Assembly: GCA_903901425.1 (NCBI GenBank)
Contig: CAIURC010000071.1
Coordinates: forward strand, 1-64,000
From: an uncultured Spartobacteria bacterium
GTDB lineage: Bacteria; Verrucomicrobiota; Verrucomicrobiia; Chthoniobacterales; Chthoniobacteraceae
Reading direction: 5' to 3'
DNA: 64,000 nucleotides
The first letter of the stretch is position 1. Every line of letters starts with the position of its first letter. Below the pieces are notes generated by a model, which saw nothing but the letters and a program-made list of their open reading frames with translations, was not told the DNA's origin and did not search any database. This document shows positions 1 to 64,000 of this stretch, one piece after another. A program made the position numbers and the translations under genes.

Positions 1-1840
1 ACCGGGTACTCACCAGCGTGGAGTTGTTGGTGATCGGGTTCGGGTTGGTGCCGTAAAAGACGTTTTTGATGAAGTTCACGTGGCCCGGCTTGCTGGAGCC
101 AAAGTTGGCCTGACCCACGGCTGATTTGAGGTCGATCCGGGTGTTCGGCTGAAAGCTGACCCCGGAAAGATTGATGGTCTGGGCTTCCAGAGCGGTGCGG
201 TTGGCGATCAGAGCGGTCTGCGTCAGACTCAAAACTCCGCCGGTGCGAACGCTAAGGATTCCATTGGCCTGATTGGCCTGCAAGGAAGTGGAGTAAATGA
301 TCGGCGTGCTCGGAGGTGCACCTGGGCTCACCACAAAACCTTGCACCCGGATATCGCCGCCGGCGGTGATGTTTAGGTCGCCCGAAGAAAAGAAGCGCGC
401 TCCGTTGAGGAGCGTGATTTCTGGGGCGAAAATGGAAAGGGTGCCACCCGTGCTCGTTGCCGAGGATTCATAGAAGTTTTCAATTACAGAGCTCGACCCG
501 TCCAGAAGGAGTTCGCCTCCTTTGTCTGGAAGTTTTCCTGAGCGGAGGTACTTGAGGAGACCATCGCCATAAGCTCCAACAAAAACATTGGGGGAGTCGA
601 CGGTGAGGCTGGCGTTTGGTTTGAAAACGATGCTGCCGCCCGCGATGAAACTCAGGTCCGCGTCCGCGGGATGGATTTCCACCTGCCGGTTGATCTGGAT
701 GTCCTTGCTTGAGAGGAAAACAAATGCACCCGAGTTGACCGGAAGAAAAACCAAGGGGCGGTTGCCGAAGGAGCTCTGGGTGGAGGGAGCCGCCGGGTTT
801 CCAAATTCGAACGCGGTATTTTGCGAGGCAAACAGCGTGGCTTCTTCTGGAATGGAGAAACCGCCCGGAAAATCCAGCCTGGCGATTTTGCCCGGATCCA
901 ACGACGCAGCGTTCTGGTCGCCCACAATCGCGCGGAACACCGTGGGTGCGAACTCGGAGGTGCGTCCGGTGAAGAGTCTGCCGGAATTGAGTTGATCGGA
1001 AGTGACCGAGGCGTTGGTGCGGAGCGCGATGGCCAGAGGTGTGTTTTCTGGTCGGTTAAGTTGGAGCAACGCCTCCCGGGAGACCACGTCGTTCTGATAA
1101 GCCTTGTCGGCCTCATCCCCGGCCAGCATCCCGGTATCCTTGAGTTTGCCAGCGGCGATCAGCGCTTCCTGCTTGGCGATGGCGGCTTCGATCTTGGGGG
1201 CGGAGGGCAGGCTCTTCTTGAACCCACTGAGAAGCGCGGAGGTGGCAACCTGCTGGCTCAGTCGGAAAAACACGGGGTTGCTCAAATCCCCGCCCGGAAG
1301 CGCGTACACCATTTGGCCCGCGGTCAGGGTCCGCGTTTTGCCTGCGGCGGTCCGGATCCGGCCTTTGCCCTCAAGGAGCATCACCTTGAAGCCGCCGTTG
1401 TTGGTGGTGCCGACCAGAAGGGTGGTTCCCAACACAGAGGCGGTCACGGCAGCGGTGCGGATGTTGCCTCCGCCCTTGCCCGTGGGGGAGTTAAAAAGGA
1501 TTGAGCCCCGCTGGAGGTTGATCTCGCGTTTTTCCGGTTCAAAGGAGAAGAGGGTGTTCGCACCAACCCGGGTGACCGTCTGGTCGGGAGCAACCATCTC
1601 AGCTCTGGAATCGGCGCCGGTGCGCATGATGTCGGGAACTGCGAACAGATCGTTGACCCGCGCGGCCTTTGCCGACTTGTCCTTGGGCTTGACCACTTGG
1701 ACATCCTTAACCACCTGGGTGATGTTGGAGGAGGTCAGCAGTTCAGCGGCTGCCGCAGAATGGGCCGTTGCAGCCGCTGTGCAGAGCGCGATCACGCTGG
1801 AAACCACCGGACGAATGACGCAGGAGAGAGGACGGATCAT
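1..1840 (-). CDS. FecR-domain / haemagglutinin-like surface protein (3' end beyond window)
   Basis: An uninterrupted minus-strand frame starts at ATG 1840 and is still open at base 1, giving at least 613 residues. Residues 1-32 form a signal peptide with an Ala-rich hydrophobic core. Residues 70-165 match the FecR fold (TRVGANTLFSF, then NIRTAAVTASVLGTT and LTAGQMVYALPGG). From about residue 400 the sequence turns into repetitive beta-strand runs rich in Gly, Asn, Ser and Thr, such as GGTLSIFAPEI and GDLNITAGGDIRV. These resemble the haemagglutination-activity beta-helix of filamentous adhesins. The likely role is an exported or surface-anchored adhesin. FecR domains in PVC adhesins are not necessarily sigma regulators, and no sigma factor lies beside it. 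No Shine-Dalgarno sequence is visible before the ATG. A fragment of a second copy lies upstream at about 2150-2275. Confidence 0.8.
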   Translation of the reverse strand, partial: MIRPLSCVIRPVVSSVIALCTAAATAHSAAAAELLTSSNITQVVKDVQVVKPKDKSAKAARVNDLFAVPDIMRTGADSRAEMVAPDQTVTRVGANTLFSFEPEKREINLQRGSILFNSPTGKGGGNIRTAAVTASVLGTTLLVGTTNNGGFKVMLLEGKGRIRTAAGKTRTLTAGQMVYALPGGDLSNPVFFRLSQQVATSALLSGFKKSLPSAPKIEAAIAKQEALIAAGKLKDTGMLAGDEADKAYQNDVVSREALLQLNRPENTPLAIALRTNASVTSDQLNSGRLFTGRTSEFAPTVFRAIVGDQNAASLDPGKIARLDFPGGFSIPEEATLFASQNTAFEFGNPAAPSTQSSFGNRPLVFLPVNSGAFVFLSSKDIQINRQVEIHPADADLSFIAGGSIVFKPNASLTVDSPNVFVGAYGDGLLKYLRSGKLPDKGGELLLDGSSSVIENFYESSATSTGGTLSIFAPEITLLNGARFFSSGDLNITAGGDIRVQGFVVSPGAPPSTPIIYSTSLQANQANGILSVRTGGVLSLTQTALIANRTALEAQTINLSGVSFQPNTRIDLKSAVGQANFGSSKPGHVNFIKNVFYGTNPNPITNNSTLVSTR

Positions 1841-1973
1841 AGGGATGAAGTCAGAACAATGCGCAGATGCAGGCACCCGGAATCGCGATCTTCTGGTCTA
1901 GGAACCCGGTCTAGAAACGCGGCGCCTGTCTATAGGCTGCGTGCTGAAAGTCAAACAGGAAAACTGGAGGTTC

Positions 1974-2009
1974 GCCTAGGGGATTTGAATCCCTGCCTCT
2001 CTCAATGCC
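1974..2009 (-). pseudogene. tRNA-Ala remnant (3' half only)
   Basis: These 36 bases closely match the T-arm, variable region and 3' anticodon arm of the intact tRNA-Ala at 2302-2374, in the same orientation. The match stops inside the anticodon arm, so the 5' half (D-arm and 5' acceptor strand) is missing and no functional tRNA can form. The T-loop carries substitutions relative to the intact copy (gatttgaatc against gattcgaacc), consistent with decay. It is either a duplication scar or the far attachment-site copy of a lost integrative element. Confidence 0.7.
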
Positions 2010-2149
2010 TTTAGAAGTTGAAGAACGAAACTCGAGTCAAAAGCGGGTGCGGGCCTGTCAGGTACGGGCGCCCTGCGCTCGCGGGAACGCATTGCGGTGT
2101 CGAGCAAGGAGGCGTCCGTCCGCAGAACCTGGACCAACCGGTCCCTTTA

Positions 2150-2275
2150 AGTCAGAGTGTTCTGGTAGGCGGAATCCGCCTGATCTCCGGCGAGAATTCC
2201 GGTGTTCCTGAGTCTGCCTGCGGCAATCAGTGCCTCCTGTCTGGCAGTCGCCGCCTCAATTTTTGGGGCGGAGGT
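2150..2275 (-). pseudogene. fragment of a second FecR-domain gene
   Basis: Read on the minus strand, this stretch encodes about 41 residues (SAPKIEAATARQEAL to ADSAYQN). They align without gaps to residues 213-253 of the FecR-domain protein at 1-1840, with about 30 identities, mostly K/R and I/M-type changes. Nothing homologous flanks it: tRNA-Ala begins about 25 bases away on one side and unrecognised sequence lies on the other. There is no start codon or FecR core, so it is a relic. The level of divergence implies an old duplication. Confidence 0.75.
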
Positions 2276-2298
2276 CAAAATTTGGAAGTACCAAATTC

Positions 2299-2374
2299 TG
2301 GTGGAGCCTAGGGGATTCGAACCCCTGACCTCCTCAATGCCATTGAGGCGCTCTACCAACTGAGCTAAGACCCC
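2299..2374 (-). tRNA. tRNA-Ala(GGC)
   Basis: A cloverleaf folds on the minus strand: acceptor GGGGTCT pairs with AGGCTCC (two G-U pairs), D-stem GCTC/GAGC, anticodon stem CCTCA/TGAGG with loop ATGGCAT (anticodon GGC), T-stem AGGGG/CCCCT with loop TTCGAAT. The discriminator A is at 2302 and CCA is encoded at 2299-2301. It decodes GCC alanine codons. Confidence 0.95.
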
Positions 2375-2410
2375 GGTCAGATCCGCGCCGGATTTCCCGG
2401 CGGGAGCGGG

Positions 2411-2438
2411 AAATTAACAGGAACCCTTGGGGAGGCAA
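2411..2438 (-). promoter_or_regulatory. possible promoter of tRNA-Ala
   Basis: On the minus strand a TTGCCT box (2433-2438) and a TAATTT box (2411-2416) are 16 bases apart, about 37 bases ahead of the tRNA 5' end. The match to sigma-70 consensus is only partial. Confidence 0.3.
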
Positions 2439-2559
2439 GCGAAACCTTGCAGGGAAATTGCGGGCGCCTGCAAATCTGCATCCGCCTCAGGCGCACTCTT
2501 GCAATGGTGCATAGAGAACAACCGCCCGCGGAGGTGGGAGGCGGGGTGAAAAGGCCGGT

Positions 2560-2982
2560 TCACTTCCAGTTGCCAATGTCGTCAGCCGTGCCAACGGTGA
2601 GGTCAGCACCTGCCGAGAAAAGGTCATAGGAGCTCGGGTTGTGTTTTCCGGGCCTCATGTACTGGTATTCCTTGCCCCAAGGGTCGAGGGGGACTTCGTC
2701 CATCAGTTTTCGCCAGTTGGCCGGGCGGGGTTCGGACTGGGGTCTTTCCACCAGCGCCTTGATTCCCTGCTCAGAGGAAGGGAGCGATCCGCCGGACTCG
2801 TACACCATGAGCATGGAGCTGATGGACTGGATGTCGGCCCGGGCTTTGGTTTCCTTGGCAAAACTGACACTGTTTTTCATCTTGTTCACGGCGAATCCCA
2901 AAAGAAGCACGATGATGACAACAACCATCATCATTTCCATCAGGGTGAACGCGGCGTGGCGGTGTTTGGAGCGGGAGCGCAT
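2560..2982 (-). CDS. gspG: Type II secretion major pseudopilin GspG
   Basis: The 140-residue product is the major pseudopilin that forms the periplasmic pseudopilus of the type II secretion system. The prepilin leader is short and basic, followed by AFTLMEMMMVVVII. Cleavage before Phe12 leaves the conserved Glu at mature position 5; Ala rather than the usual Gly sits at -1. The C-terminal half has the GspG signature: PLDPWGKEYQY, then SYDLFSAGAD and a GTADDIGNW ending, typical of the calcium-binding loop. The ATG at 2982 is chosen because it gives a normal leader length; the frame is open further upstream but inside the preceding gene. It follows the unknown gene at 2988-4067 after 5 bases and is presumably in one operon with gspF. 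Confidence 0.92.
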   Translation of the reverse strand: MRSRSKHRHAAFTLMEMMMVVVIIVLLLGFAVNKMKNSVSFAKETKARADIQSISSMLMVYESGGSLPSSEQGIKALVERPQSEPRPANWRKLMDEVPLDPWGKEYQYMRPGKHNPSSYDLFSAGADLTVGTADDIGNWK

Positions 2983-2987
2983 AAAAT

Positions 2988-4067
2988 TCAGGGTTGGTTC
3001 GGATTCCGAAACTGTGTGGCTGGATATTTCAAATCGAGGGTCAGGGCGCGAATCACTGCGGTCAACGCCCCTTCGGGCAGCGCGATCCAAAGCTGGTTCA
3101 GACCGGCTTTCAATGCCGACCCGGGCACCGCGTAGTGCCCGGAAACCCAGCCCGCGTACTCAAACCGGGGTTGATTCTGAGTGGCCTGCCGGCGGGAGAG
3201 GTAGGCCGGGTCGGCAAGGTCCGGAAGTTGGAGTGCCGCATTTCCGGCCGCATGCTCGTTGAGAACCATCTCCGGGGTGTGGACGGGGTCCGCGCCGAGC
3301 ACTTCAAAACGGAAGACTGCGATTTCCGGAACCCGTTCCAAGGTGAATTCAAAGAGGGCAGGGGCACCGGGCGCACAGGGGGTGGCAGGATTGGAAAGGG
3401 TTGCCCGGACTCTGCCTGAGAGGAAAGCATCGTCCTCAAGGGGTTGTTTTCCGGAAGAGTTCGCAAATGGATCCTGCAGCCTAGCGGGTGGCTCAAAATC
3501 CAGAGCATGGCGGACCTGGGATTTGGCAAGGGTGCAAACAAAAGCACCCAGAAGGTTGGATCCATCGCCTGGCACCGTGATCTCCAGGTAATCCAGTTCC
3601 AGAACCGGTATGCACAGCGACTCGGAGGTCGGAAGCCTCAGGCCAGCGCCCAGAGCGGGCGACACATAGAGCTGGCGGCCGGTTTCGGTGAATCCGGAAA
3701 CCACGGGGGTGCGTCCCGGTTGATCCTCGAAAAACAGGCGGAGTTGGATTTCGGCATTCAGCTGGCCCAGTCGCCGAAGCCGGAGCCGTTGTGTGGTTTT
3801 CCGGGAGTCAGAAACATCAGAAACCTGCGTTTTTTCGACCGACTCCAGCCAGATGGGGTAGGCGGGTTTGGAAGGTGGTCGCTGGAAATCAAGGGTCACG
3901 GAGAACGGCGTGGGTTGAAGCCGGAGTTCCTGAGCCGGGAGCGATGCAGGTGAGCCGATTCCCCAGCAAAGGGCCAGTGCCAATCGGGTCGCGCAACGGG
4001 CAACCAGCCTGCGCAGACCGGTGAAACGGGTCTGTGCAAGAGGAAACAGGCTGGGAAAACTGTGCAT
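2988..4067 (-). CDS. unknown exported protein between gspF and gspG
   Basis: I do not recognise this 359-residue protein. The start at 4067 gives an N-terminus with a twin-arginine-like TGLRRL followed by a hydrophobic run (LALALCWGIG) and a plausible signal-peptidase site after SPASLPA. The frame extends upstream to 4199 but would then overlap gspF by 77 bases. The mature part is rich in beta-prone, Pro/Leu/Arg segments, without cysteine motifs or recognisable enzymatic residues. One stretch (PALFEFTLERVPEIAVFRFEVLGADP) reads like an immunoglobulin-type beta-sandwich. Its place between gspF and gspG, 5 bases from gspG, suggests an exported accessory of the secretion or pilus machine; this is inference from position only. 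Confidence 0.65.
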   Translation of the reverse strand: MHSFPSLFPLAQTRFTGLRRLVARCATRLALALCWGIGSPASLPAQELRLQPTPFSVTLDFQRPPSKPAYPIWLESVEKTQVSDVSDSRKTTQRLRLRRLGQLNAEIQLRLFFEDQPGRTPVVSGFTETGRQLYVSPALGAGLRLPTSESLCIPVLELDYLEITVPGDGSNLLGAFVCTLAKSQVRHALDFEPPARLQDPFANSSGKQPLEDDAFLSGRVRATLSNPATPCAPGAPALFEFTLERVPEIAVFRFEVLGADPVHTPEMVLNEHAAGNAALQLPDLADPAYLSRRQATQNQPRFEYAGWVSGHYAVPGSALKAGLNQLWIALPEGALTAVIRALTLDLKYPATQFRNPNQP

Positions 4068-4122
4068 CGGAAAGGGCCGTGGAGTGGAGGTGAAATTCGG
4101 TGGGTGCGGGGCGGGGGACGGC

Positions 4123-5493
4123 TCAGCCATGCAGGCTTCCGGTAAGACTAAACACGGCACTGAGGATGGCATAGACCACCATGCCGACGGCTGAGGCAAT
4201 GAAAAGCATGACCACGGGAGGGATCAGTGAGGACGTGATTTGGACCTGTTTGTCGAGTTCGCGTTCGTAAATATTTGCGATCATCTGCATGGTCTCCGCG
4301 AACTTTCCAGACTGCTCGCCCACTGCGGTCATGTCGGCAAACAGCTCCGGGAAAAGTTGCTGTTCGGTGAGCGCCACGGACACCGCCGCCCCGTCCACTA
4401 CCGCCCGGCGGACCTGAGTCATCCGCTGCCGGACCAGTTCGTTGCCAGAGATATCCTCAAGCAGTTCAAGGGCGCGGAGCAGGGTGACCCCGTTCTGCAT
4501 CAGCGTGCCCAGCGTTCGAGCAAATTGGGTGTAGTAGCGGTGTCGCGGGATGGAACTGAGTACGGGCAGGTTCCACACGAACGTGTCCCAGGCGAGGCGG
4601 CCTGCAGGGTCCCTCGTGAAAATTTTAAACATGCTGTAAGCGCCGAACCCTCCAAGAAGCGCCGCCCACCAGTAGTCCGAGAGAATCCGGTTGGCGTCGA
4701 TGAGGACCATGGCGGGACCCGGGAGGGTCTGGCCGCTCTGTTTGAAAAACCCCAGAAGCTGCGGAACCATCACCTTGATGAAGGCCAGCACCAGGCCGAA
4801 GCCCACCACCACCAAAAGACTCGGGTAAACCATCGCCTGCTGCACCCGGTCCCTGAGCGCTTTCACATCGCTCAGATGCTTCACCAACCGGTTGAGGATG
4901 TCGTCCAAGGCGCCGCTGGCTTCGCCTGCCGACACCATGTTCACATACAAAGACGAGAAGATGGCAGGGAACTCCCGCATCACCTGCGAAAGGCTTCGGC
5001 CCTCCACCAACCCCTGATGCAGCGCCTTGGAAAGTCCGGCCAACTTGGGATCTTTTAACCGGCGCACCATGATGCCCAGCGCTTCGTCCAAAGTCATCCC
5101 CGCCGACAGCAGGTGCGCCAGTTGTTCTGTAAACAAATAAAGCTGGTTGGTTGTCAGCTTTTCCTTCCCCCCAAGACCCTCAGGCGACGCACCGCTTTTT
5201 CCCGCTGAAGTTCCAGCAGCAGGCGCGGGTTTTTTCGGTGCCGGACCAGCAGTTGGCGGTTCCCCGGGTTTCTTCGCCCCACCGCCCACCGCAGTTGCCG
5301 GTTCCGGTTTCCGGTCGGGGGCACTGCCGGCTTTCAGGCCGCTGGAGGCCGGTTCTTGGACTGGGGCAATTTTGATGGGGAATCCAAACGAGCGTTCGAT
5401 CTGCTGAATGGCAGAGGACCGGTCAGGACTGGACACGGTTCCTTCGCTCAGCTTGCCGTGAGCATTGCGAGCGACGAAGGAGAAAAGGGGCAT
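4123..5493 (-). CDS. gspF: Type II secretion inner-membrane platform protein GspF
   Basis: This 456-residue polytopic protein is the inner-membrane platform that links the secretion ATPase to the pseudopilus. It has two T2SF domains (about 117-240 and 320-440) around three membrane segments (near 218-240, 272-290 and 425-450). The first domain begins LYLFTEQLAHLLSAGM and the second YYTQFARTLGTLMQNGV, the family's internal repeat. The N-terminal 40 residues match the usual cytoplasmic start (PLFSFVARNAHGK). Residues 45-112 are an unusually long Pro/Ala/Gly/Lys-rich linker, making it longer than a typical GspF of about 400. No gspE or gspD is within the window, so the secretion genes are scattered. 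Confidence 0.93.
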   Translation of the reverse strand: MPLFSFVARNAHGKLSEGTVSSPDRSSAIQQIERSFGFPIKIAPVQEPASSGLKAGSAPDRKPEPATAVGGGAKKPGEPPTAGPAPKKPAPAAGTSAGKSGASPEGLGGKEKLTTNQLYLFTEQLAHLLSAGMTLDEALGIMVRRLKDPKLAGLSKALHQGLVEGRSLSQVMREFPAIFSSLYVNMVSAGEASGALDDILNRLVKHLSDVKALRDRVQQAMVYPSLLVVVGFGLVLAFIKVMVPQLLGFFKQSGQTLPGPAMVLIDANRILSDYWWAALLGGFGAYSMFKIFTRDPAGRLAWDTFVWNLPVLSSIPRHRYYTQFARTLGTLMQNGVTLLRALELLEDISGNELVRQRMTQVRRAVVDGAAVSVALTEQQLFPELFADMTAVGEQSGKFAETMQMIANIYERELDKQVQITSSLIPPVVMLFIASAVGMVVYAILSAVFSLTGSLHG

Positions 5494-5495
5494 GC

Positions 5496-5530
5496 GCCGA
5501 CGATACTAAGCGAGAGACGTCGGCTTGCAA
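5496..5530 (-). promoter_or_regulatory. candidate gspF promoter with overlapping inverted repeat
   Basis: On the minus strand TTGCAA (5525-5530) and TAGTAT (5503-5508) are 16 bases apart, and the -10 box ends 9 bases before the gspF ATG. A perfect 7-base inverted repeat, GCCGACG (5496-5502) and CGTCGGC (5518-5524), brackets the -10 box, as an operator would. The transcript would be nearly leaderless, which agrees with the absence of a Shine-Dalgarno sequence. Confidence 0.4.
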
Positions 5531-5606
5531 GGGGGATGATGGTATTATCAGGGCGTGTCCCTGCTCTGGAAAGCCGTTCCGAAGCCGGACCGAAGGAGGG
5601 AGGAAC

Positions 5607-6692
5607 TCAGGACCCCGGGAGTGCCCGGCGCAAATTCCAGAGCAACGCCTTCAATCCTAACTCGTGCACATTGAACGGTTTGCACACAAACTCGTTGCCG
5701 CCGCTCAGGTTGGACTGAACCCGGTTCGGGAGATCGGTCAACCCGGTCAGAAAAACCACCGGGGTGTGTTGGTGCAGGGGCAGCGCCCTCAACTGACGGC
5801 AGAATTCGAGCCCACTCATCGAGGGCAGGCCGATGTCGAGCAGCACCAACCCGAAAAAATCCGACTCTGCCAGAGTCAATCCCTTTTCCGCCGTGAGTGC
5901 GGGCATGGCCGTGAGTTCGACAATTTCGAGAGCGGCGCAGATCAGTTGGCTGGTGTTCGGGTCGTCCTCCACCACCAAAACAGGCGGGAGGTCCTCCGGA
6001 GAGTGCGTACGGACAGGGTCCAGCAGCGTGCTGAGAAGATCCGCTCCCTGCGCCAAAGTTCGGTGGATGGAGGCTGGGGCCGGTGCCGGTTGGAACCGTT
6101 CAAACACAGTCTGGAGGATTGCCTTCGCGACTCGGAAGATCACCCCGGGTTCGGCCACGCCGGCCAGAAGTGCCAGGGAATGGGCGTGGAGGAGTTGTTC
6201 GGCAGGGACCGACTCGGGGCCCGATGGATGAGAACTCCCGCGCAAAGCCGCCTGAAAACGGGTCAGCGATTCGTGAAGCCCGTCCAAGACCTGTTTTTGA
6301 AACTCAGGCTCGGTGCCTGCCAATTCCCGGCCGGGCAGGATTTCATCGACGAGCACCGCCAGTGCTTCCCGGACAGGACTCTGGGTGGAGAGGGCTGGGA
6401 CACCGAGACTTCTCGCGGTGCGCGCCAGAGGCTCAAGTGGGGTTGGAAGGGCATGCACGGGAATCTTGAGATTTGTGCACTGCTCCAGAAACGGCAGGAG
6501 CAGGGGGCGCATGGGATCCGAGAAGAAGACGGGGTCGATGAGAACGGCCTCGGGACGCGTGGCGTCGGGCAGGCGGATGGATTCCAAGGCCGGAGACAAC
6601 TCGAGGGTTGAGAACCCTGTCTGCCTAAGGACATGGCTGTACCACCCGGCAAGAACCGGATCATGAACGAGAAGACAAAGAGGATTGGACAT
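5607..6692 (-). CDS. multidomain response regulator (pseudoreceiver, Hpt-like, receiver)
   Basis: The 361-residue protein ends in a full receiver domain (237-355): acidic pair VVEDDP, phosphoacceptor Asp286 in LLDIGLPSMSG, Thr in VFLTG and Lys338 in CKPF. Residues 5-120 look like a degenerate receiver: CLLVHDP at the first strand, VLIDPVFF where the acceptor would be, and a beta-alpha alternation, but without the acidic pair or the Lys. Residues 130-225 are helical, and HAHSLALLAGVAEPG resembles a histidine phosphotransfer motif. There is no DNA-binding or output domain, so it probably acts in a phosphorelay by protein contact. The ATG at 6692 is chosen over an upstream GTG at 6722 because the first strand starts just after it. 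No cognate kinase is adjacent. Confidence 0.8.
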   Translation of the reverse strand: MSNPLCLLVHDPVLAGWYSHVLRQTGFSTLELSPALESIRLPDATRPEAVLIDPVFFSDPMRPLLLPFLEQCTNLKIPVHALPTPLEPLARTARSLGVPALSTQSPVREALAVLVDEILPGRELAGTEPEFQKQVLDGLHESLTRFQAALRGSSHPSGPESVPAEQLLHAHSLALLAGVAEPGVIFRVAKAILQTVFERFQPAPAPASIHRTLAQGADLLSTLLDPVRTHSPEDLPPVLVVEDDPNTSQLICAALEIVELTAMPALTAEKGLTLAESDFFGLVLLDIGLPSMSGLEFCRQLRALPLHQHTPVVFLTGLTDLPNRVQSNLSGGNEFVCKPFNVHELGLKALLWNLRRALPGS

Positions 6693-6824
6693 TCCTGAAC
6701 GGTGGCTGCCCTCATCCTGCACGGGCAGGGGGAGGCGTCAAGCGGTGGGCAGCCGAATGCGGCCCCGGGAGTCCCTCCCCGCAGAAGGGGGGCAAGCCGT
6801 GTGCGGCATCGTGACAAAAAAAAC

Positions 6825-6853
6825 TTGAGCCCGCTGGTGGACTCCATTAGACA
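6825..6853 (+). promoter_or_regulatory. possible promoter of tRNA-Lys
   Basis: TTGAGC (6825-6830) and TAGACA (6848-6853) are separated by 17 bases, about 70 bases upstream of the tRNA and after an A-rich stretch. The -10 match is weak. The rest of the 231-base gap from 6693 shows no gene. Confidence 0.25.
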
Positions 6854-6923
6854 GGCAACCCTCCTTCGCGGGCTGGCTTGTCTGCGGAGGCGCTCACGCG
6901 GTGAATACCGCTCGGGCCGACAC

Positions 6924-6996
6924 GGATGAGTAGCTCAATTGGCAGAGCAAGCGACTCTTAATCGCTAGGTTCTGGGTTCGATTCCCAGCTCATCCA
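6924..6996 (+). tRNA. tRNA-Lys(CTT)
   Basis: A cloverleaf folds: acceptor GGATGAG/CTCATCC, D-stem GCTC/GAGC, anticodon stem AGCGA/TCGCT with loop CTCTTAA (anticodon CTT), T-stem CTGGG/CCCAG with loop TTCGATT, discriminator A at 6996. CCA is not encoded, unlike the tRNA-Ala of this window. Confidence 0.95.
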
Positions 6997-7082
6997 CGTC
7001 CTTCCTCTGGAATCTGGGGCGCCTGAATTTATTTGTGGGGGTGGGGGGTTGCGCTGCGGCGTGGACGGTGCGTTTGGTGAGG

Positions 7083-7595
7083 ATGCATCGTACACCATCG
7101 AATTCGGCTGGGAATAGGGAAGCGGAGCGGAAACTAGATCGGGAAATGGGACGGGAAATGGGACGGGAAATGGTTCTGGTTTTGCCTGAGAATCTTCCGG
7201 TGATTGCGCTCAAATCCATGGGGGATCCAGTGGATTCGGAACGAGACGGGCTCCGCGTGCTCGTGGAGCGGCACCGCGGAAGAGGCAGGGACCATGAGAA
7301 ATACGACGTTTGGATGGCCAGTCTGGGGCCGAGCGAAGGTCTGTTGAGAGACTGGGCGGAAGGGGAGTTGGATCCCGGATTATTTCTGCGGAGATACCGG
7401 GAGGAGTTGTTGCTGGTTGGCGAGATTGACCAGCGGAACACCACGGTAAAAAACCATGGGCAGAAGTTTACGCTTCGGCTGTTGCGGGAGATTGGCCTTC
7501 GGCTGGGTGTCACACTGCTTGGGCATGGCGCAGTGGGGCGCGAGGGCTGTCATCTGGGCGTGCTCCGGGAAATGATTGAGCAGAGCGCATTGTGA
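7083..7595 (+). CDS. DUF488 family protein
   Basis: The C-terminal 130 residues fit the DUF488 (YeaO-like) family: a start around GLRVLVERHRGRG, then KYDVWMASLGPSEGLLRDW, FLRRYREEL and the end VTLLGHGAVGREGCHLGVLRE. This is the family's Arg-x-Arg-Gly and W-x-x-x-L-x-P-S pattern. The function of DUF488 is not established. The start is uncertain. ATG 7083 has GGTGAGG directly against it, a GTG at 7035 lies further up, and an ATG at 7170 would begin the conserved domain itself. Just before the domain sits a 12-base in-frame tandem repeat that adds extra Arg-Glu-Met-Gly units. The stop lies inside the region upstream of fur. Confidence 0.65.
   Translation: MHRTPSNSAGNREAERKLDREMGREMGREMVLVLPENLPVIALKSMGDPVDSERDGLRVLVERHRGRGRDHEKYDVWMASLGPSEGLLRDWAEGELDPGLFLRRYREELLLVGEIDQRNTTVKNHGQKFTLRLLREIGLRLGVTLLGHGAVGREGCHLGVLREMIEQSAL
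7141..7172 (+). repeat. 12-base tandem repeat (about 2.7 copies)
   Basis: The unit GGGAAATGGGAC repeats at 7141, 7153 and 7165, the last copy diverging after GGGAAATGG. The 12-base period keeps frame in the DUF488 gene and offers several alternative ATG codons. Confidence 0.85.
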
Positions 7596-7761
7596 ACGCG
7601 TTCCGGTAAATCAGCAGGTTGAGCAACTCAACTGGACTGGCCGGCGGCGTGGGTGGGTTGAGGCCGGACACCCAGCCGCCCGAGAGGCCGGACGGTTTGA
7701 GGGCGCCGGATCTTCCGACAACCCGCTTGTCAGGGGGGGGAGCAAACCTATACTTGATCGG

Positions 7762-8235
7762 ATGGATGCAGCAGTGCGCGAACGGATTTACGAATTTCTG
7801 GCCAAGGAAGGCCTGAGGCGGACCACGCAGCGGGACGCCATCATCGGGGCGGCATTCAGCACGACGGAACATTACACCGCCGAGGATTTGCTGGTCATGG
7901 CCCGGAAGATCGATCCGACCGTTTCGCGCGCCACGGTCTACCGGACCCTCCCGTTGTTGGTGGAGTGCGGTGTTCTCAAAGAGATGGATTTTGGGCGGGA
8001 CTTCAAGTTTTACGACCCGAACTACCTGGAGCATCCCAACCACAACCATCTCATTTGCGTGGACTGCAACAAGATCGTGGAGTTTGAGGACGTGCACATC
8101 GACACTCTGGAGACCTGCATCAGTAAACGGCTTGGGTTTACCGCCGAAAAGAAGACGATCCGGATTGAGGCGCGCTGTGACGAGCTCCGGGAGAAGGGCA
8201 GTTGCACGCGGAACAACCGGGGCGGAAGACGCTGA
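7762..8235 (+). CDS. fur: Fur-family transcriptional regulator
   Basis: The 157-residue product is a ferric-uptake-type metal-responsive repressor. The N-terminal winged helix includes RRTTQRDAIIGAAF, HYTAEDLL and the recognition region VSRATVYRTLPLLVECG. The dimerisation domain carries the metal-binding run HPNHNHLICVDCNKIVEFED with a structural C-x2-C. The second cysteine pair near the C-terminus is a looser RCDELREKGSC, so the second structural Zn half-site is atypical. ATG 7762 is chosen because it gives normal Fur length; the frame is open upstream into the DUF488 gene. Zur or PerR specificity cannot be excluded from sequence alone. It precedes argH by 51 bases. Confidence 0.88.
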   Translation: MDAAVRERIYEFLAKEGLRRTTQRDAIIGAAFSTTEHYTAEDLLVMARKIDPTVSRATVYRTLPLLVECGVLKEMDFGRDFKFYDPNYLEHPNHNHLICVDCNKIVEFEDVHIDTLETCISKRLGFTAEKKTIRIEARCDELREKGSCTRNNRGGRR

Positions 8236-8286
8236 TAGGCCGGGTGGGCGTCTCAGGATTTTAACGGAAAAAGGACACAAACAATC

Positions 8287-9657
8287 ATGTGGAAAGGGCG
8301 TTTCAAGGAGGAGACCGCGGCGCTGCTGCAGCGGTACAGTGAATCGGTGAGTTTTGATTGGCGGCTGTGGCGACACGACATCGAGGGGTCGATCGCGCAT
8401 TCGGCTGCGTTGGAGAAGGCGGGGCTGCTCACCGGGGCGGAACGGGAGTCGATTGTGCAGGGGTTGCGCGAAATCGGGGCAGAGATCGAGGCGGGCAAGT
8501 TCCCGTTCCGGCAGGAACTCGAGGACATTCACATGAACATCGAGTCGGAGCTGACCCGGCGGATTGGTTCGGCCGGCGGAAAGCTGCACACGGCTCGGAG
8601 CCGGAACGACCAGGTCGCGCTGGATTTGAGGCTCTACCTCCGGGAAGAGTGCGGTCAGATTGTTGGGCTCCTGCGTGGGCTTCAGCGGGCGTTGGTTGGG
8701 TTTGGCCGGCGGAGCGGTCAGACGGTGATTCCCGGCTACACCCACCTGCAGCGGGCGCAACCGGTCTATTTCGTGCACCATTTGCTGGCCTACGTGGAAA
8801 TGCTGGAACGGGATGCCGGCCGGGTTGCGGACTGCCGGAGCCGGATGAACGTGTGTCCGCTCGGGTCGGGAGCGATTGCGGGTTCCACGATTGTTTTGGA
8901 CCGGGAACTGGTGGCAGGTCTGCTGGGGTTTGATGGGGTCACACAGAACAGCATGGACGCTGTCAGTGACCGGGATTTCGCCGTGGAACTGCTTTCGGCG
9001 CTCGCGCTGGTTGCGGTGCATCTCTCGCGTTTGAGCGAGGATGTGATTCTGTGGGCCTCGAGTGAGTTCCAGTTTGTCACCATTGGGGACGCATTCACAA
9101 CGGGGTCCTCGCTGATGCCGCAGAAGAAGAATCCGGATGTTGCGGAGTTGACGCGCGGAAAGGCAGGGCGCGTGATTGGTAGCCTGATGTCCCTGCTGAC
9201 CACTCTCAAGGGGCTGCCGATGACTTACAACCGGGACATGCAGGAGGACAAGGAGCCGGTGTTCGACGCGGTGGATACGGTGAAGGCAGCGCTCGAAATT
9301 TTTGCAGCAATGGTGGAGGAAATGTCCGTCCGTTCGGATGCCTGCGCTCGTGCGGTGTCGGACCCGAATCTGTTGGCGACGGATCTGGCAGATGAACTGG
9401 TCAACCGGGGGGTTCCGTTCCGGAGCGCCCACGAAGTGGTCGGGCGGGCTGTGGCGCTCTGTGGCGAACGTGGATGCGAACTCACCGGACTCAGCGTGGC
9501 GGATTACCAGCGGCTGTCCCCGGCTTTTGGCGACGACGTGCTTTCAGTGCTCGATCTGGAGAGGTCCATGGCCGCCCGGAAGTCCATCGGTGCACCCGCG
9601 CCCGGGAATGTTGCGGCGCAACTTGAACGCTGGGAAACAAGGCTCTCAGAGGCCTGA
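8287..9657 (+). CDS. argH: Argininosuccinate lyase
   Basis: This cytoplasmic enzyme splits argininosuccinate into arginine and fumarate, the last step of arginine synthesis. The 456-residue length is normal for the fumarase/aspartase superfamily. All three conserved regions are present: AGGKLHTARSRNDQ (97-109), PGYTHLQRAQP with the catalytic Thr-His pair (149-159), and the superfamily signature GSSLMPQKKNPD (273-284) holding the catalytic serine. AAAGGA-like purines lie about 11 bases before the ATG. It is followed 5 bases later by the Nudix gene. No other arginine gene is in the window. Confidence 0.97.
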   Translation: MWKGRFKEETAALLQRYSESVSFDWRLWRHDIEGSIAHSAALEKAGLLTGAERESIVQGLREIGAEIEAGKFPFRQELEDIHMNIESELTRRIGSAGGKLHTARSRNDQVALDLRLYLREECGQIVGLLRGLQRALVGFGRRSGQTVIPGYTHLQRAQPVYFVHHLLAYVEMLERDAGRVADCRSRMNVCPLGSGAIAGSTIVLDRELVAGLLGFDGVTQNSMDAVSDRDFAVELLSALALVAVHLSRLSEDVILWASSEFQFVTIGDAFTTGSSLMPQKKNPDVAELTRGKAGRVIGSLMSLLTTLKGLPMTYNRDMQEDKEPVFDAVDTVKAALEIFAAMVEEMSVRSDACARAVSDPNLLATDLADELVNRGVPFRSAHEVVGRAVALCGERGCELTGLSVADYQRLSPAFGDDVLSVLDLERSMAARKSIGAPAPGNVAAQLERWETRLSEA

Positions 9658-9662
9658 AGCGA

Positions 9663-10259
9663 ATGCCGTTCCACGGTTTTATCCGGGAGGAGGATGGATG
9701 GGAGCGTGTGGGTGGAGACGCGCTGCTGAGCACCCCCTATTTGGAGGTCGAACGGGTCATGGTGCGCACGCCCACACGGTCCGAGCCGATCCCATGGACC
9801 GTGGTGTACCGGAAGGCAGCGGTGGTGGTGGTGCCACTGACCAAAGACGGAAGGTTTGCGATGGTGCGTCAGGAGCGAGTCCCGGTCCGCGCGAGCCTCT
9901 GGGAGTTTCCGGCGGGTCAGATCGATCAAGCGGGTGCGCATGGGGCTGATGTGATCCGTGCCGCAGGTCTCCGGGAGTTGAGGGAGGAGAGCGGCCTCGA
10001 GTTGGGGCCCGGAGGCGATCTGGTCTGCTTGGGGCACTTTTTCCCGAGCGCAGGTTTCACCGACGAACACAGTCATCTTTTGCTGGCCCGGCCGGTGGTG
10101 AAGTCCGCCGGCGGCTCCTCTCCGGATGCGATGGAGGCGATTACGGAATGCGGGTTTTTCACTGCGGCGGAACTCCGGGCGATGGTGGCATCGGGCGAGG
10201 TGCGTGACGCCAACAGTCTGAGCGCATTCGCCCGGCTTTGCGCACGCGGGATCCTCTGA
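9663..10259 (+). CDS. Nudix hydrolase (ADP-ribose pyrophosphatase type)
   Basis: The 198-residue protein has a Nudix box ending in RELREESGLEL, the catalytic helix that binds Mg2+ to cleave a nucleoside diphosphate linked to another group. At the usual first Glu of the box there is Asp, and the leading Gly is shifted, so the box is slightly non-canonical. SLWEFPAGQID just before it and the downstream region FFPSAGFTDEHSHLLLA are typical of ADP-sugar pyrophosphatases. The substrate cannot be fixed from sequence. It starts 5 bases after argH and is probably cotranscribed. Confidence 0.85.
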   Translation: MPFHGFIREEDGWERVGGDALLSTPYLEVERVMVRTPTRSEPIPWTVVYRKAAVVVVPLTKDGRFAMVRQERVPVRASLWEFPAGQIDQAGAHGADVIRAAGLRELREESGLELGPGGDLVCLGHFFPSAGFTDEHSHLLLARPVVKSAGGSSPDAMEAITECGFFTAAELRAMVASGEVRDANSLSAFARLCARGIL

Positions 10260-10385
10260 GTTCGGCGCCCTTTTTGGACGCCCTTTCTGGAGCGGGAGAC
10301 GGGTCCGGTGAGAGTTTGGGGGGACGAGCGTGGATTGCTCCCAAATGCGTTGACTCCTGAACGGTGCGGGGCGAGACAGGAGCAC

Positions 10386-11165
10386 ATGTGGTGCGTGGAA
10401 CTGCTCGAGTACATCGTCCTCCGGGTTGTGAGAAAATTTCTGGTTCCGTACCAGTTTCTTCTCCGGTTTGGCCGGGTGATCCCGTATTTCCGTGTGAATT
10501 GCAATCAGGACGGGGCTGACGCCTTGGTGGGAGAGTATGTGCGGTTGATTCGAAAGCATGCCCCCCCGTTTCCTGAGGGGCGCAGGGTGCGCCTCCTTGA
10601 GGTGGGGGCTGGGGTGACGGACACGGTGGGGTTGCTCCTAGCTGAGCATTTGGACTGCGAGGTGGATGTTTGTGATCCCTACGTCGAGCATGATCCCGAA
10701 GGCACAGCCGAGGGGATCCAGCGGTTTGGGATCTCTCCGTCTTCTCAGGCGCGCATGCGGAGGATCCAGGAGCCCGCTGAGGCTCACTATGACATCGTGC
10801 TCTCCAATTCCGTGTTGGAGCACGTGGCCGACCCGGGCCTGTTTTTCGAGCAGATGCGTCGCGCACTTCTTCCGGGCGGCGTCATGCTGCATCGGATCGA
10901 TTACAGGGATCACTTTTTCAAGTACCCCTACCACTTCCTCACCTTCTCCAGCTTTGTTTGGAACACCTTTTTGAATCCAGGCGACCTTTTCCGGTGGCGG
11001 TTGGACGATCACCTCCGGTTTATCGCCGCGGCTGGCATGAAGTCGCAGGTCCTGGATTCCGTCTCAGACGAGGGCGAGTACAAAAAAGTCAGGAGCAAAA
11101 TCCGGGCGGAATTTGCGGCCATGGAACACCACAAGGTGACTTGCGCCTCCCTGCTGGTGTACTAA
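10386..11165 (+). CDS. class I SAM-dependent methyltransferase
   Basis: The 259-residue protein has the Rossmann methyltransferase pattern: motif I RLLEVGAGVT (69-78), an acidic strand-2 end VDVCDPY, and the post-motif region YDIVLSNSVLEHVADP followed by LLPGGVML. The substrate is unknown. A hydrophobic first 35 residues (CVELLEYIVLRVV and FLVPYQFLL) suggest membrane association, and methyltransferases of this kind often act on polysaccharide or lipid precursors; that is inference. ATG 10386 is preferred over 10308 because AGGAG lies 4 bases ahead of it. It converges on secA with a 64-base gap. Confidence 0.8.
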   Translation: MWCVELLEYIVLRVVRKFLVPYQFLLRFGRVIPYFRVNCNQDGADALVGEYVRLIRKHAPPFPEGRRVRLLEVGAGVTDTVGLLLAEHLDCEVDVCDPYVEHDPEGTAEGIQRFGISPSSQARMRRIQEPAEAHYDIVLSNSVLEHVADPGLFFEQMRRALLPGGVMLHRIDYRDHFFKYPYHFLTFSSFVWNTFLNPGDLFRWRLDDHLRFIAAAGMKSQVLDSVSDEGEYKKVRSKIRAEFAAMEHHKVTCASLLVY

Positions 11166-11229
11166 AGGCGAGGCCGTGCGCGGCGTCTGGCCTGTCTTTC
11201 CTGAGAGTGCTCTGGGGCGTGTTTCTGGT

Positions 11230-14193
<2,964 letters not shown>

Positions 14194-14269
14194 GGGAGCG
14201 TTTACAGAGGTTGGAAAATGGGGCCGTGTTTTGGCCGATATGGTGCGCGGGGTGCGGGGGGGCGGGAGA

Positions 14270-14896
14270 TTATTTGCTGCCGGGTTTGATGGCAGGAATT
14301 GCAGCGAGGTCAGGCGGGATCTGGTCTGGCGGAAACGTTTCCACCTCCAGTTGAGTCAGCGAAATGAAGGGCGCGCCAAAGTCGGGGTGCTGGCCTCCAC
14401 TGCGGTCCACCAGGCAGGCCACTGCGGCCACACCCGCGCCACGGCTCCGGACGATTTCGAGGGTCTCCTGAACCCGTCCGCCGCGGGTCACCACGTCCTC
14501 CACCACAATGAACTGGTCCCCGGGCGCGATTTCGAACCCACGCCGCAGGACGAGCCGCCCGGCATCATCTTTTTCGGCGAAAATGTGGGGCATCTGGAGC
14601 GACCGCGCGACTTCATGGCCGACGATCAATCCGCCCAGTGCGGGGGAAATGACGCGGGTGGCCGGGATCTGCCGGAGTTTGTCTGCGAGCAGCCCGCAGA
14701 CCTTGGATGCGACATCCGTGTGCTGCAGAAGCAGTGCGCATTGGAAAAACTGGCGGCTGTGGAGGCCGGATCGGAGAACAAAGTGGCCGTCGAGAAGGGC
14801 TTTGGTCTGGCGGAAAAGAGCGAGGATATCCTGGTTCACGTTCGGGATGCGGTTAAGAGTTCTGAGACTTGAAGGCAACGGCTTCGATTTCAACAT
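14270..14896 (-). CDS. pyrE: Orotate phosphoribosyltransferase
   Basis: The product joins orotate to PRPP to make orotidine 5'-phosphate in pyrimidine synthesis. The PRPP-binding loop FIVVEDVVTRGG (129-140) is present, with SGLHSRQFFQCA and ISPALGGLIVGHEVAR upstream. At 208 residues it is of normal length and belongs to the class found in archaea and many bacteria. With the ATG at 14896 the gene overlaps the 3' end of ridA by 44 bases. A GTG at 14839 (Val20) would remove the overlap and still leave the whole fold, so the start is uncertain. Confidence 0.93.
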   Translation of the reverse strand: MLKSKPLPSSLRTLNRIPNVNQDILALFRQTKALLDGHFVLRSGLHSRQFFQCALLLQHTDVASKVCGLLADKLRQIPATRVISPALGGLIVGHEVARSLQMPHIFAEKDDAGRLVLRRGFEIAPGDQFIVVEDVVTRGGRVQETLEIVRSRGAGVAAVACLVDRSGGQHPDFGAPFISLTQLEVETFPPDQIPPDLAAIPAIKPGSK

Positions 14897-15242
14897 TTGC
14901 GCCCCTCGGAAGGGCTGAGACTTGGAGGGTGGACCTCGCAGGGTGGGGTTCGGAAAAAAACTCCGAGTACACGCCGTTCATTGCGGCAAAGTCGCCGAGG
15001 TCGGTAAGAAAAACCGTGGTCTTGACCACATCCGCGAGGGTGAGTCCGGCGGACTTGAGGACGGCGGTCAGGTTGAGCAAGACCTGCCGGGTCTGGGCAG
15101 CGACATCGGCCGTACCCCACGAGCTGCCATCCGGGTGCAGCGGGATCTGGCCGGAGCAGAACACGAAGGGGCCCGCGGCAATGGCCTGTGAGTAAGGGCC
15201 GACGGCGGGAGGTGCCTCTGCGGAGTGGATACGCTGCTTCAT
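14853..15242 (-). CDS. ridA: RidA/YjgF family reactive imine deaminase
   Basis: RidA enzymes hydrolyse reactive enamine/imine intermediates released by PLP enzymes. The 129-residue chain is full length and shows the family landmarks: PPAVGPYSQAI at the start, FCSGQIPLHPDG, the helix AQTRQVLLNLTAVL, VVKTTVFLTDL, MNGVYSEFF, PARSTLQVSALPRGA with the substrate-binding Arg, and the VEIEAVA end. ATG 15242 is chosen because it gives the standard RidA N-terminus. It is divergent from the PQQ-propeller gene and its last 44 bases overlap pyrE. Confidence 0.93.
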   Translation of the reverse strand: MKQRIHSAEAPPAVGPYSQAIAAGPFVFCSGQIPLHPDGSSWGTADVAAQTRQVLLNLTAVLKSAGLTLADVVKTTVFLTDLGDFAAMNGVYSEFFSEPHPARSTLQVSALPRGANVEIEAVAFKSQNS

Positions 15243-15344
15243 TGGGGTAAAGGGCGGAAAGACTGGCATGGCCCGCGGGGTATTACAAGGGGGCAGAGGG
15301 GGCTGCGGCTTGCTTTCCCAGCGCCCCAAAGACAGGATTTCAGG

Positions 15345-16727
15345 GTGAATCGGAACTGGTTCGTCTACGCGTTGTGCGGTTTTGCCGCGTCCATGTTTGG
15401 GGCGGATTGGCCCGAGTTTCTTGGTCCCAATCGGGACAACACCTCCCCCGAGACCGGCCTCACCGAAATTCTGGGACCTTCCGGGCCCGCCTTGGTCTGG
15501 GAAAAACGCGTGGGTACAGGTTACAGCGCACCCTCGATCCGCGGCGGTTTGCTGGTTCTGCATGAAAGGGTGGGTGACGAAGAGGTCGTCCGCGCTCTGC
15601 GGGCGGAGGACGCTGGTCCGGTGTGGGAACACCGGTACTCCAGCCGGTACATGGATCCCTTCGGATACAACAACGGTCCCCGGTGCAGTCCGCTGCTGAC
15701 GGCGGACCGCTGTTATACGTTTGGCGCCGAAGGAGTCTTGCTCTGTCTGGATCTGGGGAGCGGTCGTCTGGTGTGGAGAAAGGACACCCACCGTGAATTT
15801 GACGTTCCGGAAGCGTTTTTCGGCGTGGGCAGTTCGCCGGTGCTCGAGGACGGTCTGTTGCTCATTGCGCTGGGTGGACAGCCGGATTCGGCGGTGGTCG
15901 CGGTGGACGCGGCGACGGGAAAGACGGTCTGGGCCAACGGCGGCGAGAAAACATGGACGGGGCTTCCCATGCTGGGCTGGCCTGGGGAACGGCGCGTCGC
16001 ATGGAACCGTGCGGACCCCGCGTTTGAAAAGCAGGCCAGCTACTGCACCCCGGTGGTTGCCACCATGCACGGGCGCCGGATTGTTTTCTGTGTGATGCGC
16101 CAAGGCCTCGTGGCGTTGGATCCAAAAACGGGCACCCATCTTTTTTCGCGCTGGTTCCGTGCCCGGCAGGATGCGTCTGTGAATGCAATGACGCCCGTGG
16201 TGCAGGGCGATCAGGTTCTTCTTTCCTCGGCGTATTACCGGTCGGGTTCAGTCGCTTTACGGGTCCGGCCCGACTGCCGGGGATACGACGACGCCTGGGC
16301 CGGGCTCCAACTCGAGATGCATTGGGCCCGCCCCGTTCTGGCCGGGGGACATCTGTACGGGTTCAGCGGCCGGAACGAGCCGGACGCCCGGTTCCGGTGC
16401 GTGAATTGGGAGACTGGCGAGTTGAAGTGGGACCGCCCCGAGGGCTGGCCCAACGCGGGACACTCCAAACTCGCGGAAGGCGAGAAGCCGCCGGACGTTT
16501 ATGGGCGTGGGTCGGTGATTCTGGCGGATGGCAAGCTGATTGCCCTCGGTGAGGCAGGATTGCTGGGCGTGTTCCGCCCGGAACCGGCCGGGGTGGTGGA
16601 ATCCAGCCGCTGGCAGGTGCCGCGGATGCGGTATCCGTGCTGGGCGGGGCCGGTTCTTTCCGAGGGCCGGTTGTTTCTGCGGAGCGAGGACTGGCTGGTC
16701 TGCTACGATCTGAGGCGCCCGAACTGA
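15345..16727 (+). CDS. exported PQQ-like beta-propeller protein
   Basis: This 460-residue protein has a signal peptide (MNRNWFVYALCGFAASMFGA) followed by the WPEFLGPNRDN motif that opens PVC-type outer-membrane-assembly-like PQQ propellers. Repeats such as LLCLDLGSGRLVWRKD, VVAVDAATGKTVW and LVALDPKTGTHLF form the propeller blades. No calcium or PQQ ligand residues can be assigned, so it is likely a non-enzymatic scaffold or a quinoprotein-like protein. The GTG start at 15345 is preferred since it lies directly before the signal peptide; the frame is open from 15225. It is divergent from ridA with about 100 bases between. Confidence 0.82.
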   Translation: MNRNWFVYALCGFAASMFGADWPEFLGPNRDNTSPETGLTEILGPSGPALVWEKRVGTGYSAPSIRGGLLVLHERVGDEEVVRALRAEDAGPVWEHRYSSRYMDPFGYNNGPRCSPLLTADRCYTFGAEGVLLCLDLGSGRLVWRKDTHREFDVPEAFFGVGSSPVLEDGLLLIALGGQPDSAVVAVDAATGKTVWANGGEKTWTGLPMLGWPGERRVAWNRADPAFEKQASYCTPVVATMHGRRIVFCVMRQGLVALDPKTGTHLFSRWFRARQDASVNAMTPVVQGDQVLLSSAYYRSGSVALRVRPDCRGYDDAWAGLQLEMHWARPVLAGGHLYGFSGRNEPDARFRCVNWETGELKWDRPEGWPNAGHSKLAEGEKPPDVYGRGSVILADGKLIALGEAGLLGVFRPEPAGVVESSRWQVPRMRYPCWAGPVLSEGRLFLRSEDWLVCYDLRRPN

Positions 16728-16748
16728 GGTTGGGCAGATGGCCCTGAC

Positions 16749-18200
16749 TCAGGCGAGAATTTGGGAGATGACCCTGCCTTCGTTGCTGGGGCCGATCAGG
16801 CGGTTGTTGAGGCCCTGGAACTTGTAGTCGAGCTTGTAGGGATCCAAGCCGAGCAGATGCAGGATGGTGGCCTGAAGATCCCGGACACCGACCTTGTTTT
16901 CAACGGCATGATAGCCGATGTCGTCCGTGGCGCCGAAGTTTAGACCGGCCTTCACGCCCGCTCCGGCCATCCACATGGTGAAAGCGTGGGGATGATGGTC
17001 TCGTCCGAGGAACGTGGATCCGCCCCGGGCCTCGTTCATGGGGGTCCTGCCGAACTCGCCTCCCCAGACCACGAGCACGTCATCGAGCATCCCGCGTTGG
17101 TGGAGGTCCTGAATCAGCGCGGACCATGCCCGCTCGGTTTCAGCGGTTTTGCGGGGAAGGCCCTTGAGAAGGTCGTTGCCCTCTCCGGTGCCGTGCATGT
17201 CCCAGCCCCAGTCGAACACTTGGACAAATCGGACCCCTTTCTCCACCAGTCTGCGGGCCAGAAGGCAGTTGTTCGCAAAACTGCCTTTTCCCGGCTCCGC
17301 GCCGTACAGGTTTCGGACCGACTCGGGTTCGCGGCTAATGTCAAAGGCCTCGGGGACACTGGCCTGCATGCGGAACGCCAGTTCGTACTGGGCAATCCGG
17401 GTAACAGTTTCGGGGTCTCCAAAAAGCCGGGCTTCCTCCTGGTTGATGGTCTGGAGGGCATCGAGGGTTTTGCGCCGGGTTTCGCGGCTCATACCGTCGG
17501 GGTTGCTGACAAAGAGGATGGGATCGCCAACGGAGCGGCACTGGACGCCCTGATACGCGCCGGGCAGGAAGCCGCTTCCCCAGCAGGCCTTGCCGCCGGT
17601 GGGATCGCTGCCGCCGCTCAGAAGGGCAACAAAGCCGGGAAGATCCTGGTTTTCAGAGCCCAGACCGTAGGTGATCCAGGAGCCCATGGAGGCGGCCCCG
17701 CTCCGCATGTTGCCGGTGTACATGAGCAGTTCGGCCGGGGCGTGGTTGAACTGGTCGGTGCTCATGGAGCGGATGACGCAGAGGTGGTCAGCGACCTTCT
17801 GGGTGTGCGGGAGCAAGCTGCTCATCCATGTGCCGCCCTGACCATGCTGGGTGAAGGCGTGTGGCGTGCCAAGCAGGTTCGGCGTGCCTTTGATGAACGC
17901 AAACTTTTCGCCCTGCAGGAAGGAGTCCGGACAGGGTTTCATGTTGAGCCGGTTTAGCTCGGGTTTGTAGTCAAACAGATCCAGCGAGGGAGGCGCCCCG
18001 CTCATGGAGAGATAAATCACCGCCTTGGCTTTGGCGGGCTTGGGCGGCGCCTTGGGTTGCATCGGGCTGGAAGGCAGCGCGGCCTGACCCTTGCGCAGCA
18101 GGCTCTCCAGCGCGATGGCGCCGAGGCTGAACCGGCCCGATTTGTGGAGGAACTGGCGCCGGGTTGCGGAATGAAGGCGGGCGTGGCGTTCGTTGTTCAT
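16749..18200 (-). CDS. DUF1501 protein, copy 1 (Tat-exported)
   Basis: DUF1501 proteins belong to the alkaline-phosphatase/sulfatase-like fold but their activity is not known to me. The 483-residue chain begins with a twin-arginine signal (TRRQFLHKSG, residues 13-22) and is probably exported folded. Conserved stretches include YLSMSGAPPSLDLFDYKPEL, VFDWGWDMHGTG, the metal-site-like VVWGGEFGRTP and GRDHHPHAFTMW, and GYHAVENKVGVRDLQATILHLLG near the end. It follows the cytochrome/DUF1553 gene after 7 bases, the standard pairing of these families. It is the last gene of the minus-strand cassette. Confidence 0.88.
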   Translation of the reverse strand: MNNERHARLHSATRRQFLHKSGRFSLGAIALESLLRKGQAALPSSPMQPKAPPKPAKAKAVIYLSMSGAPPSLDLFDYKPELNRLNMKPCPDSFLQGEKFAFIKGTPNLLGTPHAFTQHGQGGTWMSSLLPHTQKVADHLCVIRSMSTDQFNHAPAELLMYTGNMRSGAASMGSWITYGLGSENQDLPGFVALLSGGSDPTGGKACWGSGFLPGAYQGVQCRSVGDPILFVSNPDGMSRETRRKTLDALQTINQEEARLFGDPETVTRIAQYELAFRMQASVPEAFDISREPESVRNLYGAEPGKGSFANNCLLARRLVEKGVRFVQVFDWGWDMHGTGEGNDLLKGLPRKTAETERAWSALIQDLHQRGMLDDVLVVWGGEFGRTPMNEARGGSTFLGRDHHPHAFTMWMAGAGVKAGLNFGATDDIGYHAVENKVGVRDLQATILHLLGLDPYKLDYKFQGLNNRLIGPSNEGRVISQILA

Positions 18201-18207
18201 GGCGGAA

Positions 18208-21200
18208 TTAGGGTTTCATCAGGACGCCGTCCAGGTTCAACAGGACGTTGCCGACCACGGTCCATGCGGCTGCCCGGGCGGGATCCATGGTGTCGGGGAG
18301 GGGGAGTTCCTTGCTGGATGCCAGCCGCCGGGCGGCTTCGGGGTCGGCCGAATAGGTGGCAAGTTCAGAGTCGTACAGGTCGCGCAGGGCGCGGAGTTGG
18401 GTCTGGGAGGGGGGGCGTTGCAGGACCAGACGAAGTCCGTCCCGGAGAGTTTCGTCCACGGGTTTTCCAACGGAGAGAAGCCTGCGGCCGAGGGCTTGGG
18501 CGGCCTCAAAGTAGACCGGGTCATTGAGCGTGACAAAAGCCTGCAACGGGGTGTTGGTGGGAACCCGGCGCAGGGTGCAGCCCTCCCGGGTGGGGGCGTC
18601 AAAGGTGAGCATGGTCGGGTTGGGGGAGATCCTGCGCCAGATGGTGTACAGGCTTCTCCGCCACCGGTCTTCCCCGGTGCTGGTGGGATAGTTTTCCGAG
18701 CCCCGAAATGCGATGGTCCAGAGTCCCTGGGGCTGGGGCGGATACACCGAGGGGCCTCCGATTTTCGGGCTGAGCAGGCCGGAGATCGCCAGGGCCTGGT
18801 CGCGGATCCCCTCCGCATCCAGACGGCGCCGAGTAAAATGCGAGAGCAGCCGGTTGCGGGGGTCTTTCTGGCCGGATTCAGCGGTGGGTCTTGCCTGCTG
18901 ACGGTAGGTATGGGAGGTCACCAGGAGCCGGATAAACCGCTTCATGTCCCATGCCAGACCGCCTTGGTCGCGGCCGGACTGGAACTGAATGGCCAGCCAG
19001 TCCAAGAGTTCCGGATGGGAAGGCCAGGTGCCCTGAGTGCCAAAGTCTTCCTCCGTCTCAACAAGGCCCGTGCCGAAAATCTGCGCCCAAAACCGGTTGG
19101 CTGCGACGCGGGCCGTCAGCGGGTTTTCATGGGAGAAAATCCAGCGTGCAAGGGCCAGGCGATCTGCGGCTCCGGAAGGCTCTGGAGGGGCCGGGTGAAA
19201 ACTGGCTGGCAGCCCGGCAGGCACCTCTTCGCCAGGGGTCAGATAGTTTCCTTTGACCAGCAAATGCGATTTTCTCATGCCGGGCTTTTCACGCATCACC
19301 GGCACTTCCACCGGCTTTACCTTGGCGAGGTCCGCCTTCAGGTCGGCCAGTTTCTTTGAAATATTGGCGAATGCTTTGGAGTGGGGACGGTAAAAATCGC
19401 GGAGTTCCCGGTTTTGTTCCGGTGACCGGTCCGGACTTTGGATCGTGGCTAGCGTCGCAGCGGGGAGTTCCCAGATTTCTCCGGTCCGCCCGGTGGCGCT
19501 CACCTTGAACCTCTGTGGGGCAGCGTTTTTCGAGTCGTGCATCCGGAGGGTCACCTGAATTTCAGGGTCCTGGACTGGGGTGTGGAACTGGAAAACGGCG
19601 GCGGCGGATTGGCTGGAGGGGATCCTCCATGCGGATTTCGAGTTCCGGTCGGTGGCGTCGCCGGGTGCCGAACCCGGAAGGCTCTGGCTGGCGGTGGCGC
19701 GTGTCACCAGGTGGATTTTTCCAGCGACAGGCTGCCACTCGGCGCTGGGCGTCGGCGGGGCTTCGATGGACTGCTCAAAGACCGGTTGCTTGCGGTTGTC
19801 GAGCAGCACGAGCGTGGCGCCTACGATCCGTTGTGCGGCTTCTGTCCGGTTCCAAAACACGATTTTGTCGACCGGGAACTCCTTTCCGAGATCCACCTCC
19901 CACCAGGGGGTGGGGTCATTGTCGGCCGTGTGGCTCACAGAGCCCTTGGCAAAGGCGCCTTCGGTGTTCCCGTCAATGGCTTTGGATGCCTTGGCGGTCG
20001 AATGGGTGGTTGATTGCGTGGCCTTGCCCTTCAAGGCCACATTCTGGCCTCCGGAAAAGACTTCCAACTCGGCAATCTGCAGGAGTTCTTTGGGCCGGTG
20101 CTCGATCCGGACGTAGCGGGCCGAGGCCGGTTTGTTTTCAAGCACTGGTTGGGCGAACTGAATGGCTGTCAGCGCGAACTCGCCTGAAGGGGAATCTCCT
20201 GGCAGCACCTCGACACGGACCGCAGTGATGGGGGTGCCGGGGTTGCGGAACTTAAGCACGTAGGATTCAGCAGCCGAGGGGTTGCCCGTCTGGTGAAGCG
20301 TGCCATCGGGGTCGGCAACGAAACTGCCGTTTGTGGACGCGCCGGAGAGCAAGGGGAGCGGGGTCCACGGGGTGGGTTTGGACACGGTCTTCAACCACGG
20401 CCCGAATTCGGCCTCGAATTCCGGGCTGTCGCTGCGGGACTCGGCTTCCGTGGCGCGGATCTGGGCTTGAAGGGATTTGCGGCGTTCCTCCTCGTGCCGG
20501 GTGGGGAAGGGGAGGAGCGGGCTTTCGTCGGCACGGTCGGCGTCTTCGGTCTGGTTGAAAATGGCGAAGAGTTGGTAGTACTCGCGCTGCGAAATGGGAT
20601 CGAACTTGTGGGAATGGCACTGGGCGCATCCTGCTGTGAGTCCCATCCAAGCCTGCATGGTGGTGGCCACGCGGTCTTTGACGGCGGCGACGCGGTATTC
20701 TTCATCGCTGGTGCCCCCCTCGTTCTGGGTCATGGTGTTCCGGTGGAACGCGGTGGCCAGACGCTGCTCGGGGGTGGCGCCCGGGAGGAGGTCTCCCGCG
20801 ATCTGGTCGGTTGAAAACTGGTCAAACGGAACGTTCGCATTGAACGCATTGATCACCCATTCCCGGTACGGCCAGATGTTCAATCGCAGCATGTCGGATC
20901 CGTAGCCCGAGGAATCTGCATACCGGGCGATATCCAGCCAGTGGCGGGCCCATTTTTCGCCAAAATGAGGGGAGTCCAGAAGCCGGTCCACGGCGTTTTC
21001 GTAGGCCTGTGGGGAGGTGTCTGACTCGAATGCGGCCAGTTCGGCGGGGGTTGGTGGCAAACCCACCAGATCCAGGCTCAGCCGGCGCAGCAGGGAGTAG
21101 CGGTCGGTTTCCGGGGACTGGCGCAGTCCGGATTCGCGCAGCCCCGCAGCGATGAAATGATCGACGGGGTTTCTGGCCTTTTCCTCCTTCTCAAGGACCG

Positions 21201-21624
21201 GGATTGCGGGGAGGGAAGGCTTCCGGAATGCCCAGTGGCCTTCGTACTCGGCTCCCTGCGCGATCCATTTCCTCAGGATGTCGGCTTCCTCGGGCGTTAC
21301 GGCGTGGCCCTCCTTGGGCGGGGGCATGACCTCGTCCCGGTCCTTGGAAAGAACGCGGGCGATCAGGTCGCTCTGCTCGGGTTTGCCCGGAACGATCGCG
21401 CGGGAACCGTCTCTCTCCCGGAGCGCTTCGTCCCGGATGTCCAGACGGAGTTCTGCTTTGCGGGAATGCTCATCCTGCCCATGGCAGTGGTAGCACTTGG
21501 AGGAAATGATCGGCGCCACCTGCCGGGAGAAATGGATTTTGACGTCGGTTGGGGCGCCGGGTTGTGCGAAACCGGCGGTGGCAGTGCCGAGCAGCAGTGC
21601 GAAGGAGAAACGCTGGGGAGACAT
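18208..21624 (-). CDS. cytochrome / DUF1549 / discoidin / DUF1553 protein (PSD1 type), copy 1
   Basis: This 1138-residue exported protein has a signal peptide (1-20) and an N-terminal planctomycete-type cytochrome domain with haem motif CYHCH (Cys44, Cys47, His48). The MPPPKEGH loop supplies a likely distal Met. DUF1549 follows (about 150-370) with RRLSLDLVGLPPTPAEL, and a second haem motif CAQCH sits in its end. Around 495-640 lies a discoidin-like (F5/8 C) module: ARYVRIEHR, then ALKGKATQSTTH, AIDGNTEG and WWEVDLGKEFPVDKIVFWNR. Such modules usually bind glycans. DUF1553 fills about 780-1100 (RVAANRFWAQIFGTGLV, AFVTLNDPVYFEAA). It is 7 bases from its DUF1501 partner and is probably surface-exposed or periplasmic. 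Confidence 0.87.
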   Translation of the reverse strand: MSPQRFSFALLLGTATAGFAQPGAPTDVKIHFSRQVAPIISSKCYHCHGQDEHSRKAELRLDIRDEALRERDGSRAIVPGKPEQSDLIARVLSKDRDEVMPPPKEGHAVTPEEADILRKWIAQGAEYEGHWAFRKPSLPAIPVLEKEEKARNPVDHFIAAGLRESGLRQSPETDRYSLLRRLSLDLVGLPPTPAELAAFESDTSPQAYENAVDRLLDSPHFGEKWARHWLDIARYADSSGYGSDMLRLNIWPYREWVINAFNANVPFDQFSTDQIAGDLLPGATPEQRLATAFHRNTMTQNEGGTSDEEYRVAAVKDRVATTMQAWMGLTAGCAQCHSHKFDPISQREYYQLFAIFNQTEDADRADESPLLPFPTRHEEERRKSLQAQIRATEAESRSDSPEFEAEFGPWLKTVSKPTPWTPLPLLSGASTNGSFVADPDGTLHQTGNPSAAESYVLKFRNPGTPITAVRVEVLPGDSPSGEFALTAIQFAQPVLENKPASARYVRIEHRPKELLQIAELEVFSGGQNVALKGKATQSTTHSTAKASKAIDGNTEGAFAKGSVSHTADNDPTPWWEVDLGKEFPVDKIVFWNRTEAAQRIVGATLVLLDNRKQPVFEQSIEAPPTPSAEWQPVAGKIHLVTRATASQSLPGSAPGDATDRNSKSAWRIPSSQSAAAVFQFHTPVQDPEIQVTLRMHDSKNAAPQRFKVSATGRTGEIWELPAATLATIQSPDRSPEQNRELRDFYRPHSKAFANISKKLADLKADLAKVKPVEVPVMREKPGMRKSHLLVKGNYLTPGEEVPAGLPASFHPAPPEPSGAADRLALARWIFSHENPLTARVAANRFWAQIFGTGLVETEEDFGTQGTWPSHPELLDWLAIQFQSGRDQGGLAWDMKRFIRLLVTSHTYRQQARPTAESGQKDPRNRLLSHFTRRRLDAEGIRDQALAISGLLSPKIGGPSVYPPQPQGLWTIAFRGSENYPTSTGEDRWRRSLYTIWRRISPNPTMLTFDAPTREGCTLRRVPTNTPLQAFVTLNDPVYFEAAQALGRRLLSVGKPVDETLRDGLRLVLQRPPSQTQLRALRDLYDSELATYSADPEAARRLASSKELPLPDTMDPARAAAWTVVGNVLLNLDGVLMKP

Positions 21625-21673
21625 CAGCAGGCCAACCCGCGTCGGCGTTCAATGTTAGGGATTTTCCCTCCGT

Positions 21674-21689
21674 CCCCCCGTACGGGGGG
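21674..21689 (-). terminator. perfect hairpin just after the DUF1080 stop codon
   Basis: The 16-base palindrome CCCCCCGTACGGGGGG begins 1 base after the DUF1080 stop, read on the minus strand. There is no T-tract, so it is either a weak or factor-assisted terminator or an mRNA-stabilising stem between DUF1080 and the downstream PSD1 gene. Confidence 0.4.
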
Positions 21690-21690
21690 G

Positions 21691-22359
21691 TTAACCCTTC
21701 CGGATCCGGATGTTGCGCCACCGGATTTCATCGCCGGGCGCTTTTTTGCCGATCCCATGGACCTGCAGTCCGATGATGCCCTTGAGGGTCATTGAATCGG
21801 TGACATCCGCGGCTTTAACCCCGTTGATGAAGGTCTGGATGTGGGCGCCCTTGCATTCGATCCGGGCCAGGTTCCAGTCGCCCTGTTTGAATGCCTTTCG
21901 TGCCGGCTCGTTTTCCTTCAGGTCAAAAAGCCAGCCCCGCCGGGCTTCGTCATAGATCCCCCCGGTGTAGGAGCGGGGAGAGGGATCAATCTCGTACTGG
22001 TACCCGTGCACACGGTCCGCGGGGATTTTCCGGGTTTTTCCGTCTACCGACAGTTCTGTGTCCTTGTCAAAAAACTCGCTCCGGAACTGGACACCGGAGT
22101 TCATGTCCGGGGCGACCTTGAACTCGAACTCGAGGACAAAGTCGCCATAGGACTCCTTGGTGCAGAGAAACGAGTTGCCGGTGTTGGCCACGGTCTTTCC
22201 GACGATTGCACCCTCTTCCACCCGGTACTCGGCTTTGCCACTGTGCTGTTCCCATCCAGAGAGATCTTTTCCATTGAAGAGCGGGACAAAGCCGTCTTCA
22301 GCGGCAAAGCATTGAAATGCAAAAAACACAGGGAGGACTTTAAGAAACGGGATTTTCAT
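21691..22359 (-). CDS. DUF1080 (3-keto-disaccharide hydrolase type) exported protein
   Basis: The 222-residue protein has a signal peptide (MKIPFLKVLPVFFAFQCFA) and one concanavalin-like jelly roll. Family landmarks are FVPLFNGKDLSGWE, the LCTKESYGDFVLEFEFKV strand, NSGVQFRSEF, GYQYEIDPS, GGIYDE and the final IGLQVHGIGKKAPGDEIRWRNIRIR. Some DUF1080 proteins hydrolyse 3-keto-glycosides; whether this one does is inference. It sits between the two-component system and a discoidin-bearing PSD1 protein, which favours a glycan-related role. Confidence 0.85.
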   Translation of the reverse strand: MKIPFLKVLPVFFAFQCFAAEDGFVPLFNGKDLSGWEQHSGKAEYRVEEGAIVGKTVANTGNSFLCTKESYGDFVLEFEFKVAPDMNSGVQFRSEFFDKDTELSVDGKTRKIPADRVHGYQYEIDPSPRSYTGGIYDEARRGWLFDLKENEPARKAFKQGDWNLARIECKGAHIQTFINGVKAADVTDSMTLKGIIGLQVHGIGKKAPGDEIRWRNIRIRKG

Positions 22360-22462
22360 AGGGGATGAGCGGCGGCGGAGAATGGCCTCCGCTCAGGGGG
22401 AACCGGTTGGGAGTCGGGTTTCTTAGCTGTTTTCCGGCTGCACCTGCGGGTTCCGCGAAGAT

Positions 22463-23800
22463 TCAGGGTGCGCCTTCCGGGGGCGGTTCCTCTGGCGGTC
22501 GTGCGGGGACAGTCACCGCCACCCGGAGTCCAGTGGGCGTGACGGGTTCCAACAGGAGCCGGCCGCCGCATTCCCGGGCCCGGGCGCGCATCCCGACCAA
22601 TCCGACGCTGGCCCGCCTGGCTGCGGGATCGCTGGGCAGGCCCCGGCCGTTGTCTTCAAGGACCAGTTGGAGGTCCTCTCCCACCCGGTGGAGCGTGATA
22701 TTGACGGAAGAAGCCTTGGAATGGCGGGCAACATTGGTGAGGGCTTCCTGGGCAATCCGGAAAAGATGAGTCTCGGTGTCCATGTGCAAGCGGTCCGGGA
22801 CGGTGGATGCGAAGTTCACCTCGATCCGGGTGCGTTGGCCGAATCCGTCGCAGAGCCAGCGCAGACCCGCTTCGAGGCCAAAGTCGTCCAGGATGACGGG
22901 CCGCAGGAGTTGGGACAGGGAGCGGACATTTTCGATGGCGGAATCGACCAGGCGGACGCAGTCCGCCTGGTGCTGTGCGCGGTCTCTGGATTGGGAAGGG
23001 ATGGTCAGATTGGCTTTGACGGCGGCCAGGGACTGCCCAAGTTCGTCGTGGAGTTCATGTGAAAACCTGCGGGCCACAGTTTCCTGAGTCTGGAGCATGT
23101 GCCATGAAACCCGGTCGAGTTCATCGGACTGGGATTCAATCTGGCGGATGCTCTGACGGGCATAGGCGAGGGTGCCCGCGGCGCAGGCGCCGGCAATCAG
23201 AAAACTTGAGCCCAGAAGGAGCCCGAGTTCTGAAGAAAGTGTCCGGGATTCGGACTCGATCAGGGCCTCGGCGGCACGCAGGTGTTCGGTGGTGTCGTCC
23301 AGGAGTTGCCGGGAGAGCTGGACCACCCGGTCGTGCAGGACAAAAAGACCGTCGATTTCTTCGCGCGCGGCCTTCTGGCTTCCGCGGAGCACCCGGCGCA
23401 CCTCCTGGGTGAAGCTGGCCGCACAGCGTTGCAGTTCGGCCCAGGTCAGCGCTTCATGGGTGTGCGCGGTTTCAGTAGCCAAGCGTTCCAAGGCGGAATC
23501 GGCATGGGCGAGGTCGGCCAGAAGCTCTGCGCGGTCGAGTTGGGAGGGAGACCTGGCCACGCGGTGTAGCGCTTCGGTGAGGGCCTTCTCCTCAAGTTGC
23601 ACCTCGTTGAGAAGGCGAGCCATCAGAAGTTGTTCGCGCACCAAGCCTTCTGCGCTTTTGCGCACGATTGCCGCCTGTTGCAGGGCCACGCCGCTGGCGG
23701 CACCCATGAGCACCAGCACGATGCCAAACCCCGCAGCAAGGGCCCGCAAGACTGTCCTCGGCGAAATGGTGGCGGAAAAAAAGCGGCGGAGTGGCATCAA
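22463..23800 (-). CDS. NarL-type sensor histidine kinase (HisKA_3)
   Basis: The 445-residue kinase has two membrane segments (about 18-40 and 192-214) around a helical extracytoplasmic sensor region of about 150 residues. Then comes the phosphoacceptor helix ARRFSHELHDELGQSL (His251 by the ELHDE pattern) and a HATPase domain: FRIAQEALTNVARHSKAS (N-box), VLEDNGRGLP (G1) and VGLVGMRARA (G2). The C-terminus is Pro-rich. Its ATG overlaps the stop of the upstream response regulator by four bases, so the two are coupled and cognate. The signal is unknown, but the pair lies between two DUF1501/PSD1 sets, plausible targets. Confidence 0.93.
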   Translation of the reverse strand: MMPLRRFFSATISPRTVLRALAAGFGIVLVLMGAASGVALQQAAIVRKSAEGLVREQLLMARLLNEVQLEEKALTEALHRVARSPSQLDRAELLADLAHADSALERLATETAHTHEALTWAELQRCAASFTQEVRRVLRGSQKAAREEIDGLFVLHDRVVQLSRQLLDDTTEHLRAAEALIESESRTLSSELGLLLGSSFLIAGACAAGTLAYARQSIRQIESQSDELDRVSWHMLQTQETVARRFSHELHDELGQSLAAVKANLTIPSQSRDRAQHQADCVRLVDSAIENVRSLSQLLRPVILDDFGLEAGLRWLCDGFGQRTRIEVNFASTVPDRLHMDTETHLFRIAQEALTNVARHSKASSVNITLHRVGEDLQLVLEDNGRGLPSDPAARRASVGLVGMRARARECGGRLLLEPVTPTGLRVAVTVPARPPEEPPPEGAP

Positions 23801-24432
23801 TCAATCAGCCCGTTGCGAACGGCAAACCGGACCAGTTCGCCGATGCTGTGAAGGTTAAGCTTCTCCATGATCCGGCCCCGGTGCGCTTCAACGGTGTACA
23901 CGCTCAGGTTGAGCGCGGTGGCGATTTCTTTGTTGGTTTTGCTTTCGGCAATCAACTGAAGGACTTCCCGTTCCCGGGTGGACAGCAGGTCGATCGGGTT
24001 GGTGACGTGTTTGCGGTAATCCTCAAGGACAGCATCCGAGACTTCCGGGCTGAGGAACCCCTTGCCCAGAGCCACTGATCGCACGGCTTTGAGGAAATCG
24101 CGGGGGTCGCAGTCCTTGAGCAGATAGCCCTTGGCGCCTGCCCTCAGGATTTCTCGGACGTAAACCGAGTCTTTGTGCATGGAAAGGGCGAGTACCCGGG
24201 TTTTGGGGGAAGCCTTGAGGAGCCTGCGTGTGGCCTCAATCCCATTGAGTTCGGGCATGGTGACGTCCATGACACAGACGTCGGGCTGGAGCCGGGCCGC
24301 TTCGTCTACGGCTTCGCGGCCGTTGCCCGCCTCGCCGACGACCTGGAGGTCGGCATGGCCGTCGAGCAGCATGCGAAACCCCTTGCGGACCACAACATGG
24401 TCGTCGGCGAGAAGCACGGAGGTGGTGGACAT
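23797..24432 (-). CDS. NarL/FixJ-family response regulator
   Basis: The 211-residue protein has a receiver (Asp10-Asp11, phosphoacceptor Asp56 in [13 protein letters not shown], Lys in GYLLKDC) and a C-terminal LuxR-type helix-turn-helix ([20 protein letters not shown], then [19 protein letters not shown]). It would be phosphorylated by the kinase encoded immediately downstream (ATGA overlap). The ATG at 24432 gives the standard receiver start; an upstream ATG at 24459 exists. It lies 60 bases after a DUF1501 gene on the same strand, so it may be cotranscribed with pair 2. Confidence 0.94.
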
Positions 24433-24492
24433 GGCGGAATCCTGCCAGATCCGGCCCAAAGCGCCAGACGGAGATGAAGCGTGGGGATGAGA

Positions 24493-25971
24493 CTAGCTAA
24501 CCAGCGCCTTGACCACGGAAGCCGGTTCGACTCCTGTGAGCTTGAAATCCAGACCTTGGAGCTTCACCGAGAATCGTTCGTGGTCGATTCCGAGCAGGTG
24601 CAGGACCGTGGCGTGGAAATCGCGGACGTGCACGGGATCCTTGACGATGTTGTAGGAGAAATCATCGGTCTCACCGTAGATGGTGCCCGCCTTGACGCCG
24701 CCGCCGGCCATCCACATGGTGAAACACCGTGGGTGATGATCGCGCCCGTAGTTTTCGCGGGTGAGTCCGCCTTGGGAGTAGATGGTGCGCCCGAACTCGC
24801 CGCCCCAGATGATGAGGGTTTCGTCCAGGAGTCCGCGTTGTTTGAGGTCGTTGATGAGGCCGTAAGTAGCCTGATCGACGTCTTTGCACTGGGAGGGCAT
24901 GCGGCCACCCAGGTTGCTGTGATGGTCCCAGTTGTTGTGGTATATTTGGACAAAACGCACGCCGCGTTCGACCAACCGCCGGGCGAGGAGGGCGGTATAG
25001 GCAAACGAACCGGGTTTGCGGGCTTCCTCGCCGTAGAGTTGGTAAGTGGATTCCGGTTCGGCCCCCACGTTGGTGAGGTCGGGAACGGCGGACTGCATCC
25101 GGAAAGCCATTTCGTACTGCTGGATCCGGGTGTGGGTATCCGGGTTGCGGAGGGCATCGTACTTGGCTTTGTTGAGGGCTTGGATGCCATCCAACTGGGT
25201 GCGGCGCATCCGGTCATCGATGCCGGGCGGGTTATTGATGAACAGAATCGGGTCGCCCTGGCTGCGGAAACTGACCCCGGCATGTTCGCCGGGCAGGTAG
25301 CCGCTGGACCAGAGTCGGGCAGAGATGGCTTGGATCTGTTCCTGATTGCTGGGGGTGGCGACCAACACCACGAAGGTGGGAAGGTTGTCGTTCAGGGATC
25401 CCAGTCCGTAGCTGATCCAGGAACCGAGGCAGGGCCGGCCGCTGTTTTGGTTGCCGGTCTGCATCTCAGTGATGGCCGGTTCGTGGTTGATCGCCTCGGT
25501 GTGCATGGAGCGGATGAACGCCATGTGGTCCACGCATTTCGCAGTCTGGGGCAGCATCTCGGTCACCCACATCCCGCTCTGGCCGTGCTGCGCAAACTTG
25601 TACTTGGACGGCGCCACCGGAAACCGTGCCTGGCCGGCGGTCATCCCCGTGAGGCGTTGTCCGTTGCGGATGCTTTCCGGGAGATCTTTGTCGTACATCT
25701 CCTGCATGGCAGGCTTGTAGTCGTAGAGATCCATCTGGGAGGGGCCTCCGACCATGTGCAGATAGATCACATTCTTGGCCTTGGCCGGGAAATGGGGGAG
25801 TCCCGCCAGGGGATGCCCCGCAGAGGCCATGGCCGGGCGGGGACCGTTCAGAAGCGAGCCCAGTGCCGCCGCACCGAGCACGTTCCTGCCGTGACCGAAA
25901 AATTGTCTGCGGGTGATGGCCTGACGGACCGTTTCTGGCAGATGCCGGAAGAGATGGGAGTTGCAGTTCAT
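24493..25971 (-). CDS. DUF1501 protein, copy 2
   Basis: The 492-residue paralogue of the DUF1501 protein at 16749-18200 has a shorter exported N-terminus with AITRRQFFGHGRNV, a twin-arginine motif that starts near residue 18. Shared segments are YLHMVGGPSQMDLYDYKPAM, RRLVERGVRFVQIYHNNWDHH, the IIWGGEFGRT site, GRDHHPRCFTMWMAGGG and VHVRDFHATVLHLLG. The pattern of Asp, His and Glu matches a metal-dependent sulfatase/phosphatase-type core, but no catalytic role is proven. It follows the LamG-bearing PSD1 gene after 4 bases. Confidence 0.88.
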   Translation of the reverse strand: MNCNSHLFRHLPETVRQAITRRQFFGHGRNVLGAAALGSLLNGPRPAMASAGHPLAGLPHFPAKAKNVIYLHMVGGPSQMDLYDYKPAMQEMYDKDLPESIRNGQRLTGMTAGQARFPVAPSKYKFAQHGQSGMWVTEMLPQTAKCVDHMAFIRSMHTEAINHEPAITEMQTGNQNSGRPCLGSWISYGLGSLNDNLPTFVVLVATPSNQEQIQAISARLWSSGYLPGEHAGVSFRSQGDPILFINNPPGIDDRMRRTQLDGIQALNKAKYDALRNPDTHTRIQQYEMAFRMQSAVPDLTNVGAEPESTYQLYGEEARKPGSFAYTALLARRLVERGVRFVQIYHNNWDHHSNLGGRMPSQCKDVDQATYGLINDLKQRGLLDETLIIWGGEFGRTIYSQGGLTRENYGRDHHPRCFTMWMAGGGVKAGTIYGETDDFSYNIVKDPVHVRDFHATVLHLLGIDHERFSVKLQGLDFKLTGVEPASVVKALVS

Positions 25972-25975
25972 GGGT

Positions 25976-28900
25976 TTACTTGCAGAGGGCTTCGTCGAGG
26001 TTCAGGAGTTGGTTGGCCACCAGCGTCAATGCCGCAAAATCCTCAATCCGGATTCGGTCGTCCGGTTTGGACTCGCCCACCCCAAGGAATCCCGCCGCGG
26101 ATTCCGGAGCTTGTGCAAACTGGTTCTGGAGGCTCTGGAACGTCCGGAGCACTATCTCGGCCTCGCTCGGATCAAGGTCGCGCTGCAGGGCTTGACGCGC
26201 CATCCATCCCAGAGCCGCCCCCGGATTTTCCGAGTGCTCAAAAAGCGCCCGCTGGGCCAGATGCCGGGCGGCTTCGACGAACTGGGGATCGTTGAGGGTC
26301 ACCAAGGCCTGGAGCGGTGTGTTGGTCCGCTCGCGGCGCACCGTGCAGTTCTCGCGGCTGGGTGCATTCAGAATGTCGAGGGAGGCAGGAGGCGCGGACC
26401 GTTTCCAGAACGTGTACAGGCTGCGGCGGTACAGGGCATCCCCGGCGTCCCGCTGGTATTTTTTGGTGTTGCTTTCCGGCATGGCCACCGCCTCCCAGAC
26501 GCCCTCAGGTTGGTAGGGTTTGACGCTCGGGCCGCCCAGTTTGCCGGAGAGCAGGCCGCTGGTCGCCAACGCATAGTCCCGGATCATCTCCGCATCCATC
26601 CGGAACCTTGGCCCGTGCGAGAGGAGCCGGTTCTGCGGATCCTTTTCCAGTTGCTCCGGGGTGGCCGCCGCGCTCTGGCGGTACACGGCAGAGGTCACCA
26701 TGAGACGAAACAGCTTTTTAACGTCCCATCCGGAGTCCCGGAATTCGAGGGACAACCAGTCCAGGAGTTCGGGGTGGGAGGGCGGTTCGCCTTGGGTGCC
26801 GAGGTCCTCGGAGGTCCGGACAATGCCGGTGCCGAATACCTCCTGCCAGAACCGGTTCACCGTCACCCGCGGTGTGAGCGGGTTTTCGGGCGAAACCAGC
26901 CATTGCGCAAGTCCGAGGCGGTTTTTTGGAGCGCCTGCCGGGAACGGGTGAAGCGCGGCGAAGGTGTTGGCTTCGACCTGTTCGCCGGGTTTGTCGTAGG
27001 CGCCCCGCATGAGGATGTTGGCCATCGCCGGTCCGTTTTTCTCCTCCTGGATGTGTGACACCGTGGAGCGCTGGCGGATGGCTGTCAGTTCTTCCTCCGC
27101 GTCCTCGATCTGTGCGGTGATCCGGGTGATCTCGGGATCCACGGTGTCGAGGTAAAACTCGAGGATCGTCGCCTTGTGTGCCGCGGAACGCTTCTCTGTG
27201 GGCGTCTCGGCGGCCAGTTTGAGTCGGCGCGCATCCTGAATCCAGCGGGCTTCACCCGAGGAGATCTCGCGTTCGTAAACCCGTAGGTCTTGGAGCAGCG
27301 CGCCTGCGGCAGGGGCCTGTCCTTCTCGGTGACCGAGTCGCAGCGGGGCAGGGGTCCGGATGGATTTTGGGAGGGAATCCGAAACCACCTTGAGCTCCTG
27401 GGGCCTGCTACCAAGAAAAACGTGGAGCCCAGAGGGTTTGGCAGATCCGTCGTAAGTGATGGTCACATGCTGCCATGCGTCCTGACGGACGGAACGCGGT
27501 TTGGATTCCGTTTGGAACGAGCCGCCAGTCCCGGTAAGGCGCACAGAAAGTTTCAGGTTTTCGACCGTCACCTCCCAGCCTGATTTGTCCGCGCCTGGCG
27601 CCAGTTTGGAGAGCAGCACTGTCCGGGAGAGGGATTTGGGAAGGTAGAACCAGGTGCTGATGGAGAAGGGTTGATTCAGGTCGAAATCGCCCAATTCGGG
27701 AAGTGCGAGGGTCGACTGAGCGGTAAAAACGGGGGCTGAACCCAACTGCCCGCCGGGCTTCCATTCGGGCGGCGCAGTGAAATCGGCTTGAAACGCCTGG
27801 GCCCGCCTCGCGCCATGAACAGTGGCTCCCGCGCCCTCATTCAAGGGGAGATGCAGAAGCAGGCCTTTCGACGTCGGCTCGAGTTGTCCGCTGGTCGCTG
27901 TCGCCAGCCACGGTTCGAACTCTTTGCCGGCTGCAGCACGGCGTGTCTGGAGGGCGGACCGGAATCCGGGCAACTCTCCGTTGAGCGAATTGAAACGGGG
28001 TTCGTCCTCCGGACCGGGCAGATAGAGGACGGGCTTTGTATCCCGGATGTTGCCGTCTTTTGGAGCTTGGGTGGTGTTCCGGAAAAAGGCCGCCATGGAA
28101 TAAAAATCCTTGGTGCTGACCGGGTCAAACTTGTGGTCGTGGCAGGCCGCGCAGTTGGCGGTCAACCCGAGCCAGACCCAGGCCGTGGTGGTGACCCGGT
28201 CGTTGGCATAGTTGGCGGCGACTTCCTCGTCGATGGTGCCGCCCTCGTTGGTGGTGGCGTTGCACCGGTGAAACCCGGTGGCCAAAAGTTGGTCGCGGGT
28301 GGGGGACGGGAGCAGGTCGCCGGCGATCTGTTCCACGGTGAACTGGTTGAACGGAAGGTTCCGGTTGAATGCGCCAATCACCCAGTCCCGGTACGGCCAC
28401 ATTTCGCGGTAATTGTCAAAATGCAGGCCGTGCGTGTCGGCGTACCGAGCGGCATCCAGCCAGTAGCGGGCCCGGTGTTCTCCCCAGCGCGGACTTTCCA
28501 GAAGCCGGTCCACGAGTTTTTCGTAGGCGTCCGGAGAAGCGTCCTTTTCGAAGGCATCCACGTCTGCAGGGGAAGGCGGTAGGCCGGTCATATCCAGGGC
28601 CAACCGGCGCGCCAGAGTTCTCCGGTCCGCCTCAGGCGCATGGGAAAGCCCGGTTTCGGCCAGTTTGGCTCCCACAAAGCGGTCGATCGGATTCTTGGAC
28701 CCCGCAAACGCCGGGCCCTCGGGCGGCACTGTGCGGCCGGGCGCCTCAAACGCCCAGTGTTTCTGGTATTCTGCTCCCTGCTCGATCCAGCGTCGGAGAA
28801 TGTCTTTCTCCTCTTTGGAAAGCGTTTTTTTGAACTTCGGGGGCGGCATGACCTCCTCCTTGTCCTCGCTCAGGATCCGGGTCCATGCGTCGCTTTTTTC

Positions 28901-29128
28901 CAAATCACCCGGGACAATCGCACGGACACCTTCCTTTTCCGCCATGGCGTCTTCCAGCGTATCCAAACGGCGATCGCCCTTGCGGTTTTTCGAGTCCATC
29001 CCGTGACACCCAAAGCATTTGTCGGAAAGAATCGGGCGCACATCCCGGTTGTACTGGATTTTCTGGGGTGCCGCGGCGCGGAGGCCCGGGGCGAGGCTTG
29101 CGAATAAAAGGGGCAAAACAATGCGCAT
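25976..29128 (-). CDS. cytochrome / DUF1549 / LamG / DUF1553 protein (PSD1 type), copy 2
   Basis: This 1050-residue exported protein starts with a signal peptide (MRIVLPLLFASLAPGLRAAA) and a cytochrome domain with CFGCH (Cys38, Cys41, His42) and a MPPPKFKKT loop. DUF1549 follows (RRLALDMTGLPPSPADV) and ends in a second haem motif CAACH. At about 425-640 there is a LamG/concanavalin-like module: LLLHLPLNEGAG, SISTWFYLP, WQHVTITYDG and LRLGHREGQ. DUF1553 makes the C-terminus (RVTVNRFWQEVFGTGIV, ALVTLNDPQFVEAA). ATG 29128 is preferred over an upstream start at 29248 because it opens the signal peptide. The partner DUF1501 gene begins 4 bases after its stop. Confidence 0.87.
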   Translation of the reverse strand: MRIVLPLLFASLAPGLRAAAPQKIQYNRDVRPILSDKCFGCHGMDSKNRKGDRRLDTLEDAMAEKEGVRAIVPGDLEKSDAWTRILSEDKEEVMPPPKFKKTLSKEEKDILRRWIEQGAEYQKHWAFEAPGRTVPPEGPAFAGSKNPIDRFVGAKLAETGLSHAPEADRRTLARRLALDMTGLPPSPADVDAFEKDASPDAYEKLVDRLLESPRWGEHRARYWLDAARYADTHGLHFDNYREMWPYRDWVIGAFNRNLPFNQFTVEQIAGDLLPSPTRDQLLATGFHRCNATTNEGGTIDEEVAANYANDRVTTTAWVWLGLTANCAACHDHKFDPVSTKDFYSMAAFFRNTTQAPKDGNIRDTKPVLYLPGPEDEPRFNSLNGELPGFRSALQTRRAAAGKEFEPWLATATSGQLEPTSKGLLLHLPLNEGAGATVHGARRAQAFQADFTAPPEWKPGGQLGSAPVFTAQSTLALPELGDFDLNQPFSISTWFYLPKSLSRTVLLSKLAPGADKSGWEVTVENLKLSVRLTGTGGSFQTESKPRSVRQDAWQHVTITYDGSAKPSGLHVFLGSRPQELKVVSDSLPKSIRTPAPLRLGHREGQAPAAGALLQDLRVYEREISSGEARWIQDARRLKLAAETPTEKRSAAHKATILEFYLDTVDPEITRITAQIEDAEEELTAIRQRSTVSHIQEEKNGPAMANILMRGAYDKPGEQVEANTFAALHPFPAGAPKNRLGLAQWLVSPENPLTPRVTVNRFWQEVFGTGIVRTSEDLGTQGEPPSHPELLDWLSLEFRDSGWDVKKLFRLMVTSAVYRQSAAATPEQLEKDPQNRLLSHGPRFRMDAEMIRDYALATSGLLSGKLGGPSVKPYQPEGVWEAVAMPESNTKKYQRDAGDALYRRSLYTFWKRSAPPASLDILNAPSRENCTVRRERTNTPLQALVTLNDPQFVEAARHLAQRALFEHSENPGAALGWMARQALQRDLDPSEAEIVLRTFQSLQNQFAQAPESAAGFLGVGESKPDDRIRIEDFAALTLVANQLLNLDEALCK

Positions 29129-29150
29129 AGGAGTCGGGAACAGTTTTTTG

Positions 29151-29762
29151 TTATTTGGAACGGACCGGGTAGAGGCGGCGCAACCCGCCGGCCAACGCCA
29201 GCAGCACGCATCCGGCTCCGGCAAATGCCGGGAGGGCGCGCACCGCACGGGACGGTCCTAAGAGCGCGATCGGCGGGGCTTGGTCGCCTCCGAGCAGCAT
29301 GGCCCAACGTGTCGGTTTTTCTGGCTCTGGAGCGGTCCAAAGAATCACGCTGTGCGGGGAGTGTTTGGGCGCGGAAAAGAGCGCGCGTTCGGATTCGAGT
29401 CTGCCCTGCCAGCGGCCAGTCAGGAGCCAGTGTGTCTCTTCCGGTTCGGATCCAGTTTTGGGGAGTGGACAGTCAGGGTCCGGTTTGGAGCGTTTCTCAA
29501 ATGCAAACGGGGACACGGTTTCGAGCGGAATCCAGTTTCCCTTGGACTCGATCTGGAGGCAGTTGCGGATGGCTTCCCGGGCTTCTTCCTCGGTGGAGAA
29601 GAGCGGGTTGTTTCCATAATCTGCGGTGACCTCGAGCAGAAGACCGCCCCCGGCAAGGGGGGCGGCCTTTGCGAGGATGAACTCACCGGTGTGAGCGAAG
29701 GCCGGGCCAGCCGCCACGAGTGCAGCGCAAACGAGCGTTGGGAGGCGGGGCCAAGCAGGCAT
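29151..29762 (-). CDS. unknown exported protein with C-terminal membrane anchor
   Basis: I do not recognise this 203-residue protein. It has a signal peptide (VCAALVAAGPAFA, cut before HTGEF) and one C-terminal hydrophobic segment (AFAGAGCVLLALAGG) followed by basic residues (LRRLYPVRSK). This is a stop-transfer or sorting-tail architecture, although no PEP or LPXTG box is present. The middle has two cysteines and acidic/basic patches without known motifs. It begins 5 bases after the NHL-protein stop and ends 22 bases before the PSD1 start, so it is part of the same transcript and probably holds partner proteins at the membrane. Confidence 0.7.
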   Translation of the reverse strand: MPAWPRLPTLVCAALVAAGPAFAHTGEFILAKAAPLAGGGLLLEVTADYGNNPLFSTEEEAREAIRNCLQIESKGNWIPLETVSPFAFEKRSKPDPDCPLPKTGSEPEETHWLLTGRWQGRLESERALFSAPKHSPHSVILWTAPEPEKPTRWAMLLGGDQAPPIALLGPSRAVRALPAFAGAGCVLLALAGGLRRLYPVRSK

Positions 29763-29767
29763 TCGAT

Positions 29768-30856
29768 TTACTTGCGGTTCCAGCGCAGCACCCGGCCGAA
29801 CTGGTTCCACTCGGTTTCAAGAATGTTTCCCTGATTGTCGAAGGTGATCCCGTGCGGGGAGGTGACCACTCCCTGGCGCCAGTCCGCAGGGGCAACCTTC
29901 GGGGTGTTGGTCTGGCCTGCAGTCTCGTTGACTCCGAGCGCTGCCACCATTTTTCCTGCCTTGTCGAAAACAGAGACGCGTCCCGCGATCTCCGCGATGC
30001 AGACCAGGTCCCCATGGAACGATGCTGAGCTGGGGCGCTTGAGGTCTTTGTCCGCGATCACGCCCAAGGGTTCGCCTTCGAGGGAGAGATGGAGAATGCG
30101 GTTGTTCCCGCGGTCGCAAAGAAACAGCCGGGCCGGCTCGAAACGGGTGTCGACGAAAATTTTGTGGGTGTTTGCCAGTTTATAAGGTTCCACCGGTCCT
30201 CCGAACACCTTCTTGAACTTGCCGGTCTTGTCGAAGACGAAGATCCAGCTCTGGCCGTATCCGTCGACCACATAAATGTCGCCGTTGGGTGCCACATCGC
30301 AGTTGGTGAGTTTGAGGCCGCTCTCCTGTTTCTTGGCGATCTGGTCCTTGGCAACGGACTGCTTCTTCCCATCGGGCAGGACCACGGTCAGTTCAGTGGC
30401 AGTTTCCTCACCCTTGATCCCGGTGAGTTTGTGGCCGTCCTTGGTTTCCACGGTGATCCGCTGCGACTTTTCGGCGGGGAACGCATCCTTCTTAATCTCC
30501 ATGACCACGGTGCCATCGAGCTTTACCTTCAGCACCTTTTCCTGTCCCAGGACGGCGGCGTACAGGAATTCACCGTCCGCATGCTTGCGGATCACAAAAC
30601 CGTGGATGGAACTCGGCAGGTCCGCCAGATGCCGGAGATATTTGCCGTTCGGTCCGTAGACTTGGATCCCGCCTTTCTGCCCTTCGACACTCACATAAAC
30701 GTTGCCGGCTGAATCCACCGCAATTTCGCCATGGCCATTTCCGATAGTTTCCATCCCTTCAGGAGGGGTGATGAAGTTCGGGACGAACTCGTAGCTGGGA
30801 TCGGCCCAGAGAGGGAGTGCGGTGGCGAGGAGGAGGGGAAACAGGAGTTTTTTCAT
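29768..30856 (-). CDS. exported NHL-type beta-propeller protein
   Basis: The 362-residue protein has a signal peptide (MKKLLFPLLLATALPLWA) and NHL-like blades such as EIAVDSAGNVYVSVEGQKGG, CDVAPNGDIYVVDGYGQ and GITFDNQGNILETEW. Residues 133-178 interrupt the propeller with a small beta module (ITVETKDGHKLTGIKGEE then LTVVLPDGKKQSVAKDQI). From memory this resembles the non-haem part of PVC putative haem-binding (TIGR02603-type) proteins, without the CxxCH. It is the first gene of the minus-strand cassette and probably a scaffold for the haem proteins encoded behind it. No catalytic residues are evident. Confidence 0.8.
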   Translation of the reverse strand: MKKLLFPLLLATALPLWADPSYEFVPNFITPPEGMETIGNGHGEIAVDSAGNVYVSVEGQKGGIQVYGPNGKYLRHLADLPSSIHGFVIRKHADGEFLYAAVLGQEKVLKVKLDGTVVMEIKKDAFPAEKSQRITVETKDGHKLTGIKGEETATELTVVLPDGKKQSVAKDQIAKKQESGLKLTNCDVAPNGDIYVVDGYGQSWIFVFDKTGKFKKVFGGPVEPYKLANTHKIFVDTRFEPARLFLCDRGNNRILHLSLEGEPLGVIADKDLKRPSSASFHGDLVCIAEIAGRVSVFDKAGKMVAALGVNETAGQTNTPKVAPADWRQGVVTSPHGITFDNQGNILETEWNQFGRVLRWNRK

Positions 30857-30987
30857 GAAACAATGGGGTGCTCAGGGGCGGGGTGATATCGATGAGGAAA
30901 GCCCGGAATCGCGGGTTTTCGTCCGGTCGATTCTAGGACTCGGTTGCAGTGCCGGAAACCCCCCTTTTGAGGGGGATTCAACGGTGG

Positions 30988-32385
30988 TTATTTGGACGTT
31001 TTCTTCGCGGCGGCTGCCGCGGTGGACGGCGCCTCCGGAGGTGTTCCGCCCACGGCCCGGTTCAAAAGGAACTGGGCCTTGTTGTGGTCGGCGACAAGCC
31101 GGATCCATTCCAGCCGTGCCCGGCTCAGTTCCTGAGCGGAAACAATCACCTCCAGAACGTTGCCCACGGCGAACTCCCGGCGGTCCCTGGTGAGTTCGAG
31201 GGTCTGACGGGCCGCTTCCACTGCCCGGTGCGCAATCTGAATCTGGTCCGAGAGGCTCCGGGTCCGTGCCCAGCCTTCCATCACCTGCCTGCCAATTTCG
31301 TCCCGGACTTTTTCTGCGGAGAGTTCTGAGAGCGCGAGTCGGGCATTTGCGGCTTGGGTTCTGGAGGGGTCAAAGAGGCCGCCGGGTCCGATTCGCCAGC
31401 CCACGCCAATCTGGTAATCGGCCGATTCCCCGGAGCGCGAGCGTTCGCCTTGGATGTTGCCACCGAGCACGCCGATCGAGGCGAGACCTGAGACGGTGGG
31501 CAGGAGGGGGCCGTAGAGTGCGCCGGACCGGGCGTGTTGCGCGGCTGCAATCTGGGCAGCACTCAGCCGGGCTTCCGGCCTGCGTGCGCCTGCCTCGGAC
31601 AGCAGCTTTTCAAGAGGCTGATCCTTGGAAACAAAGTCGATGGGAAGCAGGGGGGACTTGGAGTCGAGAAGGGTTCCGGGTTGAAGGTGCAGAATCTGGA
31701 CCAGACGGGCAGAAGCAATCTGCGCAGCCTCCTGGGACTGCCTCAGGGCAAGTTGGTCCCGTTCATGCTGAACCTTTACCCGGAGTTCTTCACCACGGAA
31801 CGCGATTCCCGCTGCAACGGCGGTCTCAACCTGCCGGAGGTAGTCGGCGGAAATCTGCATGGCGGCCCCGGACACCGTTGCGGCAGCCTTGGCATGCAGC
31901 AGGTCAAAAAAGGCGGTTGCTGCAAGAAGCAGGCTTTCCTGACGCTGCGATTCCTCGGCAAAAACGGCGGCCCGCGCCTGTTGTTTTGCAGCGAGCGTTT
32001 TGAACAGGGCGTCTCCGGTGTCCACCTGCAAGCTGAGAGAGGGCCCGTAGGACCATGCCACCCGGTCGGCTTCGATGATCTGGCCCTCGATGTTTTGAAT
32101 GAGGTTGTCGTGTCTGCGGTAGGAGGCGCCGGCAAACAGCGTCGGGGCAAATTGCAGGTACGCCGCGCTCTTCTGGGCATACGCCTCGGCCACCCGTTTC
32201 TTGGCCATTTGAAGGTCCAGGCTGCGCGCACCGGCGAGTTGCAGCGCAGTGGCCAGATCAATTTCCTGCGTGGGAACCGAAGCCGCCCGGGCCGTAAAAG
32301 ATCCCCCAGCGCCCGCAAACACCAGAGCTGCGATCCACCGGGTTGCCGGAAGAGAAAGACGGAGCGAGAGACGCATGGGGTTCAT
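30988..32385 (-). CDS. TolC-family outer membrane efflux protein
   Basis: The 465-residue protein has a signal peptide ending near FTARAAS and two long helical repeats of the outer-membrane efflux family, with DLATALQLAGARSLDLQMAK in the first and LPTVSGLASIG and QTLELTRDRREFAVGNVLEV in the second. It would form the trimeric outer-membrane channel of the efflux pump encoded just upstream. Its ATG overlaps the stop of the membrane fusion gene by four bases (ATGA), so the two are coupled. The C-terminus is an Ala/Lys-rich tail. Confidence 0.9.
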   Translation of the reverse strand: MNPMRLSLRLSLPATRWIAALVFAGAGGSFTARAASVPTQEIDLATALQLAGARSLDLQMAKKRVAEAYAQKSAAYLQFAPTLFAGASYRRHDNLIQNIEGQIIEADRVAWSYGPSLSLQVDTGDALFKTLAAKQQARAAVFAEESQRQESLLLAATAFFDLLHAKAAATVSGAAMQISADYLRQVETAVAAGIAFRGEELRVKVQHERDQLALRQSQEAAQIASARLVQILHLQPGTLLDSKSPLLPIDFVSKDQPLEKLLSEAGARRPEARLSAAQIAAAQHARSGALYGPLLPTVSGLASIGVLGGNIQGERSRSGESADYQIGVGWRIGPGGLFDPSRTQAANARLALSELSAEKVRDEIGRQVMEGWARTRSLSDQIQIAHRAVEAARQTLELTRDRREFAVGNVLEVIVSAQELSRARLEWIRLVADHNKAQFLLNRAVGGTPPEAPSTAAAAAKKTSK

Positions 32386-33431
32386 CGGGTTTGTGTAGCC
32401 TCACTGGGCAGTGGGGTAACCGGTTGGCCGTCCGTAAATGTGGCTTTTCCGACCACGGCAACGGTTTCTCCCTCCTGCGCTCCGGAAAGCACCTCGGCAT
32501 GGGTGCCATCTTGGAACCCCAGAGTGACGGGGGTCTTCCGGAGTTTGCCGGCATCCAGCCTGAACACAAACGCGTTGGTTTTTTCCATGGCCACGCAGTG
32601 GGCCGGGATGCGGAGCGTGTTGGCGTGGCGTTCCACGCCGATCCGGAGAGTCGCATACAAGCCGGGCCGCAGTCCGAGTTCGGCGTTGGCCAGATCGGCT
32701 TCGACCTGCATGGTGCGCGTGGCCTCGTCGATCCCGTAGGAAGCCCGGGAAACCGCGGCCTCGAGCGGCTTGCCAGCCAGCGCCTCGACTTGGATTTTTA
32801 CCGGCTGTCCGGGCTGGACAAAAACCGCGTCCAGCTCCGGGACTTGGGCCGTGGCGCGAAGCGTGGAGGCATCGGTGACCGTGAACACGGCGGCGGTGCG
32901 CGGCGTGCTGCCCGTGCCGGCCGCGGGAACGAAAGCGCCGGCGTCCACGTACCGCGCCGTCACAATCCCGTCGTAAGGGGCGGTGATTCTTGCAAAACGG
33001 AGCAGGGTGCGCGTCCTCTCAAGCGAGGCTTGGGCCATTTCTGCGTTGGCGCGGGCTTTGTCGAGGGCTTGCGGCAGGACAAGGTCCGGCGCTTTCCGGC
33101 GCGCCTCAGTGAGGCGTTGGAGTTCAAGGTCGGCCACCTTGGCGTCGGCTTCAAACTTGCGTTGATCGGCCACCAGTTCGGGCACCTCCAGTTCAGCCAG
33201 CAACTGGCCGGCCTTAACCCGGTCCCCCGTGTCGGCGGAGAGGGTGTGCACGTAACCGGCCACCTTCGCGTACAGAGTCGTTTGCTGGTTTGCTCGGAGT
33301 GTTCCCGGAATGCTCACATACCTGAGGACATCCCCGCGCTGGAGCGTGCTGGTTTTTACCGGCACGGGATCCGCGGCAGAAGCGGAAAGGCCGAAGGCGG
33401 CTGAGATGAGAAGAAGGGCGGTACGGTTCAT
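32382..33431 (-). CDS. RND efflux membrane fusion protein
   Basis: The 349-residue periplasmic adaptor bridges the inner-membrane pump and the outer-membrane channel. It has a signal peptide (MNRTALLLISAAFGLSASA), a lipoyl/barrel-sandwich half (TTLYAKVAGYVHTLSADTGDRVKAGQ), a helical hairpin (LELQRLTEARRKAPDLVLPQAL to RTRTLLRFARI), the second lipoyl half (ITAPYDGIVTARYVDAG) and a beta-barrel (ATAQVPELDAVFVQPGQPVKI). It lacks an N-terminal lipobox. The gene starts 1 base after the RND permease stop and overlaps the TolC-type gene, so the three form one operon. Confidence 0.92.
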   Translation of the reverse strand: MNRTALLLISAAFGLSASAADPVPVKTSTLQRGDVLRYVSIPGTLRANQQTTLYAKVAGYVHTLSADTGDRVKAGQLLAELEVPELVADQRKFEADAKVADLELQRLTEARRKAPDLVLPQALDKARANAEMAQASLERTRTLLRFARITAPYDGIVTARYVDAGAFVPAAGTGSTPRTAAVFTVTDASTLRATAQVPELDAVFVQPGQPVKIQVEALAGKPLEAAVSRASYGIDEATRTMQVEADLANAELGLRPGLYATLRIGVERHANTLRIPAHCVAMEKTNAFVFRLDAGKLRKTPVTLGFQDGTHAEVLSGAQEGETVAVVGKATFTDGQPVTPLPSEATQTR

Positions 33432-33432
33432 T

Positions 33433-36400
33433 TCAGGCGGAAGTGCTGGGGGTGAAATGGGGGCTTCGAGGGTCGTCAGGGGAGAGGGAGGCGGGACCGG
33501 GCTTGGCCAGGAGGGCGAATGCGGCCGGGACTAAAAGCAGCGTGGCTCCTGTGGCAGCGAGGAGGCCGCCCACCACCGCCCTGCCCAGGGGCGCCGCTTG
33601 GGAGCCGCCCTCACCCCAGCCCACAGCCATGGGCAGCATCCCGGCAATCATGGCAACGCTGGTCATCAGAATGGGCCGAAGCCGGCTGGTGGCTCCCACG
33701 AGGGCGGCTTCCACTGGGCTTGCCCCGTTCTGAAGCGAGCGCTGTGCAAAGGTGGTCAGCAGGATCGCATTCGCCACCGCGACCCCCGCGGCCATGATTG
33801 TTCCAATCGCGGATTGAATGTTCAGCGATGTGCCGGTCAGAAGAAGGGCTGTGGCGACTCCGAGAAGGACCGGTGGGAGCGAGCACAGCGCGGCCAATGC
33901 AAGGCGCACGGACTGGAACGCGGCGGTCAGAAGCAGGAAAATCGCGACCACTGCGACGCCAAGCCCGGTCTTAAACCCGGTCAGCAGTTCTTGGAGCGGC
34001 GGAAACTGGCCCCGGAGAGTCACCGAAGTTTTTGCAGGCGGCGCCCCGGCCGCGTCGATCGCCTTCTGGACCAGGTGCGCTGCGGATCCGAGATCGATGC
34101 GGTGCAGGTTTGCGGTGATGCTCACCACGCGAGCCATGTTGTACCGTTCGTACTGGCCGACGGCGGTTCCCTGGGAGACCGTGGCCACGTTGCGGAGGAG
34201 CACCGGGTTGGATTCGCGGTTTGCAACGGGCAGGTTGCGGAGATCCTCCGCGGAAGACGTCTTGGACTGTGGGATTTGGATCTGGAGGTTGTAACTGACA
34301 CCGGTTTTTGGATCGGCCCAGTAGTTGGGCAGGGTGAACCGGCTGGACGTGGTTGCAGCCACCAGAGAGCGGGTGACATCGGCGGTTTTCACTCCGAGCA
34401 GACCGGCCCGTTCCCGGTTTACCTCCACGTTGAGCGTGGGAAAGTCGAGGGTCTGCACGGGTTGAACGTCCCGGAGTCCCGGGATCTTGCGCAGTTCCGC
34501 CTCGATCTTTGCAGCATGCTCCCGGCTGGCAGCAAGGTCGGGGCCTGCCACAGCCACTTCAATGGGCGTGTTTGAACCGAAGCTCATGACCTTTGAAACA
34601 ATGTCATTCGGCTCAAACGAAAGCCGGGTTCCGGGAAGTTCAGCCGCCAGTGCGGCCCGCAGTTTCTCCCGGAGCACCGGGACGGATGGGGTGCCGGGTT
34701 TGAGTTGCACGGCCAGCCATGCTTCCTCGGGACCGCCGTTCCAGAGGTGGATGAGGTTGACCGGATAGTTCGGGGCATGCACGCCCACCAGACCCATGGT
34801 GAGCGCAATCCGCGCCTCGCCGGCTTCCCGACGGATGATTTCCAGCGCCCGGAGCGCCATCTGTTCGGTTCGGTCAATGTGGGTGCCCGCCGGTGCCCGC
34901 AGCCGGAGTGCCAACTGCCCCGAATCCGATTCCGGAAAGATTTCTGTTCCCAGCCAGCGTCCGAAAATGCTGGTCAGCAGAACGCACCCGGCCAGGGATG
35001 CGGGCACCAGCAGCCCGCGCATGGCAACGCAGGCGCGGAGCAGTGGGGTGTAGAGGGTTTGGAACCCGGCTGGGTTATTCGATCCCGCCGGGTGGGGTTT
35101 CAACATCCAGACGCAGAGGACGGGCACGAGCGTGGATGAAAGAAGATATGAAAAACCCATGGCGAAGGCGACTGCCATTGCCAGAGGAGAAAACAGGGCC
35201 CGGGCAGGGCCCGTCATGAACAGTGCGGGGATAAATGCGGCCAGCACGCACAGGAGCGCCAGGAGACGCGGGCCTGCGGTTTCTACGGCTGCATTCAGGG
35301 CTGCCCGTGCTAGGGGGGCGCCGCGTTCCAGATGGGCGTGCAAGTTTTCGACAGTGACCGTGGCTTCATCCACCAGAATGCCAACGGCCAGAGCCAGCCC
35401 ACCCAGGGTCATGAGGTTCAGACTCTGGTCGCAGAGCCAAAGTGCGAGGGTGGCGGAGAGGAGTGCCACGGGGATGTTGATCACCACCACCAAAGCCGAC
35501 CGCAGGTCCCGGAGGAAAAGGAGGATTGCGATGCCGGTGAGCAGCGAGCCCAGAAGGCCTTCCCGGAAGAGTTCATGCAACGCCCGGAGAACCACAGGCG
35601 ACTGGTCGAATTCGAAGGTCACCAGGACGTCCTCGGGAACCGCCGCCTTAAACTTGGGGAGGTTGGCTTTCACCAGATCCACCACGGCCAAGGTGGAGGC
35701 ATCCGCCCGCTTGGTGACCGGGATGTAGACGGTGCGTTTCCCGTTCACCAGCGCGTAACTGGTGACCAAGTCGGCCTGGTCGTCCACGCTGGCAACGTCC
35801 CGCACAAACACGGTGGCCTGCGAGGTGGAACGCAGAGGGACGGATTCCAGGTCCTTGATGTTGCGCGGAATCGCGTTGACGGGAACCAGCGGATAGCTGT
35901 CCCCGATCCGGACATTGCCCGAGGGACTGACCAAGTTGGACTGTGCGATGGCGGAAACCACCTCGTCTGGAGGGATCCCGAGGGCCCGGATCCGGTCGGG
36001 GTTGAGGTTCACTACAATCGTCCGGGCCGATCCGCCAAAAGGCGGGGGAGCCGAGACCCCGGGAAGCGTTGCAAACAGGGGGCGGACTTGGTTGAGGGCC
36101 GCGTCCTGCATCTGGGCCACCGTGCGTTGGGGGTTGTCCGTCGAGAACACGAGGTGGCCGACCGGGACGGAGCCGGCATCAAAGCGGGTGACAAAAGGGC
36201 CTGGAGTGCCTGGCGGCATGAACGCCCGTGCCCGGTTGACGTAAGCGACCGTTTCGGAGAGGGCGGCTGACATGTCCGTGCCGGGATGGAACTGGAGCTT
36301 CATCAGGGAGGCGCCCTGGATGGACTTGGACTCCACGTGTTCGATGCCGGTGATGTAGAGGAAATGGTACTCGTAGTAGTAGGTGAGGTAGCCTTCCATC

Positions 36401-36573
36401 TGTGCCGGATCCATTCCCCCGTACGGCTGGGCTACGTAGATGGTTGGCACGCCCAAGGGCGGGAAAATGTCCCGGTGCATCCGTTTCAGGGCAAACACGC
36501 TGCAGAGCAAAAGTGCGGCCAGCAGCACGAGCACCGTGACCGGGCGGCGCAGGGAATAGAGAGCAAGGTTCAC
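33433..36573 (-). CDS. RND-family efflux permease
   Basis: The 1046-residue protein has the AcrB-type layout: one membrane segment near the N-terminus, two large periplasmic loops, and 12 membrane helices in two halves. The fourth-helix proton relay reads GILVDEATVTVEN, with Asp402-Glu403 where multidrug pumps usually have Asp-Asp. Other marks are FPPLGVPTIYVAQPYGGMDP and the second-half helix GTIMAAGVAVANAILL. Substrates cannot be told from sequence. Here the permease is first in the operon, followed by adaptor and channel, whereas adaptor-permease-channel is the commoner order. It is divergent from the TPR gene. Confidence 0.92.
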   Translation of the reverse strand: MNLALYSLRRPVTVLVLLAALLLCSVFALKRMHRDIFPPLGVPTIYVAQPYGGMDPAQMEGYLTYYYEYHFLYITGIEHVESKSIQGASLMKLQFHPGTDMSAALSETVAYVNRARAFMPPGTPGPFVTRFDAGSVPVGHLVFSTDNPQRTVAQMQDAALNQVRPLFATLPGVSAPPPFGGSARTIVVNLNPDRIRALGIPPDEVVSAIAQSNLVSPSGNVRIGDSYPLVPVNAIPRNIKDLESVPLRSTSQATVFVRDVASVDDQADLVTSYALVNGKRTVYIPVTKRADASTLAVVDLVKANLPKFKAAVPEDVLVTFEFDQSPVVLRALHELFREGLLGSLLTGIAILLFLRDLRSALVVVINIPVALLSATLALWLCDQSLNLMTLGGLALAVGILVDEATVTVENLHAHLERGAPLARAALNAAVETAGPRLLALLCVLAAFIPALFMTGPARALFSPLAMAVAFAMGFSYLLSSTLVPVLCVWMLKPHPAGSNNPAGFQTLYTPLLRACVAMRGLLVPASLAGCVLLTSIFGRWLGTEIFPESDSGQLALRLRAPAGTHIDRTEQMALRALEIIRREAGEARIALTMGLVGVHAPNYPVNLIHLWNGGPEEAWLAVQLKPGTPSVPVLREKLRAALAAELPGTRLSFEPNDIVSKVMSFGSNTPIEVAVAGPDLAASREHAAKIEAELRKIPGLRDVQPVQTLDFPTLNVEVNRERAGLLGVKTADVTRSLVAATTSSRFTLPNYWADPKTGVSYNLQIQIPQSKTSSAEDLRNLPVANRESNPVLLRNVATVSQGTAVGQYERYNMARVVSITANLHRIDLGSAAHLVQKAIDAAGAPPAKTSVTLRGQFPPLQELLTGFKTGLGVAVVAIFLLLTAAFQSVRLALAALCSLPPVLLGVATALLLTGTSLNIQSAIGTIMAAGVAVANAILLTTFAQRSLQNGASPVEAALVGATSRLRPILMTSVAMIAGMLPMAVGWGEGGSQAAPLGRAVVGGLLAATGATLLLVPAAFALLAKPGPASLSPDDPRSPHFTPSTSA

Positions 36574-36734
36574 GCGGGGCGGTGTGGAAACGGGGGATGG
36601 TGGATCGGGGTGGTCCGGGGAGTAAACCCGAAAACCGCTGGGAAGTTGCGCTCCGGAGTGCCAGGGAGGGGACTTGGGGCGCTTGCACGGTGGAGCGGAA
36701 CTGTGGGAGGATTCCGGGTGTGGACCCCACTGAA

Positions 36735-38438
36735 ATGACCGCGTTGCCGCCCCGGAAAGGGGTTCCGTGGAGACGCGTGGCGGTTTGGGTTCTGGTGTTG
36801 GGGGGGATAATCGGGGTTCTCGTCTCAGCCAAACCGGTGTACCGGGAGTCCAAAGCCTGGCGTGCGAGGCGGCTCGGGCTCGAAGTTGAGGCGCTGATTT
36901 CTCAGGGGCGGCTGGATGTCGCTTTTGAAAAGGCGCGGGCAGCTTATCAACTCAAACCCGATGAGCCCGCTTCGATGCGCGCCGTAGCGAGAATCGAGGG
37001 GGCCTCCCGGCGCCACCAGTCGGCACTCGGGTTTTGGAAGAAACTGGCCGAATCCCGTGCAATGGAACCGGGGGACCGCAAACGCATGGCCGAGGATTTG
37101 CTCCGGGCGGGCCTTGCGGGAGCCGCAGACCAAGAAATTCGCGAACTTCTCAAGGCGGGGTCTGAGGACGCGCATCTGGAGCGGTTGGCGGCCCAGGCTT
37201 CCTTCAACTTGGGGAATCGGGCGGACGCTCTGCGGCACGCGGAACGCGCTGTGGGTTTGGATCCCGAGAACCCAGAGGGTCGGCTTCTGCTCGGGTTGCT
37301 GCTCTGGGACGTGCCGGAACCCGCGGGTCAAAACCGGGGCATGGATTTGGTGTGCGGAGTGGCTGCCGATAAAGGTCGGGCGGGCTTGGACGCGCTTTTG
37401 GCGTTGAGCCGCAGGGACGGCCTTGGAGAAGAACGGGCGGAGCGGCTCGCGGAGTTGGTTGCGGTGCATCCGCTCGCCTCAAGCGCGCAGAAGCTTTTGG
37501 CTTTGGATATCCGGTTGAAGGCTCATCCTCAGAGGGCTGATGAGCTGAAGGAGGCGGCTTTAAAAAGAGCGAGCACCGGAAGCCCTGAAGACCGGCGTGC
37601 GCTAGGGGTGTGGTTCAACAACCGGAAGGAGTACGGACGGGCTTTGGAGGCGGTTCCCATGTCTGAGGCCGCCCGGCGCAAAGACCTTCTTCTGGTCCAT
37701 CTGGACGCTTTGGCTGCCCTGAAGCGGTGGGATGAGGTATCCGCGGTGTTGGCTGGGAAAGACGCCCCTTTGGACGAGGTCTACCGGGAACTGTTTCTGG
37801 CAAGAAGCGCCATGGAACGGGGCGAGGACGGCGTGGCAGACGTTCATTGGCGCCGAGCGCATCTGGCCGCAGCGGTGTCCACGGACCAGGCATGGTATGT
37901 GGCAGGATACGCCGAACGGCTCGGACGCGCCGATCAGGCTGAGGTCGCTTACCGCAACCTGACCAGCAACGCCACCACTGCAAGACCGGCATTTGAAGCG
38001 CTTTTGCGGATCGTTGAACGCCGGGACGACGCCCCTGCAGTGGCCGCACTGCTTCGAGCCATGAGGGAAAGATGGCCTGCAGATCTTGCCGTTGAAAACG
38101 ATGCCGCCTACTTCAACCTTCTCCTCGGGGAGTCCGTGGCCGGGTCGACGGAATCCGCCCGAAAACTGGTTGCTGCAGATCCGGCCAGCCTCCCGCATCG
38201 AACCACGCTGGCGCTCGGGCTCTTGAAGTCTGGCGATCCCGGGGCGGCCTTAAAGGTGTATTCCGGATTGAACATCCCGTGGAACCAGGTCCCGGCCAGC
38301 CAGCGGTGCGTCTACTGTGCGGTTCTGGCAGCCAACGGCAGGCTGGAGGATGCCCGGGCCCTCCTGCGCGAGATTGACACGGGACAGCTGCGCCGGGTGG
38401 AGCGCAGGCTTTTGGAAAGCCTCGGCTCCGGCGGTTGA
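36735..38438 (+). CDS. membrane-anchored TPR protein
   Basis: The 567-residue protein has one N-terminal membrane segment (about 14-34, VAVWVLVLGGIIGVLVSA) and then a long all-helical part with tetratricopeptide-like repeats (ALISQGRLDVAFEKARAAYQ, RADALRHAERAVGLDPENPEG, and LAANGRLEDARALLREID at the end). Such proteins scaffold multiprotein complexes; no partner is identified. ATG 36735 is preferred, although an in-frame GTG 15 bases earlier with upstream GGAGGA is possible. The response regulator gene starts 97 bases after its stop, and the divergent RND operon starts about 160 bases before it. Confidence 0.8.
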   Translation: MTALPPRKGVPWRRVAVWVLVLGGIIGVLVSAKPVYRESKAWRARRLGLEVEALISQGRLDVAFEKARAAYQLKPDEPASMRAVARIEGASRRHQSALGFWKKLAESRAMEPGDRKRMAEDLLRAGLAGAADQEIRELLKAGSEDAHLERLAAQASFNLGNRADALRHAERAVGLDPENPEGRLLLGLLLWDVPEPAGQNRGMDLVCGVAADKGRAGLDALLALSRRDGLGEERAERLAELVAVHPLASSAQKLLALDIRLKAHPQRADELKEAALKRASTGSPEDRRALGVWFNNRKEYGRALEAVPMSEAARRKDLLLVHLDALAALKRWDEVSAVLAGKDAPLDEVYRELFLARSAMERGEDGVADVHWRRAHLAAAVSTDQAWYVAGYAERLGRADQAEVAYRNLTSNATTARPAFEALLRIVERRDDAPAVAALLRAMRERWPADLAVENDAAYFNLLLGESVAGSTESARKLVAADPASLPHRTTLALGLLKSGDPGAALKVYSGLNIPWNQVPASQRCVYCAVLAANGRLEDARALLREIDTGQLRRVERRLLESLGSGG

Positions 38439-38535
38439 ACCGCGACGGACGCGTTTCCCGATGCGGATTTCAGGTCGGCCGGGCGCGTTCCGGGATCGAC
38501 AGGGGGTGCTGGCTGCGGGGGAGGGTTGTGGCCTT

Positions 38536-39279
38536 ATGAAAACCCCTGAAATCGGCGCAGGCAAACCAAGCTCGGATTCCCCGAACAGTTCGGTGGCGGG
38601 AAAAATTCGGATTCATTTGGTGGAGGATCATCCGGTCTATCGACACGGTTTGACCCGGCTTTTGTCGTCAGAGCCGGACATGGAGCTGGCCGGGGTTTCC
38701 GCCTCCGGTGAAGAGGCGTTGAAGCAGGTGGGCGACGGTGTGGACGTGGTGGTCAGCGATTTGATTCTGCCGGGCATGTCGGGTGTGCAGCTCATTGCGC
38801 AGCTCAAGGAGGCGAAACCCGGTTTGGGCGTGGTCGCACTGTCCATGCACGATGGATCCCATTACGCGCTGGCAGCCCTCCAAGCAGGAGCGCGCGCCTA
38901 TGTCATCAAGCACGAGGCGTCCGGCTTTGTCACGGAGGCGATCCGGGCCGTGTACCGGGGCGGCGTCCATTTCAGCCCGCGCCACCGTGGAATGCTCATT
39001 TTTCAAGCGCTGGCCGGGGAGTGGCGCGGGGAATCGGTGCTCAAACGGCTTTCTGCCCGGGAGTTGGAGATTCTCAGGATGCTGGGGCGGGGACGCAGTA
39101 CGCGGCAGGTCGCGGAGGCTTTGGAAATCAGTGTGAAAACGGTTGAAACGCACCGTGCGCACATCAAGGACAAACTCAACTTTCCGGATGCTGAAACCAT
39201 GGTGCACTTCGCCGCGGACTGGGTCGGCCTCGAGCAGGGCCGGGCGCATTGTGAACTGGAGCCAGTTCCAGCCGGGTAA
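38536..39279 (+). CDS. orphan NarL/FixJ-family response regulator
   Basis: The 247-residue protein has a 22-residue polar N-terminal extension, a receiver (Glu30-Asp31, phosphoacceptor Asp75 in VVVSDLILPGMSG, Lys in AYVIKHEA) and a LuxR-type helix-turn-helix (LSARELEILRMLGRGRSTRQ, LEISVKTVETHRAHIKDKLN). It has no adjacent kinase. It lies upstream of the ECF sigma gene and downstream of a TPR protein, so it may act on either. It could share the HisKA_3 kinase at 22463-23800, but that is speculation. Confidence 0.9.
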   Translation: MKTPEIGAGKPSSDSPNSSVAGKIRIHLVEDHPVYRHGLTRLLSSEPDMELAGVSASGEEALKQVGDGVDVVVSDLILPGMSGVQLIAQLKEAKPGLGVVALSMHDGSHYALAALQAGARAYVIKHEASGFVTEAIRAVYRGGVHFSPRHRGMLIFQALAGEWRGESVLKRLSARELEILRMLGRGRSTRQVAEALEISVKTVETHRAHIKDKLNFPDAETMVHFAADWVGLEQGRAHCELEPVPAG

Positions 39280-39309
39280 GCGTTGGGCGAATTGCCGTTC
39301 GGAACTGTG

Positions 39310-39639
39310 ATGAAAGGGCTGCGTGGCATGAAGACAAAACATCCGGCGTTGGATTTGGAGATGGCCGTGGCGGAGGGAATCCGGCAGCGGGGGTTCCATC
39401 TTCTGTTTGAGGCGGACGTGCGCGCGATTGCTGGGGAGAGGAACGGGAGTGAGCAGGCGCGGGCAGAGCAAATTCAAAGGTTCGCCCGGAGCCGGCAATG
39501 GATTGCCGTGGTAGGTTTCGGGGCTAGATCGGCCCTGATCCGGCGGCAGGCAGCCGCGGCGCGGGTCCGGGAGATCTGGGGCAGGGAATCTGATGGGGCG
39601 GGCCGGGATGCTCCCTGCGTGGTAAACCCGGTTTCCTGA
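39310..39639 (+). CDS. hypothetical small protein (doubtful)
   Basis: This is a 109-residue frame with an Arg/Ala-rich, helical composition and no signal peptide or recognisable motif. The first 60 residues look protein-like (AVAEGIRQRGFHLLFEADVRAIAGE); the last 30 do not. No Shine-Dalgarno sequence is obvious. It may be a small gene, a decayed gene or chance. Confidence 0.25.
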   Translation: MKGLRGMKTKHPALDLEMAVAEGIRQRGFHLLFEADVRAIAGERNGSEQARAEQIQRFARSRQWIAVVGFGARSALIRRQAAAARVREIWGRESDGAGRDAPCVVNPVS

Positions 39640-39711
39640 ACCGGGGCAGCGAGCGGGGGCGGCGGCGCGGATTTGGGTTCGGACGGTGGTGGGGCAGCGC
39701 AGAAGGTCAGC

Positions 39712-39759
39712 AAAAAAAGGGGGGCCCGCATGCCCTGTGCTCTGGGGCATGCGCGCCCC
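39712..39759 (-). terminator. strong intrinsic terminator on the minus strand
   Basis: Read on the minus strand, two arms of about 15 pairs (39745-39759 and 39721-39736, one internal mismatch, core GCATGCCC/GGGCATGC) close a short loop and are followed by seven T residues (39712-39718). No minus-strand protein gene lies upstream within reach, so it would end a short untranslated transcript; a promoter-like pair at 39794-39823 fits that. Confidence 0.6.
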
Positions 39760-39787
39760 CGGAGCCCCCTCTTCAAGGCCGGAAAGG
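39712..39787 (-). ncRNA. candidate small RNA upstream of the ECF sigma gene
   Basis: On the minus strand TTCGCA (39818-39823) and TACATT (39794-39799) are 18 bases apart and match four of six consensus bases each. A transcript starting near 39787 would run about 75 bases to the terminator T-tract at 39712. It would consist mainly of the GC-rich terminator hairpin. No known RNA family was recognised. Confidence 0.3.
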
Positions 39788-39894
39788 CTCTGGAATGTAG
39801 GGTATCCAATCCGGGCCTGCGAATGGCCTTGAAACTGCTCGGAAAAAAAAGCCCCGAAATTTTGTCCAGAAAACCAAAACCGCGCGGTAGCCCC

Positions 39895-40431
39895 ATGATG
39901 ACACCCCCCAGTCCGGATTCCTATGAACGGTTTGTGCGTCTTTTGTCCGCGCACGAAGGGCGCTTGAAAGCTTTTCTGAGGTCTTTCCTGCACCGCTGGG
40001 AAGACGTGGAGGAAGCCGCCCAGGAAACTTCAATCGTCGCATGGAAAAAATTCCCGGGGTTTGTAGACGGGACAGATTTTGGGGCGTGGCTCCTGACCAT
40101 CGGGCGCTTTGAGGCGTTGAAAGTGAGGCGCGCAGTTTTCGGGGACCGCTTGGTTTTTCAGGAGTCCGTCTGGGAGACGGTGCTGGATGAGGGGGTGGAG
40201 GAGGCGGAACGGTTGGAGACCGAGCGGCATGCCTTGGAGGGGTGCTTGGAGAAACTGGGGGAACGGCAGCGGGAATGGCTGGCTGCGGTGTACGAACCCG
40301 GGGCACGGATCCGAGAGGTCGCCGGGAAGAATGGAAAAAGCGAGGCCGCCTTTTACAAGTTGGTCCAGCGGTTGCGCTTGATCCTCTTGGAGTGCATCGA
40401 GCAGCGCCAACAGCAGGAGGCGGGATTATGA
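39895..40431 (+). CDS. ECF sigma factor (Rhodopirellula/Verrucomicrobium type)
   Basis: The 178-residue protein is an extracytoplasmic-function RNA polymerase sigma factor. Region 2 reads YERFVRLLSAHEGRLKAFLRSF, WEDVEEAAQETSIVAWKKF and FGAWLLTIGRFEALKVRR; region 4 is CLEKLGERQREWLAAVYEPG with SEAAFYKLVQRLRLILLECI at the end. This is the PVC-specific ECF subfamily that is usually paired with a membrane protein carrying a C-terminal sensor domain. Its stop overlaps the next start (ATGA at 40428-40431), so the pair is translated together. Two ATG codons at 39895 and 39898 are equally plausible starts. It probably controls the unit 40428-49094. Confidence 0.92.
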   Translation: MMTPPSPDSYERFVRLLSAHEGRLKAFLRSFLHRWEDVEEAAQETSIVAWKKFPGFVDGTDFGAWLLTIGRFEALKVRRAVFGDRLVFQESVWETVLDEGVEEAERLETERHALEGCLEKLGERQREWLAAVYEPGARIREVAGKNGKSEAAFYKLVQRLRLILLECIEQRQQQEAGL

Positions 40432-41423
40432 GCCAGAAAACAGAGTGGAAAGTGCTGATTGCCCAGTTTTTGGACGGCCGGATCGACCAGGCTGCCCTTG
40501 AAAAACTCGAGGAACAACTTCAGCGCAATCCCGGCGCACGGCGTCACCTCAGGAGCATGGCGAGTCTTGAAAACGGGCTGCGAGACTGGGCCGGGGTCAA
40601 GGCCGCGCGCGAGGCGTGGCGAGAGGCTGCCCCGATTTCTCCTGGAGGTGCACGCGCATTCAGAAGCCGCTCATGGCCGGTGGCCGCAGCGATTGCCGTT
40701 GGCGGGATGCTCGTGGGATTCTCAGGGTCCCTCCTTTTTGCCAAAGGGTTGCTCCTCAAAGATCCGCCTGCCATCCGGATCGCGCTGGGGAACGAGGGCT
40801 TCGAAAAGCCTGCAGATCTTGGGACGGGCGGCGTGCCTTCCACGTACGGAATTTGGGGCGGCGACTTTGCCGAGGTGGTGCCGGAAGATCAGGGGGTGGT
40901 TCCTCCCAGGGGGGCGAAATCCATGGTGCGCTTTCTGAGGGCAGACAACCAGAACTCGCCGCCCGGCGAGGTGCAGGGGGTTTCCCAGCTCTGGCAGGTG
41001 GTGGATTTGAGGCCGGTGCGGGTTCGGGAGGGGCGGGGCGCGTTGATGGTGGAACTGGGAGCATGGTTTAATGCGGCGTCTGTGGTCCCGGAAAAGGGCC
41101 ATGTGTTTGGAGTGCATCTGACTGCGTTTCAGGGCGGCAGCAAGCTTGCGGGGGAGGCATGGAAAAGCCCGAGGCAAACTGCTCTGGCGTCTGGGTCGCG
41201 TCACCAGAAAGCCGATGAAGATCCGGCCGGATGGCAGTGGGTTTCGGTCCGGATACACGTTCCTGCGGAAGCCGACTCGCTTCTTCTGAGCGTGTACTGT
41301 GGCGAGGGCGTATCCCGGGGTGTCAAACGCACCGAGACCGCAGTGTTCCCCGGCCAATATGTGGCCGGAGTTCGGCTCAACTATTTCCAGCGCCCCGTCT
41401 CGGTGAAAACACCCACCCCCTGA
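40428..41423 (+). CDS. anti-sigma-like membrane protein coupled to the ECF sigma factor
   Basis: The 331-residue protein has a cytoplasmic N-terminal helical region (1-80; FLDGRIDQAALEKLEEQLQRNP resembles the small helical FecR-type anti-sigma domain), one membrane segment (83-105, WPVAAAIAVGGMLVGFSGSLLFA) and a 225-residue extracytoplasmic domain. That domain is beta-rich: VRIALGNEGFEKP, GVPSTYGIWGGDFAEVV, QLWQVVDLRPVR and WQWVSVRIHVPAEADSLLLSVY. It reads as a jelly-roll or galactose-binding-like sensor. The likely role is to hold the sigma factor at the membrane until the outer domain meets its ligand. No zinc-binding HxxxCxxC anti-sigma motif is present. It overlaps the sigma gene by four bases and DUF1501 copy 3 starts 15 bases later. 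Confidence 0.82.
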   Translation: MSQKTEWKVLIAQFLDGRIDQAALEKLEEQLQRNPGARRHLRSMASLENGLRDWAGVKAAREAWREAAPISPGGARAFRSRSWPVAAAIAVGGMLVGFSGSLLFAKGLLLKDPPAIRIALGNEGFEKPADLGTGGVPSTYGIWGGDFAEVVPEDQGVVPPRGAKSMVRFLRADNQNSPPGEVQGVSQLWQVVDLRPVRVREGRGALMVELGAWFNAASVVPEKGHVFGVHLTAFQGGSKLAGEAWKSPRQTALASGSRHQKADEDPAGWQWVSVRIHVPAEADSLLLSVYCGEGVSRGVKRTETAVFPGQYVAGVRLNYFQRPVSVKTPTP

Positions 41424-41438
41424 ACTCAAAAGAACACC

Positions 41439-42818
41439 ATGAACTGTAATCCCCAGCATTTCCGTAAACTGAACCGGCGCGGTTTTATTCAGGCCGGCAC
41501 GCTGAGTTATCTTGGGCTTTCACTTGGCGACTATTTCCGGTTGCAGGCCGCTCCGGACATGGCTCTGGGCGCCTTGGACTCCGCGCCGCGCAAGGAACCC
41601 AAGGCGAAGAACGTGATTCAGATCTTCCTTCCCGGGGCCTGTTCGCATCTCGAGTCATGGGATCCGAAGCCAGAGGCGTCCATCGACATCCGGGGTCCGT
41701 TTGGGGTGGTGAAGACGAAACTGCCTGGGGTGGTGTTTGGGGAGATGATGAGTCGATGTGCCCAAATCGCGGACAAGCTGACCGTGGTGCGGTCGGTCAG
41801 CGGGCGCATTCCGGATCACGCCTTGGCGACGTATCACAGCATGACGGGCTATTTGCCCTCTCCGGCGATTCAGCATCCGCAGATGGGGGCGATTGTTTCC
41901 CACGAGTTGGGGCCCATCAACGAGCTGCCCGCATGGATCGGCGTTCCGGCGAAGCCCGGGGGCGCTTGGACGCCGAACACGGGGTACATGGCCTCGAAGT
42001 TTGGCTGTTTCAGCGTTGGGGGCGATCCGGGCACGAAGGGGTTTCAGGTGCGCGATATTGCGTTGCCGCACTCGGTTTCCGCAGCCGATTTTGCCAAGGA
42101 GCAGGATTTGCGGGCTGCTGCGGAGTCCTATTTCCGGGGCCGTGAAACGGACGGGCAGGCGCTGGACACGATGGATGAATTTTACCGGAAAGCCTATGGG
42201 CTGCTGGGATCCCCGGCTGCACAGAAGGCGTTTAGTTTGGAAAGCGAGTCGGAGGCGATGCGGGATCTGTACGGGTGCGGGAAGTATGCGACCAAATCGC
42301 CTCCCAAGATCTTGGGCGTGGGCGAGCGTTTGCTATTTGCGCGCCGGTTGGTGGAGGCGGGGACGCGGTTTGTTTCGGTCACGTATGAGGGGGCGGGTAC
42401 CTGGGATCACCACGGGAAGATCCGGGAGGAGTTCTCCCAGGCCATGCCGGCGTTTGATCATGCGCTGGCGGGTTTGATCACGGATCTGGATCAGCGGGGG
42501 CTTTTGGATTCGACCATGGTGATGGTGATGACCGAGTTCGGGCGCACGCCCAAGGTGAACGCGGCGGCGGGGCGCGATCATCATGCGCGGAATTACAGCC
42601 TCGTGCTGGCCGGAGGCGGCATTACTCGGGGGCAGGTGTACGGAGCCAGCGATGCGATCGGCTACGAGCCAGCCCGGGATGGGGTGATGCTCGAGGATTT
42701 TCTGGCAACCGCCTACGGGCAACTGGGGATCGACTCGAACAAGCGCATCATGGCGCCCGGGGAGCGTCCCATTGACATTGTGCGGGAAGGCAAGGTGATC
42801 AAGGGGCTGATCGCGTAA
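41439..42818 (+). CDS. DUF1501 protein, copy 3
   Basis: The 459-residue DUF1501 protein differs more from copies 1 and 2 than they do from each other. It has an Arg-Arg-containing N-terminus (FRKLNRRGFIQAGTLSYLG) typical of Tat signals. Landmarks are IQIFLPGACSHLESWDPKPEA, MMSRCAQIADKLTVVRSVSG, RRLVEAGTRFVSVTYEGAGTWDHH, MVMTEFGRTPKVN, and GRDHHARNYSLVLAGGGI. In place of the WGGEFGRT of copies 1 and 2 it has MTEFGRTP, so the Trp-Gly-Gly lead is lost but Glu-Phe-Gly-Arg and the His pair remain. It lies in the ECF-controlled unit, 12 bases ahead of the PPC protein. Confidence 0.88.
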   Translation: MNCNPQHFRKLNRRGFIQAGTLSYLGLSLGDYFRLQAAPDMALGALDSAPRKEPKAKNVIQIFLPGACSHLESWDPKPEASIDIRGPFGVVKTKLPGVVFGEMMSRCAQIADKLTVVRSVSGRIPDHALATYHSMTGYLPSPAIQHPQMGAIVSHELGPINELPAWIGVPAKPGGAWTPNTGYMASKFGCFSVGGDPGTKGFQVRDIALPHSVSAADFAKEQDLRAAAESYFRGRETDGQALDTMDEFYRKAYGLLGSPAAQKAFSLESESEAMRDLYGCGKYATKSPPKILGVGERLLFARRLVEAGTRFVSVTYEGAGTWDHHGKIREEFSQAMPAFDHALAGLITDLDQRGLLDSTMVMVMTEFGRTPKVNAAAGRDHHARNYSLVLAGGGITRGQVYGASDAIGYEPARDGVMLEDFLATAYGQLGIDSNKRIMAPGERPIDIVREGKVIKGLIA

Positions 42819-42830
42819 CGACATTCAACA

Positions 42831-45407
42831 ATGAGTCCTAACGCCTTTCCGGTTGTCCGTTTTTCGGGAGTGCAGTCCCGGCGTCTGTTCTGGGCGGGTT
42901 GGTTGGTTCTTCTGGCGCTTTTTGGAGTCCCAGAAGCGTCGGGATTCAACCAGTATGTGGTGGAGGCGCTGCTTCCGCGCGGTGGGCAAAAGGGGACCAC
43001 CGTGGAGGTGACCCTCTATGGCAACTATCTTGAGCACCCGCGGGAGTTGGTTTCCAACCGGGGGGGGATTCGCGCGGTATCGTTCGAGGAGCCTCAAGCG
43101 AGGAAGGATCCGATTTTCATGTTGCCCAGTGCGAATCCGCAGATCCTGCGGGCGACCCTTGAAATTGCGCCGGACTGTCCACTGGGACAGCACATGCTTT
43201 TTCTGAGGACGGATCGTTTTCTGTCCGAGCCGGTGCTGTTCGAGGTAGGAGAGTTTCCGGTGGTGAATGCGGAGGAAAAAAGGGTGGGAGAGGATGACGA
43301 ACCCGCGCGCGCCCAACCGGTGCCGAGGCAGTGCACGGTGCACGGGCAGATCCAGGCGGATCCGAAAGTGCCGGACCGGGATTGTTACGCGGTGAATGCG
43401 CGAAAGGGGGAGCGGCTCTCTGTGGATCTGGAGGCGGTGCGTGTGGCCTCCATGCATTACATGGGGGAGAACGACTGTCAGCTCCGGTTGTTTGGTCCGG
43501 ATGGAAAGCTGCTTGCGGCCTGTGACGACACCCCGCTTTACGTGCAGGACCCATTTTTGAGCGTGGAAGCGCCGATGGACGGGCGTTACGTGATCGAGGT
43601 CTCGCAGCATCCCGGCGCGATCTTTACGAGGTTTGCCTATTACCTGTTGCACGTGGGGGCTTTTCCGAGGCCGGAGGTGGTTTATCCGGCGGGCGGACGG
43701 CCAGGGGAAACGCTGGAGTTGCAGTGGCTCGGGGACGCGCGTTCAGGACTGCGCGAAACGTTGGTGTTTCCCGAACTGAAGAGGCCGCAGAGTCCGATCA
43801 CGTTTTTGGATTATCATCCTGCGGATTCGGGCGGGCGTGCGCAGAGCCCGCTGCCGCTGCGGGTCACTCCGCATCCCAACGGGTTTGAAAGCGAACCGAA
43901 CGACGCGGCGGAGAACGCGAAGCCTTTCTCCATTCCAGCAGCACTCAACGGGGTCATCGGTGCCGAGGGGGACATGGATTTATGGCGGTTTCATGCCGAA
44001 AAAGGGGAGGCGCTGGATGTGCGGGTGTATGCGCGTTCGTTGGGAACCCCGTTAGATCCGAAAATTTGGATCCGGTCGGTAGGCGGTCCTTCTGGGGAGG
44101 GCAAACCGGTAGCTCTGAGCGATGACAGCACGATGGCGGAGCGCGGCTATTACTCGTTCACGATCGTGGCAAAAGACACGCTGGATCCGGCCCTGGCTTT
44201 TGTGGCGAAAGAAACCGGCGACTACCTGCTGGGGATTGAGGATACCCGTGGGCTGGGGGGCACGCAGTTTGTGTATCGGATCGAAGTGCAGAAGCACCGG
44301 GATAGCGTTGGCGTGTATCCGAGTCGGACGGGACGGACGGCGAGCTACGACTGGACGACGCGGGAGGCGATTCTGCAGGTCCCCAAGGGAGGGCGTTGGA
44401 CGGTGAAGATGGGGATTTCAGAGGGACTGGGAACGGCGTTGGGAGGCGACAGCTTTGTGCTTGAGGCAGTGGGATTGCCGGAAGGGGTGAGCATGGAGGC
44501 GCCGGTAGTGACGCCGTCGAAGACGGGCAAGGAATTTCCGGTCCATTTCAATGCAAAGCCAGATGCGAAGCCCGGGGTGAGTTTCATCCGAGTGGTGGCG
44601 CGCCCGTTGAACGCGGAGCGGGAGGTGGATTCGGTTTGTCAGCGGGGTTTTGTGTATTCGAATCGCCGGGGGGGATTGGGCTGGACGCGGGTTTGGATGG
44701 AGGACTTGGCGTTGGCAGTGGTGGAAGAAGCACCGTTTTGGTTGGAGGTGGAGCCGCCCCGTGCGGGGTTGGTGCGGGCAGGGAACTTGGAGTTGGGGGT
44801 GAAGGTGCACCGGCAACCGGGTTGGAATGAACCGGTGCAGATCAAGTTGGACTACCTGCCTCCGGGAGTGGAGCAGGGATATCCCGTGGATGTCGGCCCA
44901 GGTGAGACGGAGGGCAAGGTGGATCTGAAGGCGAGCTCGGATGCTCCTCTGCATCCGTGGAAGGTGTGCGTCATTGGGACGTCGACGGATGGGGACGTGC
45001 AGAGGGGGACGGGTTGCCGGTTGGTGAGTTCGGCGCTGGTGGATCTGCCGGTGACGCAGCCCTATGTGACCCTGGAACTGGCCCGGGCCAGTGTGCGGCG
45101 TGGGAGCGTGGGGGAGATCACGGCCACGCTCAAACAGATCAAGGAGTTCACGGGCGTCGCCCGCGCCTCCCTCATCGGGCTCCCCTTTGGGGTAAAGCTC
45201 ATTGAGCCTTTTCCGGAAATCACGGCGAAGGATCAGGTTTGCACTTTCCGGATTGAAGCTACCGCAGATGCGCTGCTGGGGCAGTACAAGCAGATCCAGG
45301 CGGAGCTTGCAGTTCCCGAAGCCGGAGAAGTGGTCCGCCAGCAGACGGGGTCCGGGGTGCTGCGGGTGGATCCCGCGAGCACGGCTGCCGCATCCCAAAC
45401 ACCCTGA
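42831..45407 (+). CDS. exported PPC / Ig-like surface protein
   Basis: The 858-residue protein has an N-terminal signal (SRRLFWAGWLVLLALFGVPEASG) with FNQYVVEALLPRGGQKGTTV after it. It then has at least two pre-peptidase C-terminal (PPC)-like beta modules, near 175-260 (DPKVPDRDCYAVNARKGERL, DGRYVIEVSQHP) and near 350-490 (ESEPNDAAENAKPFSIPAAL, DMDLWRFHAEKGEALDV, TGDYLLGIEDT). PPC modules assist folding or attachment of secreted enzymes. The last third is beta-sandwich sequence (AGLVRAGNLELGVKVHRQPGW). No protease or other catalytic site is present. It is probably a cell-surface scaffold for the haem proteins of the unit; the PSD1 gene follows 9 bases later. Confidence 0.82.
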   Translation: MSPNAFPVVRFSGVQSRRLFWAGWLVLLALFGVPEASGFNQYVVEALLPRGGQKGTTVEVTLYGNYLEHPRELVSNRGGIRAVSFEEPQARKDPIFMLPSANPQILRATLEIAPDCPLGQHMLFLRTDRFLSEPVLFEVGEFPVVNAEEKRVGEDDEPARAQPVPRQCTVHGQIQADPKVPDRDCYAVNARKGERLSVDLEAVRVASMHYMGENDCQLRLFGPDGKLLAACDDTPLYVQDPFLSVEAPMDGRYVIEVSQHPGAIFTRFAYYLLHVGAFPRPEVVYPAGGRPGETLELQWLGDARSGLRETLVFPELKRPQSPITFLDYHPADSGGRAQSPLPLRVTPHPNGFESEPNDAAENAKPFSIPAALNGVIGAEGDMDLWRFHAEKGEALDVRVYARSLGTPLDPKIWIRSVGGPSGEGKPVALSDDSTMAERGYYSFTIVAKDTLDPALAFVAKETGDYLLGIEDTRGLGGTQFVYRIEVQKHRDSVGVYPSRTGRTASYDWTTREAILQVPKGGRWTVKMGISEGLGTALGGDSFVLEAVGLPEGVSMEAPVVTPSKTGKEFPVHFNAKPDAKPGVSFIRVVARPLNAEREVDSVCQRGFVYSNRRGGLGWTRVWMEDLALAVVEEAPFWLEVEPPRAGLVRAGNLELGVKVHRQPGWNEPVQIKLDYLPPGVEQGYPVDVGPGETEGKVDLKASSDAPLHPWKVCVIGTSTDGDVQRGTGCRLVSSALVDLPVTQPYVTLELARASVRRGSVGEITATLKQIKEFTGVARASLIGLPFGVKLIEPFPEITAKDQVCTFRIEATADALLGQYKQIQAELAVPEAGEVVRQQTGSGVLRVDPASTAAASQTP

Positions 45408-45416
45408 TTTTCCCTT

Positions 45417-47699
45417 ATGAACGCTCTCCCACGTTTTGTTTGCATGGTGATTCTGTGTGCCCTGAGCGGGTCTGGACTTTCGTTTGCCGCCGGGAACCCG
45501 GGGCCGCTTCCGGCCAAAGCGAGTGAAACGACCGCAGACCAGGCTTCCGGCGGAAAAACCGGCGTGGCAAGGGCGCTGGACTTGAGTTTCCGTGAAGACG
45601 TGATGCCGGTTTTTTTCCGGGCCAACTGCAACTCTGGGGGGTGCCATGGCGCGGCTGCGGGAAAAGACGGGTTCCGTTTGTCGTTGTTCGGCTACGATGC
45701 AGCGGGGGACTATTACCGGCTGACTCAACAGATGCTGGGGCGACGGGTGAATGTGGCGGCCCCGGATGAGAGCCTGTTGTTGCTGAAAGCGACGGGGGCG
45801 GTGCCGCACACGGGGGGCACCCTTTTTTCCAAGGACTCGGAGCATTACCGGGTGCTGCGGGAGTGGATCCGGCAGGGCGCGGTGGACGATTTAGAGACGG
45901 TGGCGGAGGTGACGGGGATCCGGGTGGAACCGGAGCGGATGGTGTTTGAGGGAGGGGGGCAAAATCGCCCGCTGAAGGTGATTGCCTCCTATTCGGATGG
46001 ACGGACGCGCGACATGACCGCGTTGTCGCTCTTTCTCTCCAACAACAAGACGACGGCGGACGTGGACGACGATGGAGTGGTGCATGCGGGCCGGCGTGGG
46101 GCGACCGATGTCTTTGCGCGCTTTAACCGGTTTACTGTGGGGATTGCGGTCACAGTGCTTCCGCGCGGGGACAATTTCGAATGGCCTGCGGATGCGGTTG
46201 CGCGGAACACGTTGGATGAGGCGGTGTTTCAGAAACTCAAAAGTCTCCGGATCCAGCCTTCAAAACGGTGTGAGGATGGGGAGTTTCTGAGGCGGGTGAC
46301 GCTGGATTTGGTCGGGTTGCCTCCCACGGAGGAAGAAGCGCGGGCATTTTTGGCGGATGGATCCCCGGACAAGCGCGAGCGTCTGGTGGACCGGCTTTTG
46401 GAGCGGCCGGAGTACGCGGATGTGTGGGCAAGTCGATGGGCGGACTGGGTGAAGTTGATGGGAGACACCTTCAGTGGTGGCGGGACCGACAACAAAAACG
46501 CGGTGGGGTACTTCCAGTGGATCACCGAACAGTTTCAGAAAAACGTTCCTCTCGATGTGTTTCTGAGGGAACAGATCACCAGCAAGGGCAGCACAATTTT
46601 GCAGCCCATGAGCAACTTTTACACGATGCTGCCCACGCTCGGTAAATACGATCCCAAGGAGATGGCGCAGCGGGTGGCGCAGCTGACCATGGGCATCCGG
46701 ATCGGATGCGCGGAATGTCATAACCATCCGTTTGATCGGTGGACCCAGGATGATTACTACGGGTTTGTGAGCTTTTTCACTGGGGTGCAGCGGAAGAAGG
46801 GCAGTGAGGAGCGGGAGTTTTACGTGTACGACGACCGGCAGCACCGGCCGGCGCTCCATCAACTCGATCAGCGCCCGATGCCCGCAAAATTCCTGGGCGG
46901 CGAGAAGCCTGAGATTCGGGGGCGGGACCCGCGGATTGCTTTGGCGGAGTGGATCACTTCGGCAGAGAACCGGCTGTTTGCAAACAGCATGGCCAACCGG
47001 ATCTGGGCGCAGTTTTTTGGGCGGGGCGTGGTGGAGCCGGTAGACGATCTCCGCATCACCAATCCGCCGAGCAACGTGGAGCTTTTTGAGGAACTGGGAC
47101 GGCGCTTGGTGGCGCATGGGTTTGACCAGAAAAAGTTGATTCGGGAGATTGTGACCTCGGCGACCTACCAGTTGAGCAGTGCCGTGAATGCCTCCAACAG
47201 GGAGGATGAGCGGCAGTTCTCGCATTCGATGGTGCGGCGTCTGTCGGCGGTCGCGGCGCTGGATGCAGTGGCATCGGTGACCGGAGTGGATACCGTATGG
47301 AAAACGCAGCCAGGACTCTACCGAGCGGCGCAGATGTTCAATCCGGGGATCCGGAACGGGTCGTATTTTCTGACGTGCTTTGGTCAGTCCGAACGGGTCT
47401 CGGTGGACGCGGGGAGCGACAATCGTGAGCCGTCTCTCTCGCAGACGATGCACCTGATTTCCGGGGATACGGTTCGGGATCGGATTCGGGTTTCTGGTGT
47501 GATTCGGGAATGGATGAACCAGGGGGCGAGTCCGGAGCGGGTGGTGGAGTCGTTGTATTTGCGCTCTCTCTGCCGGCAGCCCTCGGAGGCGGAGTTGGCC
47601 GTGTTTTGGAGGGTTTCTGGGTCGAGCCCGGCACAGGCGGATTACGAACGGCTGTGGTGGGCGCTGATGAATTCCACCGAGTTTCTTTTCCAACACTGA
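45417..47699 (+). CDS. cytochrome-like / BIG2 / DUF1549 / DUF1553 protein (PSD1 type), copy 3
   Basis: The 760-residue exported protein has a signal peptide and an N-terminal cytochrome-like region in which the haem motif reads CNSGGCH (Cys71-Cys76-His77), i.e. C-x4-C-H rather than C-x2-C-H. The context is FREDVMPVFFRANC, as in other planctomycete-type cytochromes. A BIG2-type Ig-like domain follows (about 166-245; GIRVEPERMVFEGG, VIASYSDGRTRDMTALSL, GVVHAGRRGATDVFARF). DUF1549 comes next (RRVTLDLVGLPPTEEEA) and ends in a canonical CAECH. DUF1553 makes the rest (NSMANRIWAQFFGRGVVEPVDD). The order of modules differs from copies 1 and 2, where the accessory domain lies between DUF1549 and DUF1553. 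Confidence 0.86.
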   Translation: MNALPRFVCMVILCALSGSGLSFAAGNPGPLPAKASETTADQASGGKTGVARALDLSFREDVMPVFFRANCNSGGCHGAAAGKDGFRLSLFGYDAAGDYYRLTQQMLGRRVNVAAPDESLLLLKATGAVPHTGGTLFSKDSEHYRVLREWIRQGAVDDLETVAEVTGIRVEPERMVFEGGGQNRPLKVIASYSDGRTRDMTALSLFLSNNKTTADVDDDGVVHAGRRGATDVFARFNRFTVGIAVTVLPRGDNFEWPADAVARNTLDEAVFQKLKSLRIQPSKRCEDGEFLRRVTLDLVGLPPTEEEARAFLADGSPDKRERLVDRLLERPEYADVWASRWADWVKLMGDTFSGGGTDNKNAVGYFQWITEQFQKNVPLDVFLREQITSKGSTILQPMSNFYTMLPTLGKYDPKEMAQRVAQLTMGIRIGCAECHNHPFDRWTQDDYYGFVSFFTGVQRKKGSEEREFYVYDDRQHRPALHQLDQRPMPAKFLGGEKPEIRGRDPRIALAEWITSAENRLFANSMANRIWAQFFGRGVVEPVDDLRITNPPSNVELFEELGRRLVAHGFDQKKLIREIVTSATYQLSSAVNASNREDERQFSHSMVRRLSAVAALDAVASVTGVDTVWKTQPGLYRAAQMFNPGIRNGSYFLTCFGQSERVSVDAGSDNREPSLSQTMHLISGDTVRDRIRVSGVIREWMNQGASPERVVESLYLRSLCRQPSEAELAVFWRVSGSSPAQADYERLWWALMNSTEFLFQH

Positions 47700-47717
47700 G
47701 TCTTCGCATTTTTTTCG

Positions 47718-49094
47718 ATGAAAACTTCCTTTGTTTCGGTGATGAGCGTCCTGGTACTGGCGGTGCCTGTGTCTCGCGGAATTGCTGCTGCGCCAACGTG
47801 GGAGGACGATATTCGTCCGATTTTCAAAAGCCGTTGCTTCAAGTGCCATGGGGAGGACGAGCAGAAGTCGGATCTGAGTTTGCACACGCTGGGTGCCGCG
47901 TTGAAGGGGGGCTCCAGCGGGGAGGTGCTCAAGAAGGGGCGTCCCAACTCCAGTCTGTTGGTGCAATCCATCGAGCATGCCGAAGGGGTGGAGAAAATGC
48001 CGCCCAAGGCGTTGAAGATGCCTGAGGAGGAGATCGAGTTGATCCGGCAGTGGATTTTGGCGGGAATGCCAGCGGGGGCGGGAAATATGCCACAGGCGGC
48101 GCGGTTGGTATTTGCGGCCGTACCGGCTGGCGAACGACCGGAGAAACCGGCGATGCCCTCGGGGTTGCCTGCGGATGAGCCAGTTACCGGACTGTCCAAC
48201 CCGGTGACCGCACTGGCAGCGAGTCCGTGGGCACCGCTGGTGGCGATAGGGGGCGAGGGGCGGGTGCGGTTTGTGCACGCGGAAACAAAGGAGTCGCTGG
48301 GGGCCGTGCCGTTCCCTGAGGGGATTCCGCAGGTTCTCCGCTTCAGCCGGGACGGTGCGCTGCTGCTGGCGGCGGGGGGAAAACCGGTGCAGTCGGGGAA
48401 GGCGGTGCTTTACGAGGTGACCACCGGAAAGCGACTGGGGGCCTTTGGAGATGAGAGCGACACGGTACTGGCGGCGGACTTGAGCGCTGACAGCCAGTGG
48501 GTGGCGCTGGGCGGACCGGGCAAAGCGGTAAAGGTGTTCCGCGTGGCTGATGGGAAACTGGCCTACAAACTCACCAAGCACACGGATTGGATTACGGCTC
48601 TGGAGTTTTCACCGGACGGGAAGCGGTTGGTTACCGGGGACCGTTCCGGGGGAATCCATGTGTGGGAAGCAGAAGGCGGAGCGCTTGTTCTGGGGTTGAG
48701 TGAGCATAAGGAAAGCATCCATGCGCTGGCCTGGCGGCCGGATGGGAAGGTGGTGGCGAGCGGGAGTGAGGATGGGTCGGTGATTCTGTGGGGGATCGAG
48801 GACGGATTTCCTCTGGCGACGTTGAGCAAGATTCACACGCCCAAGCTGCGGCCCGGTGAATATGGGAAAAAGCCGGGCGGGGTTCTTGGGCTGGCTTGGA
48901 CTGGGGAAGGAAATTTGCTGACCACGGGCCGGGATCGAACGAGCCGGCTGTGGGACAGTGTTGGGGGGAAATTGGCCGAGAGTGCGCCGTTCAAGGAGTT
49001 GCCTTCAAAAGTGGCGGGTACATGTGTAGGTAAGCGGGTGGCAATCGGAAATGCGCGCGGGGAATTGACGTGGTGGGAACCGGCCACTCAATAG
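47718..49094 (+). CDS. cytochrome / WD40 beta-propeller protein
   Basis: The 458-residue protein has a signal peptide (FVSVMSVLVLAVPVSRGIAA), a planctomycete-type cytochrome domain with CFKCH (Cys40, Cys43, His44), the MPPKALKMPEEEIELIRQWI helix, and then about seven WD40/propeller repeats: VKVFRVADGKLAYKLTKHTDWI, ALEFSPDGKRLVTG, IHVWEAEGGALVLGLSEH, and ALAWRPDGKVVASGSEDGSVI. The haem could accept electrons while the propeller binds partners. It is the last gene of the ECF-linked unit, 18 bases after the PSD1 gene, and converges on ppk1. Confidence 0.88.
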   Translation: MKTSFVSVMSVLVLAVPVSRGIAAAPTWEDDIRPIFKSRCFKCHGEDEQKSDLSLHTLGAALKGGSSGEVLKKGRPNSSLLVQSIEHAEGVEKMPPKALKMPEEEIELIRQWILAGMPAGAGNMPQAARLVFAAVPAGERPEKPAMPSGLPADEPVTGLSNPVTALAASPWAPLVAIGGEGRVRFVHAETKESLGAVPFPEGIPQVLRFSRDGALLLAAGGKPVQSGKAVLYEVTTGKRLGAFGDESDTVLAADLSADSQWVALGGPGKAVKVFRVADGKLAYKLTKHTDWITALEFSPDGKRLVTGDRSGGIHVWEAEGGALVLGLSEHKESIHALAWRPDGKVVASGSEDGSVILWGIEDGFPLATLSKIHTPKLRPGEYGKKPGGVLGLAWTGEGNLLTTGRDRTSRLWDSVGGKLAESAPFKELPSKVAGTCVGKRVAIGNARGELTWWEPATQ

Positions 49095-49127
49095 GAGCCT
49101 ACAACCCTCTCCGTCACCGCTGCCCGA

Positions 49128-51368
49128 TCAAACGGGTTTTGTGTGCGGGTGGCTCCGAACTTGGAATTCCGCCGTCTTTTTCTGGAGCCGCCTCTTTTTG
49201 GCCTCACCCTGAGCGAGTTTGATGAAGTGGGTCTGGCTGTTAAACCTCTGCGGGGAATCGCCCGATTTGATCCGGTGATATGAGCCGTCCGGTGCCAGAA
49301 TCGAGGCCTTTGAGTTGTCTGCGAGTTGTGCACCCAGAATTTCCTCGGTGAGGCGCCGGCGGTGTTCGGGGTCTTCCACGGGGGTCAGGATTTCGATCCG
49401 GCGGAAAAAGTTGCGGGGCATCCAGTCGGCGCTGCCAAAGTAGACCTTTGGAGTGCCAGCGTTTTCAAAATAGAAGATCCGGCTGTGCTCGAGAAACCGT
49501 CCCACGATGGAGCGGACGGTGATCCTTTCGCTGATTCCTGGGAGGCCGGGCTTCAGGCAGCAGATGCCGCGCACGATCAGATCGATCTGAACCCCGGCTT
49601 GTGAGGCGCGGTAAAGGGCCTCGGTGATTTCGCGGTCCACCAGCGAGTTCATCTTGGCAATGATCCGTGCGGGTTTGCCGCAAAGCGCGTTGTCGGTTTC
49701 GCGGCGGATGAGCGAAAGAAGCGTGTCGTGGAGGGTGAATGGCGCGATCAGCAGTTTCCGGGTGCTCTGGAACCGGCCGATTCCGGTGAGCAGGTTGAAA
49801 AAGTTGGTGGCGTCCTCGCCAAAATCGGGGTGGCAGGTGAGCAGGCTCAGATCCGTGTACAGGCGGGCCGTGGACGGGTTGTAGTTCCCGGTCCCGATGT
49901 GGATGTAGCGGCGAAGCCCGTCCTCGTCCCGGCGAACCACCAGGGCAATCTTGGCGTGCACCTTGTGGTTCACGATCCCGTAAACCACATGGACACCCGC
50001 CTCCTCCAAGCGGCGGGTCCAGTGGATGTTGTTGGCTTCATCGAACCGCGCCTTCAACTCGGTCACGGCTGTCACTTGTTTGCCGTTGCTGACCGCGCGC
50101 ATGAGCGCACCCACAATCCGCGGGTCGCCTCCGGTGCGGTAAAGGGTCTGTTTGATGGCAAGGACGTTCGGGTCGGATGCGGCCTTCTCGAGAAAATCCA
50201 CCACGCTGTTAAAGCTCTCGTAGGGATGATGCAGCAGGACGTCCCGTTTCCGGATTACAACAAAAGGATCGGCGCCATTCCGGAACGCGGGTGCGAGTGC
50301 GGGAAGAAAGGGTTTGTCCCGGAGTTCCGGCGAATGGTCCCCCTCGCAGATGGCCATGAGCCGGCTGGGGTTCAGGGGGCCGTCGATCAGGTAGAGGTCG
50401 TCCGGGGTGAGGTCGAGAGTCTCCAGAAGGTACTGGTGGATTTCCTGCGGGCAGAGGCAGTCGACTTCCAAACGCACCGCGGCGCCCTTTCTCCGGTTGT
50501 GGAGTTCCTGTTCGACGGCGCTGAGCAGGTTGCGGACGTCCTCTTCGTCAATGTAGAGTTCGCTGTTGCGGGTGACCCGGAAATGCCAATAGCCGAGGAT
50601 GGTGGTTCCAGGGAACAGGTCGCCCAGATGTTTTCCAATCACTTGGCCCATAAACGCGTAATGCAGCTCGGTCTCAGCCGAAGGCAGCCGGATGAGCCGG
50701 GGCAGGACCCGCGGGACTTGGACCACGGCAAGGCGCCGGGCGAGGAGCCCGTGCTGTTCGGCCTCCAGTTGAACCACGATGTTCAGGGACTTGTTCAGCA
50801 ACTGCGGGAACGGATGAGCGGGATCCAGCCCGAGCGGGGTGAGCACGGGCCGCACCTGGGTCAAATAGTACTGGTCCAGCCAGTCCCGTGTAGCGCGGGG
50901 CAGGGAATCCAGGTCCGGGAAATGGATCTGGTTTTTGGCAAGGGCCGGGATGAGTTCGTGTTTCCAGCACCGGCCGAGCTGTTCGGTCATGGCCAGAACC
51001 CGTTGCCGGATGGCTTTAAACGTTTCCGAAGCCGTGCGTCCGTCGGCGCTGCGCTCGACCAAGTCGCTTTCGATCTGCTGTTTGATCCCTGCCACGCGCA
51101 CCTCAAAAAACTCGTCGAGGTTGGAGCTGGCGATGCTCAGGAACTTGACCCGTTCCAACAGCGGAATGGCCGGGTCGAGTGCCTCGTTCAACACCCGCTG
51201 GTTGAATTCCAGCCAGCTCAGTTCCCGGCTCAGGAAATGTTCCGAGGAGAACTGGCGCTTGGCCTTGAAGTCGCCAGTCCGTCCCGGAGCCGGAGCGGCA
51301 GAAACCACGGCCGCAGGGGGTGGGGGCTGGCCGGATGCCCTCCGGTTTTTGGCCTCAGCACGTTTCAT
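49128..51368 (-). CDS. ppk1: Polyphosphate kinase
   Basis: PPK1 makes long-chain polyphosphate from ATP reversibly. The 746-residue product shows the N-domain start HFLSRELSWLEFNQRVLNEA, SIASSNLDEFFEVRVAG, and both catalytic HKD-like segments (NHKVHAKIALVVRRDEDG with the autophosphorylated His, and EHSRIFYFENAGTPKVYFGSADW). YHPYESFNSVVDFLEKAA-type sequence is present as DVLLHHPYESFNSVVDFLEK. The start at 51368 is chosen because the alternative at 51437 would overlap the YlbF gene. The C-terminal tail is basic. Confidence 0.95.
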   Translation of the reverse strand: MKRAEAKNRRASGQPPPPAAVVSAAPAPGRTGDFKAKRQFSSEHFLSRELSWLEFNQRVLNEALDPAIPLLERVKFLSIASSNLDEFFEVRVAGIKQQIESDLVERSADGRTASETFKAIRQRVLAMTEQLGRCWKHELIPALAKNQIHFPDLDSLPRATRDWLDQYYLTQVRPVLTPLGLDPAHPFPQLLNKSLNIVVQLEAEQHGLLARRLAVVQVPRVLPRLIRLPSAETELHYAFMGQVIGKHLGDLFPGTTILGYWHFRVTRNSELYIDEEDVRNLLSAVEQELHNRRKGAAVRLEVDCLCPQEIHQYLLETLDLTPDDLYLIDGPLNPSRLMAICEGDHSPELRDKPFLPALAPAFRNGADPFVVIRKRDVLLHHPYESFNSVVDFLEKAASDPNVLAIKQTLYRTGGDPRIVGALMRAVSNGKQVTAVTELKARFDEANNIHWTRRLEEAGVHVVYGIVNHKVHAKIALVVRRDEDGLRRYIHIGTGNYNPSTARLYTDLSLLTCHPDFGEDATNFFNLLTGIGRFQSTRKLLIAPFTLHDTLLSLIRRETDNALCGKPARIIAKMNSLVDREITEALYRASQAGVQIDLIVRGICCLKPGLPGISERITVRSIVGRFLEHSRIFYFENAGTPKVYFGSADWMPRNFFRRIEILTPVEDPEHRRRLTEEILGAQLADNSKASILAPDGSYHRIKSGDSPQRFNSQTHFIKLAQGEAKKRRLQKKTAEFQVRSHPHTKPV

Positions 51369-51406
51369 GAGGTTCGGGTCATCGGAGGGAACGCTGTCAG
51401 GGATTT

Positions 51407-51802
51407 CTATGCGCAGCCGCAGCCGCCGCCGCAGCACCCGGTGTCGACCTCGTCCAGTTGGGGTGCGCGCCCCAGTTCAAAGGTTTTCTCGATGAACTTT
51501 CCGACGGTCTGCTGGAGCTGCTGGAGCTGGTCCTGCGCATGGAGAAACTCCTGAACCACGATGTTGGAAGTGAGTTCCGACCGGAGCGATTCAAACTCCT
51601 GGATCTCGGAGTTGGAAATCGAATCCCCCTGGTTGGCACGGGCTTGAAGATGGCGGCCCAAGTCGTTCACCTGCTGAAACTGGAACTTCAAGGGTTCGTC
51701 GGAGAGAAACCGGTCGAGCCCCTGCTTGATCCGTTCGAAATCGGGCCGTGCGGTGACGGCGCTACACAGGGACTGGAGGGGCGGGAGCAGGGTGTCTTCC
51801 AT
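51407..51802 (-). CDS. YlbF-family protein with cysteine-rich tail
   Basis: The 131-residue protein is helical (FERIKQGLDRFLSDEPLKFQFQ, RANQGDSISNSEIQEFESL, VVQEFLHAQDQLQQLQQTVGKFIEK), as in the YlbF/YmcA family. Some Firmicutes members help RNase Y or bind an Fe-S cluster. The C-terminus ends GCCGGGCGCA, four cysteines in ten residues, which could bind a metal or cluster. Function in this organism is unknown. It is followed by ppk1 38 bases later. Confidence 0.8.
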   Translation of the reverse strand: MEDTLLPPLQSLCSAVTARPDFERIKQGLDRFLSDEPLKFQFQQVNDLGRHLQARANQGDSISNSEIQEFESLRSELTSNIVVQEFLHAQDQLQQLQQTVGKFIEKTFELGRAPQLDEVDTGCCGGGCGCA

Positions 51803-51873
51803 GGTGAAATAAAGGTGTTCAGGAAAAGGTACGGCACGCGGAGCCGGAAAGCAAACGCTGGCCGCGGAACCGG

Positions 51874-53235
51874 TTACCGGGCAGCCAGCGAGATCCCGCG
51901 CACCTTCTTGTACAGGGTTACCGCGTAAGTGTCTGTCATTCCGGAAACAAAATCGAAAATTCCCAGCAACCTGTCGTAGGCGGAGGCCGCTGGAATCCGG
52001 CCCGGCCCCAGAGATTCGGCAGGTAGAAGTAGCAGGAGTTTCCGGCTCCGCGGAGCCGGTTTGCCACCGTTCTGCGCGTGGTCGTTGAGGGCCGACACAA
52101 AGACGTCCAGCAGGCCTCCGAGGACCTCAAAGCCGGCCGCCTCGATTTCCACGCCGCGGGGCGTGGAGTAGATGGTTTCTCGCGAGATCTTTTCAATGTG
52201 TGCCCATGCCACACGGTCCGGTCCGGCGTCGATCAGCGGCGTGTCAAAACTGCCGTCCAGAAGCGCAGCCTCGTTCTCAAGAAAAAGCTCCGCGCACTTT
52301 TCGATCGCGGCGCCGATGGCAATCGAGCGCAGGATCTGGACACGGCGACCGTCCGAGTGCGCGGTTTCCAGGCGGGTGGGGCGAAGGGGGCCGGGGATGA
52401 GCTCCATGAACGCGTCCCGGACCGTTGCATAACCAAGGTGGCCGAGGCGGAAGCCGTCCTCAAAATCCACCAATCGGTAACAGATGTCGTCTGCGGCCTC
52501 GACCAGAAACGCGAGGGGATGCCTCGCCCACGCCGTGTCCGAGGAATTCCGTGGAAGGAGTTCGCATGCGGCTGCCACTGAACGGAACTCCGCCAGTTCG
52601 CTGCGGTAAAAGCCGAACTTCTTGGTGCTGGCACCCGAGGGCAGATCCCCGGTCCCCAGGTCCGCGGCGCGGGGGTATTTGGTAAACGCTCCCAGAGTTG
52701 CAAAGGTCAGTTGCAGGCCACCCGGGTTGTCCGGCATCTGAAGTTTTGTCAGGAGCCGGAACCCCTGTGCGTTCCCTTCGTACCGCGCAAAATCCGCGTG
52801 TTCGGCTGGGGTGAGTTCCTGTGCGGCAACTCTGGCGTGCGAAGAATTGAGGAACCAGTGGCGGATGGCGTCTTCACCCGAATGGCCAAACGGGGGGTTG
52901 CCCAAATCATGGGCGAGGGCGGCGGCACTGGTGATTTCCCCGAAATCGGAGGGCGGAATGTCTGTCAGGGCATGGCGCTGGCAGAGGACAGCGCCCACGC
53001 GTGCCCCGAGTGATCGTGCCACGGAAGCGACTTCCAGAGAATGTGTGAGCCTTGTCCGGACATAGTCGTTGTCGGCCAACGGAAAGACCTGGGTTTTGTC
53101 CTGGAGCCGGCGAAATGCGGTGGAGAACGTAATCCGGTCACCGTCCCGGCGGAACTCCGACCGGAGAGGGTTATGCGGGGCGGGTCTTGGTTTTTTGCCG
53201 ATCCGGTTTTGATTGAGGAGTGCCAGCCAGTTCAC
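51874..53235 (-). CDS. dgt: dGTPase (deoxyguanosine triphosphate triphosphohydrolase)
   Basis: The enzyme releases triphosphate from dGTP and related dNTPs. The 453-residue product has the HD-domain metal site: FSTAFRRLQDKTQVF, DYVRTRLTHSLEVASVAR with the first His, and AAALAHDLGNPPFGHSGEDAI with the His-Asp pair. The GTG at 53235 is chosen because it overlaps the ABC-F stop as GTGA, a coupled arrangement, and the longer frame to 53268 would run into that gene. The dNTP substrate range cannot be told from sequence. Confidence 0.92.
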   Translation of the reverse strand: MNWLALLNQNRIGKKPRPAPHNPLRSEFRRDGDRITFSTAFRRLQDKTQVFPLADNDYVRTRLTHSLEVASVARSLGARVGAVLCQRHALTDIPPSDFGEITSAAALAHDLGNPPFGHSGEDAIRHWFLNSSHARVAAQELTPAEHADFARYEGNAQGFRLLTKLQMPDNPGGLQLTFATLGAFTKYPRAADLGTGDLPSGASTKKFGFYRSELAEFRSVAAACELLPRNSSDTAWARHPLAFLVEAADDICYRLVDFEDGFRLGHLGYATVRDAFMELIPGPLRPTRLETAHSDGRRVQILRSIAIGAAIEKCAELFLENEAALLDGSFDTPLIDAGPDRVAWAHIEKISRETIYSTPRGVEIEAAGFEVLGGLLDVFVSALNDHAQNGGKPAPRSRKLLLLLPAESLGPGRIPAASAYDRLLGIFDFVSGMTDTYAVTLYKKVRGISLAAR

Positions 53236-55184
53236 GAGGTTTGGAGTTCGGAGGCAGCTTTTTCCCAAGCGGCGTTGGCCTCTTGGAGTTGGTCGGAGAC
53301 GGCTAGCATTTCCCGGTTCAAAGCCATGGCGTTTCCGCCTGGGGCGTATGCAGCGGGATCCTCGAGGGCAGCGGTGAGGGAGGCGAGTTTGGCTTCCAAA
53401 GCCACCACCTCCATCTCGAGCTTGGCCACCGCTTTTTCCCGGTCCCGGAGTTGTTTGGCGGCCTGTTTGCGCTGTTCGGCCTCGGCGCGTTTCTGTTCTT
53501 TGAACTCCCGCAGGCCAGGCCCGGAGCGGGATTGGGAGTCTGCGGGATCCAGATCGGGCTGTAAATTGGCGAGGCCTTCGCCGGCGGTGAGCGCGGCGCG
53601 GGCGGAGGTGGCCCGGGTTTTTTCGAGGAAATACTGGTAATCGCCGGCGTAGGGGGTGGTGGTTCCGGCGGACACGTGCAGGACGGAGGAGGCGATGGAC
53701 CGGATGAAATGGACGTCGTGGCTGATAAAGATGAGGGTGCCTTCGAACTGCTGGAGTGCCTGAATGAGGGCATCGATGGAGCCCACGTCCAAGTGGGTGG
53801 TGGGTTCATCCATCAACAGCAGGTTGGGCGGGTCGAGCAGCAGTTTGACCAGCGCAAGGCGCGATTTTTCGCCCCCGCTGAGAACCGCTACGGGCTTGAA
53901 CACGTCGTCGCCGCGGAAAAGGAAGGAGCCGAGGACGGTCCGGCATGTCTGCTCGCTTTGGGGGTTGGGCGAATCCATCGCCGCCTCCAGTACGGTCTGG
54001 CGGGGATTCAAAACCTCGGTGCGTTGTTGGGAAAAGTAGCCGGTCCGCACATTGTGCCCGAGCGCGCGTTCACCGGTTTGCGGTTGGAGAATCCCGGCGA
54101 GGAGTTTGATCAGCGTGGATTTGCCGGCGCCGTTCGGGCCCACCAGCACCGTACGCTGGCCGCGTTCGGCTTCAAAATTCAGGTTTTGATAAACGGTCAG
54201 GTCCCCGTAGCCGAACCGGATGTTTTTGAGCGAGATCACGCGGGTCCCGCTCCGGGCGGGCTGCGGGAAATGAAACTTGATGGATTTGGCGTCCGCCACA
54301 GGCGCCTCAATTTTTTCCATCCGGGCGATCTGCTTGAGTTTGCTCTGGGCTTGCGAGGCTTTGCTGGCCTTGGCCCGAAAACGGTCGGCGAATTCCTGGA
54401 GGGCGGCGATTTCGCGCTGCTGGTTTTTATAGGCGGCTAGCTGTTGTTCGGCGCGCGCAGCCTTTTGCTCCTGGTAGCTGTCCCAATTGCCTTTGTAGCG
54501 GTGCAGGGTGCCGTGGGCGATTTCCACGATGCTGCCCACGAGCTGGTTGAGGAACTCGCGGTCGTGCGAGATCATGAGGATGGCTCCGGGATAGGAGCGG
54601 AGATAATCCTGAAACCACTGGAGGCTTTCCAAATCGAGATGGTTGGTGGGCTCGTCCAGAAGCAGGAGGTCGGGTTCCATGACCAGCAACCGGGCCAGAT
54701 GGGCCCGCATGATCCAACCCCCGCTCAGGGCACGCGCGGCGCGATCCATGTCGCTCTCCCGGAAGGCCAGGCCGGCGAGGATTTTCTTGGCTTTGGGTTC
54801 GAGTTGCCAGCCGCCCTGTTCGTCAAAAACCCGCAACGCCTCGTGATAGGCGTCCTCGTCTGGGGCCTCGCCTTTTTCGTGGAGACGAATGGTGTTTTTC
54901 GCAGCTGCAAGTTCGGGCGAGATGGCAGTGGCCAGTTCCAAGACCGTCTCGTTTCCAGCAGGAGCGCTTTCCTGCGGGAGAAAACCGATCCGCACATTGC
55001 GTTCCCATGCAATCCGGCCGGAATCCGGCGTGGCTTCTCCGAGGAGCAAAGAGAACAGGGTGGACTTGCCCGCCCCGTTCGGCCCCACCAAACCAATCCG
55101 GTCACCCCGGTTGACTTGGAGGCTGGCTTCCTGAAAAAGGACGCGTCCGGAAAACGACTTGCTGACTTGTGCAACGGTAAGCAT
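53232..55184 (-). CDS. ABC-F family ATPase (Uup/EttA-like)
   Basis: The 650-residue protein has two ABC ATPase domains joined by a helical linker and no membrane segment, as in translation-factor or ribosome-protection ABC-F proteins. The first domain has Walker A GPNGAGKST (34-42), a signature LSGGW and LLLLDEPTNHLDL. The linker is RYKGNWDSYQEQKAARAEQQL. The second domain has a Walker A of the same form, a LSGGEKSRLALVKLL signature and LLMDEPTTHLDVGSI. The C-terminal 90 residues form a coiled coil (LRDREKAVAKLEMEVVALEAKL), as in Uup. The dgt gene starts inside its stop codon. Confidence 0.9.
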   Translation of the reverse strand: MLTVAQVSKSFSGRVLFQEASLQVNRGDRIGLVGPNGAGKSTLFSLLLGEATPDSGRIAWERNVRIGFLPQESAPAGNETVLELATAISPELAAAKNTIRLHEKGEAPDEDAYHEALRVFDEQGGWQLEPKAKKILAGLAFRESDMDRAARALSGGWIMRAHLARLLVMEPDLLLLDEPTNHLDLESLQWFQDYLRSYPGAILMISHDREFLNQLVGSIVEIAHGTLHRYKGNWDSYQEQKAARAEQQLAAYKNQQREIAALQEFADRFRAKASKASQAQSKLKQIARMEKIEAPVADAKSIKFHFPQPARSGTRVISLKNIRFGYGDLTVYQNLNFEAERGQRTVLVGPNGAGKSTLIKLLAGILQPQTGERALGHNVRTGYFSQQRTEVLNPRQTVLEAAMDSPNPQSEQTCRTVLGSFLFRGDDVFKPVAVLSGGEKSRLALVKLLLDPPNLLLMDEPTTHLDVGSIDALIQALQQFEGTLIFISHDVHFIRSIASSVLHVSAGTTTPYAGDYQYFLEKTRATSARAALTAGEGLANLQPDLDPADSQSRSGPGLREFKEQKRAEAEQRKQAAKQLRDREKAVAKLEMEVVALEAKLASLTAALEDPAAYAPGGNAMALNREMLAVSDQLQEANAAWEKAASELQTS

Positions 55185-55356
55185 GGCAGGGATTCAGCCA
55201 GCAGTCTTGCGATCCGGAGGCCGGGTGCAAGAGTTTCGCCGGGAGAAAAGCGGGGTTGCGTCCGGACGCGGACGCGATTCCGCATCAGGGCGCCTGCGCA
55301 TGCGGTGAGTCGCCCGAGGGCCACATACACCGCATTTGTCCAACTCTGCCCGGGTT

Positions 55357-57375
55357 TTAGGCCTTGGCCGACTGAAACTTGGTCCGGATGGCCTCCACCA
55401 CGCTGGGATCTGCCAAGGTGGTGACGTTGCCCAGTTCGCGGCCCTCAGAAATGTCGCGGAGCAACCGGCGCATGATTTTCCCGGACCGGGTCTTGGGGAG
55501 GTCCGGCACGAACACGATCCGTTCGGGCCGGGCGAACTTGCCGATCTTGGCGTCCACCATGGCGTTGAGTTTTTTGGCGAGATCGGTTTCGTCCACCTTG
55601 CCGGCAAAAGCGGATTTGAGGATGACGAAAGCCATGAGGCCCTGGCCTTTGAGTTCGTGTTTGACGCCGACCACAGCGGATTCGGCGACTGCTTCGTGTT
55701 CGATGAAGACCGCTTCGAGTTCAGCGGTGCCGATCCGGTGTCCGGAGACGTTGACGACGTCATCGACCCGGCCGGTGATCCAGAGGTAACCGTCTTTGTC
55801 GCGGATGGCGCCATCGCCCGGGAAATAGTACTGGCCGCCCCAGCGGTTCCAGTAGGTGTCGATGTAGCGCTGGGGATCTCCGAAAATGCCCTGGGTGATG
55901 CCGGGCCATGGCTTCCTGATGGCCAGAATGCCGTGATCGGTTTCGTTGCCGTGCTCGTCCAGGACGGCAGCATCGATCCCGAAGAAGGGCAGGGTGGCTG
56001 AACCGGGCTTGGTGGGGGTGCAGCCTGGGATGGGGGTGATCATGTGGCCGCCGGTCTCGGTCTGCCACCAGGTGTCCACAATCGGGCAGCGTTCCGCGCC
56101 GACGTTCTTGTGGAACCACAGCCAGGCCTCGGGATTGATGGGTTCTCCCACGGAGCCGAGGAGGCGGAGCGAGGAGAGATCGTGTTTTTTGAGCCAGTCA
56201 TCGCCCCATTTCATGAAGGCGCGAATGGCTGTGGGAGCGGTGTAAAAGATGGTGACCTTGTGGTCCTGGATGATCTTCCAGAACCGCCCAAAATCGGGGG
56301 CGTCGGGTGCGCCCTCGTACATCAGCACCGAGGCTCCGTTGAGCAGGGGGCCGTAAACCACGTAGGTGTGGCCGGTTACCCAGCCCACGTCGGCGGTACA
56401 CCAGAAGAGGTCGTCCCCGCGGAGATCAAAGGAATACTTGTTTGTGGTGTAGGCATGGACCATGTAGCCGCCCACGCTGTGCATGATGCCCTTGGGTTTG
56501 CCCGTGGAGCCCGAGGTGTACAGGAGGAAGAGCATCTCGTTGGATTCGAGCGCTTCCGCGGGACACTCGGAGGAAACCCCCGATGCCGCTTCGTGGTACC
56601 AAACATCCCGGCCAGGCTTCATTTGGCAGCTCGGGTCGGGCTTGCCGGAGTGCCGTTCCAGCACCAGCACATGAGCGCAGGAGGGGCATTCCGCCACCGC
56701 TTCATCTACGGTCTGTTTGAGCGCCAGAAACTTTCCGCGCCGGTATCCGCCGTCCATGGTGATCACCGCTTTGGAACTGGCGTCGTTGACACGGTCCCGG
56801 ATGGCTTCCGCAGAGAAACCGCCGAAAACAACGGAATGAATCACGCCGATCCGGGCACAGGCCAGCACGGCGATGGCCAGTTCGGGCACCATGGGCATGT
56901 AAATGGCCACGGTGTCGCCTTTTTTGAGGCCGAGTCCCTTGAGGACATTCGCGAATCGGCACACCTCGGAGAGGAGTTCCCGGTAGGTGATTTTGCGGAT
57001 CTCAGACGCACTCCCGGCCTCGGTGGGTTCTGCCTCGTAAACAATCGCGGTTTTGTCGCCGAGTCCTTTGGCGATTTGGGCGTCCAGACAGTTGTAGGCG
57101 ATGTTGGTCTTGCCGTCGACGAACCAGCGGAAAAACGGCTTCCTGCTTTCGTCCAGCACTGCCGACCAGCGCTCGAACCAGTGGAGTTGCGAGGCTTCAT
57201 CTCCCCAAAACCCGTCCAGATCCTGAATGGACCGCTCGTACAGGGCCCGGTAGCCGTCCAGCCCCTGAACCCTCGCCTTTTGGACAAAGTCCGTGGAGGG
57301 ATGGAAAATCTGGTCGGCCGAGGCAAATCCCTCGGCGCTGGCTTTGCGGACGTCATCAATTTCTTCGGTGCTCAT
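55357..57375 (-). CDS. acs: Acetyl-CoA synthetase
   Basis: The enzyme activates acetate to acetyl-CoA through acetyl-AMP. The 672-residue chain has the adenylate-forming core: FLLYTSGSTGKPKGIMHS (A3), VDTWWQTETGGHM (A5), the hinge/A8 region YLWITGRVDDVVNVSGHRIG, and the A10 segment PKTRSGKIMRRLLRDIS whose Lys is the site of regulatory acetylation in this family. The length and the N-terminal dimer region are typical. Upstream on the minus strand is a hairpin with a T-tract that may be an attenuator. Confidence 0.96.
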   Translation of the reverse strand: MSTEEIDDVRKASAEGFASADQIFHPSTDFVQKARVQGLDGYRALYERSIQDLDGFWGDEASQLHWFERWSAVLDESRKPFFRWFVDGKTNIAYNCLDAQIAKGLGDKTAIVYEAEPTEAGSASEIRKITYRELLSEVCRFANVLKGLGLKKGDTVAIYMPMVPELAIAVLACARIGVIHSVVFGGFSAEAIRDRVNDASSKAVITMDGGYRRGKFLALKQTVDEAVAECPSCAHVLVLERHSGKPDPSCQMKPGRDVWYHEAASGVSSECPAEALESNEMLFLLYTSGSTGKPKGIMHSVGGYMVHAYTTNKYSFDLRGDDLFWCTADVGWVTGHTYVVYGPLLNGASVLMYEGAPDAPDFGRFWKIIQDHKVTIFYTAPTAIRAFMKWGDDWLKKHDLSSLRLLGSVGEPINPEAWLWFHKNVGAERCPIVDTWWQTETGGHMITPIPGCTPTKPGSATLPFFGIDAAVLDEHGNETDHGILAIRKPWPGITQGIFGDPQRYIDTYWNRWGGQYYFPGDGAIRDKDGYLWITGRVDDVVNVSGHRIGTAELEAVFIEHEAVAESAVVGVKHELKGQGLMAFVILKSAFAGKVDETDLAKKLNAMVDAKIGKFARPERIVFVPDLPKTRSGKIMRRLLRDISEGRELGNVTTLADPSVVEAIRTKFQSAKA

Positions 57376-57488
57376 TGGGGAAGGGGTGGGGTGGAGGATC
57401 GGGGAAAGGCGGGCAGATTAACGGGGGGAGCCGGGGCGTGGGCAACAAAAACCCGGCACAAAAGATCAATAATTTCCTGTTCCTGATC

Positions 57489-57515
57489 AAAAAAGCGGGG
57501 GCCAGCCAAGGCCCC
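57489..57515 (-). terminator. hairpin with T-tract upstream of acs (possible attenuator)
   Basis: Read on the minus strand, GGGGCC and GGCCCC (57498-57515, 6-base loop) form a perfect stem followed by CGC and six T residues (57489-57494). It lies about 115 bases ahead of the acs start. It is either an intrinsic terminator of antisense or leader RNA, or an attenuator in the acs leader. The rest of the 272-base gap to the divergent sulfatase holds no gene. Confidence 0.4.
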
Positions 57516-57647
57516 GGGATCCGGCGAAGGTGCGGCTCGGGAAACGGGTGTGGGGCTTACGCAAAATCGTAAAAGTTTCCCGGTTGAACGGGCAGTGCTG
57601 GAGGGGTTCACTGCAGTGGGCAATCCACCGGCCCTTTTTTTCTCCCC

Positions 57648-59000
57648 ATGAAATGCGCGCTTCTGCTCCTCGCCCTGGTGACCCCGTTTTTCGTCCTCGA
57701 TGCGGGCGAGGCGCGGAAACCCAACGTCGTGCTGATTTTGGCGGACGACCTCGGGTACGGAGATCTGGGCTGCTACGGAGGGAAGGTGATTCCGACACCG
57801 AACCTGGACCGGATGGCGAGGGAGGGAATGCGGTTTACACAGGCCTATGCGGGGAGTGCGGTCTGCGCTCCTTCGCGCTGTGCGCTCATGACGGGCATGC
57901 ATACCGGGCACGGACAGGTACGCGCGAACACCCAGGTCGGACCCGAGGGACAGCAACCACTGGAGTCTGGAACCCTGACGCTGGCTGGCGTCTTAAAACA
58001 GGCCGGGTACCGGACAGGCGCGTTTGGAAAATGGGGTCTGGGTGGTCCGGGCAGCAGCGGTGAGCCGTCCCGGGTGGGGTTCGACGAGTTTTTCGGCTAT
58101 TTGGACCAGGCTCTGGCTCACGAGTATTATCCGCCCATGCTCCGGAGGCACTCGGAGGCGGTGCCGATGGACGGAAAGACGTACTCGCACGGGGCGATTT
58201 TCGATGCCGCGCTGGAGTTTGTTCGGAAATCGGGGAGCACGCCCTTTTTTCTCTACCTGCCGGTGTGTCTGCCCCATGGAAAACTGGACGTCCCGGATGC
58301 GGCGGCTTTTGCGGAAAAGCGCTGGTCGCAGCCCCTGAAAAACTACGCGGCAATGGTGGCTTTGCTGGACAGGGATGTGGGGCGTCTGCTGGAGGTGGTG
58401 GACGAGAACACCGTGGTTTTTTTTGCGAGCGATAACGGGCCAGAGGTGGTGTATTTCCAGAAGCTCGTGCCCGAGTACATCCGCGAACTCAACAGCAATG
58501 GTCCGCTCCGCGGATTTAAACGGGACCTCTACGAGGGGGGGATCCGAGTGCCGTTGATTGTCCGGTGGCCGGGCAAGGTGAAGCCCGGTGTGAGCGGGCA
58601 TGTGTGCGCGTTCTGGGATTTTTTGCCAACGCTGGCAGAGTTGGTGGGCCAGAACCTTCCGGAAGCCGGGGACGGGATTTCGTTTGCTCCCACGTTGCTT
58701 GGTGTTCCGGGACAGCGGGAACACAGCCACCTCTACTGGGAGTTTCACGAACGCGGATTTGCCCAGGCCGTTCGGTTTGGGGACTGGAAAGCGATCAAAC
58801 GCGGCCCGGATGCGGCCGTGGAGCTTTTTGATTTGGGCCACGATCTCGGGGAGACGGTGGATCTGGCTGGACGCCATCCGGACCACGTGGCTCGCGCCCT
58901 GGCGCTTTTTGGGTCGAGCCGGACTGAATCCCCTGCGATCCAGCTCAAATCCACCGTCATCCGCGGGAGCGGGTACGCGGATTTCCGCGACGAACCCTGA
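57648..59000 (+). CDS. exported sulfatase (formylglycine type)
   Basis: The 450-residue protein has a signal peptide (MKCALLLLALVTPFFVLDAG) and the S1 sulfatase core. PNVVLILADDLGYGDLGCYG carries the Asp33-Asp34 calcium ligands, and the motif AVCAPSRCALMTG holds Cys73, which must be oxidised to formylglycine by a maturase not in this window. FASDNGPE and LYEGGIRVPLIVRWPG are the later metal and substrate landmarks. The substrate is probably a sulfated polysaccharide or glycoconjugate, as is usual in PVC bacteria. An M6-like protease follows after 89 bases on the same strand. Confidence 0.93.
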   Translation: MKCALLLLALVTPFFVLDAGEARKPNVVLILADDLGYGDLGCYGGKVIPTPNLDRMAREGMRFTQAYAGSAVCAPSRCALMTGMHTGHGQVRANTQVGPEGQQPLESGTLTLAGVLKQAGYRTGAFGKWGLGGPGSSGEPSRVGFDEFFGYLDQALAHEYYPPMLRRHSEAVPMDGKTYSHGAIFDAALEFVRKSGSTPFFLYLPVCLPHGKLDVPDAAAFAEKRWSQPLKNYAAMVALLDRDVGRLLEVVDENTVVFFASDNGPEVVYFQKLVPEYIRELNSNGPLRGFKRDLYEGGIRVPLIVRWPGKVKPGVSGHVCAFWDFLPTLAELVGQNLPEAGDGISFAPTLLGVPGQREHSHLYWEFHERGFAQAVRFGDWKAIKRGPDAAVELFDLGHDLGETVDLAGRHPDHVARALALFGSSRTESPAIQLKSTVIRGSGYADFRDEP

Positions 59001-59089
59001 TTTCTCCCGGCGATTGAACGGAGCGTCCGGACTGAGTTTGTGGGGATCGTCTGGTCAGGGTTTCGGCCTCAGGGTAGTCTCGGGCACGC

Positions 59090-60826
59090 ATGAAAAAGCG
59101 GTGCATCTGGTTGAGCTTGGTCTGGGTGGGCTTGAGCGGGGTACCCGTTTTTGGCAAGGAACCGCCTCCATCCGGGGGCCGTTCCGCTGGTCAACTGCCC
59201 CAAGGCCGTTCGCCCCGGCTCGAACTGCGTGACCCCGAGGTTTATCCGAAACCGGTCCGATCCGTGCTCCGGGAGGAAAAAAAGCCCGATGTGCCTGTGG
59301 GAATTTCTCAAGGGCCCGCAGGCACCAACTTGCATGCGTGGATTTATGACCCGAGGGATCCTGCACATCCCTGTGGGGCAGCCGGCCTTTTCGTTTTGGC
59401 GGCCGGAAACTGGAGACTGCATCCGGCGGGAAAGGATGGGGTGGTGCATGTCCAGTTGGGGGAAGGCACTTACTCCGTGGATACGGTGGAACCGCCGGTC
59501 GAAAAAGGACGTGTTCTCCGGAGGCACCGGTACGAGGTTCAGTGCGACAAAAATGGCCGGGTGACGGTGCAGGGAGAGTATCCGCAGGCGGATGGGGTTT
59601 TTGCCCTCAAACTGGATGCGCCTCTGGATGCGAGGGTGGCGGCTGAATTCGAGCGCTTGGAGAAAATTGCCCGGGAGCCGGCCGGGACTTTTCAGTCCGG
59701 GGCGTTCTGGCAGCTGCTCGATCAATCCGGAGCGGAACGCGGGTTTTCTGTAGATTTGTCGGCTGGATTTCCGAAGGTTCGGACCCGGCTTCCCTCGTTT
59801 GGTCGGATCCGGGCGCTGGTGGTTCCTGTGGATTTCCCGGATGTGCGCGGTGAGAGCGATCCGGTGGGCGAGTTTCGGTCGATGGTGGAGGCGACCCGGG
59901 ACTTTTACCACCACCAGTCTTACGGACGGGTGGCGTTTGATTTCACCGTGGTTCCGAACTGGGTGCGGATGCCGTTCAATTCAGACCGTTATGGGATGGG
60001 AGCAGGAAATGGGAAGGGGGATGCAGGGGCATACATGGCTAGGGTGTTGGAGTTGACGGATACCGACATCGAGTACCGGGCTTGGGATGCGGTCTATTTT
60101 CTTGTGCCGCCGACCATGCGGATGGACCAGATGGCGTACGGTCCAGCAATCACTTTCCCGCGGGTGACCCGGAGCGGGGTGGTGTGGAACGGGGCATGTG
60201 GCGGAGCCGACATGTACGTGAACGAAGCGCGCGGCGTGGACGGGGCGCGCTGGAAATGGATGGCCCACGAAACCGGGCACGCGTTTGGTTTGTTTGACGA
60301 GGATTGGCGGCATCAAAAGGCGACACTGGGGAGTTGGAGTGTGATGGCCAATTGTTGGTCTTCTCAGGCCATTGAACTTGGGGCATGGGACCGTTGCCTC
60401 CAGGGATGGCTTTCCGGGGAGGATTTGCGCGCCTTTAAGATCGAGGATTTGAAGGAGCAAGAGGTGGAAATCCCGCTGAGTCCATTGGTGGTGCAGGGGG
60501 CAAATCCGTCTGCACCCAAGGCGGTGCTGGTGGTGATTGATCGTGCATCGGTTCTCGTCTTGGAATCCCGCCGGAACCTTGGCTTTGACAGGTTGGAGTC
60601 AGTCAAGGAGGGGGTGTTGGCTTACACAGTGGACATGCGGCTTCCCACGCAGGGCGGCGGTTACCGCATCCGCCCCCGGAAGGGTTCGACGTCTAAAGAC
60701 TTCTCGGAGGGCGCCCTTCGGCCCGGAGACGAAATCGAACTGGAGGGTGTCCGGGTGATGGTTCAGCGATCGGCTTCGGACCTCGATGTGGTCAGATTGA
60801 AGCGGGTAGGCGCCAAAGAGGAGTAA
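59090..60826 (+). CDS. exported M6-like metalloprotease domain protein
   Basis: The 578-residue protein has a signal peptide (CIWLSLVWVGLSGVPVFG) and a zinc-protease-like motif WMAHETGHAFGLFDED, in which His393, Glu394 and His397 form HExxH. The region before it, RALVVPVDFPDVRG and MVEATRDFYHHQSYGRVAFDF, matches the M6 (immune inhibitor A-like) domain start. A third zinc ligand cannot be assigned. The N-terminal 200 residues have Pro/Gly-rich and beta-prone stretches of unknown role. It probably degrades proteins outside the cell or processes neighbours such as the sulfatase. Confidence 0.8.
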   Translation: MKKRCIWLSLVWVGLSGVPVFGKEPPPSGGRSAGQLPQGRSPRLELRDPEVYPKPVRSVLREEKKPDVPVGISQGPAGTNLHAWIYDPRDPAHPCGAAGLFVLAAGNWRLHPAGKDGVVHVQLGEGTYSVDTVEPPVEKGRVLRRHRYEVQCDKNGRVTVQGEYPQADGVFALKLDAPLDARVAAEFERLEKIAREPAGTFQSGAFWQLLDQSGAERGFSVDLSAGFPKVRTRLPSFGRIRALVVPVDFPDVRGESDPVGEFRSMVEATRDFYHHQSYGRVAFDFTVVPNWVRMPFNSDRYGMGAGNGKGDAGAYMARVLELTDTDIEYRAWDAVYFLVPPTMRMDQMAYGPAITFPRVTRSGVVWNGACGGADMYVNEARGVDGARWKWMAHETGHAFGLFDEDWRHQKATLGSWSVMANCWSSQAIELGAWDRCLQGWLSGEDLRAFKIEDLKEQEVEIPLSPLVVQGANPSAPKAVLVVIDRASVLVLESRRNLGFDRLESVKEGVLAYTVDMRLPTQGGGYRIRPRKGSTSKDFSEGALRPGDEIELEGVRVMVQRSASDLDVVRLKRVGAKEE

Positions 60827-60827
60827 G

Positions 60828-60863
60828 GTCCATGGTGTCCATCAGGTCCATAGGGTCCATTGA
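60828..60863 (+). repeat. four-copy 9-base tandem repeat (GTCCAT core)
   Basis: GTCCAT occurs at 60828, 60837, 60846 and 60855, each followed by three variable bases, so the period is exactly 9. It starts 2 bases after the protease stop codon, in the gap before the convergent flagellar gene. Confidence 0.9.
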
Positions 60864-60933
60864 AAAAACCCGCCCCCATTTCAGAGCCTTCCGCAGATTT
60901 CAGCCGGCAGGCTTTGGGGTGGCCTCCAGCGGG

Positions 60934-61662
60934 TCAACGCCGCTCAAAGAGGGTTTTGAGCGAGGCAGCCACCTCGTCGGCTGTCTGGATCGCGCGGAGA
61001 TTCGCCGTATAAGCCGCTTTGACCTCGATCAGGTTCACCATCTGCTCCACGAGGTCCACATTGGAAAGTTCCAGCGCCGAGGTCAGCACCGGGCCGTTCC
61101 CCGGGAGGGAGGCGGCCCCGTTCTCCACAGCCCCCGATGCGGGCGTGGGGCCAAAAAGTCCGCCGCCCAGACTCCGGAGCCCCTGTGGATTCTGGACTCT
61201 GGACAGTTCCACCGTGAAAGCCACGTCACCCCCAGCCGTGATGTATCTTCCCGAACCGTCCTGAGAAACTTCGACTGAAATGGTTCCCGCGGGCACCGGG
61301 GGAAACCCATTGACTGGAAAGCCGTCCGCCGTTGTCACCTGGCCATCGGCCGAGATCCGAAAGTTGCCCGACCGAGTGAGCGCCTGAGAGCCGTCCGGCA
61401 TTTGGACACTGAAAAATCCGGCGCCGCCCGAGGCGAAATCCAGAGGGTTGCCAGTGGGGGAGATGGGGCCCTGGGAAAAATCGGTGGTCACCGAGGCGGC
61501 AACCGCACCCCCATTCGGTGAGGCTCCTGCCGCTTCTGAAATCTGGACGCGCCGGGATTTGAACCCCGGAGTCAGGCTGTTTGCGACGTTGTTCGCGGTG
61601 GCAGCCAACCGGGTTTGGAGGGCCGTGAGTGCAGAAGCCGAACTGGAGACGCCTGACAACAC
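60934..61662 (-). CDS. flagellar basal-body rod/hook protein (FlgG/FlgF family)
   Basis: The 242-residue protein has both family ends: ATANNVANSLTPGFKSRR (22-38), the rod-protein N-terminal signature, and the C-terminal rod helix VDLVEQMVNLIEVKAAYTAN. The middle (FFSVQMPDGSQALTRSGNFRI, DGQVTTADGFPVNG) is the FlgG-type beta domain. No other flagellar gene is near. It may be a scattered flagellar gene or a rod-like protein used elsewhere. The gene ends 107 bases from the M6 protease gene (convergent). Confidence 0.9.
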   Translation of the reverse strand: MLSGVSSSASALTALQTRLAATANNVANSLTPGFKSRRVQISEAAGASPNGGAVAASVTTDFSQGPISPTGNPLDFASGGAGFFSVQMPDGSQALTRSGNFRISADGQVTTADGFPVNGFPPVPAGTISVEVSQDGSGRYITAGGDVAFTVELSRVQNPQGLRSLGGGLFGPTPASGAVENGAASLPGNGPVLTSALELSNVDLVEQMVNLIEVKAAYTANLRAIQTADEVAASLKTLFERR

Positions 61663-61755
61663 ACCTCTGCAATCGGCGTTTTCCGGAAGACTTGAGGGGA
61701 AAAATGGGCAGACCGCCGTGCTGCCTGAGGGGCAGACCGGTTTGACCGGTTGGAG

Positions 61756-62691
61756 TCAGAGGAAGTTTAGAACTCCGGGCAACCGGAGAAGGACAATGAG
61801 CAGCGACACGGAGAGTAGACTCAGAACGGTGGAGTAAAACACGGCGGCGGTGGCAAAGTCGGCGTCGGCTTGGAATTCGTGGGCCAGGAGCGCGGTGTTG
61901 ACTGCGGTGGGAAACGAGGTGGACAGGATCAGAATGGCGGCCTGTTCCCCGTGGAAGTCAAAAAGGCGCACGATCAGGAGTGCAATGGCAGGACCGCCCA
62001 GAAGCCTGAGAAGAAGTGCCCACGTGAGGCGCGAAAAGTTTTCTGGAGGCCGGGTTTGAGAGAGTTGCGCTCCCAGCGTGACCAAGGCCAGACCCACCAG
62101 AGCGTTGTGGAGGTAATCGACTGGGACCCAGAACCAGCGCCAACTGGTTACCGGCACTTCGGTGATCCGGACCATGAGCGCTGCCGAGACAGCCCAGATC
62201 GACGGTTGTTTGAGGATAGGCATCAAAGCCTTCCTCAGCGAGGTTTGGGGGCCGGAAGTCAGAGCAAGGCCGAGGGTGAACAGAGTGACATTTTGGGTCA
62301 GCACCACAAAAACCTGCAGAATTGGACCCATGGCCGGATAGGCAAGCGCCATGAGCGGGACCCCGAAATTGCCGGAGTTAAAAAACATTGTGGCCAACTG
62401 GAGACTGCGGATTTGGGGTGGGGTGTCCCTCCGGAGTTTTCCAATGCACCACGAGCCAAGGAACATGGCGGCGACCACGGCCAGGGTGAAGCCCATGACG
62501 CGGAGCGCAAACGAGGCGCCCAGAGAGGAGGTCACCACCTGGTGAAAGATGAACGCAGGCACCACCAGAAAGATGTTGAGTTTGACCAAGGTGGTCAGGT
62601 CCAACTGGCAGACGCGGTCCAACACCCAGCCCAGCCCGATCAGGGCAAGAATGGGCAGTAGGATTTGGGAAAAGACCTGCCAGAGAAGCAC
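61756..62691 (-). CDS. AEC family transporter
   Basis: The 311-residue protein has about ten membrane segments and the auxin-efflux-carrier layout: an N-terminal LPILALIGLGWVLD, FNSGNFGVPLMALAY with the family's Asn-Gly-Asn/Pro core, and a C-terminal STSFPTAVNTALLAHEF. The substrate is usually an organic acid or amino acid but cannot be told here. It is 44 bases before the SGNH hydrolase stop on the same strand, so the two could share a transcript. Confidence 0.9.
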   Translation of the reverse strand: MLLWQVFSQILLPILALIGLGWVLDRVCQLDLTTLVKLNIFLVVPAFIFHQVVTSSLGASFALRVMGFTLAVVAAMFLGSWCIGKLRRDTPPQIRSLQLATMFFNSGNFGVPLMALAYPAMGPILQVFVVLTQNVTLFTLGLALTSGPQTSLRKALMPILKQPSIWAVSAALMVRITEVPVTSWRWFWVPVDYLHNALVGLALVTLGAQLSQTRPPENFSRLTWALLLRLLGGPAIALLIVRLFDFHGEQAAILILSTSFPTAVNTALLAHEFQADADFATAAVFYSTVLSLLSVSLLIVLLRLPGVLNFL

Positions 62692-62735
62692 GGCAGGGTT
62701 TTACGGGGACACCCCCCGGCCGGCAAGAAAGGGGT

Positions 62736-64000
62736 TCAGGGAATCCACTCCCCGCAGAGCAGGATCGCACCCCCGTACCAGACGTGGTCTTTGAACCGGG
62801 CCGGGTCCTTGATGAAGTCGGCCCGGTTGCGTTCAAACAGGATTTTTTCCTTGTCCAGTGGCCCCGGCAGAACCCGGACCCGGACCTCGTGGACCGCTTC
62901 AGGATCCAGACCAGTCGCCAGTGTCACCGAGCCGATCCGGGAATATACGCAGTACGAATCAAACCGGCGCCGCTCCGAGATCTTGCCATCCACAGAAACC
63001 TCCAAAAGCCCGGAGTCGGGCGTCAGCAGGTCGTACAGCTTGACCGAATGGCCTTTAAACCGGAGCCGGAGCTCGGCGCCCGGTTCGCCTTTCCATACCT
63101 GGCCAATCCGATTGGAGAAGTTCTTTGAAAAAACGTGATCGGCGGGAAGTTCCGTCCAAGAGCCGGATTTGGTAGCTGCAGCCAGCGGCACCACGGCTGT
63201 GTTCTGGTAGTGGAGAGGGTCGAGCGGGGAGGGAAGAGAGCGCGCGCCTGTTTTGTCAGAGGCCAGTTTTGGCAGGGACCGGATCCAGGCTTGGGAATAC
63301 AGGGCGTGTCCGGTGTCCACATAGGGGTGGACGCCGTCCATGGAGAACGGGATTTTGCCGTCCGGGCTGAGAGGAATGGGGGAGGCTTGGTTGGGGGCAT
63401 CGCCGGAGACCCGTTCGACCTTGGCTTCCGGGGCGCGCATGAGCAGTTTGCCTTCGGATTCGAGCCGGACCGCCTCGAGGCCCAGGTGAACGGTAGGGAT
63501 GCCGTAGTGGTCCGCCACCACTTCCATGGTGGCTGCAGAACGGTTGAGTTGGCCGGCCCGGAGCTCGGGAAGAAGGGACTCGGTGAACGTGTAGACGAAA
63601 CAAATGTCGCACTCCGGGAGGAGGTGCCACGTTTTGCGGACAATCCCTTCCATGGCCCGGACAATCTCCTTGGGCAGAGCGCCACCGTCGTTGACTGCGA
63701 ATTCGATGAAGAGCAGGTCCGGGTGGTGCTGGAGCGCGTCCTTTTCGACGCGGTAGGCGCCCAGATCGCTGCCGGTGCCTCCAATTGCGGCATTGATTTC
63801 CTCAAACTTGGACTGCGGGTAGGTTTCGCGGAAATGGGCCAGAGTTTTGACCCGGTAGCCAGGCTGTGCGGTGATGCTGCCCCCGAGGTAAGCCACCTTC
63901 AGGCGGGAGCCGGACTGTGCTTTTTTGAGGAAATTCGGGAGGCCGTTGCGCGGGACGCACTCCTGGGTTTTCCGGGCGGGCGGGAAGGAAGCGGGCTCAG
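62736..64000 (-). CDS. SGNH/GDSL-type hydrolase (5' end beyond window)
   Basis: The frame is open from the right edge of the window to the stop at 62736; at least 421 residues are present. The block I signature KVAYLGGSITA contains the catalytic Ser. IGGTGSDLGAYR is like block III, FIEFAVNDGG supplies the block with the oxyanion Asn, and DGVHPYVDTGH carries the Asp-x-x-His pair. A C-terminal beta domain (EPGAELRLRFKGHSVKLYDLL, GLLEVSVDGK) follows. It probably removes acyl groups from carbohydrate or lipid. A GTG at 63896 could be read as a start, but the frame continues upstream and block I lies right after it, so the true start is to the right. Confidence 0.85.
   Translation of the reverse strand, partial: EPASFPPARKTQECVPRNGLPNFLKKAQSGSRLKVAYLGGSITAQPGYRVKTLAHFRETYPQSKFEEINAAIGGTGSDLGAYRVEKDALQHHPDLLFIEFAVNDGGALPKEIVRAMEGIVRKTWHLLPECDICFVYTFTESLLPELRAGQLNRSAATMEVVADHYGIPTVHLGLEAVRLESEGKLLMRAPEAKVERVSGDAPNQASPIPLSPDGKIPFSMDGVHPYVDTGHALYSQAWIRSLPKLASDKTGARSLPSPLDPLHYQNTAVVPLAAATKSGSWTELPADHVFSKNFSNRIGQVWKGEPGAELRLRFKGHSVKLYDLLTPDSGLLEVSVDGKISERRRFDSYCVYSRIGSVTLATGLDPEAVHEVRVRVLPGPLDKEKILFERNRADFIKDPARFKDHVWYGGAILLCGEWIP

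Follow-up and report, generated by a model that had tools for sequence, protein, structure and literature searches.

Positions 1974-2374 of the window, by which we mean the whole stretch of 64,000 nucleotides analysed here (contig C71, bases 1-64000, beginning at contig position 1), carry what is best read as a recombination scar, with no evident function of its own. On the minus strand the order is gspG, tRNA-Ala(GGC), a FecR remnant (FecR0), a tRNA-Ala 3' half and the gene FecR1, see Table 1. We give about an even chance to the explanation that the scar arose by tandem duplication of a segment reaching from the tRNA 3' half into the 5' part of FecR, after which the start of the copy was lost. 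The source genome is a draft of 5.1 Mb in 224 contigs and is 96% complete.

Table 1. Features at the left end of the window, in minus-strand order.
Feature	Position	Strand	Evidence
gspG	first in minus-strand order, before tRNA-Ala	-	Pfam T2SSG
Intact tRNA-Ala(GGC)	2299..2374	-	ARAGORN; Rfam RF00005, 67.5 bits over 2302-2374
21-nt joint between tRNA 3' end and start of clear FecR remnant	2278..2298	-	fold; pattern search
FecR remnant (FecR0), FecR aa 209-276, one TAA	2081..2284	-	tblastn; BLAST nt; FecR profile
Possible continuation of FecR remnant into first ~10 nt of tRNA half	2003..2080	-	collinear FecR2 alignment
tRNA-Ala(GGC) 3' half, nt 31-69	1974..2012	-	BLASTN, shuffles
FecR1 gene, 613 aa, incomplete at contig start	1..1840	-	Pfam FecR E 2e-10

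The succession of tRNA-Ala, FecR fragment, tRNA 3' half and FecR gene had been proposed in a first-pass annotation, and ARAGORN/Rfam, tblastn, BLASTN and Pfam confirm it. The FecR gene was there called intact, which is shown for the 613 aa present (with the start taken as 1840); the gene runs off the contig at the contig's first base. Window positions 1-231 overlap the end of another contig, C64 (G000:C64:26109-26339; L039 6110-6340), with 90% identity over 231 nt, the first 76 bases being identical. It is probable that FecR1 goes on in C64 and that a second allele or copy of it exists. Beyond the overlap, C64 contains an outer-membrane-like ORF (Pfam BBP2_2 just below the cut-off) and a further FecR gene, FecR2. 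FecR in the source genome is multi-copy and locally arrayed. A genome_contigs scan with FecR1 as query found no relatives.

An assembly chimera at 1974-2374 was judged unlikely. The longest exact words in common are 12 nt between the tRNA and its half and 10 nt between the remnant and FecR1, and these are too short for an ordinary assembly joint.

The tRNA half is clear. In BLASTN it is identical to tRNA nt 31-69 in 35 of 40 alignment columns, with three substitutions and two one-base indels. Its E-value against the 64-kb window is 5.1e-7, and its score of 51 is reached by none of 100 dinucleotide-shuffled windows (maximum 34), so that a chance match can be rejected; the remainder of the window, with the two intact tRNAs masked, tops out at a score of 27. 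The BLAST match ends at tRNA nt 69, and cheaper gaps let the alignment extend to nt 76. At the other end, the 5' edge of the half falls in the anticodon loop. The half lies downstream of the tRNA in the same orientation, as expected of a 3' fragment in Islander. The intact tRNA-Ala is probably the working copy, and no function is evident for the other parts of the scar.

Between the intact tRNA and the half lie 286 nt, giving a repeat spacing of 332 nt, and this interval is largely FecR-derived. The clear FecR match begins about 21 nt past the tRNA and runs in a single frame. As a protein the remnant is 56% identical to FecR1 (tblastn in the source genome, E 5.4e-16), and a home-made FecR profile matches it with E 5.6e-16 for three frames. 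At the nucleotide level it is 74% identical to FecR1 over 119 nt (2159-2277 against 1091-1209). The joint together with the last tRNA bases (2278-2300) folds as a 10-bp hairpin of about -10 kcal/mol, which may be a weak terminator or chance; a pattern search with up to one mismatch found no second place in the source genome for the 21-nt hairpin, and with this single genomic site a repeated element was rejected.

How far the remnant extends depends on the FecR member used. The match to FecR1 stops near aa 276, while FecR2 is collinear with the remnant down to 2003 (aa 301; 34 of 93 residues identical). For the tail alone, 1 of 300 shuffles reaches its score against FecR2 and against L012; in the same shuffle test the tail is not significant against the other four of the six FecR members tested, FecR1 included. 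The comparison of 2010-2149 with FecR, which the first-pass annotation had proposed as a check, identifies more FecR remnant at least down to 2081 and a collinear continuation that may reach about 2003. If so, FecR coding would overlap the first ~10 nt of the tRNA half and form a joint of short similarity. Against the 118 fetched loci, the tail 2013-2080 has no match among those listed, and the spacer 1841-1973 reaches a best E of only 0.05. By eye, no part of this spacer is visible next to the intact tRNA.

The remnant is closest to FecR1. In the 40 genomes of the family, a 44-aa piece of it matches FecR1 best, at 76% over 41 aa, the next match being 55%, where 6 of the 40 genomes yielded any match and the ranking over that piece is from the remnant's side. 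On this piece the two FecR copies thus stand to each other as a duplication predicts, mutually closest. Since the best match in the family is FecR1, the split between remnant and FecR1 appears to be private to the lineage.

We searched 57 genomes, the source included, the nearest relatives being of the same genus. A FecR1 match (E 1e-4) was found in 0 of 30 tRNA-Ala loci from 30 other genomes, with flanks of mostly 1.5 kb. The survey of FecR in relatives comprises those FecR matches that became fetched loci; in these 29 loci, which reach mostly 1.5 kb to each side, no tRNA-Ala was found, and one (L033) has an untyped tRNA-like call. A conserved tRNA-FecR pairing was thus seen neither in the 30 tRNA-Ala loci nor in the 29 FecR loci, and the arrangement looks private to the source. 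No relative has the unduplicated tRNA-FecR order among the loci compared, and a 3' half like that of the window is absent from the other fetched loci (L001-L114). A partial tRNA match, nt 7-64 at 86%, is present in G022. The gspF-gspG side is conserved in L104, L105 and L106, with a tRNA-Lys close by in L105 and L106. We also considered whether tRNA-Ala lies beside gspG in the three genomes of the same genus; it does not, tRNA-Ala and gspF being on different contigs.

The relative ages of the parts constrain the explanations. Between FecR0 and FecR1 the differences at codon positions 1, 2 and 3 number 4, 5 and 22 over 119 aligned bases (evenness P 6e-5). With dN 0.13 and dS 2.2 (NG86), and 22 of 40 third positions different, silent sites are near saturation. 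Because the differences are mostly at third positions, both copies were under selection for most of the time since their split, with decay setting in late. Of the 40 columns of the tRNA half 5 are changed, against about 36% expected if it had been born with the FecR split and had drifted freely (P 0.0008, rising to 0.08 if the lower 95% bound is used for the third-position rate). As the half is less changed than drift predicts, either the FecR copies diverged before the joint formed or the half was kept under constraint for long. We take this as moderate evidence for a joint that postdates the FecR split.

From the parts, their order and the kinship of the remnant with FecR1, all of which are observed, we infer a duplication and a deletion, in that order. 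A segment that begins in the tRNA-Ala anticodon loop and ends near codon 300 of a FecR gene would have been placed again in tandem. Illegitimate recombination would have used a short similarity, the sequence of the joint being readable both as FecR codons K-A-L and as tRNA GGCATTGAG. This one event would leave the tRNA and a FecR gene intact, with a FecR copy truncated at its C-terminus and a tRNA 3' half between them. A subsequent deletion would have reached from the 3' end of the intact tRNA into the copy and taken its first ~208 codons; what was left would also have acquired a stop codon. FecR0 and FecR1 differ too much for FecR0 to be a recent copy of FecR1, and the FecR that was duplicated had therefore probably diverged beforehand, as a paralogue or strain allele.

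For the duplication speak the kinship of the remnant with FecR1, the lack of integrase matches on C71, the local FecR array, the seemingly private arrangement and a FecR frame that may pass directly into the tRNA half, with no foreign sequence intervening. There are also points against it. The edge of the half in the anticodon loop is a coincidence in this model, FecR0 and FecR1 are near saturation while the tRNA half is well kept, and the continuation of the frame to 2003 comes from two of the six FecR members. The lack of the unduplicated order among the relatives' loci compared and of any spacer sequence next to the intact tRNA also count against it. The mismatch in age, the main difficulty, is resolved if the duplicated FecR had already diverged.

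The anticodon loop is a standard crossover point of integrases. Accordingly, a collapsed integration site had been the other proposal of the first-pass annotation. Here an element would have entered the anticodon loop of tRNA-Ala(GGC) and restored the tRNA with its own 3' half, leaving the original 3' half on the far side; the element and its integrase would later have been lost save for the FecR fragment. We regard this as fairly unlikely, even if it accounts for the loop breakpoint better than the duplication does. The orientation of the fragment and the configuration fit the end of an island, and in two relatives, G007 and G023, the cut in this tRNA comes after nt 39, which is where the half starts (nt 31-39).

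The isolated tRNA-Ala pieces in these two genomes are 100% identical to nt 1-39. In G007 the piece is part of a repeat of 252 columns (95%), comprising tRNA nt 1-39 and ~213 nt upstream, and a Pfam integrase lies 319 nt from the intact tRNA. The stretch of ~27.6 kb between the copies also contains type I restriction and modification genes and a resolvase (G007:C12 about 40.7-68.7 kb; L112 4725-6243 and L113 1-13660). In G023 (L114 7049-8622, G023:C142) the gene that follows the 5' half encodes the CTD7 domain of ABC-three-component systems (Pfam E 2.9e-16), and the tRNA-Ala site may there be a defence hot spot. A short ORF 5' of the intact tRNA-Ala(GGC) in G004 (L066 860-1171) shares 53% identity over 83 aa with the G007 integrase. 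It has no Pfam match and is possibly a relic of a G007-like element. The element in G007 duplicates the 5' half, the rarer kind: of the 3919 islands in Islander as described (PMC4383910), 159 have a 5' fragment and 3760 a 3' fragment, and 2083 have an anticodon-centred site. Together, an integrase in the relatives appears to use tRNA-Ala(GGC) and to cut the same loop, but to leave a 5' half.

That the pieces in G007 and G023 are 5' halves therefore counts against an integrase origin of the scar. Further, the 286-nt interval is mostly FecR, homologous to the gene just outside, and would be unlikely cargo. The tyrosine integrase family PF00589 has six matches in the source genome and none on C71, and the G007 integrase has no match in the window. 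GC in 500-base windows shows no step around 1974-2374; with no integrase on the contig, this led us to reject a recent island. Phage and plasmid collections gave no match to 1960-2300 at E 1e-5, a result that is equally expected for most other origins.

The islands in Islander share with this locus a tRNA with a downstream 3' fragment in the same orientation and a breakpoint in the anticodon loop (PMC4383910). However, no integrase was found here, and the short interval consists mostly of the family of the neighbouring gene. In the published description, an Islander entry has an integrase gene between the tRNA and the fragment and a length of 2-200 kb, anything below 2 kb being rejected, and its fragment extends to the end of the tRNA or to a known site of damage shortly before that end (PMC4383910). 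The locus at 1974-2374, with a spacing of 332 nt, has neither this integrase nor this length. Bacterial tandem duplications spanning tRNA genes, like the one proposed here, end inside genes, and three of five isolates in the account of PMC7661048 had no obvious endpoint homology; those duplications are 45-290 kb and fresh, whereas one here would be small, old and decayed. Prokaryotic partial tRNAs described in PMC9897764 are likewise non-functional copies; seven of eight are attributed to genomic elements that integrated, and the eighth to uptake by CRISPR-Cas. They come from archaeal Thermococcaceae, while here no element remains.

The first-pass annotation had put forward a duplicated tRNA-FecR unit in which each copy lost one half. 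The kinship part of this stands, as the remnant is closest to FecR1 (76% against at most 55%), but a loss by each copy is not needed, since one tandem duplication would yield all four parts, with the loss of the remnant's first ~208 codons as the one extra step. We find it quite unlikely that two full units stood in tandem for long, both working, and that each recently lost one part. Such a history would explain the selection on FecR0 after its split from FecR1 (4/5/22) as well as the well-kept tRNA half, and G039, of the same order and outside the family, has two copies of tRNA-Ala(GGC). However, 27 of the 40 family genomes, the source included, have a tRNA-Ala(GGC) of at least 95% identity, each exactly one, and FecR is next to none of the 30 tRNA-Ala loci elsewhere. 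None of the related loci examined has tRNA-Ala beside FecR, and so neither of the arrangements that the first-pass annotation named as decisive, two full tRNA-FecR units or, at this locus, an integrase element between the two tRNA copies, was found among them.

It is improbable that diverged FecR alleles behind tRNA-Ala are swapped between strains with the anticodon loop as joint, in which case the scar would record the exchange of an allele at a hot spot anchored by the tRNA rather than a simple duplication; the second FecR1 tail on C64, 90% identical, would then be another such allele. Finally, a tRNA half that arrived alone, by template switching or insertion of tRNA-derived DNA, before a FecR array with a decaying first member, is improbable: the half looks younger than the FecR split and starts as expected of a tRNA 3' half produced by a cut in the anticodon loop, but FecR0 would then adjoin tRNA-Ala by chance, and such a 3' half is seen only at the window's own locus among L001-L114.

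The scar is real but ordinary, and matters little by itself. Here a tRNA fragment whose edges resemble those of an island lies next to part of the neighbouring gene, without any element, which is a likely trap for island finders. For the bacterial family of the source, the comparison suggests that tRNA-Ala(GGC) serves as an integration site.
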